Virus record (IMG/VR): IMGVR_UViG_3300034104_005609
Coordinates: 1 to 51,090 of that record
DNA: 51,090 bases
From: a virus
Direction: 5' to 3' (one strand)
In this document: positions 1 to 51,090 of the stretch, one piece after another
How the letters are laid out: every line of letters starts with the position of its first letter
How positions within the stretch are numbered: position 1 is the stretch's first letter
Made by a program: the position numbers and the translations under genes
The notes under the pieces: model-generated
What the model saw: the letters and a program-made list of their open reading frames with translations, nothing else
Database searches by the model: none
Told to the model about the DNA's origin: nothing

Positions 1-375
1 GCATTTAAGCGAGTATATCCATATCAGCCTTGTTTTTATACAAAAGTAGATATTGTCGATGGCAAACCAGAGCTTCAAGTTCCATTAGAGTATCCACCAA
101 ATTGCCTTCTCAATATTGAAGGTTGCGGCATGGCAGCAGTGCTTATACGCAGAGAAGTGTTTGAGAATATTGAGGCTCCCTATTTCTTTCCACAAGCTGG
201 AGGCGGACTAGGTGAAGATCTAAGCTTCTGTTATAAACTCAAACAAGCTGGCGTTCCTATGTATGTAGATACCACTTTAGAGTTTGGTCACTTGGGAGTA
301 TTTCCTTTTGGTGAAAAAGAATTCAAAGCTATCTATGATGCAAAGAAGGCGGCAGGTGAGCCTTATCAAGCTTGA
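1..375 (+). CDS. Glycosyltransferase, GT-A/family 2-like, C-terminal part (5'-truncated)
   Basis: The reading frame is open from the first base of the window, so the gene starts upstream and only about 124 C-terminal residues are visible. The visible part has the layout of the acceptor half of a GT-A glycosyltransferase. A stretch around GCGMAAVLIRREVF is followed by LGEDLSFCYKLKQAG, which matches the E-D motif seen in many family 2-like enzymes. A GH pair follows (EFGHLG). It probably transfers a sugar from a nucleotide sugar in the cytoplasm; donor and acceptor cannot be told. It belongs by theme with the sugar cassette at 12.6-21.2 kb, although it lies far from it. The fold call is fairly sure, the specificity unknown. 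Confidence 0.72.
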   Translation, partial: AFKRVYPYQPCFYTKVDIVDGKPELQVPLEYPPNCLLNIEGCGMAAVLIRREVFENIEAPYFFPQAGGGLGEDLSFCYKLKQAGVPMYVDTTLEFGHLGVFPFGEKEFKAIYDAKKAAGEPYQA

Positions 376-612
376 GTGGAATAAATCACTTCTAATAGTT
401 ACATTTAATTTAAGAGATGGAAATGGGTGGGTAGTACCCCCCACTCTCCTATGGAGAGCATCAATGGGCTATGGAAAAATAACACTGCTAGCCATTCCAT
501 TCTTTCAACTACTATTTGTAACTTCAAACTGAGGAGTGGTTAAAATTAACTTTATTCTTTGTTTTATAGTGGTTACTACAATCATTGTAATAATAACAAA
601 AGGAGCTTTTAA
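376..612 (+). other. Intergenic gap with two hairpins and a 13-bp palindrome
   Basis: No convincing gene is seen in these 237 bases. Two adjacent inverted repeats lie at about 424-443 (TGGGTGGG, loop TAGTA, CCCCCCA) and 444-458 (CTCTCC, loop TAT, GGAGAG). Neither is followed by a T run, so they do not look like ordinary terminators. A perfect palindrome, TACAAT-C-ATTGTA, sits at 577-589, just upstream of the ribosome binding site of the HPr-like gene. It could be an operator or an RNA hairpin. A reading frame crossing 284-532 overlaps the glycosyltransferase and is not supported. Confidence 0.5.
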
Positions 613-843
613 GTGAAACCATTAGTCACAGAGATAGCTTTAATAGCTGGCAAGTATCGTTCAGCCATAGTTCTAGAAACTGCAACAGGTATGCTTGATG
701 CAAAGTCTATAATGGGAGTATTCACCTCCTTTACAGATACACGACCCAATGTTATTCACATTCAGGGTGAAGATGCCGAAGAGGCTAGAGCCGAACTAGA
801 GCGATTGTTTAAGCAATTAAACGTCGAAATGCAATTCAAATAA
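613..843 (+). CDS. HPr-like protein lacking the phosphorylatable histidine
   Basis: HPr is the small phosphocarrier of the PTS sugar uptake system. In Gram-positives, HPr phosphorylated at Ser46 is also the co-repressor of CcpA. This 76-residue protein matches HPr from just after the active-site loop: the AKSIMGV motif (Ser32 here) corresponds to the regulatory Ser46 region, and the GEDAEEA...LE tail matches the last helix. The HARP segment with the catalytic His15 is absent, because the GTG start falls where it would be and a TAA (610-612) lies directly in frame upstream. An AAAGGAG site precedes the GTG. It cannot be a normal phosphocarrier. A decoy for HPr kinase, CcpA or another HPr partner is an inference. 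Confidence 0.75.
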   Translation: MKPLVTEIALIAGKYRSAIVLETATGMLDAKSIMGVFTSFTDTRPNVIHIQGEDAEEARAELERLFKQLNVEMQFK

Positions 844-847
844 GCCC

Positions 848-876
848 TTGATAACTTGTGATAATTATGATATAAT
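848..876 (+). promoter_or_regulatory. Sigma-A type promoter, TTGATA-N17-TATAAT
   Basis: The -35 box is at 848-853 and the -10 box at 871-876, with exactly 17 bases between and a TGA extended -10. It lies 33 bases before the start codon at 910. Confidence 0.85.
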
Positions 877-909
877 TATATTATAAGTTAAACAAGGAGA
901 TGAAGTTCA

Positions 910-1197
910 ATGAGATATCGAGTTGCTCGTAGGCCTGCAATAACTCAGCAAGACCGAGAGTATCCATACTATGTAACCATTGAAGGATTATCGAGTATCT
1001 ATAACTGGCGAGAGCCAGCCAAGACTTTGAACATCAAGTCAGTTCATGACTATGTTAAATTCTTGAAAGATAACTATGATGTTTCCATCAGAATAAATTG
1101 GGGACCTAGATATGAAAGAATACTCGGACTGCACATCGACTTTAAGCATGAAGAAGAAGCAGTAAAATTAACTAAAATATGTAATGGGGAGAGATAA
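910..1197 (+). CDS. Small protein of unknown function (95 aa)
   Basis: I do not recognise this protein. It is basic at the N-terminus (RYRVARRP) and has a mixed alpha/beta pattern with no signal peptide, membrane segment or cysteine cluster. The ATG follows AAGGAGATGAAG. It is first in a short operon behind the promoter at 848-876, with the next gene starting 3 bases after its stop. Position behind a strong host-type promoter suggests early expression, and small early genes of this kind are often host-takeover factors, but nothing in the sequence shows that directly. Confidence 0.75.
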   Translation: MRYRVARRPAITQQDREYPYYVTIEGLSSIYNWREPAKTLNIKSVHDYVKFLKDNYDVSIRINWGPRYERILGLHIDFKHEEEAVKLTKICNGER

Positions 1198-1199
1198 TA

Positions 1200-1520
1200 A
1201 TGTCAATCAGAGATTATTTAATTAGTAATGTAGAGGGCTTAAAAGAAGATAATTTTAATTTAGTAATGGAGCAAGTAGAAACAGACTTTAGTGGAGCTCC
1301 TAAAAGAGCGACAGAAAGCAAAGTTACTACATCAGAAGTAAGTGGAATTATGGACATCATCGAAGCTAATTTTAGTGGCGTTGAATTCCAAAATAAAGAT
1401 TTAAGTCCCCTAGTAAAAGACTTGACTGCTCGTCAAATTCCTTCTCGACTAAAGAAATTGGTCGATGCTGGAAAGTTACAAGATTTAGGCGGATCTCCAA
1501 AGAAGTATAAGCTCGCCTAA
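1200..1520 (+). CDS. Small protein with winged-helix-like C-terminus
   Basis: A 106-residue protein of unknown function. Its C-terminal third (roughly residues 70-106, with IPSRLKKLVDAGKL then a short glycine turn and KKYKL) looks like the recognition helix and wing of a small winged-helix DNA-binding domain. The N-terminal part is acidic and probably helical. The ATG follows GGGGAG and starts 3 bases after the preceding gene, so both are one transcript from 848-876. The hairpin at 1550-1588 ends this unit. A DNA-binding role is an inference from a weak pattern. Confidence 0.7.
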   Translation: MSIRDYLISNVEGLKEDNFNLVMEQVETDFSGAPKRATESKVTTSEVSGIMDIIEANFSGVEFQNKDLSPLVKDLTARQIPSRLKKLVDAGKLQDLGGSPKKYKLA

Positions 1521-1549
1521 TAGTCTCAGTCTTTGCTAGTTAACATAAT

Positions 1550-1588
1550 ATGCCATGCCCAAAAGGTGTGGCATTTTGTTTTTTTATT
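1550..1588 (+). terminator. Rho-independent terminator
   Basis: ATGCCA (1550-1555) pairs with TGGCAT (1569-1574). The stem is extended by two G-T wobbles and two C-G pairs around a CAAAA loop, then followed by TTTGTTTTTTT. It closes the unit that starts at 848. Confidence 0.85.
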
Positions 1589-1615
1589 GACCTTTTAGTT
1601 TCATCGTGTTATAAT
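1587..1615 (+). promoter_or_regulatory. Sigma-A type promoter, TTGACC-N17-TATAAT
   Basis: The -35 box is at 1587-1592 and the -10 box at 1610-1615, with a 17-base spacer and TGT extended -10. It follows the preceding terminator directly and leads into the UV endonuclease gene. Confidence 0.83.
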
Positions 1616-1642
1616 ATATATAGAGAAGGAGGTTGTAAAGCT

Positions 1643-2560
1643 ATGGAAATCATATTTGGCTATGCTTGTATCAGCGAACTTAATCCGCAAATCAAAACAG
1701 GCTCTACATCAACTTTAACATATATCAATAAGCTACCAGAGTCGCAGCGTGGAGACTATCTTCGTGTTAAGGCTCGTGCCAATCTTCAATCTCTTAAACT
1801 TTTACTGCACAAAAATGCACAAGCTAATATGTTGGCTTATCGCTTGCCCGACAGCCTTTTGCCCATGGCAGATCTAGGCTACTATGACGTACTAGAGTTC
1901 GCCCAAGATTTATGGGAGTGCGGCCAAATAGCTAATCAATATGGCATGTATTTGAGCTTTCACCCCAGCCAATTCTTCGTTCTCAATTCAGCAACTCCCC
2001 ATGTCGTAGAAAATACAGTTAAAAACTTTAATATATATGGCGAAATCCTCACACTGATGCAACTTGTTAACACTCCTACTCTTTTGACTCATGTCGGAGC
2101 CCGATCCACCTACCCCACAAACCAACTAGCATGTGAAGCTTTTTGCCGCCACTATTCCCTGCTCAACCCACAAGCCCAATCTTTTCTCGCAGTAGAGAAT
2201 GACCAGAGTGCCCATTCAATCGACTCCTGCCTTATCATTAGTAATCTTATCGGAATACCAGTCGTTATAGATACAGCTCACTGGGCTTACAAGCCTACTC
2301 CAGATATGACATTTGATACAGCCATCAGATTAGCTCTTGCTACATGGGCTCCAAACAGAACACCTAAGACTCACATCAGCTCAGAACTTGCAGGATCTCC
2401 TCGTCATGCCCATGCAGACTTCATACTTCGTGACGATGCAGTAGCTCTACACAATGCACTAGCTAAATTCAATCCCGAACAAGTTATAGTAATGGTCGAA
2501 GCAAAAAGGAAAGATCGAGCTGTGCAAGCACTACCATTCTATTCTACTTTAAGCTCTTGA
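1643..2560 (+). CDS. uvsE: UV-damage endonuclease (UvdE/UvsE family)
   Basis: UvsE nicks DNA 5' of UV photoproducts and other lesions, starting an alternative excision repair path. The 305-residue protein is full length for the bacterial family. It shows the TIM-barrel landmarks: FGYACIS at the N-terminus, MYLSFHPSQFFVLNS in the middle, LLTHVGA, a metal-binding LAVENDQ, VVIDTAHW and MVEAKRKD near the end. I chose the ATG at 1643, ten bases after AGAAGGAGG, over an upstream frame extension that would run through the promoter. The gene has its own promoter. Its codons are visibly richer in C (CCC, GCC, CTC) than its neighbours', which suggests recent acquisition. Confidence 0.93.
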   Translation: MEIIFGYACISELNPQIKTGSTSTLTYINKLPESQRGDYLRVKARANLQSLKLLLHKNAQANMLAYRLPDSLLPMADLGYYDVLEFAQDLWECGQIANQYGMYLSFHPSQFFVLNSATPHVVENTVKNFNIYGEILTLMQLVNTPTLLTHVGARSTYPTNQLACEAFCRHYSLLNPQAQSFLAVENDQSAHSIDSCLIISNLIGIPVVIDTAHWAYKPTPDMTFDTAIRLALATWAPNRTPKTHISSELAGSPRHAHADFILRDDAVALHNALAKFNPEQVIVMVEAKRKDRAVQALPFYSTLSS

Positions 2561-2585
2561 TAAACTAGTAAATTCATGTTATAAT
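2557..2585 (+). promoter_or_regulatory. Sigma-A type promoter, TTGATA-N17-TATAAT
   Basis: The -35 box (2557-2562) overlaps the uvsE stop codon, and the -10 box is at 2580-2585 with a 17-base spacer and TGT extended -10. It leads the run of genes from 2617 to thyA. Confidence 0.85.
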
Positions 2586-2616
2586 TATTATATAATATTA
2601 AATAGGAGGTTTTATT

Positions 2617-3588
2617 ATGAGAGCTTATGAATATATTGAAATGTGTAAAAGGCAAGATGAGCTTTCTCATTTGATAATAGGAGCTATTGTTGACGTATAT
2701 GATATTGAAGAAATAGATATGTTAAAAGAATTATTTCAACAAGTTTATGATACCAAGATTGCAGATATGGCTTCATTAAAAGAATCAATAAAAGCTATTT
2801 CCAATCCTTACAGAATAATGTTTGCTTTATTTCTATGGTCTATTTTTGCCGATAGACTAGACCACTATTTAGAAAATTTCTTGCCATTAAGAGAAGATAG
2901 AAAAAATTCAATTCTTTCTGAAATTCTTGGCTCTATTAATATAAGAACATATCGAAGACTAAAAGACAGATTTACTCTAAAATTTTTAGATTGTCAACTA
3001 GATATTCTTCAAGAAAGAACATCTTTATTCTTATTAAATCGAGAGATTAATTCTCTAACAGATATATTCTTAAAAGTTTATTGTGATAAAAGATTTGATT
3101 CAGATAGTTCTACATTCCAATCATTTATAAATAATGCTGTTCATGGTAGTATTTTTAGAGAGCTTGTTTTAACCCAGCTAGATGTACAATTAATAAATAA
3201 TCTATATCTAGGTACGAAAGGCAATCTTCATATTGATATTGATGTCATTAATAAGTTCAAAATTTCAGATATTCAAGATGTTCTTGACCTTGGTAAATAC
3301 TATCGCATATCAGATATAACATTAACTAAAAATGCAGTATCTAAATTTACAAGTGAAACTCTCGATAAGTATATGAATAGAATTCAAGAAGAGAGTTCTG
3401 TAGGTTTTCGTACTCATACAACTTCAAAGATTATAGAGTTTATAGAGCCCGAAGTTTTAACTGATGAATTGGTTAAAAAATATTATACTAAATTTTTTAG
3501 TGATGCTCGTTCAGTTTTTGTAGAAAGAATTTTAATGCCAAGATATTCTCTTAAAGATATGATAAAATTATTGGAAGGGTGTGCTTAA
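2617..3588 (+). CDS. Unknown mostly helical protein (323 aa)
   Basis: I do not recognise this protein. It is predicted to be largely alpha-helical with many charged residues and has no signal peptide, clear membrane segment or metal motif. The ATG follows ATAGGAGG. It is the first gene of an operon-like run with the two WRSC paralogues, the metallopeptidase and thyA. The downstream ATG lies 1 base after its stop codon, so the two are probably translationally coupled. Its composition is very AT-rich, as in the following genes. Confidence 0.75.
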   Translation: MRAYEYIEMCKRQDELSHLIIGAIVDVYDIEEIDMLKELFQQVYDTKIADMASLKESIKAISNPYRIMFALFLWSIFADRLDHYLENFLPLREDRKNSILSEILGSINIRTYRRLKDRFTLKFLDCQLDILQERTSLFLLNREINSLTDIFLKVYCDKRFDSDSSTFQSFINNAVHGSIFRELVLTQLDVQLINNLYLGTKGNLHIDIDVINKFKISDIQDVLDLGKYYRISDITLTKNAVSKFTSETLDKYMNRIQEESSVGFRTHTTSKIIEFIEPEVLTDELVKKYYTKFFSDARSVFVERILMPRYSLKDMIKLLEGCA

Positions 3589-3589
3589 T

Positions 3590-4681
3590 ATGTTATTGAG
3601 TGAACTTGAGTATAATGTAGAAAATCTTAATAAGATTATTAATATGCTATCCAATGAAAATCAGACGGCTAATATGAGAGGTCATGTAAAAAGATGGAGT
3701 CGTGTAAATAATCATATATTTCAAAAATTCGGACAGCAGTTAAAGATAGAGCGTGAGGTTCAAGGAACTCTTTCAGAAGAACAAATCAGTAAAATTATTT
3801 ATCATGACTTTATCAGAAAAATTGAGAGTGATCCAAAATTTTCATTGGTCACTATATTTTTTCAAGATAATATTGTTACACCAGAAGAAATAGGTCAGAA
3901 TTATCTTAATGAAACACTAACTTTTTTTGGTACTAAATTTAATGCAGGAATGAAGATTTCAAGAATACTTCCTCGATTAGTTCCTAAAAGTGAAAGTGAC
4001 TTTGTACAGGTAGAATATTCAAAGATAGTTCAAAAGTTTTCATTTACTGGCACTGCCGTTCTATCAATAGATCCAGTAGATTATATTACCATGTCAGAGA
4101 ATCAATCTGGTTGGAGATCATGCCATGCTCTCGATGGCGAGTTTCGTACAGGCACACTAGCGTATATGCTAGATTATTGTAGTGTTGTAGGATATGTTAA
4201 AACTAAGGATGTTCCTATTGGTGGTACTTGGTACTCAGATAAGATTTGGAGACAAATGGTTTTAATTGGAGAAGACTATGCAGTTCAAAGTCGCCAATAT
4301 CCTAATAGTAATTCTTTTAATGCAGGAACTATATCTCAAATGTTAATAGATATCTTTGGTGAAAATTATTCTGTTCATAAAAAGAATGTTAGTGATTTGG
4401 GAGAAGTAGTAGAAAATATTGAAACTGACAATGGCACTAGATTATGGTATAATGATATATATGAAAACTCATTTAGCAGGGGAAGAATAGTAATGCCTGA
4501 TAAATATGAGAGCATAGGAGATCTTTACAATAGTGAATCATTCCAACATTTATATGTAGGAGTAGAAAAAATTCCATGTGCTTGTGGTTGTAGTAGAGAT
4601 TTAGAATCAGCAGAATGGATCTACTATGAAAGCTCAGAAGATGATGAAGACTATTGGGATGAAGAATTAGAGGAGGAATAG
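3590..4681 (+). CDS. WRSC-motif protein A, unknown function
   Basis: This 363-residue protein is a paralogue of the one at 5604-6911. They share GMKISR/K-(I/V)L, then a core of DY-x2-MS-x-N-x3-WRSC-x2-LDGE(F/Y)-x2-GTL. In this copy WRSC is at residues 175-178. The invariant Cys and Trp suggest a catalytic or metal-binding core, but I know no function for it. The C-terminus has a short CACGC zinc-knuckle-like cluster and a very acidic tail (EDDEDYWDEELEEE). The ATG at 3590 is preferred to the GTG at 3581 because the GGAAGGG site is about ten bases before it. It is followed two bases later by the metallopeptidase gene. Confidence 0.72.
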   Translation: MLLSELEYNVENLNKIINMLSNENQTANMRGHVKRWSRVNNHIFQKFGQQLKIEREVQGTLSEEQISKIIYHDFIRKIESDPKFSLVTIFFQDNIVTPEEIGQNYLNETLTFFGTKFNAGMKISRILPRLVPKSESDFVQVEYSKIVQKFSFTGTAVLSIDPVDYITMSENQSGWRSCHALDGEFRTGTLAYMLDYCSVVGYVKTKDVPIGGTWYSDKIWRQMVLIGEDYAVQSRQYPNSNSFNAGTISQMLIDIFGENYSVHKKNVSDLGEVVENIETDNGTRLWYNDIYENSFSRGRIVMPDKYESIGDLYNSESFQHLYVGVEKIPCACGCSRDLESAEWIYYESSEDDEDYWDEELEEE

Positions 4682-4683
4682 TA

Positions 4684-5607
4684 ATGTTAAGACAATCAGA
4701 AATAGAATTATTACAAACACTATTTACTCTTGAGCAAGAACAGCTTCATGATTTTTTGTATGATTTTTTATTAGATTATTATACAGAAGAAGAGATAACA
4801 GAAGATGATGTTCACTATCTATATGCTCAGGGTGATATTCCAGTTTTATTAGTGGCTCATCTAGACACAGTTCATAAAGTTAAACCCAAGTTAGACAATA
4901 TATTTCATGATGCAAAAAAGCATAGAATGTGGTCGCCTGTAGGTATTGGTGCCGATGATCGCTGTGGTGTATTTGCTATTGTAATGTTAGTGATGCAGGG
5001 ATATAGACCTCATATAGCGTTCACTTGGAATGAAGAGATTGGTGGTATAGGTGCTCGCAAGATGATTGTAGATTTTATGCCAAAGCAACAGATTAATTTT
5101 GCTATTCAGTTTGACCGCAAAGGCTCCCAAGAAGCTGTATACTATTATTTGGATAGTCTTGCTTTCGAGAACTATATTAACGGCTTTGGATTCAAAACGC
5201 ATCTAGGAACTTATACTGATATCTGTGAGATATGTCCAGATTGGGGCTTTGCAGGAGTCAATCTTTCAGCAGGATATAACTTTGAGCATAGTACCAGCGA
5301 GATAGTCATGGTCGATGTTCTAGTTGACACAATGACAAAAGTAGCTAGTATACTAGATGACCAAAAAGCTAATCCTCAATTCTTTGAATATATGGAAGCT
5401 CCAAAGCACTATACTCCAAGAGCTCAAAGTGAGTGGAATAGTCGTGATGAGTATTATGGGATGGATCCATCAAGCTACTCAGACTATTGTATAGCTTGCG
5501 GAAAGAGTACTGCATGGTACCGCATGTCAGATAGACCCGAGTTTGCCGAGATGTGTATAGATTGCGCAGAAGATATTTTTCCAAGTAAAGGAGCTGTATT
5601 AACATGA
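4684..5607 (+). CDS. M20/M28/M42-like zinc metallopeptidase with C-terminal zinc ribbon
   Basis: Enzymes of this clan remove amino acids from peptides or hydrolyse amides with two zinc ions. The 307-residue protein keeps the full ligand layout: H59-x-D61 (AHLDT), D91/D92 (GADDR), the catalytic E117-E118 (WNEEIGG), D144 (FDRKG) and H202 (EHST). Residues from about 270 add a CxxC...CxxC zinc ribbon (CIACG, CIDCA) not usual in the family. It sits between two paralogous WRSC genes, overlaps the second by an ATGA, and so is probably made with them. It has no signal peptide, so it should act in the cytoplasm. The substrate is unknown. Confidence 0.82.
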   Translation: MLRQSEIELLQTLFTLEQEQLHDFLYDFLLDYYTEEEITEDDVHYLYAQGDIPVLLVAHLDTVHKVKPKLDNIFHDAKKHRMWSPVGIGADDRCGVFAIVMLVMQGYRPHIAFTWNEEIGGIGARKMIVDFMPKQQINFAIQFDRKGSQEAVYYYLDSLAFENYINGFGFKTHLGTYTDICEICPDWGFAGVNLSAGYNFEHSTSEIVMVDVLVDTMTKVASILDDQKANPQFFEYMEAPKHYTPRAQSEWNSRDEYYGMDPSSYSDYCIACGKSTAWYRMSDRPEFAEMCIDCAEDIFPSKGAVLT

Positions 5608-6911
5608 TAGGTCTCGAACAAATACAACAAGATTTCAGAGATACGATAGGAGGGTATATATCCTCTCCTGTTCTTTTTTCCTTTGATAAATATCAGAAGA
5701 ATAAGGCTTCTCTATTTGAAGACCTAGGCAATCAATATATTTATACAAGACAGAATATAGTGGTAGAAATAAAAGAAGATTCAAAGTTAAAAATGATGCG
5801 TGAATTTATTGATAAGATTAGTGGATTTTATAATAAGAAGGTTTTATATGACTTTTTAGAAGTCAATGGAGTAGATGGCTTCTTTGAAAACAAGATTACA
5901 AAAACCTTTTATATGCTATTAAGTATACATGATGAAGTCTATTCATTTAGTGATGCTACCATTGATGGCATAAAAAGCTTGAAGCTTCAGCAGGGTATGA
6001 AGATTTCCAAAGTATTAAAGTATTTCATTAAAGAAGATTCTGCTCATATGCTATATCACATTCAAACTAAATACTCACAGATTATAAATGGCTCTAGACT
6101 ATCTGGAAATCTATCTCTATCCATTCACCCTCTAGACTATCTTTCAATGTCGCACAACAATGAGAACTGGCGTTCATGTCAGTCGCTAGATGGAGAGTAT
6201 GCCTCTGGTACTTTAAGTTTAATGTGTGACCAAACAACTCTAGTAGCCTATCTGGCTTCGCCAGAACTACAAGAGCTAGACTGGGGTGGGGTTCGATGGA
6301 ACTCTAAAAAATGGAGGGTTCTAGTACATATAGATAAAACAAGAAATCGAATAGTATTATCGAAGCACTATCCATTTTATTCATATGAGCTTGAAACTCA
6401 ACTAGTAGAAATGATTAAAGAAATATATCCACAATTTAAGGATTCTGAAATTCAAAATCTTGAAAACTCAGACAGCGTAATTTCAAAAGTACGAGATGCT
6501 CAGAACTATAATGACATAGCTAGATCAAATGGTTTTATTACTAGAACTCTTTCAACTGATAGCGAATCTGAGAAGATTTTAATAGGTACAGTAGTTCCCT
6601 GTTTACATTGTGGTAAGAATCCAATAGAAGACGCTATGTCTTTTGCTTGTTATCACTGTATGCCGATAGAAACTAGCTTCTGTGATAGATGTGAAACAAA
6701 TGGTCATCGTGAGGAAGATATGTATTGGGTTTCACAAGAAGATAGAAGCATTTGTTCTGATTGTTTTAATTATGCATATGATATTTGTGATAGTTGTAGC
6801 TATGTTATACCTCAAGAAGAGATGTCTTCTGGAGATATGCGTATTTGTAAAGAATGTGAAGAAAATCATAGGAGGCAAAATGAACAAAGTCGATCAACTG
6901 TTTCAGGATAA
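5604..6911 (+). CDS. WRSC-motif protein B with zinc-finger tail, unknown function
   Basis: A 435-residue paralogue of the protein at 3590-4681. It shares the DY-x2-MS-x-N-x3-WRSC-x2-LDGEY-x2-GTL core (W189-C192 here) and the GMKIS segment before it. From about residue 330 it carries at least four CxxC pairs and nearby histidines (CLHCG, CYHC, CDRC, CSDC, CDSC, CKEC), giving several zinc ribbons or RING-like fingers. Paralogue A has only a small cysteine cluster. The ATG overlaps the stop of the peptidase gene. Its end overlaps the thyA start by 32 bases. The zinc fingers suggest binding to nucleic acid or protein; function is unknown. Confidence 0.75.
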   Translation: MIGLEQIQQDFRDTIGGYISSPVLFSFDKYQKNKASLFEDLGNQYIYTRQNIVVEIKEDSKLKMMREFIDKISGFYNKKVLYDFLEVNGVDGFFENKITKTFYMLLSIHDEVYSFSDATIDGIKSLKLQQGMKISKVLKYFIKEDSAHMLYHIQTKYSQIINGSRLSGNLSLSIHPLDYLSMSHNNENWRSCQSLDGEYASGTLSLMCDQTTLVAYLASPELQELDWGGVRWNSKKWRVLVHIDKTRNRIVLSKHYPFYSYELETQLVEMIKEIYPQFKDSEIQNLENSDSVISKVRDAQNYNDIARSNGFITRTLSTDSESEKILIGTVVPCLHCGKNPIEDAMSFACYHCMPIETSFCDRCETNGHREEDMYWVSQEDRSICSDCFNYAYDICDSCSYVIPQEEMSSGDMRICKECEENHRRQNEQSRSTVSG

Positions 6912-7704
6912 TATTAAGACTATTTTAAGGGTGGGGTCTTGGGATAAAAATCCACGACCCGTATGGCCTGATGGCACCGTAGCACATAGTAGATTTATAA
7001 CTCAAGTACATGAAACATATGACCTAGCAGCTGGAGAATTTCCTCTAACATCACTGCGTAAAATTGCTTGGAAAAGTGCTATCAAAGAAATGCTATGGAT
7101 TTATCAAGACCAATCTAACGACATAGATTTACTGAAGTCAAAGTATGGAATCTCATGGTGGGATGAGTGGGAAAGCCTTCAACACCCCAGAACTATTGGT
7201 TTGAGATATGGCTACACAGTAAAAAAGTTTAATCAAATTGATAACCTAATCAAAGAGATTAAGGCCAACCCAGATTCACGCAGACTAATTATGACACTAT
7301 GGGATTGGACTGATTTATATGCAAGTGATGGATTATATCCTTGTGCCTATGAAACGCTGTGGTCTATATCAGATAATAAATTAAACGTGACTTTGATACA
7401 AAGATCCAGCGACTATCTTGCGGCTGGACATATTAATAAGATTCAATATGTGGCTCTTCAAATGATGGTAGCTGCAGAGTGTGGATTAGAGTTAGGAAAG
7501 TTTACTCATTTTGTTAATAACCTTCATATCTATGATAGGCATTTAGCCTACGCAGAACAGCTTGCAGACGTTCAAACTGACGTGGGAATACCAAAGTTAA
7601 TCTTAAATAAAAAACCTTTCTATGAGGTCAATATTGATGATTTTGAGCTTCTAGGATATGAGCCTGTTAATCAAGAGCCTGTTAAATTAGAGATAGCAAT
7701 CTAA
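6880..7704 (+). CDS. thyA: Thymidylate synthase ThyA
   Basis: ThyA methylates dUMP to dTMP with methylene-tetrahydrofolate. The 274-residue protein has the substrate-binding arginine pair region (DSRRLIM), the catalytic Cys155 (PCAYET), the QRSSD phosphate-binding motif, Asn186 (HINKIQY) and HIYDRH. Asn at this place reads uracil; dCMP hydroxymethylases have Asp, so this should act on dUMP. The PCxYET and INKIQY forms resemble Bacillus and Clostridium ThyA. The ATG at 6880 follows AGGAGG; frame extensions upstream lie inside the previous gene. A dUMP hydroxymethylase is a less likely alternative. With dUTPase and RNR it supplies dTTP. Confidence 0.93.
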   Translation: MNKVDQLFQDNIKTILRVGSWDKNPRPVWPDGTVAHSRFITQVHETYDLAAGEFPLTSLRKIAWKSAIKEMLWIYQDQSNDIDLLKSKYGISWWDEWESLQHPRTIGLRYGYTVKKFNQIDNLIKEIKANPDSRRLIMTLWDWTDLYASDGLYPCAYETLWSISDNKLNVTLIQRSSDYLAAGHINKIQYVALQMMVAAECGLELGKFTHFVNNLHIYDRHLAYAEQLADVQTDVGIPKLILNKKPFYEVNIDDFELLGYEPVNQEPVKLEIAI

Positions 7705-7728
7705 AGCCGTGAGACGGCTTCATTTTTC
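7704..7728 (+). terminator. Rho-independent terminator after thyA
   Basis: AAGCCGT and ACGGCTT form a seven-pair stem with a GAG loop (7704-7720), followed by CATTTTTCC. It overlaps the last base of thyA and ends the 2617-7704 operon. Confidence 0.85.
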
Positions 7729-7802
7729 CTATACATGGTAAAATTACAAGTCCTAATATATATATCGAAATTTGAATAAAATTTTTTCCTAAAATAGGGG
7801 GT

Positions 7803-7840
7803 GGTCATTCTAAAAGAACTGACCTCTCTTTGTTTTTATT
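7803..7840 (+). terminator. Hairpin with U-rich tail in the leader of the tail-fibre gene
   Basis: GGTCA-TTC and GAA-C-TGACC form a stem around TAAAA (7803-7824) and are followed by TCTCTTTGTTTTTA. It lies about 40 bases before the fibre gene and 75 bases after the thyA terminator. It looks like a second terminator or an attenuator. The stretch 7729-7800 holds no recognisable promoter. Confidence 0.55.
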
Positions 7841-7880
7841 TAAAGGAGAAAGTCTATTCACGAGGAGATGAAAAGGTCGA

Positions 7881-10130
7881 ATGGCAAATAAGAAATTACA
7901 AATGAAAGAATATAATACATCTAGTGCTGAATGGGACTCACTTCTACCAGTAACAGGTATTGAGTATGTTACTGGCATTAGCTCTAGTATAAGAGATTTT
8001 TTGGGAACACCTAGTAGTGCTAATTTAAGAGCAGCAGTAACAGATGAAACTGGCACAGGAGCGTTAGTATTTGCACAGTCTGCGACACTAACTTATTCAA
8101 ATATAAATTTTGCTACAATTACAGCATCTACGGTTTCTAATTCAACTTTTATAGCTCCAAGTCTAGGAACTGCTACAGCTAATAGTATAAACGCTGTTTC
8201 TTTGTCAGCATCAACCAGTGGATTTACTGTAAGAAACAATACTGCTTCTATTGTTAGAACTGGAACTGGCTCTCTAACTTTTGTTGGTAGCACAGCTAGT
8301 TATACACTAAATAATGGAGGATTTTTATTGGCATCAGATGCAGCACCTAGTGCAAATGAAGGAAAGGTGCTACAGGTAGTTGGAGGAACGCCTTCTTGGG
8401 TATCGGCTGGATCCATTAGTGGATCAGTCGCGATCACGGGCTCACTAGATATTTCTTCAAACTTAGTCGTAAAAGGAACTACTACTCTAACTACTTCATT
8501 AAATGGTGTTGTGCTAGCTTCTTCTGGAGCTATTACTGCAGGCAGTGCAAGTTTAACTAATCAAGTTAGCGGTACGCTTCCTGTTGGTAGGGGTGGGAGT
8601 GGAGCAACAACTTTAACAGGCGTTTTACTTGGAAATGGTACTAGTCCTTTTACAACAGTTACAGCTCCAAGTGGAACTATCGTTGGAACCAGTGATACTC
8701 AAACATTAACAAATAAAACCCTTATTGACGGAACAACTACATTTGCTGATGGCAGTGATAATACTAAGACTATGAAACTTCAATTAGGTTCAATTAGCCC
8801 AGGAGTAGAAGTCGATCTAACTGTTCCGAATCTCAGTGGAGTATTAGCTGTCACTAGTGGGGCTCAAATTTTAACTGATAAAACTTTAAGCACTGGTACA
8901 GTTAGTAGTGGGGTAGTAGTTCAAAAGAGTCCTGTTATAACTTTGGGTGGCGATTTAACTGGAAATGTTACTTTGACCAATCTGGGGAATGGTACTCTAA
9001 CAGCATTAATTGCTGCCAATTCAGTAGCTCTTGGAACTGATACCACAGGTAGTTATGTTGAATCACTTGTTGCTGGATCTGCGATAACACTATCAGGAAA
9101 TAGTGGAGAAGGATCAACACCAACAATAAATAATAATGGAGTTACTTCTTTGGTAGCTGGAACAAATATGGCAGTCAGCACTGGAACGGGTGCAGTCACT
9201 ATCTCAACAATAGCTAATCCGACTTTTAGTGGAACTGTTAACATTGGCACTTTAAATCTAACAAATGCACTCACTGAGGCAGAAGGTGGAACTGGAGAAA
9301 GCACTTATACCTCTGGTCAGATTTTAATTGGTAACAGTAGCAATGGATTAACTAAAGCTTTTATCTCTGGAACTACAAATGAAATTAATGTAACAACTGC
9401 ATCTGGAGCTATAACAATAGGGCTTCCTAATATTGTTAGCGTCACTGGATTAAATGCTAGTGGTAGAATAACAGCTTCATCATTAAATGTCAGCGGATCT
9501 GCAATACTAGGTACGATTGTGGGACCTACTGGATTTTCTGATGGAGATGCAGGTAATCCAGGAATTAATTTTAGTAGTGATACAGATACGGGCATATATC
9601 GCATTGGGACAAATGATATGGGATTTGCCGCTCTTGGAGCACTTAGAGCTTCAGTAAATGTAACTGGTTTTAATGTAGATGGATCATCAAACCTAACTTT
9701 AAACTCTAATATATATGGATTAAATGTAACAGGTGCTCCATACGCAAATCCAAGAATTTTAAGGATAGCTGGAACTGGTGGAGTTGGAACTCCATACACA
9801 GTTGGAACGGATGGATCATCTAGAAGAATTAAAGAAGAAATTCAAAATCTACAATTTGATACTGAGAACTTTTTAAAGTTACAACCAAAAACATATAAAT
9901 TTAAAACTGATATTCAATATAATGGAGCCGCTGCAAAGCCTACAATAGGGTTTATTGCAGAAGAAGCTAAGGAATTAGGACTGGTTCATTTATATCAAGA
10001 AGATTCTGAGGGTATTCCAGACTATTTTGCATATGACAAGTTACCTATCTACTTAATGTCCATAGTAAAACAACAACAAGAACAAATTAAATCACTTACT
10101 GCCCGAATTGAGGCTTTGGAGGGAAATTAA
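7881..10130 (+). CDS. Tail fibre/appendage protein with C-terminal S74 chaperone domain
   Basis: This 749-residue protein is rich in Gly, Ser, Thr and Asn with short beta repeats, including LTNKTL/LTDKTL stretches typical of trimeric phage fibres. Residues from about 646 form a Peptidase_S74 intramolecular chaperone: SSRRIKEEI provides the Ser646-Lys651 pair, followed by LQPKTYKFK and GFIAEEA, and a final coiled coil. In this family the domain assists trimer folding and then cuts itself off before the Ser. The usual SDxxxK is SSxxxK here. It has no sigma-A promoter and leads the lysis genes, which fits late expression. It probably binds the host surface. Confidence 0.88.
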   Translation: MANKKLQMKEYNTSSAEWDSLLPVTGIEYVTGISSSIRDFLGTPSSANLRAAVTDETGTGALVFAQSATLTYSNINFATITASTVSNSTFIAPSLGTATANSINAVSLSASTSGFTVRNNTASIVRTGTGSLTFVGSTASYTLNNGGFLLASDAAPSANEGKVLQVVGGTPSWVSAGSISGSVAITGSLDISSNLVVKGTTTLTTSLNGVVLASSGAITAGSASLTNQVSGTLPVGRGGSGATTLTGVLLGNGTSPFTTVTAPSGTIVGTSDTQTLTNKTLIDGTTTFADGSDNTKTMKLQLGSISPGVEVDLTVPNLSGVLAVTSGAQILTDKTLSTGTVSSGVVVQKSPVITLGGDLTGNVTLTNLGNGTLTALIAANSVALGTDTTGSYVESLVAGSAITLSGNSGEGSTPTINNNGVTSLVAGTNMAVSTGTGAVTISTIANPTFSGTVNIGTLNLTNALTEAEGGTGESTYTSGQILIGNSSNGLTKAFISGTTNEINVTTASGAITIGLPNIVSVTGLNASGRITASSLNVSGSAILGTIVGPTGFSDGDAGNPGINFSSDTDTGIYRIGTNDMGFAALGALRASVNVTGFNVDGSSNLTLNSNIYGLNVTGAPYANPRILRIAGTGGVGTPYTVGTDGSSRRIKEEIQNLQFDTENFLKLQPKTYKFKTDIQYNGAAAKPTIGFIAEEAKELGLVHLYQEDSEGIPDYFAYDKLPIYLMSIVKQQQEQIKSLTARIEALEGN

Positions 10131-10133
10131 TCA

Positions 10134-10523
10134 GTGAAACAGAATATACTTAATGGGATCGTGGCTCTTCTTGGAGGAGCCATTACCTTCCTGTTTGGAG
10201 GGTGGTCGGCTTTGCTTAGCCTATTCTTTTTTGTTATAGTATTAGACTATCTTTCGGGTATTGGTGCTGCAGCTATTAGTGGACAAGGTCTATCAAGTGC
10301 AGTGGGTTTTAAGGGATTAATTAAAAAATTTGCTACTGTAGCAATAGTAGCTCTCTCACATCAAATAGATGGAGTTATGGGTACTGATGTTATCATGTAT
10401 GGAAGCTTGTACTTTTTTATAGCTAATGAACTAATTTCAATTGTTGAAAATTATGGGCGAATGGGACTACCACTTCCGCAAAGGCTGAAAGGAATCATAA
10501 AAGTCTTAAAAGAAAGGGAGTAG
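10134..10523 (+). CDS. Phage holin (family 4-like)
   Basis: Holins make pores in the cell membrane at the end of infection. The 129-residue protein has three or four hydrophobic segments (about residues 5-20, 22-45, 60-78 and 85-100) and the DYLSGIGAA pattern of the TcdE/phi29-type holin family 4 found mostly in Gram-positive phages. The tail is basic (KGIIKVLKERE). The start is GTG, three bases after the fibre gene, with GGAGGG upstream. No endolysin follows here; it must lie outside the window. Confidence 0.85.
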   Translation: MKQNILNGIVALLGGAITFLFGGWSALLSLFFFVIVLDYLSGIGAAAISGQGLSSAVGFKGLIKKFATVAIVALSHQIDGVMGTDVIMYGSLYFFIANELISIVENYGRMGLPLPQRLKGIIKVLKERE

Positions 10524-10530
10524 ACAATAT

Positions 10531-10947
10531 GTGAAGCGTTATATACTACTAACTTTAATTTTAATTTTAACATTTTCTCTATCTTGCACAAACAAACCAA
10601 TAAATAGATATGAATGTAAAGATTTTGAAAACTGGGCTTTGCCACAGTGTAATCCTCCAATATGCTCGGAGATTAGAATATGCACCTATGACCTATATCC
10701 ACAAAGATATTGGAACTCTGTAGAGCTTCAAATATTTCCAGTCGCATTTAAAAGAGCTCGTGTTCAGGAATGGATTGAGCGAGGCGGAGTAGAAGGATTG
10801 AGTTTGAAACAATATATAGAGGGTCAAAACTTGAGATATATTGAGGCTTTAAACTCTGGTAATGAGCAGCTGATACAAGACTTGATAGTAGATGCTGATC
10901 GAGTAGGTTATTATTTAATACCAAGTAAATTTATGGGAGGAAAATAA
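10531..10947 (+). CDS. Lipoprotein-like exported protein in the lysis region
   Basis: A 138-residue protein with a basic start (MKRY), a hydrophobic stretch and a Cys at residue 19 (TFSLSC), so it may be a lipoprotein; the residues before the Cys are not the ideal L-x-x-C box. The mature part has several more cysteines (residues about 34-51: C, C, C, C) that could form disulphides outside the cell. The GTG start lies 8 bases after the holin stop, with AAAGGGAG upstream. It may act in lysis control or surface exclusion; the evidence is position only. Confidence 0.65.
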   Translation: MKRYILLTLILILTFSLSCTNKPINRYECKDFENWALPQCNPPICSEIRICTYDLYPQRYWNSVELQIFPVAFKRARVQEWIERGGVEGLSLKQYIEGQNLRYIEALNSGNEQLIQDLIVDADRVGYYLIPSKFMGGK

Positions 10948-10949
10948 CA

Positions 10950-11162
10950 ATGATAAACAGAGATTATATTGCTATTGCTTTTATTTCTATTCTAGGATTA
11001 ATTGTTATAACAGGAATCACAGGCGTTCTTTTCGTAGATCAGCCGATGCAACAATCACCAAGTGAGGCAGCTTTCATAGATATGGTTAAGAATATAGCTA
11101 TATTTGTTACTGGGGCTCTAAATGGATTATTGTTTGCAGGAAAAGGAAATGACAAGAAATAA
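10950..11162 (+). CDS. Small two-helix membrane protein, holin/antiholin-like
   Basis: Seventy residues with two hydrophobic helices (about 7-29 and 46-64) joined by a polar loop and ending in a charged KGNDKK tail. This is the shape of small class II holins and antiholins. ATG follows GGGAGG and starts 3 bases after the lipoprotein-like gene. With a larger holin two genes upstream it may be a second pore former or a regulator of lysis timing. I cannot tell which. Confidence 0.6.
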   Translation: MINRDYIAIAFISILGLIVITGITGVLFVDQPMQQSPSEAAFIDMVKNIAIFVTGALNGLLFAGKGNDKK

Positions 11163-11174
11163 GGAGGGGTTCTA

Positions 11175-11510
11175 GTGTCATATGCATCTGCAGTAAAAAC
11201 AGCCTCTATTGCGGCTTCTGGTACTTTTTCTGATGCTGTATATCTAGCAGGAAACACTTTGTTAGCAATAGAAATGCCTTCGGCTTGGACAACAGCTAGT
11301 ATCAGCATTTTAGCAAGTTCAGATGGAAACACATATAGAGATGTAGTAAATATTAATGGAGTAGCAATTACAATATCAGCTTCTGCTGACAAGTATATAG
11401 TTCTTGATTCTGATAATACACTAGGAATTAATTACTTAAAATTGAAAAGTAGTGCAACTCAGGAAGCTGCAAGAACACTAACTCTAATTAGCAGAGGAAT
11501 TGTTCAGTAA
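11175..11510 (+). CDS. Small beta-rich virion protein
   Basis: A 111-residue protein of Ala, Ser and Thr-rich beta strands with AGNTLLAIEMPSAW then SISILASSDGNTY. This pattern is seen in small phage structural proteins near tail fibres, and I take it as a virion component or fibre accessory. The GTG at 11175 follows AAGGAGGGG. It is the last gene before a strong terminator, so it is probably co-transcribed with the fibre and lysis genes. Its exact place in the virion is not known. Confidence 0.6.
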   Translation: MSYASAVKTASIAASGTFSDAVYLAGNTLLAIEMPSAWTTASISILASSDGNTYRDVVNINGVAITISASADKYIVLDSDNTLGINYLKLKSSATQEAARTLTLISRGIVQ

Positions 11511-11515
11511 ATATT

Positions 11516-11543
11516 AAGCCCTCATTGTGAGGGCTTTTTTTTA
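11516..11543 (+). terminator. Rho-independent terminator
   Basis: A nine-pair stem (AAGCCCTCA and TGAGGGCTT, loop TTG) is followed directly by a T run. It ends the fibre and lysis transcript. Confidence 0.93.
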
Positions 11544-11572
11544 TTGACAAAATTAACAATTCATGATATAAT
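11544..11572 (+). promoter_or_regulatory. Consensus sigma-A promoter, TTGACA-N17-TATAAT
   Basis: Both boxes are perfect (11544-11549 and 11567-11572), the spacer is 17 bases and there is a TGA extended -10. It begins directly after the terminator and drives the small genes and probably the sugar cassette. Confidence 0.93.
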
Positions 11573-11600
11573 TAATTATAAACCAAAAAGGATTGTGATA

Positions 11601-11789
11601 TTGATGAGGCACTTTACCATATCAACTTTTAACTGTACTCAATGTAATAATTCTATTTCACTACCACGCAAAGCCTCAAAGCAAAGAGAGCGTGGGCATT
11701 TAAAACGCATTTATTGTATTAGATGCAAAGAAGAAATTAATCATACAGAGAAAAGGGAGTTTGACTATGAAAGCAATTTTCAACTATGA
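11601..11789 (+). CDS. Small zinc-ribbon protein
   Basis: About 61 residues with two CxxC pairs (CTQC and CIRC) set 27 residues apart in a basic background, so one zinc ribbon. Small proteins of this kind bind nucleic acid or RNA polymerase in phages, but the role here is unknown. The start is TTG at 11601 (eight bases after AAGGA) or the next codon, ATG at 11604. A longer frame starting at 11544 would begin inside the promoter and is rejected. The end overlaps the next gene. Confidence 0.7.
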   Translation: MMRHFTISTFNCTQCNNSISLPRKASKQRERGHLKRIYCIRCKEEINHTEKREFDYESNFQL

Positions 11790-12204
11790 TTCAGAAAAAA
11801 AGATTGCTCAGGTAACACTATCTAAACAAGGAATTACTGTTACAGGAACTGCAAAGGCACATCCAGATGATGGAGTTCATGCTAGTGAGTTTACTGGTTT
11901 AACTATTGCAGAGATGAGAGCATACAAGAAATTTGTTGAGCGAAGATCTCGTAAAAAGAAGTCTATGCAGAAATGGTTTCTAGCTCAAGCAGAATATTAT
12001 GCAAAGCTTGCAGATGAAGATATTGAAACTTCAAAAAGAATAGAAGAAGAAATAGATTTTTATATTGAACAAAAGTCTAAGTTTTATAATACGCTAAAAA
12101 ATCCTCCACAAAAAATTAAATGGGCTGAGCTCAATGATGTTCAACTAAATGACAATTTTAAGAAAGCACTAGATGGAGGAATGCTAGATGGGAATTCACA
12201 CTGA
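11767..12204 (+). CDS. Unknown coiled-coil-like protein (145 aa)
   Basis: I do not recognise it. The N-terminal 50 residues look like a small beta domain (AIFNYDSEKKIAQVTL). Residues about 55-115 are a long charged helix with a basic RRSRKKK patch and heptad-like spacing, probably a coiled coil. The ATG at 11767 sits seven bases after AAAAGGGAG and is preferred to the TTG at 11761. It overlaps the zinc-ribbon gene upstream and the next gene downstream, so all belong to one transcript. Confidence 0.68.
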   Translation: MKAIFNYDSEKKIAQVTLSKQGITVTGTAKAHPDDGVHASEFTGLTIAEMRAYKKFVERRSRKKKSMQKWFLAQAEYYAKLADEDIETSKRIEEEIDFYIEQKSKFYNTLKNPPQKIKWAELNDVQLNDNFKKALDGGMLDGNSH

Positions 12205-12388
12205 TAGATGGGCTCGAGCCGACGAAGAAATGAAGTTTTATGATGCCCAGCTAGAACAACTTACTACCTCTCCTGTCTTTTTAACTTTAATTAAAGGCAC
12301 GGCTAGACCTATTGTTGACCCTAAAACACAACTCTTTATAGGATATGAACCTAAGAAAGTCAGGAGGTCTAGAAGAGATGGCGTTTAA
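12188..12388 (+). CDS. Small unknown protein (66 aa)
   Basis: A short soluble protein with a basic C-terminus (PKKVRRSRRDGV). No known motif is visible. The ATG follows GGAGGAATGCT and overlaps the previous gene by 17 bases, and the next gene begins inside its end, so it is part of a tightly coupled early run. Confidence 0.62.
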   Translation: MGIHTDRWARADEEMKFYDAQLEQLTTSPVFLTLIKGTARPIVDPKTQLFIGYEPKKVRRSRRDGV

Positions 12389-12665
12389 GATTGATGTGTT
12401 AAAATCCAAAAATTATATAGTATATCATAAAGATTATAGATTTAAAGAAGACTGGCTTCTTCAGGCTCATTTGTTAAAAGCTCAACGAGCAATGGATTTT
12501 ATCCAGTTTTTAGATGAGAAGTATGGCGATCAGGTTCGTATTATAAGGGAATCATATGTATGTCCTGTTGAAAAAGTTTATACTGGACCAGCTGGATTCA
12601 AGCTAGAGTTTCTGAATAAAAAAGCAGCAGAAGATTATTGTAGCGTACTAAATGGGTTAGGGTGA
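12378..12665 (+). CDS. Small unknown protein (95 aa)
   Basis: A soluble protein of unknown role, with lengths and layout (short strand, long helix AHLLKAQRAMDFIQFLDEKYG, strand, helix) like a small ferredoxin-type fold. The ATG at 12378 follows AGGAGG by ten bases; a frame extension to 12345 has no such site. Its general pattern resembles the small protein at 910-1197 (a helix ending in DEKYG/KDNYD, then VRI), so the two may be distant relatives. Confidence 0.6.
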   Translation: MAFKIDVLKSKNYIVYHKDYRFKEDWLLQAHLLKAQRAMDFIQFLDEKYGDQVRIIRESYVCPVEKVYTGPAGFKLEFLNKKAAEDYCSVLNGLG

Positions 12666-12670
12666 GGATA

Positions 12671-13105
12671 GTGTCAAAAACAATTGTTTTAGTTACTGGT
12701 GGATTTGATCCATTACACTCTGGTCATATAGCCTATTTTAATTCAGCCAAGAGACTAGGAGACTTACTCGTAGTTGGGCTTAATAGTGATGAATGGCTAA
12801 CTAGAAAAAAGGGTAAATCATTTTTATCTTTTTATGAGCGAAATGCAATAATATCTAATCTAAAAATGGTAGATTTGACTATTGGTTTTAATGACGATGA
12901 TGGATCTGCTTGTGAAGCTATACGAGAAACTAGAAATATATTTAGACAAGATAAAATTATTTTTGCTAATGGTGGAGATAGAACTGCGAACAATATTCCC
13001 GAGATGTCTGTCATAGATGAAAGTTTAATATTTGAATTTGGTGTTGGTGGCGAAGATAAAAAGAATAGTTCAAGTTGGATTTTGAAAGAGTGGAGTACTA
13101 GATGA
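12671..13105 (+). CDS. Nucleotidyltransferase of the TagD/RfaE-C type
   Basis: These enzymes join CTP or ATP to a phosphorylated alcohol or sugar (for example glycerol-3-phosphate or heptose-1-phosphate). The 144-residue protein has GGFDPLHSGH (HSGH at residues 16-19), LGDLLVVGLNSD, the KKGKSF phosphate loop and an SSSW segment replacing the ISTT-type motif near the end. The late GGDRTANNIPE and GVGGEDK segments fit the heptose-type branch better than classical TagD. The start is GTG at 12671 or 12662; the site is weak because the previous gene ends here. It opens the sugar cassette. Confidence 0.85.
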   Translation: MSKTIVLVTGGFDPLHSGHIAYFNSAKRLGDLLVVGLNSDEWLTRKKGKSFLSFYERNAIISNLKMVDLTIGFNDDDGSACEAIRETRNIFRQDKIIFANGGDRTANNIPEMSVIDESLIFEFGVGGEDKKNSSSWILKEWSTR

Positions 13106-13797
13106 TAAATATAGATAGAGTTTATATTATATGTTCTGAAAAATATGAAGCTGATAAGTATGAAAAATGGCAACAATGGCTAGACAGTAATAATATTAAT
13201 GGCGAGATATCATTCTATAAATGGGGTACAGAGTTAACACAAGAAGAGGTTGATTCTTATGTACTCAGAGATGGGACATTGGAAAAATATTACCCTTGGA
13301 GAACTGGATATCCTATTAGAAATTCAGAAGCTTCAATAGCTATTAATTTTATTAAAATATTTGAAGATGCCTATAAAAAAGGATATAATAGAATATTGAC
13401 ATTAGAAAGCGATGTTCTTCTACACCCAGACTTTATAAGTAAAGTTAACGAAATATTAAAGATGACTGAGCAAGTAGACTTAAATGTAATATCAATTGGT
13501 TGTGGAATGGGATATAGGATCAAGTCCGAAAGTGGAGAAAATATCATAGCTGGAGTTAATCAGTTTAGATGTGCCGATAGCTTAATTTTTACAAATACAG
13601 CAATAGATTATTTCTATAATAATCTAAAGCAAATCAGAGTGCCAGTTGACGAAGAGTTTACTAGAGCAGTTCAAGAAAATCATATCTCGGTATATTGGTT
13701 AGAGCCACCAATTGCAATTCAACAATCACAAATGGCTGGCAATTCTAGTCAAACACAAAATGGGAATTATAACTTAAGGATTCCATGGGAGATATAG
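13102..13797 (+). CDS. Glycosyltransferase, GT25-like
   Basis: A 231-residue protein with a GT-A pattern. After an N-terminal IDRVYIIC strand comes a segment SIAINFIKIFEDAYKKGYNRILTLESDV, which matches the GT25-type 'helix then L-E-(D/S)-D-(V)' nucleotide and metal site. The usual EDD is ESD here. A late VDEEFTRAV may help catalysis. The ATG overlaps the TGA of the nucleotidyltransferase gene. It should act in the cytoplasm, with unknown donor and acceptor. Confidence 0.68.
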   Translation: MINIDRVYIICSEKYEADKYEKWQQWLDSNNINGEISFYKWGTELTQEEVDSYVLRDGTLEKYYPWRTGYPIRNSEASIAINFIKIFEDAYKKGYNRILTLESDVLLHPDFISKVNEILKMTEQVDLNVISIGCGMGYRIKSESGENIIAGVNQFRCADSLIFTNTAIDYFYNNLKQIRVPVDEEFTRAVQENHISVYWLEPPIAIQQSQMAGNSSQTQNGNYNLRIPWEI

Positions 13798-13798
13798 T

Positions 13799-14515
13799 AT
13801 GTCATTAAATATACAACCTTTTATTTTTAACTGGCGAAATCAATATGATAAAACAAAGAAAATAGAATCTTCATTACTGAAAATATTTGATCGAGTCGAT
13901 GTTATTAATAGCGATGAGCTACACAATGAGCCTCAGTGGACAAATATAGGAGAACAAGCATATTTTGCAGAGCAGTTTTTAACCGCAGTAAATATGTTTG
14001 ATGGCGATATTTTCTTTCACATTCAAGGCGATATAGAATTTGATAGATGGGAAGAGTTAGTTGATGCCGCACAAAAATATTATGAAAAATATCAATGGGG
14101 CATATATGCTCCTAATGTAGATTATACTTGGTATAGCTCACAAAATGCAGATATTCAGACTATTAGATTTACAGAAGATACGAATCTTCGAGCTGTTTCA
14201 AATCCAGATTGCACTATATGGTTTATACATCGAGATATAATTAATACTCTAAAACAGAATCCATTTGATTTATCTTTTATGAAGTACGGCTGGGGCTTAG
14301 ATTTAATCCTGTGTGGTAATTCTTACCTTCAGAAAAGATTAGTTATGCGAGATTATGAGTTTACTGTAGACCACCCCCCTGGAACAGGATATATGCAGAA
14401 TGAAGCATTTGAAGAGCTAGGAGTGTTATTGAGTAAATGTAACCCAGACTTACAGAATGTAATACAAGCTATTAGGTTTGATAGAAATTTTTTAGTAAAT
14501 TATTTTAGGAGTTAA
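13799..14515 (+). CDS. Putative glycosyltransferase (GT-A-like)
   Basis: A 238-residue protein probably of GT-A type: an N-terminal strand (IQPFIFNWRN), a metal-site-like stretch IFFHIQGDIEFD, then WFIHRDII and YGWGLDLILC, the last resembling the acceptor-side GWG-D motif of several glycosyltransferase families. It starts two bases after the preceding gene and ends two bases before the fucosyltransferase gene, so all are coupled. The assignment rests on pattern and context. Confidence 0.55.
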   Translation: MSLNIQPFIFNWRNQYDKTKKIESSLLKIFDRVDVINSDELHNEPQWTNIGEQAYFAEQFLTAVNMFDGDIFFHIQGDIEFDRWEELVDAAQKYYEKYQWGIYAPNVDYTWYSSQNADIQTIRFTEDTNLRAVSNPDCTIWFIHRDIINTLKQNPFDLSFMKYGWGLDLILCGNSYLQKRLVMRDYEFTVDHPPGTGYMQNEAFEELGVLLSKCNPDLQNVIQAIRFDRNFLVNYFRS

Positions 14516-14516
14516 T

Positions 14517-15374
14517 ATGAATATAGCATATCTGGATTTCTGGCCTGGCTTCGACCCTAATTGTAACTGGTTTAATTTATTATTTTCAGATTATTTTGAT
14601 AGTCGAGAAATCAACTTCGGCTCTGATGCAAAAGAGGCTGATGTCATTGTATTCTCCTCGTTTGGCCTTGAGCACCTAGCACAGGGTATCAATAAAAAAG
14701 CTATAAAGATATTTTATACAGGAGAAAATCATAGACCGCCCCATTACTGTGATTTCTCCTTTTCTTTTGACATAGACTCTTATGGAGGGAAAAACTTAAG
14801 ACTTCCAATTTGGTATCTGTATATAAATTGGTGGAATCAACCTGACTTTCCTCATGCGAGAATAACTCCAGAGATGCTGATAAAAAAATGGGATCCAGAT
14901 GAAGTCTTAAATAGAGAAAACTTTTGCTCTATCGTAATTGGAAATCCAGTTAAAAATAGAATTGAAGTAGCTCAAAAGTTAAATCAACTAGCTCCAGTTC
15001 ATGGCTATGGAGCAGTTTTTGGAAATTCTTATTCTGGAGATAAAGTTAAACTCTTAGAACGCTATAAATATAATATATGCTTTGAAAATACAATAGCTGA
15101 TGGATATGTAACAGAAAAATTATTAGAGGCTAAGACTGCTGGTTGTATTCCCATCTATTATGGAGACCGAGAATCTGTTGCTAGAGATTTTAATTATAAA
15201 AGTTTTATAAATTTTTATGATTATAAAAATGCAGAAGAATTATTTGATTACATACTTACACTTGAAAAAAATAAAGAAATGTGCTATAATATATTAAATG
15301 AGAAATTATTTAATGAGAATCCAACACTAGATTTTATTTATAATTTCCTAAACAAGAATAGAATAGGTGGATAG
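14517..15374 (+). CDS. Fucosyltransferase, family GT10-like
   Basis: GT10 enzymes move L-fucose from GDP-fucose onto a sugar acceptor (alpha-1,3/1,4). The 285-residue protein has the family's YTGEN (67-71), a beta segment before it, and the GDP-fucose signature FEN-x5-GYVTEKL (189-203) followed by AGCIPIYYG. Its donor would be made by the gmd and fcl products encoded about 4.5 kb downstream. There is no membrane segment, so it works in the cytoplasm. The ATG is preceded by TTAGGAG. Another deoxy- or heptose donor cannot be excluded. Confidence 0.85.
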   Translation: MNIAYLDFWPGFDPNCNWFNLLFSDYFDSREINFGSDAKEADVIVFSSFGLEHLAQGINKKAIKIFYTGENHRPPHYCDFSFSFDIDSYGGKNLRLPIWYLYINWWNQPDFPHARITPEMLIKKWDPDEVLNRENFCSIVIGNPVKNRIEVAQKLNQLAPVHGYGAVFGNSYSGDKVKLLERYKYNICFENTIADGYVTEKLLEAKTAGCIPIYYGDRESVARDFNYKSFINFYDYKNAEELFDYILTLEKNKEMCYNILNEKLFNENPTLDFIYNFLNKNRIGG

Positions 15375-15377
15375 ATT

Positions 15378-16091
15378 ATGATTTGTGTATTAACTCATCA
15401 GGGGCTTGGAGATCATATTATTTGTAACGGGTTGATTAGGAGTCTTCTAGAAAAGCATGATTCAATCGTGTTATTTGTAAAAGAAAATATTTTTCTTAGC
15501 GTTCAAAGAATGTATGACAATGAATCAAGGATATTTTGTTTTCCAATGTTAAAGTCCGCAGGAGAAGAAGACTACTTTTCTTTTTTTACAAAAAATAAAA
15601 ATACAATGAAGATTGGTTTTTCCAAGTATTGGGAATTAGTGCATAAGTCTTTAGAAATAACAGAGGAATTTTTAGAGCAAAAATTTGACTATAATTTTTA
15701 TAAGCTGGCAGATATAAATTTTGAAAACAGATGGAAAAAATTTAGTTTTCAAAGAAGTTATGAAGATGAAAATAGAGTATTTAAGAAGTTAAACCCAGAT
15801 AATGAACCATATATATTTGTTCATGATGATATTGCTAGAGGATTTGCATTAAATCCTAGTAATCCAAATAATTATAAAATTATAAAAAACGATCCCAGTG
15901 AATTAATTTTTTCAATGATTTCTATACTAGAAAATGCAGAAGAAATACACTGTATGGAAAGTTCATTTAATGCATTAATTGAATGCTTACCAACTATAAA
16001 AGATAATAAATTATTTTATCATTCAAAAGTTAGGAATTATCCCTATTGGCTAATTTCAACTACTAAAAGAAACTGGAGTATAATAGATTGA
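15378..16091 (+). CDS. Putative GT9-like glycosyltransferase
   Basis: A 237-residue protein starting with MICVLTHQGLGDHIICNGLIRSL. That GLGDHI strand-turn-helix resembles the N-terminal Rossmann unit of GT-B enzymes of the heptosyltransferase type. The second half (YIFVHDDIARGF, then AEEIHCMESSFNALIE) fits the donor-binding half in a shortened form. It is shorter than classical GT9 proteins (over 300 residues), so it could be a minimal or divergent member. The gene lies in the coupled sugar run. Confidence 0.55.
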   Translation: MICVLTHQGLGDHIICNGLIRSLLEKHDSIVLFVKENIFLSVQRMYDNESRIFCFPMLKSAGEEDYFSFFTKNKNTMKIGFSKYWELVHKSLEITEEFLEQKFDYNFYKLADINFENRWKKFSFQRSYEDENRVFKKLNPDNEPYIFVHDDIARGFALNPSNPNNYKIIKNDPSELIFSMISILENAEEIHCMESSFNALIECLPTIKDNKLFYHSKVRNYPYWLISTTKRNWSIID

Positions 16092-16092
16092 T

Positions 16093-17604
16093 ATGAATAA
16101 AATTATTGTTCAAGCTGGAGGGAAAGGTAGTAGATTAGAAAAGCATACCTTTAATAAGCCAAAAGCATTAGTCTCAGTAAATGGAAAGCCAATATTATTT
16201 CACTTGTTTGACAAATTTCCAGACTCAGAATTTATAATTATATCAGACTATAAGCATGAGGTATTTAAAAGGTACCTCAAAAAATATGCGAAAGTAAAAT
16301 TTAATATAATTAAAACAAATGAGTCTGGTACTTGTTCTGGGATAGAAGACTCACTATTTTTTATAGAAGAAGATGAGCCTTTCGTTTTGATATGGTCTGA
16401 TTTAATTCTAAGCGATATAGAGCTACCAAAGGAAGTTAGTACTAATTTCATAGGAATTTCTCAGGACTTTAATTGTAGGTGGTCTTATATAGAAAAATCT
16501 CTAATAGAGACACCTTCTATCAATCAAGGAGTAGCTGGATTTTTTATATTTAAGAATAAGTATGAGTTGAATTTAGTTCCAAGATCTGGGGAGTTTGTTA
16601 GATGGTTAAAGGAAAAAAGAAAGTCTTTTGTTGAAATACCTTTGTTCAGTACAAAAGAATTTGGACTTAGGAAAGAATATGAAGATAATGAAATAAAAAA
16701 TAAAAAAAGCAGACCTTTTAATAGGGTTATATTTACAGATACAATAGTTGAAAAAGTTCCACTAGATAAAACTGGCATTGATCTTGCTAAAAAAGAAAAA
16801 AATTGGTATAATTTTGTTATTAGAAATAACTATTCAAATATACCAAAAGTATATTCTTTTGATCCATTTCAAATAGAGCGTCTAGAATCTATTAGTTTAG
16901 TAGATAATAATATTTCTTATGAGAATAAATCTACTATATTAAAAAATATAGTAAAGGCCATCAAAGACTTGCATAGTTTAGTTGAAGAAGAAAGAGTGGA
17001 TGAACGTTCAGTTTATAAAAACTACATTGAAAAAACATATGAAAGAGTTTTAATCGTTCAAGATTTAATTCCCTTTATTGAGAATGAGTTTATAAAAATA
17101 AATGGTAAAAAATGCAGAAATATTTTTAAGTCATTTGATTTAATTAAACTAAATTATAAAGACTTTATTCCAAATAAATTTAATTTAATTCATGGAGATA
17201 CAACCTTTTCAAATGTAATTATAGATAATAATTTTAATACTTTTTTAATAGATCCTCGTGGATATTTTGGAGAAACATCTTTATTTGGAGATGTTGACTA
17301 TGATTGGGCTAAATTATACTATTCAATAAAAGGAAATTATGACCAATTTAATTCTAATAATTTTGAATTAAAAATATTAGATAATGAAGTAGAGCTATCT
17401 ATAGACAGTAGTGGCTGGGAAGAAATGGAAGATTTATTTTTTGATTTAATAGGACAAGATAAAAAAATGAAAATATTATTTTTACATTTTTTAATTTGGC
17501 TATCTTTAACAAGTTATACTTCAGATAACTATGATGCTATATGTGGCGCTTTTTATAAGGGGATATATGAATATGAAAGATATTTTTCAGAGTCAAATAA
17601 GTAG
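16093..17604 (+). CDS. Fused sugar nucleotidyltransferase and APH-type kinase
   Basis: The N-terminal part (about 1-210) is an NTP_transferase domain: QAGGKGSRLE with GGKGSR at 9-14, then NKPKALVSVNGKPI and WSDLILSD, the last being the metal aspartate region. The C-terminal part (about 220-503) is an aminoglycoside-phosphotransferase/choline-kinase fold, with the catalytic HGD at 367-369 (HGDTTFSN) and the metal-binding IDPRG (Asp387), then GDVDYDWAKLYYS. A single protein could thus phosphorylate a sugar and then activate it with a nucleotide. The next gene overlaps its end by 38 bases. Substrate and nucleotide are unknown. Confidence 0.85.
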   Translation: MNKIIVQAGGKGSRLEKHTFNKPKALVSVNGKPILFHLFDKFPDSEFIIISDYKHEVFKRYLKKYAKVKFNIIKTNESGTCSGIEDSLFFIEEDEPFVLIWSDLILSDIELPKEVSTNFIGISQDFNCRWSYIEKSLIETPSINQGVAGFFIFKNKYELNLVPRSGEFVRWLKEKRKSFVEIPLFSTKEFGLRKEYEDNEIKNKKSRPFNRVIFTDTIVEKVPLDKTGIDLAKKEKNWYNFVIRNNYSNIPKVYSFDPFQIERLESISLVDNNISYENKSTILKNIVKAIKDLHSLVEEERVDERSVYKNYIEKTYERVLIVQDLIPFIENEFIKINGKKCRNIFKSFDLIKLNYKDFIPNKFNLIHGDTTFSNVIIDNNFNTFLIDPRGYFGETSLFGDVDYDWAKLYYSIKGNYDQFNSNNFELKILDNEVELSIDSSGWEEMEDLFFDLIGQDKKMKILFLHFLIWLSLTSYTSDNYDAICGAFYKGIYEYERYFSESNK

Positions 17605-18163
17605 TATGACAGGGGTAATTGATAGTATTGATTATTTAAAATTTGATAGTTTAATCTTAGATTGTGTTAATGCTATAAAAGATAATAAGTCTATAATAGC
17701 GACAGGGCTAGGTAAAAATGAATCTATATGCGAAAAGTTTATTGGAACCCTAACATCGATCGGTATATCTTCTTATTTTTTAAACACAAACTCTGCTGTA
17801 CATGGAGATCTTGGTAGTATTAAAAATGGAGATGTCGTTTTAATGTTAACAAAAAGTGGTGAAACAATAGAGTCGGTTTACTTATATCATTTCTTAAAAA
17901 AAAGAAATATTAAAATTTGGCTACTCAGTTTTAATGAAAGTAGCACTCTTTCTAGCTTAATAAATGATAAGATTATAATGAATTTAGATTCTGAAGGAGA
18001 TAGGTGGAATTTAATACCTAATAATTCTAGTATAAGTTTTTTGTTAGTTTTACAAGGATTGGCTATGAGATTACTAGATGATTTAGATATTTCAATAGAT
18101 ATCTTTAGAGGAAATCACCCTGGTGGGCATATAGGAAAAATTTTAGATATGGGGTTAGATTGA
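17567..18163 (+). CDS. SIS-domain sugar isomerase, arabinose-5-phosphate isomerase-like
   Basis: KdsD/KpsF-type enzymes interconvert D-ribulose-5-phosphate and D-arabinose-5-phosphate. The 198-residue protein has the family's GLGKNES, HGDLGSIKNGD (His79), SGETIES (Ser97), and the C-terminal HPGGHIGK (184-191). It stops there, so the two CBS domains of KdsD are missing, as in shorter members. ATG at 17567 or 17573 follows AAGGGG; a start at 17531 lacks a site. Its neighbours are a sugar kinase-nucleotidyltransferase and a HAD phosphatase. A GmhA-like heptose isomerase is less likely because of the HPGG motif. Confidence 0.83.
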   Translation: MNMKDIFQSQISSMTGVIDSIDYLKFDSLILDCVNAIKDNKSIIATGLGKNESICEKFIGTLTSIGISSYFLNTNSAVHGDLGSIKNGDVVLMLTKSGETIESVYLYHFLKKRNIKIWLLSFNESSTLSSLINDKIIMNLDSEGDRWNLIPNNSSISFLLVLQGLAMRLLDDLDISIDIFRGNHPGGHIGKILDMGLD

Positions 18164-18164
18164 T

Positions 18165-18533
18165 ATGGATAGTATAAAAGTTTCTACATTAAATAAAACT
18201 TGGATTATTGACTTAGATGGAACAGTATTAAAACATGCTGGATACATGAAAGATGGATATGATTCTTTATTACCAGAGGCTAAAAATTTTTTGAATAAAT
18301 TATCTAAAAATGATTTTATAATATTTATAACAGCAAGAAAAGAAAAATATAGAAAAATAACAGAAGAGTTTCTTTCATTAAATAATATTATCTATAGCTT
18401 AATAATTTTTGATGCCCCACTTGGAGAAAGAATTGTTATAAATGACATAAAACCCACTGGACTAAAAACAGCTATTGCCTTGAACGTAGAAAGAGATAGT
18501 GGATTAAAATATAATATAATCGAATGTTTGTAG
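18165..18533 (+). CDS. HAD-superfamily sugar phosphatase-like protein
   Basis: A small (122-residue) HAD protein. Motif I is DLDGT (16-20, nucleophile Asp16 in IIDLDGT), motif II is FITARKEKY, and motif IV is in VINDIKPTG. Similar small HADs occur in capsule gene clusters near sugar kinases and isomerases. It starts two bases after the isomerase stop. By analogy with GmhB it may remove a phosphate from a bisphosphorylated sugar made by the fused kinase; that is an inference. Its cap is minimal. Confidence 0.78.
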   Translation: MDSIKVSTLNKTWIIDLDGTVLKHAGYMKDGYDSLLPEAKNFLNKLSKNDFIIFITARKEKYRKITEEFLSLNNIIYSLIIFDAPLGERIVINDIKPTGLKTAIALNVERDSGLKYNIIECL

Positions 18534-18541
18534 GTGCTATA

Positions 18542-19231
18542 ATGAATATAATTTCAATGAGTGTTTTTGGAAATAATAATAGGTATATAGTGGGAGCTAA
18601 ACGACAAATTGAATTAGCTAAAAAATATTATGACAACTGGACAATAAGATTATATGTTGATAATATTGATAATTTTAAAGATCTTGAAAAAGACATTCAA
18701 TTAGTTGAGGTTAAAAATAATCTTTATGGTGTTTTTTGGAGATTTGAACCTTTGTTTGAAAGTGAAAATAATATAACTATTATTAGAGATTCAGATGATA
18801 GAATATCTCTAAGAGAGTATTTAGCAGTTCAAGAATGGTTAGTTAGTGATAAGCTATTTCATAATATAAAAGATCATGATGCCCACTATGAATATCCTAT
18901 TATGGCTGGCCTTTTTGGATATAAAGGAAAATTTAATAGTAGTACATATGAAATTATGAAACTACATGCTTTACAAAATAAATTTTATTTAAGTGACCAG
19001 TTTTTCTTAAGAGATTTTATTTTTCCACAAGTTATTGACAGCGTGATGCTTCATTCTTTAAATGAAGGCTGGTTTTCTGAGACAAGAAAAAGATTGATAA
19101 ATCCATATTGTTTCTGTGGCAATGGATATGATGAACAAGATATTCCAATATATCCAGCATCTATAAATTCAAAAATTGACTACTCTAAAGACTTAGTTTT
19201 CGACGGTGGAAGATTGACAGATTTATCATAA
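18542..19231 (+). CDS. Putative glycosyltransferase of sugar clusters
   Basis: A 229-residue protein with a GT-A feel: N-terminal SMSVFGNNNRY, the helix GAKRQIELAKKYY, then IIRDSDDRISLRE where DSD is a likely metal site. Further on are MAGLFGYKGK and a segment with SDQFFLRD. Proteins with this RDSD-x2-S-x-RE stretch occur in surface-polysaccharide clusters. The ATG at 18542 is favoured over 18524, which lacks spacing to the GGTG site. It is the last gene before the gmd promoter. Confidence 0.58.
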   Translation: MNIISMSVFGNNNRYIVGAKRQIELAKKYYDNWTIRLYVDNIDNFKDLEKDIQLVEVKNNLYGVFWRFEPLFESENNITIIRDSDDRISLREYLAVQEWLVSDKLFHNIKDHDAHYEYPIMAGLFGYKGKFNSSTYEIMKLHALQNKFYLSDQFFLRDFIFPQVIDSVMLHSLNEGWFSETRKRLINPYCFCGNGYDEQDIPIYPASINSKIDYSKDLVFDGGRLTDLS

Positions 19232-19242
19232 TATATTATAAT
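19214..19242 (+). promoter_or_regulatory. Consensus sigma-A promoter, TTGACA-N17-TATAAT
   Basis: Both boxes are perfect (19214-19219 and 19237-19242) with a 17-base spacer. It overlaps the end of the previous gene and gives the gmd-fcl pair, and perhaps the nrd genes, their own start. Confidence 0.9.
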
Positions 19243-19286
19243 ATTATAATAAGATATAATTTCTACTTGAGAATGAGGAGGAACAA

Positions 19287-20300
19287 ATGAAGAAGGCCCT
19301 AATTACTGGAATAACTGGACAAGATGGTTCTTATCTTGCTGAGCTTCTTTTAGAAAAAGGATATGAAGTTCATGGTATCATTAGAAGATCATCTTCTATA
19401 AATACCAAAAGAATTGACCATTTATATAATAATTCAAACTTGAAACTTCACCATGGCGACTTAACAGACTTTAGTAGTCTGATAAAAACAATACAGGACA
19501 TTCAGCCTCAAGAAATATATAATCTTGGAGCTCAAAGTCATGTTAAAGTTTCTTTTGAAATACCAGAGTACACTGGACAGGTTGATGCGCTAGGACCTCT
19601 TAGAATATTAGAGGCTGTAAGAATTTTAGGACTTGAAAGTCAAGTTCGTATATACCAAGCATCAACGTCAGAACTATTTGGTTTAGTCCAAGAAACTCCA
19701 CAGCGTGAAACAACACCCTTCTATCCACGATCTCCTTATGGAGTTGCAAAAATCTATGGATATTGGATTACAAAAAACTATCGTGAGTCTTATGGAATGT
19801 ATGCATGTACAGGCATTCTTTTTAATCATGAGTCCCCTAGAAGAGGCGAAACATTTGTAACTAGAAAAATTACAATGGGATTAAAAGCAATAGCAGAAGG
19901 TAAACAAGAATGTTTATATTTGGGCAACCTTAATGCTCGACGTGACTGGGGCCATGCTAAAGACTTTGTGGAGGCAATGTGGCTAATGCTGCAGCAGCCA
20001 GAACCAGACGACTTTGTTATAGCCACAGGAGAACAGTACTCTGTAAAAGATTTTATAAATGAAGCAGCTCCTTTTTTTGGAATGAGCATTGAATGGCATG
20101 GTGAAGGCGTTGATGAAGCGGGAGTCGATACACTTACAGGTCGCACAGTAATAAAAGTAAGCTCTAAATATTTTAGACCTGCTGAAGTAGAGTCATTATT
20201 AGGAGATGCTAGTAAAGCTAAGAATATTTTAGGGTGGACTCCAAAACACACTTTTAAAGAATTAGTGAAGGATATGTGTGAAAATGAAGAAGGATTCTAA
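19287..20300 (+). CDS. gmd: GDP-mannose 4,6-dehydratase
   Basis: Gmd turns GDP-D-mannose into GDP-4-keto-6-deoxymannose, the first step to GDP-L-fucose. The 337-residue protein is full length. It has the NADP-binding [32 protein letters not shown], the catalytic [17 protein letters not shown] (Tyr and Lys), [16 protein letters not shown] and the [11 protein letters not shown] segment. A GAGGAGG site precedes the ATG. The fcl gene overlaps its end by 23 bases. A GDP-heptose dehydratase (DmhA-like) is a possible variant. Confidence 0.95.
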
Positions 20301-21210
20301 GATTTATGTTGCTGGGCACAGAGGATTAGTGGGGTCTGCAGTTGTCAGAAAATTAGAGTCTGATGGATATTTTAATATATTAAAAAAAACTAGAGAAGAG
20401 CTAGATCTAACAGATCAATACAAGGTTAGAAAGTTCTTTAATGAAGAAAAGCCAAAGTTTGTATTTCTTGCTGCAGCAAAAGTTGGTGGCATAGGAGCAA
20501 ACTCCAGATTCCAAGCAGACTTTTTAAGAGAGAATATACTAATACAAACTAATATTATTGATAGTGCTTATAGAAATAATTGTAATAAGTTATTATTTTT
20601 AGGATCCTCATGTATATATCCAAAATTTTCAGAGCAACCTATAAAAGAATCTTCTCTGATGTCTGGATTGCTTGAGCCCACAAATTCAGCATATGCTATT
20701 GCTAAAATTGCTGGGATTGAAATGTGTCAGAAATATAATGAACAATATGGTTTTAATGCAATCTCGTTGATGCCAACTAATCTATATGGGATAAATGATA
20801 ACTTTGATATTGATAGTGGGCATGTTTTACCAGCTTTAATTTCAAAGTTTATTTTTGCAAAGAAAAACAATTTAGATAGTGTTAAGTGTTGGGGAACTGG
20901 ATCACCATATAGAGAATTTTTATTTGTAGATGATTTAGCAGATGCTGCTGTATGGGCCATGAATAACTACAATGATTCAGCTATTTTGAATGTTGGAACT
21001 GGAAAAGATATAACAATCAAAGAGCTATCAGAAACCATTAAAAATCTTGTTGGATTCGATGGATCAATTATATGGGACAGCTCTCAACCAGATGGAACTC
21101 CCAGAAAACTTTTAGATGTTTCTAGGATAAATGGATTTGGTTGGAAATATAAAACTGAACTCATCGAAGGAATAAAAAAGACTATAGAGTGGTATAATAA
21201 ATATAATTAA
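20278..21210 (+). CDS. fcl: GDP-L-fucose synthase (epimerase/reductase)
   Basis: Fcl epimerises and reduces GDP-4-keto-6-deoxymannose to GDP-L-fucose. The 310-residue short-chain dehydrogenase has [10 protein letters not shown] (NADP loop), [15 protein letters not shown], the catalytic NSAYAIAK (Tyr-x3-Lys), [20 protein letters not shown] and the [13 protein letters not shown] segment; all are typical. The GTG at 20278 follows AAGGA by six bases and is preferred over the ATG at 20284. It overlaps gmd, so the two are coupled and should make GDP-L-fucose together. Confidence 0.94.
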
Positions 21211-21221
21211 GGAGTAAGTAG

Positions 21222-21596
21222 ATGTTAATAGTATACGACTCATTGACTGGTAATGTTGAGCGATTTGTGTCTAAATTAAATATGAAAAATATCAAAATTA
21301 ATCAATATCTCCAAATCGATGAGCCCTATATTTTAATTACCTATACGGCGGGATTTGGAAGAGTCCCATATTCAACCACATCTTTCTTAATGGGAAACTC
21401 AAAGTATATACAGGGTGTTGCTGTAAGTGGAAATAGAAACTGGGGATTGTCTTATGGTCAGGCTGGCAAGACAATATCTGTTCAATTTCAAGTTCCTCTT
21501 TTAATGACATTTGAGTTAAGTGGCACTGAACAAGATATAAATAGGTTTAAAGAGGAGGTTAAGGCTGTTGTCGATTCCAAAGTACATAGAACTTAA
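21222..21596 (+). CDS. nrdI: Flavodoxin NrdI, RNR activator
   Basis: NrdI supplies superoxide for building the dimanganese-tyrosyl cofactor of class Ib ribonucleotide reductase. The 124-residue protein has the FMN phosphate loop (YDSLTGNVERF), TYTAGFGRVP, AVSGNRNWG, and QVPLLMTFELSGT typical of NrdI. ATG follows AAGGAG. The nrdE gene overlaps its end. The order nrdI-nrdE-nrdF is the classical one for Gram-positives and their phages. Confidence 0.92.
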   Translation: MLIVYDSLTGNVERFVSKLNMKNIKINQYLQIDEPYILITYTAGFGRVPYSTTSFLMGNSKYIQGVAVSGNRNWGLSYGQAGKTISVQFQVPLLMTFELSGTEQDINRFKEEVKAVVDSKVHRT

Positions 21597-23661
21597 TAAT
21601 GAAATAATGGTTCAAAAAGATGGTCAATATCAATTTGAAAAAGATCAGGAGGCAGTTAAGAGGTATTTCATTGATAATATAAATCAGAATACTGTCTTCT
21701 TTCATGACTTGAAAGAAAAGCTTGATTATCTAATTGAAAATGAATATTATAGTAGGGAGTTCTTGGATAAGTATACTTTTTCACAAATCAAATCAATATT
21801 CAAATTGGCATACGCAAAGAAGTTTAGATTTCCCTCTTATATGAGTGCGTTTAAATTTTATAACGACTATGCACTTAAAACTGATGACAAGAAGAAGATA
21901 TTAGAAAGATATGAGGATAGGGTCTCTATAGTAGCTTTGTTTCTAGGAGATGGAGATTTTGAGCGAGCACAGGGATTAGTTGAGGTTCTTATTAATCAAG
22001 AGTTCCAACCCGCTACTCCCACCATGCTAAATGCTGGAAGAGCTAGAGGAGGAGAACTAGTATCTTGTTTTCTTCTTGAAGTTAATGATACCCTCAATGA
22101 TATTTCAAAAGCCCTAGATATGTCTATGCAGCTTTCTAAAGTTGGTGGAGGTGTAGGATTAAATCTTTCCAAGATTAGAGCTAAGGGTGAGCCTATTAAG
22201 GGCATTAAAAATGCAACTAAAGGTGTAGTCGGAGTTATGAAGCTTTTAGATAATGCTTTTAGATATGCAGATCAAATGGGACAAAGACAGGGTAGCGGAG
22301 CTGCCTATCTGAATATATTTCATGCAGACATAAATGATTTTCTTGATACTAAAAAAATTCAAGCTGATGATGATGTTCGAGTAAAAACACTATCTATCGG
22401 AGTCGTAATTCCTGATAAGTTTATTGAGCTAGCTCGTGAAGATAAAGATATGTATATCTTTTATCCATATACAGTATACAAGCAATATGGGGTTCATCTA
22501 GATGATATGAGCATTACAGAGATGTATGACCAGTTAGTAGATAATCCAGAGGTCAGAAAAGATAAAGTTAATGCTCGTAAGCTATTAGAAAAACTGGCAG
22601 TAATGAGATATGAAAGTGGATATCCATATTTAATGTTTGAAGATAACGTTAATCGAGTTCATGCAAATAACAGTATCTCGAAAGTCAAGTTTAGTAATTT
22701 GTGTTCAGAAATTTTGCAAGTATCAAAAGTATCTCAATATGCAGACTATGGTCAGACTGATGATGTAGGAATGGATATTTCTTGTAATCTAGGCTCGATC
22801 AACATAGTGAATGTTATGGAAAATAAATCTATAGAGCGAGCTGTAAAACTAGCAGTAGATGCTCTCACAACTGTCACTAATAAAACCAATATTAAAAATG
22901 CTCCTGCTGTTGCTCGTGCTAATAAAATGATGAGATCTATTGGACTGGGCGCAATGAATCTACATGGATATCTTGCCAAGAATCAAATCCAATATCAGAG
23001 TGAAGTAGGCCGAGACTTTGCAAATACATTCTTTATGATGATGAACTACTATTCTCTTATTCGCTCAAATGAAATAGCAAAAAGCACAGGAGAAAGATAT
23101 CATGGGTTCGAGCAGTCCACCTATGCGACAGGACAATACTTTGAAAAATATATAAATACTGATTTCTCTCCTGCCTTTGACAAGGTTAAAAAGCTATTTG
23201 AAGGAATGAGTATTCCTACTCCTGCAGACTGGGCTCATCTAGCCGAACAAGTTAAAGAGTATGGATTGTATCACAGTTATAGATTAGCTATTGCTCCAAC
23301 AGGCTCCATATCCTATGTTCAATCTGCTACTGCTTCTGTTATGCCTATAATGGAAAAGATAGAACAACGTACCTATGGTAACTCAAAAACATATTATCCA
23401 ATGCCTTATTTGAATTCTAAAACATGGTTCTTTTTTACAGAAGCTTATTATATGAATATGTTTGATGTTATAGATATGATTTCTACTGTTCAGCAACACG
23501 TCGATCAGGGCATTAGTTTTACTCTATTCTTGACAGATAAAATGTCAACAAGGGATTTATCAAGAATTGATTTATATGCTCACCACAAGGGCATTAAGAC
23601 ACTTTATTACGCAAGAACAAAAGATACTACCCAAGAAGATTGTTTATCTTGTTCGGTATAG
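21568..23661 (+). CDS. nrdE: Ribonucleoside-diphosphate reductase alpha subunit, class Ib
   Basis: NrdE reduces ribonucleoside diphosphates to the deoxy form. The 697-residue protein is full length for the class. Active-site cysteines are Cys167 (VSCFLL), Cys379 (NLCSEI, the thiyl position) and Cys406 (SCNLGSIN), with the spacing of known NrdE; the C-terminal shuttle pair is Cys692 and Cys695 (CLSCSV). The start is TTG at 21568, nine bases after AGAGGAGG and overlapping nrdI by 29 bases. There is no ATP-cone, as usual for class Ib. No intron or intein is seen. Confidence 0.95.
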
Positions 23662-23671
23662 GAGGAAAAAT

Positions 23672-24640
23672 ATGTTGCACACTGCTGCAAATTGGGCACA
23701 GAAAGACGATAATTTTACACAAATATTTTATGAACAAAATATACGTCAGTTTTGGCTACCAGAAGAGATTAGCTTAAATGGAGATCTTCTCACTTGGAAG
23801 TCAATGAGTCATCAAGAAAAGGAAGTTTATAAGAAAGCCCTAGCTGGATTAACTCTGCTCGATACAGAGCAGGGTAATCTAGGAATGCCTTTAATTATGA
23901 ATCACGTTAAGGGTCATCAAAGAAAAGCTGTTTTAAACTTTATGGGAATGATGGAGAATGCCGTTCATGCAAAATCATATTCCAACATTTTTATGACTCT
24001 AGCAACTAAAGAAGAGATTCAGGCTCTATTTGCTTGGGTTGAACAGAACAAATACCTACAAAATAAAGCACAGATTATCACTTCTCTTTATAAAGATATT
24101 AAAGATAATGATGATATATCACTTTATCAAGCTATGGTTGCATCTGTCTTACTAGAAAGCTTCTTGTTTTACAGTGGCTTTTATTATCCACTTTTATGCT
24201 ATGGTCAGGGTAAGTTAATGCAGAGTGGTGAAATCATTAATTTGATTATTAGAGATGAATCTATTCACGGAGTCTATGTAGGACTCTTAGCTCAAGAAAT
24301 TTATAACAGTCAGACAGATATTAAAAAACTAGAACTAAAAAAATGGACTGAATATCTAGTGAGTACTCTTTATCACAATGAAATTCAATACAGTCAAGAT
24401 ATATACGATCAGATTGGACTAACTCATGATGTTAAAAAGTTCATAAGATATAACGCTAATAAAGCTCTTCAAAATCTAGGATTTGATGCTATTTTTCCAG
24501 AAGGAGAAGAAATTAACTCTGTAGTTCTTAATGGACTCAGTACAACATCAAAATCACATGATTTTTTCTCAATGAAGGGCAATTCTTATAAAATGGCTAT
24601 CATAGATTCTATTAAAGATGAGGACTTTATTTTTAATTAA
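23672..24640 (+). CDS. nrdF: Ribonucleoside-diphosphate reductase beta subunit, class Ib
   Basis: NrdF holds the metal-tyrosyl radical used by NrdE. The 322-residue protein has the ligands Asp64 (LLDTEQ), Glu95 and His99 (MENAVH), Glu162 (ESFLFYSGF), Glu196 and His199 (RDESIH), and the radical Tyr103 (AKSYS). All are present, so it is not a class Ie metal-free variant. ATG at 23672 follows GGAGG; the frame also continues upstream into nrdE but without a site. The end KGNSYK...DEDF is typical. Confidence 0.95.
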
Positions 24641-24652
24641 GGAGAGAGTATA

Positions 24653-25180
24653 ATGCCACTAAGAAAAGGTTATTCTGATAAAACGCTACAAAATAATATT
24701 GGTCAGCTAATTAAAGATGGATATCCACAAAAGCAAGCAGTAGCTATTGCTTTAGAAATTCAAAGAAAAGCTATGAAAGAAAAAGGAAAAACAGATTCTA
24801 GCTATGCCGTCATTACAGCTGAAGAAAAGTTAAAGGAAATTGACTTAGCTGCATTGGAACAAGCTCTAATGGAAACAGAGCCTATGCAAGATGAAGATGG
24901 ACAGTGGAGTAAAAGATATACAATGGGCAATATTAGAGACATAGCTCCAAGTGGCAAGCATCTTATTTACTACACAACTGAATCAGATCCACAGCTTGTT
25001 GAAGATGTTAAATTTTGGAATATGTTTATGGATCAACTAGATTACTTTCCACATGAAACCCATATTGAGAATGAAGAAGATCAGATTATAATTGTTTCAA
25101 ATATGATGGAAGATGATGACTACGAAGAGCTTGAATCTGAGACAGAAGAATTTGACCTAAAAAAAAAGACTTCGGACTAA
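24653..25180 (+). CDS. Frame-0 product of a gene with a possible -1 frameshift
   Basis: The 175-residue frame-0 protein begins with RKGYSDKTLQNNIGQLI and PQKQAVAIALE, a short motif common at the ends of phage proteins. It continues with a mixed domain (NIRDIAPSGKHLIYY) and a very acidic stretch, then stops after KKKTSD. A run of nine A (25159-25167) then G is read CTA AAA AAA AAG, so the heptamer A-AAA-AAG lies in the right phase for a -1 slip. Slipping would join it to the open frame that ends at 25596 and give about 314 residues. An error in the A run is a simpler alternative. Function is unknown. Confidence 0.72.
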   Translation: MPLRKGYSDKTLQNNIGQLIKDGYPQKQAVAIALEIQRKAMKEKGKTDSSYAVITAEEKLKEIDLAALEQALMETEPMQDEDGQWSKRYTMGNIRDIAPSGKHLIYYTTESDPQLVEDVKFWNMFMDQLDYFPHETHIENEEDQIIIVSNMMEDDDYEELESETEEFDLKKKTSD

Positions 25181-25596
25181 CTCAGTGGGCTACTAAAACT
25201 GGACAAGGGACGCCTGCTCCTAAGCGAGATAGAATCAAAGGTAGTGATGTCAATAAACCAGGAAGTGCTCAAGGCCCTGGTGGAGACATTGAGATTGATG
25301 AAAGTACAGAAGTGGGTCTAAGAAATAAAGTTTCTGAGCACAATGCGGAAATGGAAAAACTCGATAAGCCTGTTTGGGCTAAAACTACTTTGGGACAACT
25401 GAAAGCTGTGTATCGTAGAGGTGCTGGAGCATATTCTACATCTCATAGACCTGGTGTTACTAGAGCACAATGGGCTATGGCTAGAGTTAATGCATATTTA
25501 TACCTTTTAAAAAATGGTAAGCCTAAAGATAAAAAATATGTAACAGACAATGATCTTCTTCCAAAAGAGCATCCAAGATCTACAAGAACTAGTTAG
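25168..25596 (+). CDS. Second part of the frameshifted gene (-1 frame)
   Basis: This frame is open from the slippery site and encodes about 142 residues. It has a Gly/Lys-rich stretch (RIKGSDVNKPGSAQGPGG) and then a conserved-looking domain with VYRRGAGAYSTSHRPG, QWAMARVNAYL and DNDLLPKEHP, which I know from phage head-associated or unnamed phage proteins. It has no ATG; the only start is GTG at 25312 without a ribosome binding site, and that would drop the first 48 residues of a coding-looking frame. So it is most likely made only as a fusion with the upstream part. Confidence 0.68.
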   Translation, partial: DFGLTQWATKTGQGTPAPKRDRIKGSDVNKPGSAQGPGGDIEIDESTEVGLRNKVSEHNAEMEKLDKPVWAKTTLGQLKAVYRRGAGAYSTSHRPGVTRAQWAMARVNAYLYLLKNGKPKDKKYVTDNDLLPKEHPRSTRTS

Positions 25597-25602
25597 TTAT
25601 CT

Positions 25603-25638
25603 GGAGTTACTAATTATATATTAGTAGCTCCTTTTTTT
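25603..25638 (+). terminator. Rho-independent terminator
   Basis: A twelve-pair stem (GGAG-T-TACTAAT and ATTAGTA-G-CTCC, with one T-G wobble) around TATAT is followed by TTTTTTT. It ends the unit from 19214 or before. Confidence 0.93.
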
Positions 25639-25639
25639 A

Positions 25640-25668
25640 TTGACTAATTCATTTAAAAATGATATAAT
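25640..25668 (+). promoter_or_regulatory. Sigma-A type promoter, TTGACT-N17-TATAAT
   Basis: The -35 box is 25640-25645 and the -10 box 25663-25668, with a 17-base spacer and TGA extended -10. It lies directly after the terminator and leads the gene at 25690. Confidence 0.87.
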
Positions 25669-25689
25669 ATTACTTAAGAGGTGATTTAT

Positions 25690-26418
25690 ATCAAGATTAA
25701 TTTTTGTTGCTTTGCTAATTATAAATACTTTAATCAACAAAAAGCATTAGTAGAAAAGGCTCAAATGGATGGATTTGACTCTATATTTGCCTATACAGAT
25801 AAAGATATTATAGGCACAGAATTTTATAAAGAAAATAAAGAAATTCTTAATTTAGATCGTGGAGCTGGATACTGGCTTTGGAAGCCATATTTAATACTCA
25901 AGACACTAAAAGAAATGAATGATGGAGATGTTCTATTTTATTTAGATTCTGGAGATACTATTCTTAAAGGAACTAGAAGCTTTATTAGTAGAATGGTTTT
26001 AGAAGGAAATGATAAGATAATATCTACTTCTTTTTTTAGTCAAAAGGCTTATACGAAAAGAGATTGTTTTGTCTTTATGAATTGTGATGGTCCTAAATAT
26101 TGGGACTCTCATCAAGTAGAAGCTGGCATTATAGCGTTTCAAAAAACTTCAGAAAATATTAAGTTCTTAGAGGAGTGGTTTGAATTTTGTAAGAATAAAT
26201 ACATTGTTACAGATCTACCAAATACTTCAGGCTTTAAGAACTTTGATGAGTTTATAGATCATAGACACGATCAAAGCATATTAACAAATTTATGTGTAAA
26301 ATATGGTGTGAAACTAGTTAATAAAATTAGAAAATATGCTGGTGTAAATGTTGATGATATAATGAGATATCCAGTAAATAGAGAATCGTCTTTTACTTCG
26401 GTTGACACGATCCTATAA
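25690..26418 (+). CDS. Putative glycosyltransferase; likely non-standard start codon
   Basis: About 242 residues. The GAGYWLWKPYLILKTL and GDVLFYLDSGD stretches are typical of a family of surface-sugar glycosyltransferases; YLDSGD is the likely metal site, and HRHDQSIL further on fits the family. The reading frame's only canonical start, GTG at 25681, lies inside the AAGAGGTGA ribosome binding site. The proper distance points to ATC at 25690, giving (M)KINFCCFANY. It has its own promoter and stands apart from the main sugar cassette. The start assignment is an inference. Confidence 0.68.
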   Translation: MKINFCCFANYKYFNQQKALVEKAQMDGFDSIFAYTDKDIIGTEFYKENKEILNLDRGAGYWLWKPYLILKTLKEMNDGDVLFYLDSGDTILKGTRSFISRMVLEGNDKIISTSFFSQKAYTKRDCFVFMNCDGPKYWDSHQVEAGIIAFQKTSENIKFLEEWFEFCKNKYIVTDLPNTSGFKNFDEFIDHRHDQSILTNLCVKYGVKLVNKIRKYAGVNVDDIMRYPVNRESSFTSVDTIL

Positions 26419-26430
26419 AAATGGTATAAT
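26402..26430 (+). promoter_or_regulatory. Consensus sigma-A promoter, TTGACA-N17-TATAAT
   Basis: Both boxes are perfect (26402-26407 and 26425-26430), spacer 17, TGG extended -10. The -35 lies inside the end of the preceding gene. Confidence 0.92.
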
Positions 26431-26477
26431 TATCTTATAGAAATTTTTTAAATAAAATACTGAGAGGAATAACTTCA

Positions 26478-26681
26478 ATGACAGCTATTAAGAAAACTTT
26501 CTTTCAATGTTTTTCAATTAACTTTCATCGTTTTCTAAAAGCGAATGGTCTACACTCTATGAGCAAGGGCACGCATCCCAATGGCAAAACTTTTTGGGTT
26601 TATGAGCGAACTGAAAATTTTGAGAAATGTTTAAAGATCTGGCACGACACTAAACCAGTTGACAAAATTCAACAAGTATAG
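26478..26681 (+). CDS. Small unknown protein (67 aa)
   Basis: A short basic protein with the pattern SINFHRFLKANG, then HPNGKTFWVYERTENFEKCLKIW, which looks like one small beta-alpha domain similar to the DUF5659 type of phage proteins. The ATG follows GAGAGGAA with normal spacing. It is a one-gene unit between two consensus promoters, the second of which overlaps its end, so it is expected to be expressed strongly and early. Function is unknown. Confidence 0.7.
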   Translation: MTAIKKTFFQCFSINFHRFLKANGLHSMSKGTHPNGKTFWVYERTENFEKCLKIWHDTKPVDKIQQV

Positions 26682-26687
26682 TATAAT
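26659..26687 (+). promoter_or_regulatory. Consensus sigma-A promoter, TTGACA-N17-TATAAT
   Basis: Perfect boxes at 26659-26664 and 26682-26687 with 17 bases between. It starts the replication gene run and overlaps the end of the small gene before it. Confidence 0.93.
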
Positions 26688-26716
26688 TATAATATATTGA
26701 ATAAGGAGAAAACTAC

Positions 26717-27568
26717 ATGAAAAAAATGATTAATAAGAGTATGATTGAAGGAGTTTTACTAGAAAAAGAATTGCGTTCTGGTGTTACTAAGGCAGGAATT
26801 CCTTATGTTTCTGGTAGACTTCAAATTGAAACAGAGCCAGGCAATGTTATTACTATTGATGTATTTGAACAGCAAAAAACATCTAAAGGATTAGATAATG
26901 CAAAGTTTGGAATTTTAAATGGTATCTATTTGAATGGTTCAGCTAAGCAAGATGGAGCAGCTAATCCAACTCGACTTCGTGTTAATTCAGCATTAGATTT
27001 AAATGACTGGACAGATAAAGATGGTCAAGCTCGTACAGCATTAATTAATGCAGGTGGATATATTAATATAGTTCCAACTGTAAACCCTAAAGCTGAGTTT
27101 GAAGTTGATATTGTTATTAAATCTGTACAACCAGAAATTAGAAATGAAACAGAAACAGGTCGAGCTGTTGTTAATGGATTAATTTTTAACTATAGAAATA
27201 ACGCCCTTCCAATTCGTCTTGTTGTTGAAAACAAAAAAGGCGTAGACTTCTTTTCTAATCTTGATCCAAATACTTTTACACGGGTTTGGGGAGTTCAAGT
27301 TAATAACACAGTAACAAATGAGAAGGCTGAGGAGTCAGCTTTTGGAGATTCAAAAGTTGTTCGATCATCGTATACTCGTAAAGAGCTTGTTATTACTGGA
27401 GCACAAACTATTCCATACGAAGAAGATCAATTGAGTCCTGCTGAATTAGCAGCTGCTGTTCAAGCTAGAAATATCGTAGTAGCTGAAAAGACTCAAGGTG
27501 TTAAACCTGCTGCACCTACAACTACTACAACAACTGCAAAGCCAGCTACAAACACATTTAATTTTTAA
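26717..27568 (+). CDS. Single-stranded DNA-binding protein-like
   Basis: This 283-residue protein is placed as an SSB. Its first half shows an OB-fold-like pattern (IEGVLLEKEL, YVSGRLQIETE, NVITIDVFEQ). The C-terminus is a flexible, Thr/Ala/Pro-rich linker (about 255-275) ending in NTFNF, like the aromatic tail by which SSBs bind partners. The usual acidic DDDIPF end is not kept. It is the first gene of the replication run, before a Sak4-like ATPase, helicase and primase. A role as a recombination annealing partner is possible. Confidence 0.7.
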   Translation: MKKMINKSMIEGVLLEKELRSGVTKAGIPYVSGRLQIETEPGNVITIDVFEQQKTSKGLDNAKFGILNGIYLNGSAKQDGAANPTRLRVNSALDLNDWTDKDGQARTALINAGGYINIVPTVNPKAEFEVDIVIKSVQPEIRNETETGRAVVNGLIFNYRNNALPIRLVVENKKGVDFFSNLDPNTFTRVWGVQVNNTVTNEKAEESAFGDSKVVRSSYTRKELVITGAQTIPYEEDQLSPAELAAAVQARNIVVAEKTQGVKPAAPTTTTTTAKPATNTFNF

Positions 27569-27586
27569 AACAAAAGGAGAAATAAT

Positions 27587-28561
27587 ATGTTAGATTTATT
27601 AAATTTGCAACCTCATCAAATCAGTAATGACCTTCGTGGTTACTCTGTAATGTTTTATGGAGAACCAAAGTCGGGTAAAACTACGACTGCTAGTAAGTTT
27701 CCAAAGTCATTAATTTTAGCTTTTGAAAAGGGTTATGCAGCTTTACCTGGAGTTATGGCTGCTCCAATGAATAGTTGGTCAGACTTCTTGAAGATTCTTC
27801 GTCAATTAAAAGATGATGGTGTAAAAGAAAAGTTTGAAACTATTGTTATTGATACAGTTGATATTGCGTATGATTATTGTGAACAGTATATCTGTGCTCA
27901 AGCTGGAGTAGAATCAATCGGAGATATTCCTTTTGGTGGAGGCTATAGCAAAGTAGCAAAAGAATTTGATACTAAATTACGTGCAGTGGTTCAATTAGAC
28001 TATGGTTTAGTTTTAATCAGTCACTCGACAGATAAAGTATTTAAAGATGAAACTGGTGTAGAGTATAATAAAATTATTCCTACTCTTCCAGCAAAGCCAC
28101 GATTAATTGCAGGTCGTATGTGTGACATTATTGGTTATAGTCGTTCTGTTGATACAGCTGATGGCAGTAAAACAATGTTATTTATGCGAGGAACTCAGCG
28201 ATTTGAAGCTGGCTCACGTTTTAAATATACTCCTGATTATATTGAATTTAGCTATGGAAATCTAGTTAAAGCAATTCAAGAAGCTGTAAAGCGTCAAACT
28301 GATGAAGATGGATCTGATATTGCTTCAGTTAAGTCAAATATCAACTCTAGCAATCTAATAGAGCATGACTTTGATGGACTAATGAAAGAATTTAGTACTA
28401 TCACAGCTAAAATGATCGAGCAGGATGCAATGAAAAATGTTCCCAGGATTACGGAGATTGTTGAACGCCATTTGGGCATTGGTAAAAAAGCTAGTGAAAT
28501 GAGTCGAGCACAAGCTGATATTTTAGACATTATTGTTTTTGAACTAAAGCAATTAAAATAG
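27587..28561 (+). CDS. RecA-fold ATPase, Sak4/AAA_24-like
   Basis: A 324-residue ATPase. The Walker A is GEPKSGKTTT (about residues 23-32), followed by SLILAFEKGY, a Walker B-like TIVIDTVD, and LVLISHSTDK. This is the layout of phage Sak4-type recombinases and related AAA_24 nucleotide-binding proteins, which work with the phage SSB in single-strand annealing or strand exchange. The partner SSB-like gene is immediately upstream. The ATG follows AAAGGAG. A terminator follows the gene. Confidence 0.83.
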   Translation: MLDLLNLQPHQISNDLRGYSVMFYGEPKSGKTTTASKFPKSLILAFEKGYAALPGVMAAPMNSWSDFLKILRQLKDDGVKEKFETIVIDTVDIAYDYCEQYICAQAGVESIGDIPFGGGYSKVAKEFDTKLRAVVQLDYGLVLISHSTDKVFKDETGVEYNKIIPTLPAKPRLIAGRMCDIIGYSRSVDTADGSKTMLFMRGTQRFEAGSRFKYTPDYIEFSYGNLVKAIQEAVKRQTDEDGSDIASVKSNINSSNLIEHDFDGLMKEFSTITAKMIEQDAMKNVPRITEIVERHLGIGKKASEMSRAQADILDIIVFELKQLK

Positions 28562-28566
28562 TTTAT

Positions 28567-28595
28567 GGGGGAGGATAATTTCCTCCCCTTTTATT
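28567..28595 (+). terminator. Rho-independent terminator
   Basis: GGGGAGG (28568-28574) and CCTCCCC (28582-28588) form a stem around ATAATTT, followed by TTTTATT. It separates the SSB and ATPase genes from the helicase-primase genes. The later genes have no promoter visible here, so read-through is expected. Confidence 0.88.
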
Positions 28596-28613
28596 CTTAA
28601 CAAGGTGGTTAGC

Positions 28614-29093
28614 ATGAGACCAGTCAAATGTATATATTGTAGTAAACAGATAGATAGAAATATAGAACCCTTTGTTGTTGTTAGTAAAAGATATGCCCAT
28701 GAACACTGTGCTGATGAAGAAGATAAAGAACGACAAGATCGAGAAAGATTGAATGTGATATTATATGAACTTTTGGGAGAAAATGTAAACTTTGGAATGA
28801 TTGGGCAACAAATAAAACAATTTAAATCACAGTATAGATATACTATAAGTGGTATAACAGGAACATTATATTATTGCTATAAAATTAAAAATATGCCTAT
28901 AACCAAGAAAACTAATGGGATTGGAATCGTTCCATTTTTTTATAAAGAAGCTCGAGAGTATTTTTCTAGCGTTCATAGAGGCAGAGAGAATGCCCAGGGA
29001 GCAGTAGATATTCAAAAAAAGACAATTCATATTTCTTCTCCTCGAGCAGAAGGAATAAATAAAATAAGAGAGATTTCATTGGAGGATTTATAG
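28614..29093 (+). CDS. Zinc-ribbon protein of the replication region
   Basis: A 159-residue protein with a CIYCSKQID zinc knuckle at the start and a second half, RYAHEHC, completing a C-x2-C-x(n)-H-x2-C site. The rest is alpha/beta with no known enzyme motif. It precedes the helicase, whose GTG overlaps its stop by one base, so the two may be linked, for example as a helicase loader or a primosome factor; that is conjecture. The ATG at 28614 lies seven bases after AAGGTGG. Confidence 0.7.
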   Translation: MRPVKCIYCSKQIDRNIEPFVVVSKRYAHEHCADEEDKERQDRERLNVILYELLGENVNFGMIGQQIKQFKSQYRYTISGITGTLYYCYKIKNMPITKKTNGIGIVPFFYKEAREYFSSVHRGRENAQGAVDIQKKTIHISSPRAEGINKIREISLEDL

Positions 29094-30628
29094 TGTCTAA
29101 GTATTATGATGAAAAGACAGCTGAGCATGTATTATTAACTCTTTATAAATTTCCATTTTTATTAGAGCAAGCAGATAAGTATTTTTTCTCAGCAGATGAT
29201 TTTACAAGTAAGTTTAGTCGTGTTATTTTTGCATCTATATATAATCTAAAATCACAAGGACTCAATACTATAAGCACTATGGATATAGAAAACTATTTAT
29301 CTTCTCGTCCTGCCTATAAAGAAATATATTCAAATGGTCAAGGTTCAGAGTGGTTAGAACAAGATAAAAGTAGAATACAACTAGATTCATTTGACTACTA
29401 CTTTAATAGATTAAAAAAGTTTACAATTTTAAGAGCATTTGATTCTTTTGGAATTGATGTTCACTGGCTATATGATCCCGATCAACAAGATCGAGCTCTC
29501 ATACAAAAACAAAATGATTTTATAGATTCATTAGAAGTTGATGAGTTAGCTAATAAGGTAGATCAAAAGATAGAAGAAATTAAACTGTCTTTTCTAGGTA
29601 AGACGTGGTCCGTATCGAAGCATGCAGGCGATGGTTTAGTAGACTTAATTCAAGGACTAAAACAATCGCCAGAAGTTGGAATCCCATTATATGGCCCCCT
29701 CATTAACACAGTAACACGAGGAGCTAGACTAAAGAAGTTTTATTTAAGATCAGCTCCTACTGGTGTTGGTAAATCTCGTATGATGATGGCTGATATGTGC
29801 AACTTTGCCTGTGATGAAATTTATAATCTAGAGAAGAAAGAATGGGTATCTATTGGTAGCTCTGAGCCCTCACTATTCATTACAACCGAGTTAGATATAG
29901 ATGAATGTCAAACTATGGGACTAGCCTTTTTAAGCGGAGTTTCAGAAGATAATATTCTGAATGGGGTATATTATGGAGATGAAGAAAATCGTGTTTTTAA
30001 AGCAGCTCACTTATTATCAAACTCGCCTTTATGGATTGAACATCTTCCAGATTTTTCGCTTAGAGACATCGAGGCAGTTATTCGTAGGAATGTTCGTGAT
30101 AATGGGGTCAGATATATCGCCTTTGATTATATACATACTTCATTAAAAATTTTAGAAGAAATAACTCAACGAACTAGAGGAATGAAGCTAAGAGAAGATA
30201 ATATTCTCTTTATGATTGCTATAAAAATAAAAGATTTATGTAATGAACTAGGAGTATTTATACTCTCTGGAACTCAATTAAATTCAGATTGGGAGAACAG
30301 AGATACTTCAAATCAGAACGTGCTTAGAGGTGCTAAAGCTATTGCTGATAAGATTGACTTAGGAATTATTACTCTTCCTGTTTCTGAGCAAGATAAAGAG
30401 GCTCTTGCAGGATATGTACAATCATCTTGTTTACCAATGCCAAATCTAGTACATCATGTTTATAAGAATAGACGTGGACGATTTAAATCAGTAAAACTTT
30501 GGTGTTATGCTGATCTTTCAATTTGTAGAGTGAACCCACTCTTTTTAACAGACAATGACTATAAGCCTATTAGTATCGAAGACATAGATATTATAGTTGA
30601 CAATTCTACTGAAACTGTGTTATTATAA
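29093..30628 (+). CDS. Replicative DNA helicase, DnaB-like
   Basis: DnaB helicases unwind the fork, moving 5' to 3'. The 511-residue protein has an N-terminal helical domain (to about 150), a linker and a RecA-like motor with Walker A APTGVGKSRMM (221-231), FITTELD (motif H1a-like), IAFDYIHT (Walker B), and FILSGTQLN with the Arg-finger region near the end. The start is GTG at 29093. It lies directly upstream of the primase gene, the usual partner. The motor is divergent but complete. Confidence 0.88.
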   Translation: MSKYYDEKTAEHVLLTLYKFPFLLEQADKYFFSADDFTSKFSRVIFASIYNLKSQGLNTISTMDIENYLSSRPAYKEIYSNGQGSEWLEQDKSRIQLDSFDYYFNRLKKFTILRAFDSFGIDVHWLYDPDQQDRALIQKQNDFIDSLEVDELANKVDQKIEEIKLSFLGKTWSVSKHAGDGLVDLIQGLKQSPEVGIPLYGPLINTVTRGARLKKFYLRSAPTGVGKSRMMMADMCNFACDEIYNLEKKEWVSIGSSEPSLFITTELDIDECQTMGLAFLSGVSEDNILNGVYYGDEENRVFKAAHLLSNSPLWIEHLPDFSLRDIEAVIRRNVRDNGVRYIAFDYIHTSLKILEEITQRTRGMKLREDNILFMIAIKIKDLCNELGVFILSGTQLNSDWENRDTSNQNVLRGAKAIADKIDLGIITLPVSEQDKEALAGYVQSSCLPMPNLVHHVYKNRRGRFKSVKLWCYADLSICRVNPLFLTDNDYKPISIEDIDIIVDNSTETVLL

Positions 30629-30646
30629 AATAAAAAAGGTGTTCTT

Positions 30647-31681
30647 ATGATAGAAAGAAGAGTTATAAAAGATGCTTTATCAGATGACAATGTCATCGAG
30701 ATACTTCAGGAACTAGGCTCTTCTTCCCCAGTGCGCGCAAATAATAGCTTAATATTTGATACGATCTGCCACAATTCAGCTGGTTCTGGAAGTCGTAAAT
30801 TATATTATTATATGGACACTAAACTGTTCAGATGTTATACTGGTTGTGGAGAAGTGTTCGATGTCTTTGATTTAATCGCACGAGTATTTCGCCAGAGAAA
30901 TATTGAGCTAAGCCTAACTCAATCAATTCTATGGACACAAAACCGCATAAAGATAGATTATTTCGCTGCTGCTCAATCTGAGGTGGCTTGTTCAGACATG
31001 GAGTTTAAGAGGGAGATCAATTTTTATGATGGTCAAATATTAAACTATCTGTCTTTTTATCCAGTGAAAGACTGGAAAGAAGAAGGAATATCAATAGACA
31101 CTATGTTAAAATATAATATTAAATTTAATCCTGTCACTTCTGCTGTCGTTATTCCTCATTATGATGTTGATAAAAATCTAATAGGAATAAGACAAAGAAC
31201 AATGGCAGAAGATGAAGAAGTATTAGGAAAGTATAGACCTGCTTATATAAATGGGAAAACTTATCCTCATCCACTATCATTTAATTTATATGGGATTGAT
31301 CTTAATAGTGACAATATAAAAGAGCAGAAGAAGGCTATAGTATTTGAAGGTGAGAAGTCAGTTCTTAAGATGGATATATTTTCTAATAGTTGTGCGGTTG
31401 CATGCTGTGGATCAAATCTATCAGCTGTACAGGTAGAACTACTTCTATCTTTGGGTGTTGAGGAAATTGTAATAGCATTTGATAAAGAGTTCTTAGAAAG
31501 TGGAGATTCACTTTTTGAGAAACAAGTTAAGGCACTGCAATCCATACATTCCAAATTCAGCTCTAAAGTATTAGTATCATTTATCTTTGACAAATTTAAT
31601 AAATTGGGTTATAAAGAATCTCCTATAGATAGAGGAGTCGAGACCTTTGAGTTTTTATATAAAAAAAGATTTAGCCTATGA
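30647..31681 (+). CDS. DNA primase, DnaG-like
   Basis: The primase makes RNA primers for DNA synthesis. The 344-residue protein has a zinc site (C41-H42, C63-x3-C67 as ICHNS and CYTGC), and a Toprim domain with FEGEKS (234-238) and the metal pair region IAFDKEF. It lacks the long C-terminal helicase-binding domain of bacterial DnaG, so it is a shortened phage type. ATG follows AAAAAGGTG. It stands between helicase and RecJ-like genes. Confidence 0.88.
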   Translation: MIERRVIKDALSDDNVIEILQELGSSSPVRANNSLIFDTICHNSAGSGSRKLYYYMDTKLFRCYTGCGEVFDVFDLIARVFRQRNIELSLTQSILWTQNRIKIDYFAAAQSEVACSDMEFKREINFYDGQILNYLSFYPVKDWKEEGISIDTMLKYNIKFNPVTSAVVIPHYDVDKNLIGIRQRTMAEDEEVLGKYRPAYINGKTYPHPLSFNLYGIDLNSDNIKEQKKAIVFEGEKSVLKMDIFSNSCAVACCGSNLSAVQVELLLSLGVEEIVIAFDKEFLESGDSLFEKQVKALQSIHSKFSSKVLVSFIFDKFNKLGYKESPIDRGVETFEFLYKKRFSL

Positions 31682-31693
31682 TAGGAGAAGAGT

Positions 31694-33433
31694 ATGAAAT
31701 ATCAATTAATAAATCCAATAGATAGAAGGCTGACTCCAACCGAGCAGATATTCTTCAATAGAGGAATACCACTTGATTCAATCAGACAGTATATCTACCC
31801 TACTGACAGTGTTCTACATAGTCCATATCTGTTGAATAATATAGAACTTGCAGCACAGACTTTGCTAGAGCATTTAAATTCTGAGTCTAGAATCTTTGTT
31901 CAAGTTGATTCTGATTGTGATGGCTATACTTCGAGCGCCCTACTTTTAAATTGGATATATATGTATAACCGAGAACTGTATCGAAATGTAGTATTTAGAA
32001 TCCATCTAGGAAAAGAACATGGTTTATCCTCTAGTATCATTGATGAGCATATTCAATCTAAATTCGATCTAGTCATTATTCCAGATGCTGGGTCTGGTCA
32101 AACAGAGATTCATAGAAAATTATATGAGTCTGGAATAAGTTGTATTATTTTAGATCACCATGAGGCCAATGTAGATTCTGATTCAGCTACTATCGTAAAT
32201 CCACAGCTAGATGACTATCCCAATAAACAGTTAAGTGGAGTTGGAGTTGTTTATAAATTTTGCAAGGTGCTAGATAATTTAGCAAATACAGATTTTGCTG
32301 ACTCAATGCTCGATCTAGTTGCACTAGGAATGGTAGCAGATATGATGGACATACGTAGTTTAGAGACTAAGCGTTTAATTGATAAAGGGGTATCAAATAT
32401 AAGAAATGCTTTTTTAAGCGCTCTGGTCGAACGTCAAGCGTTCTCAATGCAGTCTATGATTACTCCTACAACAATTGGTTTTTATATTGCTCCACTAATT
32501 AATGCAGTAGTACGAGCAGGAACAGATGAAGAAAAAGATATTGTCTTTAGATGTTTTTTAGAAGAAAATCGTTCTTTAAAGGTCTCTTCTAAGAAGCGTG
32601 GAAATAAAGACCCCGAGGCAAAAGAACTTTTATTAGAACAAGCTTGTCGAATTGTTAATAATGTCAAATCAAGACAAAGCAAAATTAGAGATGAAGGAAC
32701 GCAAGAAATAGAAGACATCATTGTTAATAATAACCTTGATTCAAATAAAATAATATTGGTTATAGTTGAAAAGACGATTGATAAAAATCTATCTGGGCTC
32801 ATAGCAAATAAACTTATCAGTAAATATAAAAAGCCAGTAATGTTACTTCGTAGGACTCGAGATGGTATGCTTGAGGGATCATGTCGGGGCTATGAAAAAT
32901 CTGAGCTCGTAGACTTTAAAACCTTCTTAAATGATAGTGGAATTGTTGAGTATGCTGAAGGACACGCTAATGCTTTTGGGGTTGGCATTAAAGAAGATCG
33001 GGTTGACAGTCTAGTCCAATATGCAAATGAAAAGCTGGCAGATATAGATTTTTCAGATCAGTTTATGCTGGACTATGTATACTCACCACTGGCTATCTCG
33101 GCGATAGAAGTTCTTGATATAGCTGGAATGAAACATCTGTGGGGCAAAGGACTTGACGAACCTCTTTTCCTGCTCGAGCAAATAAAAATAAAGAACGAGG
33201 ATATCGTACTACTATCTCCAGATAAATCTCCAACTTTAAAATTTAAATATCGTGATATTACATTCATAAAGTTTGGCTCTTCTAAAGAAGAGGTTGAAGA
33301 TTTAAAGAGCACTGCATGCGTGGTATTGGATTTAATTGGTAAATTTAGTGTTAATGAATGGAATGGTAACATAGAAGCTCAAATCATAGTGCAAGATTAT
33401 CATATACTAGAGAGAATAAAATATTATTTCTAG
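31694..33433 (+). CDS. RecJ-like DHH single-strand exonuclease
   Basis: RecJ degrades single-stranded DNA 5' to 3'. The 579-residue protein has the DHH phosphoesterase motifs: VDSDCDG (71-77), IPDAGSG, LDHHEA (154-159) and the ALGMVADMM segment, plus a later DHHA1-like region with GHANAFG. All metal ligands appear present. The end overlaps a ribosome binding site for the next gene. It fits a role in repair, recombination or nucleotide recovery by the phage. Confidence 0.9.
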   Translation: MKYQLINPIDRRLTPTEQIFFNRGIPLDSIRQYIYPTDSVLHSPYLLNNIELAAQTLLEHLNSESRIFVQVDSDCDGYTSSALLLNWIYMYNRELYRNVVFRIHLGKEHGLSSSIIDEHIQSKFDLVIIPDAGSGQTEIHRKLYESGISCIILDHHEANVDSDSATIVNPQLDDYPNKQLSGVGVVYKFCKVLDNLANTDFADSMLDLVALGMVADMMDIRSLETKRLIDKGVSNIRNAFLSALVERQAFSMQSMITPTTIGFYIAPLINAVVRAGTDEEKDIVFRCFLEENRSLKVSSKKRGNKDPEAKELLLEQACRIVNNVKSRQSKIRDEGTQEIEDIIVNNNLDSNKIILVIVEKTIDKNLSGLIANKLISKYKKPVMLLRRTRDGMLEGSCRGYEKSELVDFKTFLNDSGIVEYAEGHANAFGVGIKEDRVDSLVQYANEKLADIDFSDQFMLDYVYSPLAISAIEVLDIAGMKHLWGKGLDEPLFLLEQIKIKNEDIVLLSPDKSPTLKFKYRDITFIKFGSSKEEVEDLKSTACVVLDLIGKFSVNEWNGNIEAQIIVQDYHILERIKYYF

Positions 33434-33444
33434 GAGGGATTGTC

Positions 33445-34770
33445 ATAACGATATTAAGCTCGAGCGAAAAGATAGATAACTATCCACCAAATAGTGCCTA
33501 TATGATAGATACCAACAACCAGAGAATAGATATAGTAGATAGTACAAACCAGGCTATAAAGGTCGCTCTAGTAGGTGATGCTCAAGGAAGTTTTGCAGGC
33601 GATGCTTTTGGTAGATTAAGAATTTCTGATCCTAGGACTATAAATGATTATAAGTTTGCATATATAGATGGAACAGATTTTACTGTGAATACTCAAGGTA
33701 GTGGAACTGTGTCCTATGACTTTAATCGCGCAGAATCAGTTCTTTCAATTGGAAGTTCGGCTGGTACAGCAACACAACAAACAAAAATGTATCACAACTA
33801 TATGCCTGGGAAAAGCCAGTTGATTTTTGCTTCTTTCTGTTTTGGTCCTGCAGTTGTAGGAGCAACAAAAAGAGTAGGGTATTTTGGCAGTCAAAATGGC
33901 CTATATTTGCGGCAAAATGGAGATGGAACTTTAACATTTGTTGTCAGATCTGATACAAGTGGAACAGTAGAAGAAACTGAATACGATCAAGCTGATTGGA
34001 GTGGCGAAGACGTCAGCTGGTTTGATGCAACAAAAACCCAGATTCTCTTTATAGACTTTGAGTGGCTTGGCGTAGGAAGAGTAAGATTCGGATTCAATAA
34101 AGATGGAAGAAATATAGTGGCTGGGGAAATATATCATGCTAATAATCTAGATAAAGTGTATATGAGAACAGCAAATCTACCTGTGAGATATGAAGTTTCT
34201 GGAGCTGGAACTGCCTCAATAAAGCAAATCTGCTCTACTGTAGTAAGCGAAGGAGGCTATTTTGAGGTAGGTAGACAATTTTCTGCGACTACTCCGACGG
34301 CAAAAACAGTAACGACAGCGGGCCTTACTCCTATTCTATCTATCAGATTAAAAAATTCATTTAATGGATTTGAAAATAGAGTATATACACGATATGTAAC
34401 AATAGATTTATTGGCCACTTCCAACAATGTAGTTTTTGAAGTAGTTAAATTACCTTCTGCTTCTGCTCTATCAACCGCAAGCTGGGTTTCTGCAGGAAAT
34501 ATTTCGGCAGTAGAGTACGATATTTCAGCTACCACATATTCTACTAGCTCTGTTGAATTTATAGATAGTGGACTGGTTCCAGCAGGTGGACAAGGAACAG
34601 GAAATCAAGCACCTGGAACAGCTATTCTTACAAATGAATTGCAGCTTAGAAAAAATTTCATAGCTCAAAACTTTAATTCTACTGATAGTGAGGTTTTTGT
34701 AGTCTTAGCCAAATCTTTTAATGGAAACGCAACAGTTATCTCCAACATAACCTGGAAAGAAGTTTACTAA
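33445..34770 (+). CDS. Beta-rich virion/tail protein; likely non-standard start codon
   Basis: About 441 residues of beta-rich sequence, with VALVGDAQGSFAGDAFGRLRIS, a central repeat of short strands and VEFIDSGLVPAGG near the end. Segments like GDAFGRLRVS are common in phage structural and tail-associated proteins. Its first ATG (33502) has no ribosome binding site. The strong AGGAGGG at 33432-33438 instead points to a start near 33445 (ATA) or 33448 (ACG), which adds about 19 coding-looking residues (ILSSSEKIDNYPPNSAY). It is unusual to find this gene among replication genes. Confidence 0.68.
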   Translation: MTILSSSEKIDNYPPNSAYMIDTNNQRIDIVDSTNQAIKVALVGDAQGSFAGDAFGRLRISDPRTINDYKFAYIDGTDFTVNTQGSGTVSYDFNRAESVLSIGSSAGTATQQTKMYHNYMPGKSQLIFASFCFGPAVVGATKRVGYFGSQNGLYLRQNGDGTLTFVVRSDTSGTVEETEYDQADWSGEDVSWFDATKTQILFIDFEWLGVGRVRFGFNKDGRNIVAGEIYHANNLDKVYMRTANLPVRYEVSGAGTASIKQICSTVVSEGGYFEVGRQFSATTPTAKTVTTAGLTPILSIRLKNSFNGFENRVYTRYVTIDLLATSNNVVFEVVKLPSASALSTASWVSAGNISAVEYDISATTYSTSSVEFIDSGLVPAGGQGTGNQAPGTAILTNELQLRKNFIAQNFNSTDSEVFVVLAKSFNGNATVISNITWKEVY

Positions 34771-34780
34771 TAGAATCGAT

Positions 34781-34808
34781 TTGCCCCTTTAATTAGGGGC
34801 AATTTTCT
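34781..34808 (+). terminator. Rho-independent terminator
   Basis: TTGCCCCT and AGGGGCAA form an eight-pair stem (34781-34802) around TTAATT, followed by TTTTCT. It ends the replication run. Confidence 0.9.
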
Positions 34809-34814
34809 ATTTTA

Positions 34815-34843
34815 TTGACAAATGTTCATAAAAAAGATATAAT
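34815..34843 (+). promoter_or_regulatory. Consensus sigma-A promoter, TTGACA-N17-TATAAT
   Basis: Perfect boxes at 34815-34820 and 34838-34843 with a 17-base spacer. It leads the speD and DNA polymerase genes. Confidence 0.93.
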
Positions 34844-34866
34844 ATATAAATAAGGAGGAATTAATA

Positions 34867-35241
34867 GTGCAACAAAGTAGTTTTAATACATATGGCAAAC
34901 ACCAAATTGCCGATATCTGGGGATGCGACTCAGATACTATCGATAATTTTGCATTTATGAAAGCTCTATGTGAGCTGGCTGCAAATGCAACTGGAGCAAC
35001 TGTAGTGGATATCATCTTTAAAGATTTCGAGCCACAGGGACTGACTATTCTAGTTCTTCTCGAGGAATCTCATTTAAGTATTCATACTTACCCAGAGTTT
35101 GGATTTATAGCATTTGATTGTTATACATGTTCAAATTATTGTTTTCCAGATCGTGCATTAGATGTTTTTAAACAGATTTTAAAACCTAGCAAGGTTGTTG
35201 AGAGATTTCTTGAGCGAGGTATTCAAGGAGTAATAGAATAA
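34867..35241 (+). CDS. speD: S-adenosylmethionine decarboxylase-family proenzyme
   Basis: SpeD decarboxylates AdoMet to give the aminopropyl donor for spermidine. The 124-residue protein has the self-cleaving EESHLSIHTYPE, with cleavage expected at Glu67-Ser68 to make the pyruvoyl group, plus His73 and FDCYTC (Cys85), the proton donor. Length is that of the short bacterial type (1b). The GTG follows AAGGAGG. No spermidine synthase (speE) gene is nearby. Some SpeD relatives, including phage ones, have been reported to act on arginine or ornithine, so the substrate is not certain. Confidence 0.9.
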   Translation: MQQSSFNTYGKHQIADIWGCDSDTIDNFAFMKALCELAANATGATVVDIIFKDFEPQGLTILVLLEESHLSIHTYPEFGFIAFDCYTCSNYCFPDRALDVFKQILKPSKVVERFLERGIQGVIE

Positions 35242-35254
35242 AAGGAGGATTTCT

Positions 35255-38200
35255 ATGAGTTACGTGTCAGTACATAATCACACACACTATTCAAACTTAA
35301 GACTTTTAGATTGTATTATAAAGCCTGCCGAGCTCATAGATAGAGCCTACCAATTAGGACTATCAGGAGTCGCTATTACTGACCATGAAATTTTATCTGC
35401 TCATGTTGAGGCAGTTCAATATTATAAAAAGAATTATAAAGATAAGTCATTTAAATTGATTCTGGGAAATGAAATCTATTTAACAGAAGATCGTTCAATG
35501 GGGAGCCGCTATCCTCACTTTTTATTAATGGCTAGAAATAGTGAGGGTCATCGAGCCCTCAGAGAATTGAGCTCATTAGCTTGGTCACAATCATACTTTG
35601 ATCGAGGAATGGAAAGAGTTCCAGTTACAAAACAAGAGCTGCTATCTATCACTAAAAAATACCCCGATACTCTAATTGCTACGAGTGCATGTATTGGTGG
35701 TGAGCTTCCACAGTATATATTAAAACTAGATCAAGCCGAGAAGAATGGAAATCAAGCAGAGATTGTTCAACAGAAAAAAAATATTGTTGCGTTTGTTGAC
35801 TTTTTAAAAGAGTGTTTTGGTCAGTATCTATTCTTTGAAATAGCTCCAAATACAGCAGAAGAACAGAGAATTGTTAATAGGCGTATGCGCTCTCTCAGCA
35901 AATATTTCGGCATTCCACTTTTATTCGCCACAGATTCTCATTATACAGAAAAATCTGATCGAGAGATTCATAAAGCCTTTCTTAACTCTAAACATGGTGA
36001 GCGTGAGGTTGATGATTTTTATTCGACAGCCTATATAATGACAGAAGAAGAAGTATGGGAATATTTACAATTAGACTTTTCTAGAGAAGAGTTTGATGAG
36101 ATGGTTCGAGTCTCCCAAACCGTCCTAAGCTGGGTTGAGGACTACGATCTATTCACCCCTCAGCTCATACCTACTATTGAAGTTTCTCCTATCTATATTG
36201 AAAAGCCTCTCATTGGTGGATATCAGTATCTAATGAAGATGAGAATGAGCGAGTCCTTACAGGATCAGTATTGGGTGACAACCTGTGTTGAAAAGCTAAA
36301 AGAAAAGTCATTATTGAATGATACATATCTATCAAGGCTAAATCAAGAAGCACAAGAAATTTGGGGAATCAGTGAGACTCTAGGGTTGCGTATGACATCG
36401 TATTACAATACTATGGCTAAAATTATAGAGTTGGTATGGACAAAAGGAGATAGTTTAGTTGGTGTAGCTCGAGGAAGTGCCACAGGATTTTTGTCTTGCT
36501 ATCTTCTTGGAATCACACAGCTTGATCCTATAAAATGGAATCTACCACACTGGAGACACCTAACTGCTACAAGACCAGAATTACCCGATATAGATTTTGA
36601 TACTCAAGCCCTAAGAAGAGGTCAAATTCTACAAGCTATCAAAGACTTCTTCGGCGACCATAATGTTTTAAATATCTGTACATTTGGAACAGAGGGACCT
36701 AAATCAGCCATTCTAACAGCCTGTAGAGGGCTTGGAATTGATAGTGATGTAGGACTCTATTTAACAGGCATGATTCCTCAAGAAAGAGGGTTTACGTGGC
36801 CTCTGAGCGATTGCCTATATGGGAATCGAGAAAAAGATAGAGACCCTATCTATTCTTTAAAAATGGAAGTAGAAAAGTATCCAGGTCTCGAGCAAATGGT
36901 TTTAAAGATAGAAGGTCTTGTAAATAAGCGTTCAATTCATGCCGCAGGTGTTTATATATTCAATGATGGATTCTTAGAGCGTAATGCATTAATGAGGGCT
37001 CCAAATGGGCAGTATATTACTCAATGGGATATGAATGACTCGGATTATATGGGTTGTTTGAAGTATGACTTTCTCACAATCGAAGCTTTAGATAAGATTA
37101 GAACTGCTATGGACTTGTTAGTTGAAGATGGCTTGATGCAGGATCAGGGCTCACTTAAAGCAAATTATGACCACTACCTACATCCCGACGTGCTGGAATA
37201 TTCCAAGAAAATGTGGGAACCAGGTGGCAATGGTGAAGTTATAAATCTTTTCCAGTTTGATACTCTTGTTGGGGGTCAAGCTATTAAAAAAGTTCAGCCA
37301 GAATCTCTAGAAGATGCAGCCTCAGCTAATTCTTTAATGAGATTAATGCCCCTAGATAATGGAGTAGTTCCTGTTGATAAATATGTTCAGTTCAAAAATA
37401 ATATTCAATTATGGTATCAAGAAATGCGTGAGAGTGGACTGACTCAAGATGATATGACTCTACTTGAGCCTCATTATCTTCCAGTATATGGAGTTCCCAA
37501 TACTCAAGAAGATATGATGGAAGTTCTCATGAATTCCCAGCTTGTAGGATTTTCTTTGGAAGAGGCTAACTATGCTCGTAAAGTAGTTGGAAAGAAGAAG
37601 ATGGATGAAATTCCAAAGTTGAAGAAGATGATTTATGATAAGAGTGGTGCGCGCAAGCAGTTACTAGATTATATTTATTCTACTGCTATCGAGCCGCAAC
37701 TAGGCTACAGTTTCAGTAGAAATCACACTACTCCTTATACTGCCATTGCCCTTCAAGAATTGAATCTCTTTAATCGCTATCCAAGTCTATATTGGAACAC
37801 TGCTTGTCTTTTTGTTAATGCAGGAGCAGAAGATGATAAGGCTACAGATTATGCTAAGATAGCTGTTGCAATAGGGTATATTAAATCTAATGGGGTTAAT
37901 GTTTCACTTCCCGATATTAACAGGTCTAAGTTTAATTTTAGTCCAGATCTAGAAGGAGATAGAATATTCTTTGGTTTGAAGGGATTAGCAAATATTGGCG
38001 ATGATGTGGTTAACAAAATAATAGAAAATCGACCATATCTTTCGATGGAAGATTTTATTCAAAAGAATAATCCCTCTAAGTTAGCTATGGTCTCTCTAAT
38101 AAAGTCAGGCGCTTTTGATCGAGTAGAACAGATAGATAGATACGACATTATGAAGAAATATTTATTGTCTACTATTCCTGAGAAGACTAGAATATCTTTA

Positions 38201-39031
38201 CAGACTGTTCCCACTCTGATAGCAAACAATTTAATTACAGAAGAGATGAGTCGAGAGCTTTCAATATTTGAATTCAATAGATATTTAAAGACGCACAAAA
38301 AGGGTGCATATTATAATCTAGATTATAGGGCTATGCAATTTTATTCACAATACTTTAATATTGATCTGATCGAAGTACAAGCAGGCTCAGAGGTAATTAA
38401 GTGTACAGTCTGGGATAAACTTTATAATAAAGAAATGCATAGTTTGAGGCAATGGCTAACAAATAATTCTGACTCGCTAAAAGAAGCCCTTAATCGAGAA
38501 GCTTTTGAAGAAGAGTGGAATAAGTATGCTTATGGTAATTTAGCTTCATGGGAAATGGATTCAGTAAGCTTTTATCATTCATTTCACGAACTAGATAAAA
38601 TTAGTGATCGTAGCTATGGACTCTCAAAATTCTATGACTTACCAAGCTATCCAGAAGTAGAAAAAATATTAGAGTTCGGCAGAAAGCGCATTCCAATTTT
38701 TAAAACTAGTGTTATAGCTGGAACCATATTGGGCAAAGATAAAATGAAGTCTACTGTTTCTATATTAACTACTGATGGAGTAGTATATGTCAAATTTAGG
38801 CCTGAACAGTTTGCTCACTATGACAAGCAGACATCCGAAACAAGAGACGATGGATCAAAGCGAATCCTTGATAGATCTTGGTTTAGTCGAGGCAAGAAGA
38901 TATTGTTAACTGGATTTAGGAGAGGCTCAGAATTTGTTCCAAAGAAATACTCACATACATCTACTGAAACTCTATACCTGATAGAAGATATAGATACAGA
39001 AGGTCAGCTAATCTTAAAAAGAGAAAGATAG
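35255..39031 (+). CDS. dnaE: DNA polymerase III alpha subunit, DnaE type
   Basis: This 1258-residue C-family polymerase is the phage replicase. The PHP domain begins with VHNHTHYSNLRLLD (His7, His9, His11) and ITDHE, so its metal ligands look kept. The polymerase core has VARGSATGF, the catalytic aspartates in PDIDFD (444-449), CTFGTEG, and the finger region. The NKRSIHAAG stretch and a C-terminal helix-hairpin-helix region (ENRPYLSMEDFI) are typical of DnaE. The typical tau-binding end is not recognisable. It starts 13 bases after speD. Most large phages use A- or B-family polymerases, so a DnaE is unusual. Confidence 0.95.
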   Translation: MSYVSVHNHTHYSNLRLLDCIIKPAELIDRAYQLGLSGVAITDHEILSAHVEAVQYYKKNYKDKSFKLILGNEIYLTEDRSMGSRYPHFLLMARNSEGHRALRELSSLAWSQSYFDRGMERVPVTKQELLSITKKYPDTLIATSACIGGELPQYILKLDQAEKNGNQAEIVQQKKNIVAFVDFLKECFGQYLFFEIAPNTAEEQRIVNRRMRSLSKYFGIPLLFATDSHYTEKSDREIHKAFLNSKHGEREVDDFYSTAYIMTEEEVWEYLQLDFSREEFDEMVRVSQTVLSWVEDYDLFTPQLIPTIEVSPIYIEKPLIGGYQYLMKMRMSESLQDQYWVTTCVEKLKEKSLLNDTYLSRLNQEAQEIWGISETLGLRMTSYYNTMAKIIELVWTKGDSLVGVARGSATGFLSCYLLGITQLDPIKWNLPHWRHLTATRPELPDIDFDTQALRRGQILQAIKDFFGDHNVLNICTFGTEGPKSAILTACRGLGIDSDVGLYLTGMIPQERGFTWPLSDCLYGNREKDRDPIYSLKMEVEKYPGLEQMVLKIEGLVNKRSIHAAGVYIFNDGFLERNALMRAPNGQYITQWDMNDSDYMGCLKYDFLTIEALDKIRTAMDLLVEDGLMQDQGSLKANYDHYLHPDVLEYSKKMWEPGGNGEVINLFQFDTLVGGQAIKKVQPESLEDAASANSLMRLMPLDNGVVPVDKYVQFKNNIQLWYQEMRESGLTQDDMTLLEPHYLPVYGVPNTQEDMMEVLMNSQLVGFSLEEANYARKVVGKKKMDEIPKLKKMIYDKSGARKQLLDYIYSTAIEPQLGYSFSRNHTTPYTAIALQELNLFNRYPSLYWNTACLFVNAGAEDDKATDYAKIAVAIGYIKSNGVNVSLPDINRSKFNFSPDLEGDRIFFGLKGLANIGDDVVNKIIENRPYLSMEDFIQKNNPSKLAMVSLIKSGAFDRVEQIDRYDIMKKYLLSTIPEKTRISLQTVPTLIANNLITEEMSRELSIFEFNRYLKTHKKGAYYNLDYRAMQFYSQYFNIDLIEVQAGSEVIKCTVWDKLYNKEMHSLRQWLTNNSDSLKEALNREAFEEEWNKYAYGNLASWEMDSVSFYHSFHELDKISDRSYGLSKFYDLPSYPEVEKILEFGRKRIPIFKTSVIAGTILGKDKMKSTVSILTTDGVVYVKFRPEQFAHYDKQTSETRDDGSKRILDRSWFSRGKKILLTGFRRGSEFVPKKYSHTSTETLYLIEDIDTEGQLILKRER

Positions 39032-39060
39032 TTGACAATTATAATTAACTATGATATAAT
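39032..39060 (+). promoter_or_regulatory. Consensus sigma-A promoter, TTGACA-N17-TATAAT
   Basis: Perfect boxes at 39032-39037 and 39055-39060, spacer 17, TGA extended -10. It directly follows dnaE and leads the last plus-strand genes. Confidence 0.93.
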
Positions 39061-39086
39061 AAAAATATAAAGAAAGGAGATGGATA

Positions 39087-39446
39087 ATGAGATTAGAGGA
39101 TTTAGGTAAAAAGCTATTTGCAGATGCATCTCCGCTAGATAATGAATTAATCTTACAGAAGTTTGAAGAATTTTTTAGTGAAAATCCAACTGCACAATAC
39201 TTTATACTTCTCTCAAAAGAAGTTGACTACTATACTGTATTTAAGACTGCGGTCAATGGTGGCAATGCAGAATCTCTACTAGAATACTTTTCTAATAGTT
39301 GGTTTGGATTATTAAACGAGGATGTAATGGTTCCAATGAAAGATATTGTTCACTTAGAGATTAGAGAAGATGGCTCTTTAGAGATATGGATTCAGAGCGT
39401 ATATTTTCACTTGGCTCCATTTGATTGGGGAGTAGAGCAATTATGA
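39087..39446 (+). CDS. Unknown protein (119 aa)
   Basis: A soluble, slightly acidic alpha/beta protein with no motif I recognise. The ATG follows AAAGGAG. Its TGA overlaps the ATG of the next gene, and five genes in a row are joined by such overlaps, so they are one transcript from 39032 and end with the resolvase gene. Confidence 0.68.
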   Translation: MRLEDLGKKLFADASPLDNELILQKFEEFFSENPTAQYFILLSKEVDYYTVFKTAVNGGNAESLLEYFSNSWFGLLNEDVMVPMKDIVHLEIREDGSLEIWIQSVYFHLAPFDWGVEQL

Positions 39447-39700
39447 GTTCAATGGTAGTAAATTGTTTTAATTTTACCCTTGGTGCTACTTGTCATATGG
39501 ACAGTGGCATCAAGATTGAGATTTATAGAACTAGTGCAGAAGAAATTGTTAGAGTTGTTCAGGCTACAGGAACTCAAGCAATAACTTTAATAGGCCCTAG
39601 AGATTTTATTGAAAAAATCAGATTAGATATTTTAAAATTGATAGATATAGAAGTATTTACAATAGGAGGAACAAATGATGTATCAACTGAAGGTAACTGA
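39443..39700 (+). CDS. Small unknown protein (85 aa)
   Basis: No function is recognised. The sequence has alternating strands and helices (IKIEIYRTSAEEIVRVVQATG, TLIGPRDFIEKIRLDILKL), suggesting a small ferredoxin-like fold. The ATG at 39443 overlaps the preceding stop (ATGA) and lies a normal distance after GGAG; an earlier ATG at 39425 sits within the preceding gene without a site. The next gene overlaps its end by 26 bases. Confidence 0.62.
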   Translation: MSSMVVNCFNFTLGATCHMDSGIKIEIYRTSAEEIVRVVQATGTQAITLIGPRDFIEKIRLDILKLIDIEVFTIGGTNDVSTEGN

Positions 39701-39887
39701 AGAATTTTTAACTCTTGATGAGGATCAAGCAGAGGGCTTAGTACAGGCTGCAAAAGAAGCTGGTCCAACAAAAGGCTATGAAGTGGTTGGATATTCAACT
39801 AGTAAAAAATCAAAAAAGATGAGCGATTATTATCTTGTTAAAATTATTAAAGAGTTTAATAAAGAGAAGGATCTGATTATTGAATAA
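39675..39887 (+). CDS. Small unknown protein (70 aa)
   Basis: A short charged protein without known motifs. ATG at 39675 (or the adjacent 39678) follows AGGAGGAAC. It overlaps the previous gene and its stop shares one base with the dUTPase ATG, so it belongs to the same coupled run. The TLDEDQAEGLVQAAKEAG helix suggests a small DNA- or protein-binding fold, but that is a guess. Confidence 0.62.
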   Translation: MMYQLKVTEEFLTLDEDQAEGLVQAAKEAGPTKGYEVVGYSTSKKSKKMSDYYLVKIIKEFNKEKDLIIE

Positions 39888-40345
39888 TGCGAGGTTTTTA
39901 TTATGTTAAAGACGAGTGTGCCGTTAGCAATGCTAAATCTAGGGCAATCCCTTTGCCTAGTCGAGGAACCACTAAAGCAGCTGGCTACGATTTTTATTCT
40001 CCTAATGATTTTGTAATTGAGCCTGGGCAGACATGTATGATTTGGACAGATATCAAAGCATTATTTTCAGAAGATGAAGTCTTAAAAATTTATCCCCGAT
40101 CAAGCATGTCGGTACAAAGAAATCTAGTGCTAAAAAATACTGTGGGAATAATTGACTCTGATTACTATGGAAATAAAAGCAATGATGGCAATATAGGTAT
40201 TGCACTATGGAACACTGGAAATATATCCCAAAGTGTAAAACAAGGAGAAAAAATAGCTCAAGGTATATTTGAAAAATATTACACGACTACTGAGGCTAAT
40301 TTGATTTCTGAGCGACAAGGTGGATTTGGAAGTACTGGCCTATGA
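39887..40345 (+). CDS. dut: dUTPase
   Basis: dUTPase splits dUTP to dUMP and pyrophosphate, feeding ThyA and keeping uracil out of DNA. The 152-residue trimeric-type protein has all five motifs: AGYDFYSP, PRSSMSVQ, GIIDSDYYGN, EKIAQGIF and the C-terminal RQGGFGSTG. Motif III has DSDYYGN for the usual DxDYRG. The ATG overlaps the previous stop codon. The gene end overlaps the resolvase start (ATGA). Its presence supports thymine DNA in this phage. Confidence 0.93.
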   Translation: MRGFYYVKDECAVSNAKSRAIPLPSRGTTKAAGYDFYSPNDFVIEPGQTCMIWTDIKALFSEDEVLKIYPRSSMSVQRNLVLKNTVGIIDSDYYGNKSNDGNIGIALWNTGNISQSVKQGEKIAQGIFEKYYTTTEANLISERQGGFGSTGL

Positions 40346-40812
40346 TATATTTTGCTATAGACCAATCTTCAAATATTTCTGGATATTCTGTTTGGAGAAA
40401 TGCTGAACTGATAGAATTTGGAAAGGTTCAATTTGAGGGAGAGTTTATAGACAGGGTTTTTGAGTTGAAGCTGTGGATGATATCGAAGATTGATGAGTAT
40501 GAGGAAGAGCAAGTAGAGGTTGTAATTGAAGAAATTCAGGAGCAGTCTAATATGCAGACCTTTAAGAAATTGGCTATGCTACAGGGAGCTCTTTTACTTT
40601 CTTTGCGAGAGCGTGAGATAAAATATCATTTAGTGTATGCCTCTCAATGGAAATCTAGTTCTGGTATTAAAGGCAAAAATCGTGGCGAACAAAAAAGAAA
40701 TACCCAAGAATATGTGCTTCAAAAATATGGTAAGAAATGTACACAAGATGAAGCTGATGCTATCTGTATTGGTGAATATATAGCTACTAGAATAGAAAAT
40801 TGGGGCCTCTAA
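40342..40812 (+). CDS. RuvC-like Holliday-junction resolvase
   Basis: A 156-residue RNase H-fold nuclease of the RuvC type. The acid residues are Asp7 (AIDQSSNISGYSV), Glu in VVIEEIQEQ, and the final Asp pair in DEADAICIG. It should cut branched DNA during late replication and packaging. ATG overlaps the dUTPase stop. Its own TAA lies in the loop of the convergent terminator hairpin. Confidence 0.85.
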   Translation: MIYFAIDQSSNISGYSVWRNAELIEFGKVQFEGEFIDRVFELKLWMISKIDEYEEEQVEVVIEEIQEQSNMQTFKKLAMLQGALLLSLREREIKYHLVYASQWKSSSGIKGKNRGEQKRNTQEYVLQKYGKKCTQDEADAICIGEYIATRIENWGL

Positions 40813-40827
40813 GGGCCCCATTTTTTT
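40801..40827 (+). terminator. Strong terminator at the convergence point
   Basis: TGGGGCC and GGCCCCA pair around TCTAAG (40801-40820) and are followed by seven T. It contains the resolvase stop and lies just past the end of the minus-strand gene at 40826, whose transcript would also read it as a hairpin, but followed by ATTTTC. So it probably acts from both sides, more strongly on the plus strand. Confidence 0.9.
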
Positions 40828-42997
40828 ATATCTGTGGAGTAATTTTTATGGCATTCATCGACATAATTCCGTCATGTGATAAAGGAATAGAAAAAGATTG
40901 TAAATAATGATCTCCCTGTATTTGAGTATTAGAATCAGATAGGTTTATTCTATTATTTGGTTCTAAAAAATATAGTGGAACTGAATTAATGGAAACTGTT
41001 TCATTATAATTTGTATGAGTATAAAGAAGATTTTTGATATAAGAAAAGGCGTCATCTTTAAATTGAAAATTAGTATCATCTAGATTAGGAACCTGAGATT
41101 TCAACACACTAATATATGAAGTTCCTATTGCTGACAATTGATATTCAAGCTCTATGGCTTGCTCATTTTTTGCTTGGAATTGAGAAATTGTTTCAGTTGC
41201 AGTTTTATCTTCAAATATAATTATTTTTTGACTAAAATCTACAGTACTTGGATATAAAACCTGAATGCTATCGCTTTTATAAGACTTAACCCTTCTTCCT
41301 ATTGAATTTACAGAAAACTTACCGACTGAAGTAGAGTCGTCTATTATATCAAAGAAATACTTCCAGGTATTTGGATTTCCATTTGGAAAAGAGGCATTAA
41401 ATGCACCCGAACCACTAGATGTTGAATAATATCTCCAATATCCAGTAGTTGCAGTTATTTTTTTATATATACCAAGATTATCTTTTGAATTATATTGAAA
41501 AAATCGTTTAAGTTCTGGATAGTAATGATTTTCAATAGCACCTGGATTTTCTTGTTCGTTAAATTCTGTTACATCAATAATATATTGTTGCCATGGTTGG
41601 TTATAGTTAACCTCACTATTAGGATTCCACTTATCAAAATATACTGTTGTTGTAGAAAAATTAGCTTTTAATGGAAAGTCTAGTGTGATTGTTGTTCCAT
41701 CAATATATGAAACTCTAGTATTGTATTCTAGATCTGTATCAACTGCAGTTGAAACATATGATCCTACAACAATATCTGCACTACTATCTACTGTAAGGGT
41801 ATAGCTTCCAATTGTTCCAGTTCCAGTTCTAGTAATTCTTGTAAATCCATAAAAAGTACTTGGAACTACTGGTATAGAATCTATTGCTACATGATACAAT
41901 ATATCTTTTCCATATACAAAGAAATCATTTTTAATACCTCTCCAATTCGGAGTATTAGAATATGATGATATAATTTCTTTATCTGAAAAATCATAAATAT
42001 ATGGTATTCCATCAAATCTTGAAGAATATTTTGCATTATTTTCATCTTGTAAAACACCTATTTCAGATATATTGCCAGTTAAATTTCTTTTTAGTTGAAA
42101 GATAAAATTCCCATCTATATTAAAAAAATACTCATATTGACCAGGTAATACACCTTTTATTTGTTCTAATATATCTGTAACTTTATTATTTGCAGATACA
42201 GATATTTGTGAGTCAGACCCTAAAAGCTGTGGACTTAGTGGAACTTGTAATGATATTATAGATCCACTGTTTAAAGTAACAGTAGTTACACTTGGACTAC
42301 CACTTGCATATGGTGTTGCACTATTAAAATCAAATGATCTATTGTTTAATGTATATAGGGTAATATTTGAATTTACGACTTCTGTAAGAGTATCTGCATA
42401 ATAAGGAACATCTAAAACAATTACTTTTGACCTGTCTATTCCACCAAAATATGATACACTATCAATGATAATATCTCTATATGCCACTGCTTGATTTGTT
42501 AAAGAGCTAACAAAATTAGTATCATATCCAAGCTCACCAGCAATATCTCCATTTAAAAGAACCATTTTATCTTGAGCTTCTACTGAAATGCTACTATCAT
42601 CTGTGGTATGAGATAATCCTATTTGAGTAGGTACAAAAGTTCCTAGATTAAAATATATTATAGGCTCTGCTAGATATTTAAATTCTGATGAAACTTGATC
42701 TGGAAATCTACCATAATATGTATTATTAGATAAGCCTATTGAAATCTTTATTTTTTTACTTATACTAATTTCTTCAGCAACCTCAGGAAGAAAATAGGTA
42801 TTTGTATCTAGAACTAACTGAAGGCTTATAGTTCTCCTTATTATACTATTTCCATCAACATTAAGAGAGCCAGAGCGAACTAGCCCCTGGATCTCTTTAA
42901 TCTTACTTTCTTCCCATGTTAAAAGTTCAATTTTTATATATATCTCTCTATCTCGACTTAAAAATAATTCGTCTAAAAAAGCTCGATTAAATTGCAT
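40826..42997 (-). CDS. Baseplate/tail hub-like protein
   Basis: A 723-residue mainly beta protein. Near its start is YIKIELLTWEESKIKEIQG, then SGSLNVDGNSIIRRTISL, a pattern seen in phage tail proteins of the DUF5048 type. Around 41640-41830 it holds a beta module also present in two neighbours (see findings). It is the last of five structural genes read leftwards and ends against the convergent terminator. The ATG follows AAAGGAG. It is probably in the baseplate or tail tip. Confidence 0.68.
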   Translation of the reverse strand: MQFNRAFLDELFLSRDREIYIKIELLTWEESKIKEIQGLVRSGSLNVDGNSIIRRTISLQLVLDTNTYFLPEVAEEISISKKIKISIGLSNNTYYGRFPDQVSSEFKYLAEPIIYFNLGTFVPTQIGLSHTTDDSSISVEAQDKMVLLNGDIAGELGYDTNFVSSLTNQAVAYRDIIIDSVSYFGGIDRSKVIVLDVPYYADTLTEVVNSNITLYTLNNRSFDFNSATPYASGSPSVTTVTLNSGSIISLQVPLSPQLLGSDSQISVSANNKVTDILEQIKGVLPGQYEYFFNIDGNFIFQLKRNLTGNISEIGVLQDENNAKYSSRFDGIPYIYDFSDKEIISSYSNTPNWRGIKNDFFVYGKDILYHVAIDSIPVVPSTFYGFTRITRTGTGTIGSYTLTVDSSADIVVGSYVSTAVDTDLEYNTRVSYIDGTTITLDFPLKANFSTTTVYFDKWNPNSEVNYNQPWQQYIIDVTEFNEQENPGAIENHYYPELKRFFQYNSKDNLGIYKKITATTGYWRYYSTSSGSGAFNASFPNGNPNTWKYFFDIIDDSTSVGKFSVNSIGRRVKSYKSDSIQVLYPSTVDFSQKIIIFEDKTATETISQFQAKNEQAIELEYQLSAIGTSYISVLKSQVPNLDDTNFQFKDDAFSYIKNLLYTHTNYNETVSINSVPLYFLEPNNRINLSDSNTQIQGDHYLQSFSIPLSHDGIMSMNAIKITPQI

Positions 42998-43014
42998 CTC
43001 CTTTATCCTCCATT

Positions 43015-45207
43015 CTAAAACTGACCTGGAATAGAATATCCAATAAAAGTATACTGATATACTATGAGATTAGCACTACTTGCCTCAGGAATTACGCCGC
43101 TGTATACAGTGTCTGGATCTTGGCCTGTTGGAATTTCTCCTCCAGTTGTGCCAGATCGAGATACAAGATAGAATCTAGTACCATCTTCCCCATTAACAAA
43201 AAAGTATTGACCTTCTGGAAAGTATACCTCTCTATCCCATTCTATTGTAAAGTTATTAATATTACTAACAATATATAGATCTCTGTCCTCATATCTACTC
43301 TTTTTAATTCCATATTTTATCAAACTATCTAGATCAGTTGGGCCTATTTCTGTCATAGTACAGGAGAATGTATATATTATTCTTCCTGTTTCTACTACTG
43401 GTTCAAAGCTTATATCTGTTAATTTTACTAGAAACAATCCTTCTGTATCTGACTTAAATACTTTAGGATTTCCATCATAGAGCCACTCCATTAATTTTTT
43501 TCTAAATTGCTTTTCAATTATAAAATTATCGCTTCTATTGATATAGGTTTGTCTATTTATTTTTACTCGACCATTATCAGATAGTGTGACATAATCAGCA
43601 GGATTAGAAGTATTGAATAGAGCGCTACCATTTAATATAAAGTCTTCGTATCGCTCATCTACAAAATTATTTTTAGCTTTTGCGCTTTTTATAAAATTAT
43701 TAGTAGGATCTCTTTGAATTTTACTTAATAACTCAGAATATGTGAGCCCCTTAAGTGATCTAGTAGGATCTGATACATGGGTAATTATAGCTGAAAACTG
43801 AAATTGTTTATATCCAATATTAGAATTTCTTACTACAAAAGGATATTTTCCGCCAATAGTTTCAATTACAGCATCTTTTTTAACTTCTCTAAATCCATTA
43901 ATAGCCCCATTATAAATAAAATTAACTTGAATATCTCCTTCGCCATATAGATAAGATCCAGTAAAGTCTGGAATTATCTGAGGTTGTAGGTTCTCAGCAG
44001 TAGTTGCTCCTCTTGTAAGAATTACACTACTAGCACTGTTTTGCGTATTAGCTCCCTGAAACTTATAACGATATAGCATTCCAGGCTCTACTAGATAGTC
44101 ATAAAAATATCTTGTATTATTAAATTGACTAGAATCAAACTGAGCTATGGTTTTAAAATTATCGTAACCTTCATCAAAGGAAGATTTTAATAGTAATATA
44201 GTGTTAATAGATGATTCAAAGGTTCCAGCATCTAATCCTGGATATAGTGCTGATGAGGATGTATTACCATCATTATTAAAGCCAGCTTTAAAAACTGTAT
44301 AATTGGGAGACCAAGCTCCAAAATATGATCTAAAAGCATTACCATCGTCTTCATTATTAAAGTATAATGGTGGACTATTATTTATTTTTCCATAATCTAA
44401 ATTCATTAAATCATATTCAAAACTCAAAGTAGTGTTTCCCATCAATCTATTATTATAGACAGATGAAGTTCCAATTCCAGAGAGGTTTCCAGCTATCGAT
44501 GAAGTATATATTCCAGAAGCTAGTGGCGCATCAATAATAAATGATGCTGCCGTCCCAGAAGCGGAGTTGATAGTCCAGGTTCCATTTAATACAGATGTAG
44601 TTCCCCAAGCAGTCTTAATAACTATCTTTGATCCAGTTGAAACAGTTGTTCCTGCATCTAAAACGACAACCGCACTTCCATCTCCAGTATAGGTAGGATT
44701 AATTTGTTGCTTATAGTTTGATACGCTTGTAGCTGTGAGAGTGCTAGCATCTCCAGCAGTTGAAAAATAAATTGGAATATTTTTTTTAGTTTCCGATGCA
44801 GTAAGAGTATTTAAATTTAAGGTTACAATTTGACTTGTTGTATTTACACTTTGAACTCTTGCATTTTTTGGAATACCAGGACCAACCACTAGCTGATTAA
44901 CAGAAACACTATTAATACTAGCTAGACTTCCAGTTATAGAAAAGCTAGTAGTTGATGCAGTTATAGCCTCAGCTATAACAAAAAATCTTTCTACGTCTGC
45001 TCGAAAAATATCTTGCTCAATTTTGATATAATCTCCACTTGTAATAGGTAATAAATAAGCGTATTGAGTAAAAGGAATTGCGGCTTCTTTGGCCTGTGCA
45101 TCATTAAAAGTGGCCCTAGCCAGCTTAGCCTCCTCTAAAGCTTGTGGAGAATATGCCAATGAAGGAAAGAGTCTGGTAGATGCACTACCACTAAAGTAGG
45201 TAATCAT
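43015..45207 (-). CDS. Large tail/baseplate protein
   Basis: A 730-residue beta-rich protein. It begins MITYFSGSASTRLFPS and has helical turns around residues 20-40 (EEAKLARATFNDAQAK), then repeated strands. A module at about 44755-44985 with VVGPGIPKNARV resembles one in the gene at 46254. A second, at 44500-44720, with LNGTWTI, resembles one in the gene at 45219. Late segments (YTFSCTMTEIG, FTIEWDREVYFP) fit a viral structural protein. ATG follows GGAGGGAG. Likely baseplate or tail component. Confidence 0.62.
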   Translation of the reverse strand: MITYFSGSASTRLFPSLAYSPQALEEAKLARATFNDAQAKEAAIPFTQYAYLLPITSGDYIKIEQDIFRADVERFFVIAEAITASTTSFSITGSLASINSVSVNQLVVGPGIPKNARVQSVNTTSQIVTLNLNTLTASETKKNIPIYFSTAGDASTLTATSVSNYKQQINPTYTGDGSAVVVLDAGTTVSTGSKIVIKTAWGTTSVLNGTWTINSASGTAASFIIDAPLASGIYTSSIAGNLSGIGTSSVYNNRLMGNTTLSFEYDLMNLDYGKINNSPPLYFNNEDDGNAFRSYFGAWSPNYTVFKAGFNNDGNTSSSALYPGLDAGTFESSINTILLLKSSFDEGYDNFKTIAQFDSSQFNNTRYFYDYLVEPGMLYRYKFQGANTQNSASSVILTRGATTAENLQPQIIPDFTGSYLYGEGDIQVNFIYNGAINGFREVKKDAVIETIGGKYPFVVRNSNIGYKQFQFSAIITHVSDPTRSLKGLTYSELLSKIQRDPTNNFIKSAKAKNNFVDERYEDFILNGSALFNTSNPADYVTLSDNGRVKINRQTYINRSDNFIIEKQFRKKLMEWLYDGNPKVFKSDTEGLFLVKLTDISFEPVVETGRIIYTFSCTMTEIGPTDLDSLIKYGIKKSRYEDRDLYIVSNINNFTIEWDREVYFPEGQYFFVNGEDGTRFYLVSRSGTTGGEIPTGQDPDTVYSGVIPEASSANLIVYQYTFIGYSIPGQF

Positions 45208-45218
45208 ATACTCCCTCC

Positions 45219-46241
45219 TTATTGGGTTGTATCAAACCATATATAGTTTTTACTTATTCCACCAATTGTAACAGCAGAAGGAGTAGAAGTACTCTCATAT
45301 ACTGCATATGCATTGGCATCTTGTATATAATATTGATCTGCATTATTAACAAAACTCTCAACCTGAGCTTCTGTTACTGCGGCAATTTGTGGAAGATATT
45401 GTTTTAAGTATAGTTGAGTATTCATTACAGACTGCGCTAATGCATTATAATCTTCATCTGTTAAAATATAGGCTTTAGCGTCAAAAGCTGCAGTATTTAA
45501 AAGAGCTAGATTTGCGGCACTAGGATCAGCATAATAATTAGTAAATGCTGTATAGTATGCTACTAGCTTTTCTTTTCCATCTGCCTCAGTTGAAAAATCT
45601 AGAATTTTTAAAACATCAATTTGCTCTGGAAAAGAACTTATGCCTAGAGGAACTGGATTAGTAGCTCCTGTAAAATAAGCTTGTGTTGCTAATCTAATAG
45701 CACTGCCTGCGCTCAATGTAGTGCTAGCTAGACTTCGAGTAGTAGTTGCAAAAGTCCATTCTTGATTATCTTGAATAGATATAATTAAATCAGCATTGGA
45801 TTGAACTGTTGAACTTGCGGTTCCACTTGCTGTTCCAGCTATAGGAGAATACCAGCTAACAGAACTTGTGACAGAAGCAGTTTGATTTATTTCTACTGTC
45901 CATCTTCCGTTGAAACCTGTAGGGCTTGTTATATTGGCAATATTAATTTGTGAGTTTATTGGAAAGTTAGTTGACCCTGCATAAACTGCAGTAGCAAGAT
46001 ACACCCCACCAGAAGAAGTAACTGTAATTGATTGTATTGTTGATGTTGGACCTGCTGGCTGTGGTTGAGGATTTATTTTTGTAGCTGTATTATTAAGTCT
46101 ACGATAAATTCCATTTTCTGTGCTAGGATCTTGTTGAGTTAATAAAAAATAGTCGCCATTTGCAACTAGCCCACTAGCTGTATAATTTCCTATATCTGTA
46201 ATATCAGCTTGTGCTACTTTTTGTACATAAAAATAAGACAT
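45219..46241 (-). CDS. Structural protein, tail-associated
   Basis: A 340-residue protein with a beta-rich first half (including FNGRWTVEIN, compared with the NG-x-W module of its neighbour) and a helical second half rich in Ala, Gln and Tyr (about residues 210-310), perhaps a coiled region for trimer assembly. The start ADITDIGNY and ENGIYRRL recall fibre-attachment domains. It lies 12 bases downstream of the gene at 46254. Function is inferred from context. Confidence 0.58.
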   Translation of the reverse strand: MSYFYVQKVAQADITDIGNYTASGLVANGDYFLLTQQDPSTENGIYRRLNNTATKINPQPQPAGPTSTIQSITVTSSGGVYLATAVYAGSTNFPINSQINIANITSPTGFNGRWTVEINQTASVTSSVSWYSPIAGTASGTASSTVQSNADLIISIQDNQEWTFATTTRSLASTTLSAGSAIRLATQAYFTGATNPVPLGISSFPEQIDVLKILDFSTEADGKEKLVAYYTAFTNYYADPSAANLALLNTAAFDAKAYILTDEDYNALAQSVMNTQLYLKQYLPQIAAVTEAQVESFVNNADQYYIQDANAYAVYESTSTPSAVTIGGISKNYIWFDTTQ

Positions 46242-46253
46242 TCCTTTTCCCCC

Positions 46254-48530
46254 TTATCGGTTTAATCTATCTATTATTTGCTCGGTAGAAGCAGTTGGAT
46301 TTAAGTGTCTAGCATATAAAAACATTTTCCCATTTACTTCACCAAAGAATAGGTAGTATTTATTGCTATCGTCTCCAAATCTTATTGTAGTACCATTATT
46401 TATTTGACTTATTATTGGTCGATTAACGATTACAAAGTCTGGTCCAATAAAATCTACAATACTAGCTGTATCAAATCTTTGAGTTCCACTGATTCTTACT
46501 GGATCAAACAAAGATATACTACTAGTGTTACTAACGTAAATAATAGTAGAGCCAGTACTTGCAGTTTCAGTTGCTGTTTTTTGTGTATCATATGAGCTAT
46601 AAGGAGCATTTGAAGGACCAAAGCTATTTATTGAAGCATATCCTCCCAAGGTTCCGTCTGCCCCACTCATATATGCTGTATAAGTAGTAATAATTTCTGA
46701 TTTTGCGCTTCCAGTTGTTAAGGCCCTACTAAATCCACCACTATTTATATCATTAAAAGTTTTAAGTCCAGTTGAGTTATTAGCAACTTTTTTAATTAAA
46801 TTAAACTCATTGTAGCTTCTAGTTAAACTTGCAGCCGTAACACTCGCAGTTCCTACTCCTATATAAGTTGGAACTGATTCTGAATAAGATACTGGAACTA
46901 AATAATATTGAAACTCGGGATTAGCTTCATCATCTATAAGTTTAAACATAAAATCTGACTCCATGCTATTTGTATCTAATGGTCCATTTGTTTTTGCTCT
47001 AACGCCACCTACTAGCATCTCTAAAGACCAACTATTAAAATCAGGATTAAAAATTAATGACTGCTTATTTTTCATTACTTCCGTGCCTATTACTTGAAGA
47101 GCATTTTGTTTAAAAGCTTCCGTACTAGAACTATAGCTAACATTGTTATCACTATTGATAAACTGAAAAGTAGTATCATTATAAGTTCCACTAGAAGGAA
47201 TAAATCTAACCTGTCTCCCTACAATTTGAAACTCAATTCTTCCATTTTCATTATCACTACGAGCTTCAAAAGTAATACCAAGTGGATTTATGCTATATAT
47301 AGGTGAAAACTGATATCTTTTAGTATATGTGAATCCAGTTACTGTTTGAAAAGTTATAGATAAAAAATAAGTGGCTCCATTATCTAGTTCCTTTTCATTT
47401 GTATAACTTACAGAAGTTTGAGATAGATATTGTTGAACCTCAATTGTACTACTGTCCTCATATGCTGTCCCAAGATCAGATTCTTCAAATATTTGAAACC
47501 TATATGATTGAATCTTTTCTTCTGCATTTTTTGGATAGTTAAATTGAAAACTATAAAACTGGGCATTTGCTTGATTTGTAGTTATTAGGTCTCCACTAGA
47601 AGTATTTCTACTCTGAAATGTTGAAATACCTACTTCGGAATCATTATCTAAATCTCCAATTACTACAGGTTTCATTAATATTTGAGATGACCATTCAGAT
47701 ATATTAGAAACAGAAGAAGTTGGATTTATAATTCCATTAGTTATTATTTTTGTCGAGCTAGCACTATAGGGCCCTTGATTATAAGTTATATATATTGGCG
47801 ATTGAGATGGTATATCTTCTGAAAGCCCTCTACTAATAGTTATTGTACTTGATGTTGCTCCTAGTATATATGTATTTGGATATATACCAAAGCCAGAAAT
47901 AGCTGCACCAGCAGACACTGTTGAAGTAGCTGATGAAATAACTAGTTGTTGTGTTCCTGCCGCATATCCAGTACTAGACTTAGCTGAAAATGTTTCGTAC
48001 CAAGAAGATGCAAAACTTGGAGTTGAATTTGAAACTGAAGAAGTTGTTCTCGGTATTCCTGCTCCAAAATTTAATAGTTTAATTTGAGCTCTATAATATT
48101 CATTTAGTCCAATGCCATTCACACTTAAATCTACTAGATCTGAATATTCTAAATTAACATATGAAACTCCCTTTGTTGGAATTTTATATTGATTTATTGA
48201 TACAGATCCACCAATTTTTATAAAAAAATGAGCAGGTATTTTAAAATATGTTCCATTATCATCTGATTCTTTTTGAGTTATATATACTCCAAGTGGATAA
48301 GATTTATCTAATAATGGATTTTTATTAGCATCTACGCTTAGAAATCTTACAGCTATATGAGTATAATCATTTTCAGAATTTAGTGGAGAAACATTATAAT
48401 AAATTTTTAATAAATTTTCTCTATCTAATAGTTGTGTTCCAAATGGATCGTCAGGGTTGTCAATATTTACTATTGGTAATGGATCAAAACTATCTATGCG
48501 CGAAGGCACAACGGGTAAATACAGTGTCAT
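46254..48530 (-). CDS. Large fibre/baseplate structural protein
   Basis: A 758-residue beta-rich protein. Middle parts with SYTNEKELDNGATYFLSITFQT look like fibronectin type III-like domains. Two stretches (47790-47985 and 46395-46580) resemble the GIYPNTYI...TITI module found in neighbouring genes. The C-terminal portion (GDDSNKYYLFFGEVNGKMFLYA) may be a carbohydrate-binding or lectin-like fold. ATG at 48530 follows AAGGAGG. A terminator for the previous gene lies just upstream, so it may have its own late start signal there. Confidence 0.62.
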   Translation of the reverse strand: MTLYLPVVPSRIDSFDPLPIVNIDNPDDPFGTQLLDRENLLKIYYNVSPLNSENDYTHIAVRFLSVDANKNPLLDKSYPLGVYITQKESDDNGTYFKIPAHFFIKIGGSVSINQYKIPTKGVSYVNLEYSDLVDLSVNGIGLNEYYRAQIKLLNFGAGIPRTTSSVSNSTPSFASSWYETFSAKSSTGYAAGTQQLVISSATSTVSAGAAISGFGIYPNTYILGATSSTITISRGLSEDIPSQSPIYITYNQGPYSASSTKIITNGIINPTSSVSNISEWSSQILMKPVVIGDLDNDSEVGISTFQSRNTSSGDLITTNQANAQFYSFQFNYPKNAEEKIQSYRFQIFEESDLGTAYEDSSTIEVQQYLSQTSVSYTNEKELDNGATYFLSITFQTVTGFTYTKRYQFSPIYSINPLGITFEARSDNENGRIEFQIVGRQVRFIPSSGTYNDTTFQFINSDNNVSYSSSTEAFKQNALQVIGTEVMKNKQSLIFNPDFNSWSLEMLVGGVRAKTNGPLDTNSMESDFMFKLIDDEANPEFQYYLVPVSYSESVPTYIGVGTASVTAASLTRSYNEFNLIKKVANNSTGLKTFNDINSGGFSRALTTGSAKSEIITTYTAYMSGADGTLGGYASINSFGPSNAPYSSYDTQKTATETASTGSTIIYVSNTSSISLFDPVRISGTQRFDTASIVDFIGPDFVIVNRPIISQINNGTTIRFGDDSNKYYLFFGEVNGKMFLYARHLNPTASTEQIIDRLNR

Positions 48531-48554
48531 TATAATCCTCCTTATCGGCTCAAA

Positions 48555-48585
48555 TAAAAAAATGGGTAGGAATAATACCCTACCC
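48555..48585 (-). terminator. Rho-independent terminator (minus strand)
   Basis: Read on the minus strand, GGGTAGG and CCTACCC pair around GTATTATT (48585 to 48564) and are followed by ATTTTTTTA. It ends the S74 fibre gene just before the next structural gene. Confidence 0.88.
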
Positions 48586-48615
48586 TAAGTGAAATACAAC
48601 CACATTCTTTTGCGG

Positions 48616-51090
48616 TTATTGAACCATTGTTTTTAATTGTTCTACTTCTAATTTAAGAGTATTAATTTGTTCTTGTTGCTCTTGTATTGCACGAGTCAAT
48701 ATAGCAATTAAGTTGCCCTCAGCAATACCTAAAAATGGCTCATTTATTTCTTCATCATTTTCATTATAATAAGTTGTTTGATTTTGTTTCACTATACTAT
48801 TTACATAAGGCTTATCTTTTAAAACCTCTTGCACTTCTTGAGCTATAAAACCAACAGTTTTATTCTTTAAATCAAAATTATGAGTTGGATGTGATTTCCA
48901 ATTAAAAGAAATTGGATTTAAAGAATTTACAATATTTAAAGCATCGATAAGTGGCTCAATATTTTCTTTATAATTTCCATCTGATGTTGCTATTGTTCCA
49001 CTTGTAGCAAAAATTTGAGAATTAACTTGTAATTTATAGGAAGTTGCTGTTGTATTGGTAGTAGTGTAACCAATTAAAAGCTCACCAGGACCAGTAATTC
49101 TCATAGCTTCTGCTAATGATGTAGTTCCAGCATTAGTATTCGAAAAAATAATATTTTGAGCACTTGCAGTAGTCGTTTGAGCACCATTAGTATTAAATGC
49201 TATTCTAGCACCATCTGTGGTAGGGTATGCAGTACCATTATAAGCTCTACCAGCCAATATTAAAACGTTATTATTATTTGCGACTGCTGTTGGAGTGGCT
49301 AATGAGGTATTTGCTCTTCTTCCTATTACTTGGCTTGTTCCACCAAAAGCATCAATCTCAAGTACATTAGAACTTGCATTTGCTCCAGTAACAATCAAAT
49401 TGGCACTTGTTATTATAGTATATGCTGGACTTCCAGTATTTCTGTTGATATGTAATTCTGTTAAAGGATCTGTTGTTCCTATCCCTACATTACCTATATT
49501 GTTAATTCGCATTGATTCTGCATAAGTACTTGACCCAATGCCTCGTTCAAAAACTAAACTTCCTGGAAAATCAGTGCTAGGATTGCCTTCATTTACAATT
49601 CTTGTCCCATAGCCTGATGACCCATAGCCTAATTTAATTGCTGTTCCAACAATTGCTTCTGTTTGATTATTATTTAAAGACATTATCTCAACAGTGCCAG
49701 TTTCTGATTTTACAATATTCAATTTTGCATTAGGTGAACCTGTCCCTATTCCTATATTACCGCTGGAATCAATTCGCATTCTTTCTGCTGGACTTGCTGA
49801 GCTAGTAGGACTTGTAAAAAATGCTATTCTTCCAGGCATAACTGCTGAACTAGGAGCGCTATCAACGCTCACTTGTATTCTAGCGGCTTCTCTAGCTTGA
49901 CTTCCATCTGATCCACCAAATGAAAGTGATCCTAATTCATCACCAGAATTTACTATTACGTGCTGACCTATACTTGAAGTTCTACTTTTTGTAAATACTG
50001 TTCTAAATCCAACAGTATCATCACTAAATCTATTTAATCCCATACCTGCAGTGCTTAAAGTAGTACCAGCTATTTGTAATCTTGGAGAAATATTTGTATT
50101 AGAAGTTAGTCCAGTGAATGATGCAGTTAGTCCAATTAGTAATCTATCACTGGCATCAATACGCATTACTTCCGTTCCACCTTCAACAAATGCCAAATTA
50201 TCTGCTATAGGATTATATATTCCTGTATCTATATCTGAAGAAAAAGAAATGGAAGGAGTTCCAAGTCCACCTGGGGCAAATAGTCCCTGTCCAGATAAAC
50301 TCATATCTGTAGCAGAAAAACTACCTTGAGCAGTTCTAGCTATAATAGTTGAAGCTACATTAGAGCTTGTAGCATTAGATGTTACTGTAAACGTAGAATT
50401 TGAAGTTGTATTTGCTGTAAAAGTTGTACTACCAGAAATACCAAGTCCTGATGTCGCAAGAGTAAGAGTTCCATCCCCAATTGTTGGAGAATTCGTTAAA
50501 TTATTATAATTTAAGTAATATTCACTAGAAGATCCATCTAATAAATCAGCATTTAGATTTGTAACTTTAGTATTTGAATCTACAATCAATGGTGCCGTTC
50601 CAGTGGTGACAGTTGATATAAGTTGATTACTAGATAGACTTCCAGCAACGGAAACTGTGCCACCAGAAATTCCCATATTTATAGATGTAGCAGAACCACC
50701 AAAATTTATAGTGGTTGTTTTAGTATTGTATAAGTCTAATGCCCTACTTGAAATACTGAGAGATGAGGTTCCAATATTACTAGTCTCTAATATCTCTGTT
50801 AATCCTGTTGTATCTAAAACAGTTAATGATGTCGACTGTGTTAAGTCATCATAATTTGCACGCTCAGCCACTTTTAATGTCCAATGAACATTTTGAGGTG
50901 TGTCTGTTGAAATATATCCAATTTTTATAATATTAGAAGCAGTATCTTCATAAACTTTTATATCAATGTTTAAGTTCATAATAAGTATTTGTTCTTTTAA
51001 AAGCCTCAATGCTTTTGATGGAAGAGTATTGGCTCGTATTCCTAAAATAAATCTAGCAATTCCATTGCTTTGACTAGCTGTAACTCCTAC
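48616..51090 (-). CDS. Second S74-type tail fibre (5' end outside the window)
   Basis: The frame is open to the edge of the window, reading VGVTASQSNGIARFILGIRA before a TTG at 51009, so the start lies outside and about 825 residues are visible. It is rich in Ser, Thr, Asn and Gly, with repeats such as NAKLNIVKSETG and ERMRIDSSGNIGIGT, which are typical of S74 fibres. The C-terminus carries the chaperone: SDGNYKENIEPL (the canonical SDxxxK), LNPISFNWK, VGFIAQEVQEVL, and a coiled coil at the end. Likely a host-binding fibre, different from the one at 7881-10130. Confidence 0.88.
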   Translation of the reverse strand, partial: VGVTASQSNGIARFILGIRANTLPSKALRLLKEQILIMNLNIDIKVYEDTASNIIKIGYISTDTPQNVHWTLKVAERANYDDLTQSTSLTVLDTTGLTEILETSNIGTSSLSISSRALDLYNTKTTTINFGGSATSINMGISGGTVSVAGSLSSNQLISTVTTGTAPLIVDSNTKVTNLNADLLDGSSSEYYLNYNNLTNSPTIGDGTLTLATSGLGISGSTTFTANTTSNSTFTVTSNATSSNVASTIIARTAQGSFSATDMSLSGQGLFAPGGLGTPSISFSSDIDTGIYNPIADNLAFVEGGTEVMRIDASDRLLIGLTASFTGLTSNTNISPRLQIAGTTLSTAGMGLNRFSDDTVGFRTVFTKSRTSSIGQHVIVNSGDELGSLSFGGSDGSQAREAARIQVSVDSAPSSAVMPGRIAFFTSPTSSASPAERMRIDSSGNIGIGTGSPNAKLNIVKSETGTVEIMSLNNNQTEAIVGTAIKLGYGSSGYGTRIVNEGNPSTDFPGSLVFERGIGSSTYAESMRINNIGNVGIGTTDPLTELHINRNTGSPAYTIITSANLIVTGANASSNVLEIDAFGGTSQVIGRRANTSLATPTAVANNNNVLILAGRAYNGTAYPTTDGARIAFNTNGAQTTTASAQNIIFSNTNAGTTSLAEAMRITGPGELLIGYTTTNTTATSYKLQVNSQIFATSGTIATSDGNYKENIEPLIDALNIVNSLNPISFNWKSHPTHNFDLKNKTVGFIAQEVQEVLKDKPYVNSIVKQNQTTYYNENDEEINEPFLGIAEGNLIAILTRAIQEQQEQINTLKLEVEQLKTMVQ

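Follow-up and report, generated by a model that had tools for sequence, protein, structure and literature searches.

A phage-encoded HPr-like protein without His15 groups with a beta1-less protein family of Paenibacillus and related chromosomes

Results

An HPr-like gene at the left edge of a phage fragment

The window, by which we mean the whole 51,090-base IMG/VR virus record IMGVR_UViG_3300034104_005609, represents part of the genome of a large tailed phage. Close to its left end lies a gene for an HPr-like protein, next to a glycosyltransferase fragment and among phage genes. The following features define the locus.

545..616, + strand: possible small membrane-peptide ORF, INFILCFIVVTTIIVIITKGAFK, 23-24 aa (from the sequence)
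598..605, + strand: Shine-Dalgarno-like AAAAGGAG, 7 nt 5' of the GTG (from the sequence)
610..612, + strand: in-frame TAA stop abutting the GTG (from the sequence)
613..843, + strand: CDS of the HPr-like protein, 76 aa, GTG start, stop codon included; the only PTS-HPr match in the window
703..717, + strand: codons K31-S32-I33-M34-G35, corresponding to K45-S46-I47-M48-G49 of HPr, the HPr kinase site segment (from the sequence and structural alignment)
817..840, + strand: C-terminal tail LNVEMQFK, family-conserved, after the last helix, with a short strand predicted at residues 74-75 (from DSSP on the models and the family alignment)
848..876, + strand: sigma-70-type promoter-like site, TTGATA-17-TATAAT, 11/12, just 3' of the HPr-like gene (from the sequence)

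The product of ORF 613-843 is MKPLVTEIALIAGKYRSAIVLETATGMLDAKSIMGVFTSFTDTRPNVIHIQGEDAEEARAELERLFKQLNVEMQFK, in which S32 is encoded by TCT (706-708). An earlier note on this DNA had reported an in-frame stop upstream of the start, and this is the TAA at 610-612; because it lies in frame directly 5' of the GTG, beta1 and His15 cannot come from an upstream extension. The putative membrane-peptide ORF has an uncertain and non-standard start (ATT at 545), which follows GAGGAG at 531-536. Its TGA shares bases with the GTG at which the HPr-like gene starts, and this suggests that the two are translationally coupled. We also considered a frameshift fusion of the small ORF with the HPr-like gene, and rejected it because a slip into the HPr-like frame runs into the TAA at 610-612. 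The promoter-like site beyond the gene probably serves the next genes (910-1197 onward).

The host of the phage is likely a member of the Bacillales, a Bacillus-type bacterium, as suggested by the window's ribonucleotide reductase, which is 75% identical to Bacillus phage counterparts. The DNA polymerase shows 45% identity to those of Enterococcus phages VRE9/EF1 (134-142 kb) and 42% to those of SPbeta-type Bacillus phages. Several neighbouring gene families are common to the window and Enterococcus phage VRE9_2, in which a PTS-HPr match is absent, and two sister contigs (L234 and L235), each with a structural protein 100% identical to the window's, end short of the HPr-like locus. The GC content of the HPr-like gene is 40%, second among the genes measured to that of a UvdE-type UV endonuclease gene at 1550-2560 (43%); with the window at 34%, these values suggest that the left edge may contain recent host-derived genes. 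Elsewhere, a GDP-mannose 4,6-dehydratase gene (19287-20300) and glycosyltransferase-like ORFs (1-375 and 13102-13797) probably provide glycan-modifying functions.

The protein has an HPr fold that begins at helix 1

Against the Pfam PTS-HPr profile (PF00381), for which the curated cut-off is 23 bits, the HPr-like protein scores 28.2 bits over profile positions 20-80 of 81; against the stricter NCBIfam model TIGR01003 it scores 24.7 bits, under the cut-off of 47.9. Its top PDB sequence match is Bacillus subtilis Crh. An HPr model built here gave it 34.5 bits; the next best of 581 frames in the window reached 5.6, and the maximum among 20,000 shuffles of the sequence was 10.7. No meaningful family was assigned to it in PADLOC and PHROGs. 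It weakly resembles the C-terminal portion of DUF7174/phrog_4841 (E 0.013 and 0.09), a family of 150-170 aa and unknown function, which hints that this family may also end in an HPr-like domain.

AlphaFold2, given an alignment of the window protein and 43 distant relatives, produced a model with a mean pLDDT of 81 and a pTM of 0.71. Its elements are a helix (2-13), two strands (18-22 and 27-29), a helix (33-39), a strand (47-51), a helix (55-68) and a short strand (74-75); a weak single-sequence prediction (pLDDT 65.5) has the same order of elements, again with the short strand at 74-75. The leading structural matches of the model in Foldseek and VIA are all HPr or Crh, and VIA superposes 73 of the 76 residues at 1.7 A (Z 11.6), placing model residues 1-73 on HPr residues 15-88. 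The model has the HPr fold (beta-alpha-beta-beta-alpha-beta-alpha), though without beta1. Structure prediction had been named beforehand as a test that could overturn the reading of this ORF as HPr-like, and it came out in favour. On sequence scores and modelling, ORF 613-843 is a genuine HPr-fold protein, and one without the catalytic histidine, as originally proposed.

The protein has lost more than that histidine. The earlier note had placed its start just after His15: His15 is indeed absent, but in the structural alignment Met1 falls on position 15 itself, and strand beta1, the active-site loop and Arg17 are gone as well; the phosphocarrier signature, His15 in a GxHARP loop, is absent. Position 17 is occupied by Pro3 in the structural register; the MAFFT alignment, in which the register at this position is off by one, likewise has no Arg there. 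Two further contact positions are changed, Met51 to Phe and Leu53 to Ser. Two retained elements that had been pointed out are confirmed. In the Ser46 region, K31-S32-I33-M34-G35 aligns with K45-S46-I47-M48-G49, so that Ser32 is the equivalent of Ser46; and the final helix is present at 55-68 of the AlphaFold2 model, followed by a strand-like tail foreign to canonical HPr. The protein therefore has the Crh-type combination of an absent His15 with a Ser46 kinase-site segment.

Arg17 of HPr contributes to the contacts with CcpA and with the kinase. The missing Arg17 and the altered Met51 and Leu53 positions point to a changed interaction face, so the partner may differ and its binding may be altered relative to HPr and Crh. 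With both His15 and Arg17 lost, a phosphocarrier role is, we take it, impossible.

A chain that begins in the active-site loop and finishes in a strand could be a strict circular permutation of HPr, with beta1 moved to the C-terminus, and we considered this candidate. The last helix of HPr ends near the active site, so a C-terminal strand would run antiparallel to beta1; moreover, it comprises only two residues in the models. A true permutation is not supported.

A chromosomal family shares the same layout

When 398 Bacilli genomes were searched with the phage protein as query, relatives were found at E values from 5e-12 to 2e-9, with ordinary HPr matching at 1e-5 or worse. These chromosomal relatives, for example MSSNNAAVVEIAQTAGKFTSSIVLHSENKYIDVKSILGLFTTLISTHSYELHVHGPDAAEAKAAMSEVFAKHGLNVSIASE, come from genomes of 5.6-7.3 Mb; they start at helix 1 and are without His15 and Arg17, with the Ser46 segment present. 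A 73%-identical protein of Paenibacillus cellulosilyticus, WP_110042879.1, shows the group to be Paenibacillus-type. Copies of this beta1-less family occur in 40 of the 398 genomes (38 at E < 1e-37 and two divergent). A strand-like tail, [L/M]-x-[V/F]-x-[I/V/L], ends all members, including the two divergent chromosomal ones, and is lacking in canonical HPr; the Ser46 segment is retained in every member read, divergent ones included, and position 17 in the Paenibacillus family is Ala. All the features of the family, namely the lack of beta1 and His15, an N-terminal alpha1, Ser46 and the strand-like tail, are found in the phage protein. The description of the phage protein as a truncated form has to be abandoned: since its layout is common to a chromosomal family, it is an inherited design and not a phage truncation.

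The gene for WP_110042879.1 is flanked by an M29 aminopeptidase gene on one side and ylaN on the other; rpsD and a diguanylate cyclase gene are close by, and M29, GGDEF and rpsD neighbours are seen again at family loci in other genomes. The M29 neighbourhood, a property of family members that is no criterion of homology, is absent at the phage locus. Such a difference is to be expected of a mobile copy; the plasmid member of Priestia megaterium, WP_286128361.1, likewise lies elsewhere, adjoining a LacI-family regulator and carbon-catabolism genes.

The related genomes tested encode ordinary HPr as well, with scores above 80 bits that cover almost the full profile, and also HPr kinase (8 of 8), implying that the family adds to the PTS rather than replacing it. 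The family, WP_110042879.1 included, carries no annotation other than 'HPr family phosphocarrier protein', although it cannot be a phosphocarrier. In the open-access literature that we searched, no study of the Paenibacillus/Bacillus beta1-less family was found. A second His-less HPr-like family, MRVHQFTIQHTLDRAHLL...VDVKSLLGM (L226 and L227, about 1450-1760), is also present in Paenibacillus-type genomes.

Placement of the phage protein and search for other phage copies

Scored with HMMs built here, the phage protein reaches 56.0 bits for the beta1-less family, 34.5 for canonical HPr/Crh and 24.6 for a His-less set from Clostridia. In a tree that is coarse, at 73 proteins and 87 columns, it falls with the Paenibacillus-type His-less proteins in the starred clade (97/95), within which its exact sister is unsettled (57/90). 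It falls away from B. subtilis Crh in the same tree, which speaks against orthology with that protein. Judged by these placements, the phage protein is a diverged member of the beta1-less, His-less HPr-like family, a variant of the Crh kind.

Its identity to the Paenibacillus-type family (WP_110042879.1 and the related WP_286128361.1) is 33-41%. Common to both are the missing beta1, His15 and Arg17, the Ser46 segment and the strand-like C-terminal tail; the phage protein differs in being phage-encoded, in an N-terminus shorter by 3 residues, in its long branch, and in having LDAKSIMGVF where the family has IDVKSILGLF. B. subtilis Crh resembles it in the HPr fold, the lack of His15, the Ser46 segment and its position outside the PTS, but has beta1, a loop with Gln15, and Arg17, and sits among canonical HPr in the tree. 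Canonical HPr (ptsH) has the same fold from helix 1 on (Z 11.6), whereas its beta1, His15 and Arg17 are all present and it takes phosphate from Enzyme I to transfer it.

A direct homologue search with the 76-aa protein against phage records and IMG/VR gave no match. Family-profile scans, which were seeded by short peptide patterns and which distant copies can escape, found no second phage copy of the beta1-less lineage. Two candidates were discarded: that in L209 is an ordinary HPr where the contig ends, and that in L266 a Clostridia-type member. At L209 (1871-4222, the end of a viral contig of 4.4 kb), a portal-like ORF of 783 aa reads on, without a change of frame, into a complete canonical HPr domain (EIINRLGLHARAAAKLV...), representing either a fusion or a chimeric assembly. 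No phage Crh-like protein is described in the literature searched.

A separate His-less lineage in Clostridia and their phages

The Clostridia family of His-less HPr-like proteins ('SGRYVVDAKSIMGIFSLDLSKP') accounts for at least 565 confirmed stretches in one-species genomes, and coexists with canonical HPr in all 8 of the 8 genomes examined. IMG/VR contributes 25 loci with proteins of this type, which are also carried by Enterocloster phages such as CB457P2. Like the phage protein described here, they have no His15, possess the Ser46 segment and are found in large phages; unlike it, they keep a beta1-like strand, with no GxHARP loop, and form a separate clade (100/100). The invariance of KSIMG in the Clostridia and viral set is left out of the evidence, because these loci were fetched with that pattern.

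In phages, Clostridia-type genes directly adjoin ThyA (L010 4001-5086; L011 2108-3197; L015/L016, at L015 3980-5125), ThyX (L013 3367-4240; L266 3932-4548) or FolD (L019/L020, at L019 3154-4231), and one is close to dUTPase (L031 2984-4201). Adjacency to ThyA, ThyX or FolD, or a dUTPase nearby, characterises about 7 of about 21 distinct phage loci, not all of which are independent. Among the flanks of the 80 chromosomal loci, ThyA, ThyX and FolD were found in none, a striking contrast in raw counts.

Discussion

The reading that we favour, and hold to be about evenly poised between right and wrong, is that the phage protein is a PTS-inactive, Crh-like regulator that came from, or is shared with, the Paenibacillus/Bacillus chromosomal family, is read by HPr kinase, and targets CcpA or another LacI-type regulator; the kinase and partner steps are those that we infer. 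In a sugar-rich cell, the host HPr kinase would phosphorylate Ser32 (the equivalent of Ser46), and the phosphorylated protein would bind CcpA or a related LacI-type regulator. Once bound, it could act as an alternative co-repressor or as a competitor of HPr/Crh, so that host carbon control would shift during infection with sugar uptake untouched. In Crh, which also lacks His15, HPr kinase phosphorylates Ser46, and the protein binds CcpA where HPr does (PMC4591507). For Geobacillus it is reported that Crh, and not HPr, has the main part in the repression by ribose-related control, ribose repression (PMC13130090). The position of the Priestia family member, next to a LacI-family regulator and genes of carbon catabolism, also counts for a Crh-like role. 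Binding of HPr kinase or CcpA, which the earlier note had raised, is plausible by analogy, because HPr kinase is present in every related genome tested and His15-less Crh does precisely this (PMC4591507); the missing Arg17, on the other hand, argues for altered partner binding.

That missing residue leads to a different reading, in which the HPr fold has been kept for a target that is not CcpA, for instance a metabolic enzyme, and in phages perhaps tunes nucleotide or one-carbon metabolism. HPr relatives regulate other proteins elsewhere, as E. coli HPr does with glycogen phosphorylase. HPr-glycogen phosphorylase complex structures (9s8k and 9s8b) are among the fold matches of our model, and the altered helix-1 face suggests a different partner. 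The ThyA, ThyX, FolD and dUTPase neighbours of His-less genes in other phages, together with the lack of the first three at chromosomal loci, add to this case. However, the thymidylate link is that of the Clostridia lineage, and in the window ThyA is about 6 kb from the HPr-like gene; overall, we regard a target other than CcpA as rather unlikely. Also to be weighed is a dominant-negative decoy with no co-repressor role, which would occupy HPr kinase or take the swapped beta1 of host HPr or Crh on its beta4 edge. Crh dimerises by swapping strand beta1 (PMC3724859), exactly the strand that is absent here and whose loss exposes the beta4 edge. Nevertheless, the short C-terminal strand at 74-75 in both AlphaFold2 runs may cap that edge, the conservation of the tail in the chromosomal family implies that an open edge may not exist, and the identical layout of that family speaks against a pure phage decoy, which makes this explanation improbable. 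An ordinary HPr gene that is in decay or was mis-sequenced, with its 5' part lost, would account for the missing N-terminal strand and catalytic residue. This is very improbable indeed, and already contradicted: the frame is intact, with a good ribosome-binding site and an in-frame stop upstream, the nearest relatives share its layout, and the protein shows the conserved positions and the C-terminal tail that are specific to the family.

A broader proposal, distinctly doubtful as it stands, is that large Bacillota phages took up His-less HPr-like phospho-switches at least twice independently, once from the beta1-less and once from the Clostridia lineage. Such switches would tie the phage's nucleotide synthesis or its development to the sugar signal of the host HPr kinase. 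The beta1-less form would then be a structurally rearranged HPr, its C-terminal strand filling the place of beta1.

HPr kinase, HPr/Crh and CcpA are the master carbon switch of Bacillota. If the Crh-like regulator that we propose is real, the phage would possess a switch protein that the kinase can read and that is useless for sugar uptake, and so a neat way to reset host metabolism. The finding also points to a conserved HPr-like chromosomal family of Paenibacillus and its relatives that is misannotated as a phosphocarrier.

Follow-up and report, generated by a model that had tools for sequence, protein, structure and literature searches.

WRSC proteins with a likely GNAT-type core are paired with a probable lid-less aminopeptidase in unrelated phages

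The window, i.e., the whole stretch of 51,090 bases analyzed here, stems from virus record IMGVR_UViG_3300034104_005609 and contains three consecutive genes between positions 3590 and 6911 that are all located, together with the features described below, on the plus strand. The first open reading frame (3590..4681, with an alternative GTG start possible at 3581) encodes a protein of 363 amino acids, termed WRSC paralogue 1, that is assigned to the upstream type by its position in the tree discussed below. It is followed by the gene for a metallopeptidase of 307 amino acids resembling PepT, M42 and M28 enzymes (4684..5607) and by a further open reading frame (5604..6911) for WRSC paralogue 2, a protein of 435 amino acids that belongs to the downstream type according to the same tree. 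In complete agreement with a preliminary description of this DNA, according to which the three genes overlap or nearly touch, paralogue 1 is separated from the peptidase gene by 2 nt, while the genes for the peptidase and paralogue 2 overlap by 4 nt (ATGA). The three genes may constitute one expression unit and would then be co-expressed.

With regard to the metallopeptidase, the ligand set HxD, D, EE, D and H typical of the zinc peptidases of clan MH (M20/M28/M42) is complete and conserved in 119–120 of 120 homologues. The zinc ligands H59-L-D61 (4858..4866) and the bridging ligand D91 (4954..4956) are kept in all 120, whereas the catalytic base E117 together with the ligand E118 (5032..5037) as well as the ligands D144 (5113..5115) and H202 (5287..5289) are each present in 119, with one gap. 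The protein matches the Pfam family Peptidase_M28 with 22.0 bits (cut-off 21.3) and phrog_34186 of the PHROGs collection with an E-value of 1.7e-78, while its match to the Pfam M20 family stays below the cut-off. Profile comparison identified PepT (E 3.5e-14) and M42 TET aminopeptidases (E-values down to 2.9e-8) as the closest relatives of solved structure. All ligands of the dinuclear zinc site and both catalytic glutamates of Peptidase T (M20B) and the TET enzymes are shared by the window peptidase. In contrast to these enzymes, the latter lacks the M20 lid/dimerization domain, because D144 and H202 are only 58 residues apart, and carries an additional zinc-ribbon-like element at its C-terminus that is formed by the CxxC pairs CIAC and CIDC (5488..5565); at least two CxxC pairs occur in the C-terminal region of 65 of the 120 homologues. 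The earlier notion of an M20/M28-like peptidase with all its ligands and an added zinc ribbon is therefore correct as far as ligands, ribbon and clan are concerned, but can be narrowed to a lid-less protein that is closest to PepT and M42 enzymes by sequence. The protein is probably an aminopeptidase of the PepT/M42 type with a dinuclear zinc site and without a lid, or a related amidohydrolase.

The two WRSC proteins are true paralogues, as a single profile retrieves both of them with E-values of about 1e-43. The motif running from DY via WRSC to GTL, which had already been described as common to both genes, is letter-exact in DYITMSENQSGWRSCHALDGEFRTGTL of paralogue 1 (4079..4159) and DYLSMSHNNENWRSCQSLDGEYASGTL of paralogue 2 (6135..6215). 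Among 88 homologues, S173, C192, R238, Y256 and D304 (paralogue 2 numbering) are invariant, and K133, P176, D178, S183, S191 and K235 are nearly so. The conserved set consists of a basic GxK element, S-x-x-P-x-D, the SC pair within the core motif, K-x-x-R, RxYP and YxD. The RxYP element appears as RQYP in paralogue 1 (4292..4303) and as KHYP, containing the invariant Y256, in paralogue 2 (6363..6374). The most conserved residues reside in the core and not in the tail. The C-terminal tail of paralogue 2 (6600..6863) is zinc-finger- or LIM-like, its residues 352–432 yielding structural matches of the FYVE/LIM type, and the many CxxC pairs noted earlier for this protein amount to six, which is also the most common number in the tails of the homologues (up to 14).

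In databases, paralogue 1 matches phrog_18912 (E 1.3e-30) and paralogue 2 phrog_29713 (E 2.7e-5), neither match being associated with a function, and the core of both window proteins is not covered by any Pfam, NCBIfam or PADLOC family. A Pfam scan of the 88 homologues resulted in scattered single matches, many of them to zinc-finger models, and in none to a GNAT family. Nothing useful was obtained when core profiles were searched against PDB sequences, and no related loci were found in viral contigs with the single paralogue 1 sequence as query. Literature searches did not return any functional study. An earlier characterization of the WRSC family, which would have spoken against the preliminary description, was not found either: Pfam contains no model and the PHROGs clusters are unnamed. 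A kinship with PcfJ (PF14284) was considered on the basis of similar spacing around the cysteine and rejected, as not one of the 88 proteins matched the PcfJ profile. In one metagenomic locus (L006) a PcfJ gene is present merely as a neighbor. A bacterial origin of the family was likewise rejected, as just 13 loci were found in 84,980 genomes scanned, nearly all of them marked as metagenome-assembled.

Structure prediction, which had been proposed as a check, yielded models of high pLDDT for the complete paralogue 2 (88.9) and for its separately modeled core (5973..6587; 89.4). The core follows the element order beta-alpha-alpha-beta-beta-beta-alpha, then shorter strands, which is the order of GNAT proteins. 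In a VIA-align comparison of the core, nearly all of the best 50 rows were GNAT-fold proteins, including GCN5, VipF, malonyl-CoA decarboxylase, FemX, MprF and N-myristoyltransferase, with a best Z of 6.3, and GNATs also came first for the whole protein (Z up to 4.4); values are to be trusted from 8 upward and lower ones can reflect a common arrangement of elements. Foldseek returned no significant match in the PDB for either the whole protein or the core (core E >0.5). Due to these limits we consider a GNAT-type fold of the WRSC core likely rather than shown. Acetyl-CoA-dependent GNATs bind pyrophosphate through the loop (R/Q)xxGx(G/A) at the junction of strand 4 and helix 3. This loop is absent from the WRSC alignments, and RxYP(x)n is found at the corresponding place. 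Judging from their places in the predicted fold, the conserved residues may line one common pocket. Compared with GNAT-fold transferases such as Gcn5, VipF, FemX and MprF, the predicted core has the same element order but lacks both the loop and any Pfam GNAT match and features an invariant cysteine in the loop that precedes helix 2.

The association of WRSC proteins with the peptidase was analyzed in metagenomic viral contigs. A scan seeded with the peptidase delivered 80 loci, 71 of which contain a WRSC gene, always on the same strand as the peptidase; the WRSC gene precedes the peptidase in 45 of the paired loci, the peptidase is flanked by two WRSC genes in 23, and three show other orders. 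Conversely, the peptidase is present in 62 of 74 loci retrieved with WRSC, and several of the loci lacking it end close to a contig edge. A distance of at most 250 nt between the two genes was observed in 67 loci compared to about 11 expected upon random placement among the open reading frames of the same loci. In six of the nine loci with the peptidase only, a large open reading frame overlaps the start of the peptidase gene; four of these frames (L075, L078, L083 and L087) match the full-length WRSC profile, partly via the CxxC tail, and those in L082 and L086 contain an SC[MQ] motif, while in the other three loci (L031, L077 and L085) the upstream side ends at the contig end. Part of this IMG/VR signal stems from related rumen and gut phages. 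A fusion of the two proteins was not seen among the homologues examined. The closest relatives of the window also retain UvdE upstream and thymidylate synthase downstream. DNA hypermodification as performed by Mom-type GNATs was rejected, since no modification genes were observed to accompany the module and linkage of thymidylate synthase is confined to these closest relatives.

To correlate the position of WRSC genes with descent, 169 core sequences labeled as far upstream, adjacent upstream, downstream or far downstream of the peptidase were placed on a tree. On this quick tree, which contains long branches, 13 label changes were counted compared to a mean of 83.5 for shuffled labels. Paralogue 1 clusters with WRSC proteins from the adjacent upstream position (98% SH-aLRT), and the nearest kin of paralogue 2 are all of the downstream type. 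From this clustering and placement we conclude that upstream and downstream types are old, separate lineages.

Among cultivated phages, tblastn revealed the identical order of WRSC gene, peptidase gene and WRSC gene in the Enterococcus phages H1 and VRE9_4; EF1, EF5 and the other VRE9 isolates gave matching hits as well. The Enterococcus phages with the trio have genomes of 134–142 kb, and H1 possesses a third WRSC-type gene upstream. A search of the BFVD with the paralogue 2 model, which is blind to gene neighborhood, retrieved proteins of phages JA29 (653 and 595 aa), Buco (574 aa) and KpV48 (659 aa), with E-values between 6e-4 and 5e-7 for these three, as well as of a Vibrio phage. The matches in KpV48 and Buco, assigned to genes by organism and length, are "hypothetical proteins" of Klebsiella and Shigella podophages, and in each case the next gene downstream is annotated as a "putative peptidase". 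Peggy and VP93 exhibit the same layout, and in PP16 and Pasto a large hypothetical gene occupies the corresponding place beside the peptidase. Of the phage records, 389 contain relatives of the peptidase and 336 contain relatives of the KpV48 protein, the latter including the cultivated Escherichia phage Minorna with its SCM gene; adjacency was read directly only in the records inspected individually. The pair is listed among the few conserved early open reading frames before the primase of KP34-like and PhiM1-like phages and has no assigned function (PMC4411677, PMC6115819).

The podophage proteins (phrog_6980 and phrog_13313) occupy the same place relative to the peptidase as the WRSC proteins, are connected to them by BFVD structure matches with E-values from 6e-4 to 2e-6 and retain SCM, an arginine, RxY and usually YxD, i.e., the common pattern SC...R...RxY...YxD. 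They differ by SCM instead of WRSC(H/Q) and by a longer N-terminal part. Profile–profile comparison of both groups resulted in the same motif register at non-significant E-values of 0.06–0.07, and the tentative link between WRSC and SCM proteins therefore rests on structure and position.

Pairing is not obligate, as some phages contain one partner only. JA29 has a tandem of two WRSC genes, and a peptidase was not detected. The peptidase is present in Lactococcus phage P087, Brevibacillus phage Jenst, Thermus phage G20c and Bacillus phage BcoS-136, in none of which either profile gave a significant match to the WRSC/SCM core; weak matches outside the core were noted for P087 and Jenst. In the 634-kb phage LR745206, which encodes at least eight SCM proteins along with four or five peptidases, the two kinds of genes are mostly separated, and an SCM gene is close to only one of the peptidases. 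As to the working trio originally suggested, the peptidase is indeed the usual neighbor of WRSC relatives, in constant order and on the same strand, with old paralogues and in unrelated phages. On the other hand, a pair in which a single WRSC-type protein immediately precedes the peptidase is more frequent, the trio being one form of a wider arrangement.

The WRSC–peptidase pairing is well supported, and because it is tight and persistent we infer that the proteins work together. The WRSC protein itself is likely an enzyme. Tentatively, and at somewhat less than an even chance, we interpret the pair as a module for modification and hydrolysis, in which a transferase-type WRSC protein and an aminopeptidase act on one substrate. 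The transferase activity, its donor and acceptor, the order of steps and the biological target are all presumed in this proposal. Host peptides, amides or protein tags, which had originally been suggested, are possible targets. The WRSC protein would be a GNAT-fold transferase-type protein that has lost the usual acetyl-CoA loop, with its zinc-finger tail probably docking the substrate. Both proteins would most likely act successively on the same free amines, e.g., the N-termini of proteins or peptides: the WRSC protein would add an acyl or aminoacyl group, and the peptidase would trim the end or remove the added group again. As an outcome, N-termini could be recoded or protected during host takeover. 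The more specific proposal of a phage system for the editing of protein ends or free amines, acting early and present in hundreds of phages, that combines a loop-less GNAT with another donor such as aminoacyl-tRNA, the invariant cysteine and a dedicated aminopeptidase is unlikely in our estimation.

As the acetyl-CoA loop is missing, the WRSC domain is possibly no transferase. It could instead be a non-catalytic adaptor that uses core and tail to bind proteins of the host, parts of the ribosome or nucleic acids and presents exposed ends to the peptidase, which would then be the sole enzyme and serve host-protein degradation or amino-acid recycling. Besides the missing loop, the fully conserved active site of the peptidase, the CxxC-rich tails and their FYVE/LIM-type matches are consistent with this possibility. 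However, the five invariant residues sit in the core and not in the tail, adaptors rarely keep an invariant cysteine, arginine and tyrosine over many phage families, and JA29 retains its two WRSC genes although no peptidase is detectable, so that we consider a mere adaptor rather improbable.

A pair for counter-defense or toxin control, one member of which disables a host defense protein or aminoacyl-tRNA while its partner shields the phage or undoes the modification, is quite unlikely. It would agree with the early position of the podophage pair and with the fact that known GNATs act on phage–host targets, e.g., Rac of phage LUZ19, a GNAT leading to cleavage of the RNA polymerase alpha subunit (PMC7552054). 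However, the PADLOC defense models remained unmatched save for a weak, partial Cas10-type match (E 0.05), and within several genera the module invariably belongs to the core, whereas counter-defense genes usually have a patchy distribution. Rac, moreover, is encoded by a gene of its own in phages that belong to a different subfamily, and the phiKMV early region lacks a comparable pair. Rac is comparable to the proposed module as a phage GNAT that ultimately causes a host protein to be proteolyzed, but it has an acetyl-CoA pocket, is encoded adjacent to the gene for the phage RNA polymerase and relies on host proteases without a peptidase partner (PMC7552054). Owing to the location of its gene, the partner and its intact acetyl-CoA pocket, Rac was rejected as a WRSC homologue. 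Co-travel of a gene block through shared ancestry without joint function is disfavored and very improbable: synteny is partly inherited, as the closest relatives retain UvdE and thymidylate synthase, but the paralogues hold their positions on the tree and the pair is kept in podophages of Klebsiella, Vibrio, Shigella and Cronobacter, in 140-kb Enterococcus phages and in rumen phages whose other neighboring genes differ.

The individual parts of the module are members of known enzyme superfamilies or resemble them. As a unit, it appears undescribed in the literature and databases searched beyond the annotations "putative peptidase" and "hypothetical protein". The Enterococcus phage members of phrog_18912 and phrog_29713 (PHROGs v4) form the identical trio, and these clusters carry no record of a connection with the peptidase or with the SCM proteins of podophages. 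The WRSC-type protein and the peptidase constitute a persistent two-gene phage unit that is found in T7-like podophages as well as in large Enterococcus phages and phages of the rumen and gut. As its podophage members are conserved early genes of cultivated phages, the effect on the host is directly testable. If the transferase reading is true, the module would represent a new way in which phages modify proteins.

With regard to the genes bordering the cassette formed by the two WRSC genes and the lid-less peptidase gene, the window features a UV endonuclease gene, uvdE (1550-2560), upstream and a thymidylate synthase gene (6880-7704) downstream. Both are retained on the same sides in the nearest relatives (loci L008-L010), and thymidylate synthase is likewise found beside the cassette of locus L101. 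The gene ending 1 nt ahead of the first WRSC gene (2617-3588, 323 aa) yielded only one weak PHROGs match, and relatives of it were present in none of the fetched loci. Farther downstream, at 12662-21210, translations suggest an extended series of sugar-nucleotide and glycosyltransferase-like genes in this phage genome, including predicted GMP/GDP-mannose and fucose-type epimerases as well as a phosphosugar isomerase.

Proteins of roughly 268 aa that share four invariant cysteines close to the C-terminus form a family (e.g., L131:7047-7928) whose gene lies between the far-upstream WRSC gene and the peptidase at 53 of 120 loci. This family does not occur in the window; neither a Pfam nor a PHROGs match was obtained for the member scanned, and 28 members examined yielded no convincing match.

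Unpaired or multiplied partners occur as well. The 634-kb phage LR745206.1 (loci L179 and W09) encodes at least eight proteins of the SCM type, i.e., with SCM in place of WRSC(H/Q), and four or five lid-less peptidases, which are for the most part non-adjacent. Dickeya phage JA29 (L187) carries two WRSC genes in tandem, JA29_178 and JA29_179, and no peptidase was detected in its genome.

The SCM protein of Shigella phage Buco (gp9, L185:2265-3989) bears the annotation 'putative GIY-YIG endonuclease', and that of Vibrio phage NS8 is called a 'biosynthesis protein'; both labels are probably wrong. In a gut phage fragment (L006), a PcfJ-family gene (257-2146) precedes a WRSC gene; in both families a cysteine is followed by strands at similar spacing, and this likeness may point to a distant kinship between PcfJ and WRSC proteins.

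Follow-up and report, generated by a model that had tools for sequence, protein, structure and literature searches.

Arabinose on cytosine was chemically shown in T4-like phages (PMC6024577; PMC13390438), and a small gene cassette of these phages is its proposed source. The DNA of phage RB69 carries arabinose, and two genes of the cassette were proposed to provide the activated sugar, although the pathway could not be drawn (PMC6024577). The adjacent RB69p051 was noted in a later survey to hold a polynucleotide-kinase-type phosphatase domain (PMC8056088). A 2026 paper describes the full arabinose pathway as uncharacterised and its precursor as unclear, and cites newer arabinosylation work (PMC13390438). 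The third gene of the T4-like cassettes matches the PDB entry 9iqw at 7e-45. The title of that entry, which is the depositor's claim, names D-arabinose 1,5-diphosphate phosphatase AfhF of phage HY126 and would be the strongest single pointer to a 1,5-bisphosphate intermediate. Many T4-like annotations call the gene after RB69ORF052c a phosphoheptose isomerase or polynucleotide kinase; it is the HAD phosphatase matching 9iqw, and such genes are found in T4-like loci at L002:5650-6258, L007:4209-4595 and in L012-L015. In phage Thanatos, whose cytosine bears a deoxypentose-like sugar, the related protein TH1_060 is essential for the phage; xylose-1-phosphate with NTPs gave no product, and arabinose-1-phosphate is not among the reported substrates (PMC12838424).

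The GDP-D-glycero-alpha-D-manno-heptose pathway (GmhA, HddA, GmhB, HddC) likewise isomerises a sugar phosphate, phosphorylates C1, removes the terminal phosphate and adds the nucleotide. The locus analysed here differs from it in having a KdsD-type isomerase, an APH-type instead of a GHMP kinase, and a kinase that is fused to the nucleotidyltransferase. NDP-D-arabinose can also arise by salvage of D-arabinose through FKP (fucokinase/GDP-fucose pyrophosphorylase). FKP resembles the present fusion in joining a kinase and a pyrophosphorylase in one protein, but its domains are unrelated and it begins with the free sugar, not with ribulose-5-phosphate.

The three genes and their predicted enzymes

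The window analysed is the whole 51,090-base IMG/VR record IMGVR_UViG_3300034104_005609, a phage fragment; another contig, L005, which comes from the same virus, matches it at 8380 of 8386 bases. The DNA polymerase of the window showed 45% identity to Enterococcus EF1-like phages and 42% to SPbeta, and its RecJ-like protein 38% to SPbeta; these similarities make a Bacillota host likely. The window also encodes a UvdE-type UV endonuclease (1550-2560), an S-adenosylmethionine decarboxylase (34867-35241) and two proteins sharing PHROG 29713 (3581-4681 and 5604-6911), which flank an M28-peptidase-like gene.

The three open reading frames at 16093-17604, 17573-18163 and 18165-18533 are all open and intact, and RBS-like sequence is present ahead of each. 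The sequence-only reading had described them as adjacent genes for a nucleotidyltransferase-kinase fusion, a KdsD-type isomerase and a HAD phosphatase, and this was confirmed by the intact frames, the family matches and the conserved linkage. Its further statement that the genes overlap side by side holds for the fusion and isomerase genes (about 32-38 nt), but the isomerase and HAD genes are separated by 1 base. The GC content of the trio (16093-18533) is 26.4%, against 31-34% for the flanks and 36.5% for the polymerase gene, and this low value would fit recent acquisition.

The fusion protein (16093..17604, +, 503 aa) was assigned by Pfam/NCBIfam and PHROG matches, conserved residues and a structural model. 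Its N-terminus matched PF12804/PF00483, PHROG 4098 matched residues 1-500 at 2e-57, and a tblastn comparison with phage Bp7 gave 1e-29. The nucleotidyltransferase motifs are GGKGSRL..PK and W101/D103, and the kinase motifs are H367-G-D369..S-N374 and I-D387-P-R. Across 167 aligned homologues, G10, R14, K24 and D103 of the nucleotidyltransferase and H367, D369, N374 and D387 of the kinase were invariant. The AlphaFold2 model had a pLDDT of 94, with MurU, HddC, RfbF and LicC nearest to the nucleotidyltransferase domain. This domain alone was matched in the PDB by sequence and among the top 50 Foldseek matches, and no Pfam kinase match was obtained for the window protein itself; the kinase assignment thus comes from the relatives, 30 of 37 fusion-family members matching APH (PF01636), and from the conserved residues. 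These support the prediction of an APH-type kinase in the C-terminal half.

The second gene (17573..18163, +) encodes a KdsD/KpsF-type SIS isomerase of about 196 aa, which has the SIS half only and no C-terminal CBS pair, like the CBS-less isomerase 5uqi. Its longest frame opens at 17531; the start is probably 17567 or 17573 instead, as AAGGGG stands before these positions. The isomerase matched TIGR00393 (7e-24), KdsD (7e-22), PHROG 5670 (1e-28) and the PDB entries 5uqi (7e-18), 3etn and 2xhz; the TIGR00393 score of 85 bits lies below the curated cut-off of 204. The catalytic residues K59, E111, E152 and H193 of E. coli KdsD correspond to K62, E114, E155 and H196 (alignment numbering). All four are kept in the window, phage and cellular isomerases. 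After E155 the window protein reads GDRWNLIPNNSS where KdsD reads ACPLGLAPTSST. Interconversion of ribulose-5-phosphate and arabinose-5-phosphate is the predicted activity, and the exchange with full KdsD described below supports it indirectly.

The third gene (18165..18533, +) encodes a HAD phosphatase of 122 aa, recognised by PF03767 (2e-7), its motif residues and its model. The motifs DLDGT, TAR and INDIKP are present, and D16, D18, T56, R58 and D94 were invariant. The model (pLDDT 90) matched the Pnkp1 phosphatase and 9iqw AfhF in Foldseek. The comparison with AfhF gave E 0.045 and TM 0.47 in Foldseek and 1.8e-5 (probability 78%) in hhalign. The two are of the same superfamily and occupy the same cassette slot, with different subfamily motifs; since they belong to different HAD subfamilies, the substrate of AfhF can be transferred by position only. 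The catalytic residues of the kinase and the phosphatase, on which the sequence-only reading had hinged, are all present, as are those of the other activities, and the folds of the trio proteins are likewise shown by the structure and family matches.

Relatives in phages and bacteria

The fusion protein (about 25% identity) and the isomerase (about 28%) are homologous to proteins of the T4-like cassettes (RB69 ORF055c, ORF53_52c and ORF051c; the Afh set of HY126), which show the same three-gene linkage with a small HAD phosphatase as the third gene. The window differs in the order of its genes (nucleotidyltransferase/kinase, isomerase, HAD, versus isomerase, nucleotidyltransferase/kinase, HAD), in the HAD subfamily, in its neighbours (fucose and glycosyltransferase genes versus 5-hydroxy-dCMP synthase) and in its SPbeta/Enterococcus EF1-like lineage, unlike that of the T4-like carriers.

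A profile scan with one genome per species gave at least 400 cellular relatives of the fusion protein, and the best 80, picked by similarity to the window, were kept as loci; these 80 share 43-49% identity with it. The viral relatives were collected by an alignment-based search, as a protein-only search of viral contigs gave little besides the same virus. Where the flank of a relative reached 1.5 kb or more, a HAD gene lay no farther than 1.5 kb from the fusion gene in 37 of 39 marine or freshwater viruses and in 43 of 58 cellular loci, which is far beyond chance. A single frame encodes both the fusion protein and the isomerase in 11 cellular loci. Conserved active sites and conserved linkage are direct observations in this family. 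A marine virus (L010) carries an APH-like kinase gene followed by a nucleotidyltransferase-HAD fusion, and a separate HAD with a nucleotidyltransferase/kinase fusion (2403-4260 and 6004-8235); these would be alternative arrangements of the three activities. Split transketolase genes adjoin isomerase, nucleotidyltransferase/kinase and HAD genes in three of eight such viral loci (L125:2555-3645), and could raise the pentose-phosphate supply.

The cellular loci are clusters of the surface-polysaccharide type, with glycosyltransferases, sugar epimerases and polysaccharide export genes close by. Those of gut bacteria (L017-L096: Lachnospiraceae, Akkermansia, Selenomonadaceae, Alphaproteobacteria) have the same gene order as the window, a fusion protein of 43-49% identity along its whole length, an isomerase of about 45-52% and a HAD of about 37-52% identity to it, but they are cellular and their neighbouring genes differ. 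Such clusters are the likely source of the window trio, and we know of no product assigned to them. Of the 38 cellular loci with all three genes, 37 have the order nucleotidyltransferase/kinase, isomerase and HAD, as does the window, whereas 35 of 36 phage loci begin with the isomerase, followed by nucleotidyltransferase/kinase and HAD. In the tree the window fusion protein groups with the cellular clade at a modest support of 0.63; as the cellular set was picked by similarity to the window, tree and order support a recent cellular origin without proving it. A 428-aa family without a Pfam match (L076:8550-9836), present in 57 of the 80 cellular loci, has a C-terminus that looks GT9-like by eye and is a candidate transferase or polymer gene.

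The isomerase is absent from 21 of 58 well-flanked cellular loci. A full-length KdsD was found elsewhere in the genome in 15 of 19 genomes without a cluster isomerase and in 4 of 19 with one (Fisher p=0.0009), a comparison among the relatives nearest to the window that is confounded with phylogeny and cell envelope type (mostly Gram-negative versus Gram-positive). The four exceptions comprise three genomes with a shorter SIS protein elsewhere and one with kdsA. The L141 locus has a full KdsD, CBS domains included, immediately after its fusion and HAD genes. These patterns are most simply explained by a cluster that is fed with arabinose-5-phosphate, which either a cluster-encoded isomerase or the cellular KDO pathway supplies, and an envelope-linked pattern is what the arabinose-5-phosphate hypothesis predicts. 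In a Bacillota host without KDO the phage would need its own isomerase, and the window has one.

Neighbouring genes and use of the product

The trio is placed between a GT10 fucosyltransferase (14517..15374, +; PF00852 1e-20, PF18025 1e-15) and the GDP-fucose genes, namely GDP-mannose 4,6-dehydratase, gmd (19287..20300, +; TIGR01472 1e-166, above cut-off), and GDP-L-fucose synthase, fcl (20278..21210, +; NF047922 1e-137). Directly upstream of the trio lies a candidate transferase (15378..16091, +) without a Pfam match, which is related to L001, L133 and L138-L140 (phmmer 1e-36) and appears GT9-like by eye. Directly downstream is a candidate glycosyltransferase with a DSDD motif (18524..19231, +; phmmer 7e-34 to L131, no Pfam match).

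Synechococcus phage S-SRM01 and its freshwater relatives (L001, L119, L130-L140) have gmd, fcl, GT10 and the trio in common with the window, and their modules conserve the genes at 15378 and 18524 together with a homologue of that at 25681. An S74-chaperone gene stands some kilobases upstream in both. The S-SRM01-like HAD is of the same subfamily as that of the window (58% identity), but the gene order begins with the isomerase, followed by nucleotidyltransferase/kinase and HAD, and the nucleotidyltransferase/kinase is just 35% identical, so the two cassettes were probably acquired separately. A co-conserved arabinosyltransferase was sought among the viruses sharing the window transferases, and no single candidate emerged, because these viruses share gmd and fcl too. 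D-arabinose and L-fucose have the same ring stereochemistry. For this reason the GT10 fucosyltransferase itself is a possible arabinosyltransferase.

Proposed pathway, alternatives and significance

It is quite likely that the trio forms an NDP-D-arabinose pathway whose sugar probably goes to a glycan of the virion or the infected cell and not to DNA. The SIS isomerase would convert host ribulose-5-phosphate to arabinose-5-phosphate, and the C-terminal kinase of the fusion protein would phosphorylate C1 to give arabinose-1,5-bisphosphate. The HAD phosphatase would take off the 5-phosphate to leave arabinose-1-phosphate, to which the N-terminal domain of the fusion protein would add the nucleotide. 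NDP-arabinose, with L-fucose from the adjacent gmd and fcl, may then be used by the neighbouring transferases. These four predicted steps are well supported, and the enzyme set and step order proposed earlier are favoured by the KdsD residues, the isomerase swap, L141 and the T4-like homology. The product class NDP-D-arabinose, also suggested in that reading, is favoured by the homology to the T4-like arabinose cassettes, the deposited substrate of AfhF and the swap pattern. From the relatives and genome patterns we infer that arabinose-5-phosphate enters the pathway and that the 1,5-bisphosphate is an intermediate. The absence of product from TH1_060 with xylose-1-phosphate counts against this pathway, in an assay series in which arabinose-1-phosphate is not reported.

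The same chemistry could instead serve to place the sugar on the phage's own DNA, on the model of T4-like phages such as RB69, where a homologous cassette accompanies arabinosylated cytosine (PMC6024577; PMC13390438). A ThyA-family gene (6910-7704), 9 kb upstream of the trio, could be read in this direction, but it keeps the dUMP-type Asn (GHINKIQY) at the position that Asp occupies in T4-like 5-hydroxy-dCMP synthases. No cytosine-hydroxylating or other base-modifying enzyme and no DNA arabinosyltransferase was recognised in the 51-kb record; as this is a fragment, genes for a cytosine hydroxylase or a DNA arabinosyltransferase could be located beyond its ends. Gene order and phylogeny also follow the cellular glycan clusters and not the T4-like cassettes, and the neighbours of the trio are fucose and glycosyltransferase genes. 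DNA decoration is therefore unlikely, and the dUMP-type ThyA together with the lack of a recognised DNA-modifying enzyme favours the likely use in glycan or virion decoration. A different pentose or pentulose (such as ribulose, xylose or a deoxypentose) might be activated if the specificity of the isomerase has drifted, as its departure from KdsD after E155 and the deoxypentose-like sugar of Thanatos, which has a fusion homologue (PMC12838424), could suggest. This appears quite unlikely, since the four KdsD catalytic residues are all kept and both the exchange with housekeeping KdsD and the deposited AfhF substrate indicate arabinose phosphates.

A GDP- or ADP-D-glycero-D-manno-heptose type of NDP-heptose, made from sedoheptulose-7-phosphate, would follow an identical step logic, and the nucleotidyltransferase domain is distantly HddC-like. 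The window further encodes an RfaE-domain-II-like nucleotidyltransferase of 147 aa (12662-13105). In 15 marine viral loci that lack the isomerase, a homologue of this protein forms a fusion with a ManC-type cupin and lies close to the nucleotidyltransferase/kinase and HAD genes. The isomerase, however, is KpsF/KdsD-like and not GmhA-like, and GmhA (TIGR00441) was sought in the record without a match, so that the heptose route was ruled out as first choice. Full KdsD substitutes for the isomerase in L141, as does housekeeping KdsD in the genomes, and the related T4-like cassettes are linked to arabinose; heptose is accordingly a very unlikely product. Conversion of arabinose-5-phosphate to KDO or a KDO-like acid would suit a KdsD-type isomerase, but it is extremely improbable, in agreement with the sequence-only reading. 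The record gave no match to KDO-8-phosphate synthase (TIGR01362), and KDO was rejected for this lack of kdsA; 13 of 19 bacterial genomes with an isomerase-bearing cluster have no KDO-8-phosphate synthase above the family cut-off, and this type of kinase and nucleotidyltransferase has no role in the KDO route.

Arabinose activation in phages is already known. What is new is the setting of the trio, that its genes follow the cellular order, that its phosphatase is of a different subfamily, and that such cassettes probably occur widely in bacteria. We consider it evenly balanced whether the surface-polysaccharide clusters of many gut and aquatic bacteria encode an NDP-D-arabinose pathway that has so far escaped recognition and that phages took up at least twice, T4-like phages for DNA and, independently, this Bacillota phage for an L-fucose/D-arabinose glycan of the virion or host surface. 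As a route to activated D-arabinose, which is a rare sugar donor, the trio would be concrete and open to assay, and it would explain families annotated as hypothetical, glycosyltransferase or phosphoheptose isomerase in hundreds of phage genomes. The predicted substrate of TH1_060-type proteins would be arabinose-1-phosphate and not xylose-1-phosphate. The findings also suggest that the T4-like DNA-arabinosylation cassettes and the capsule-type clusters of bacteria have a shared origin, and that the surface glycans of gut bacteria may commonly contain D-arabinose that has been overlooked.
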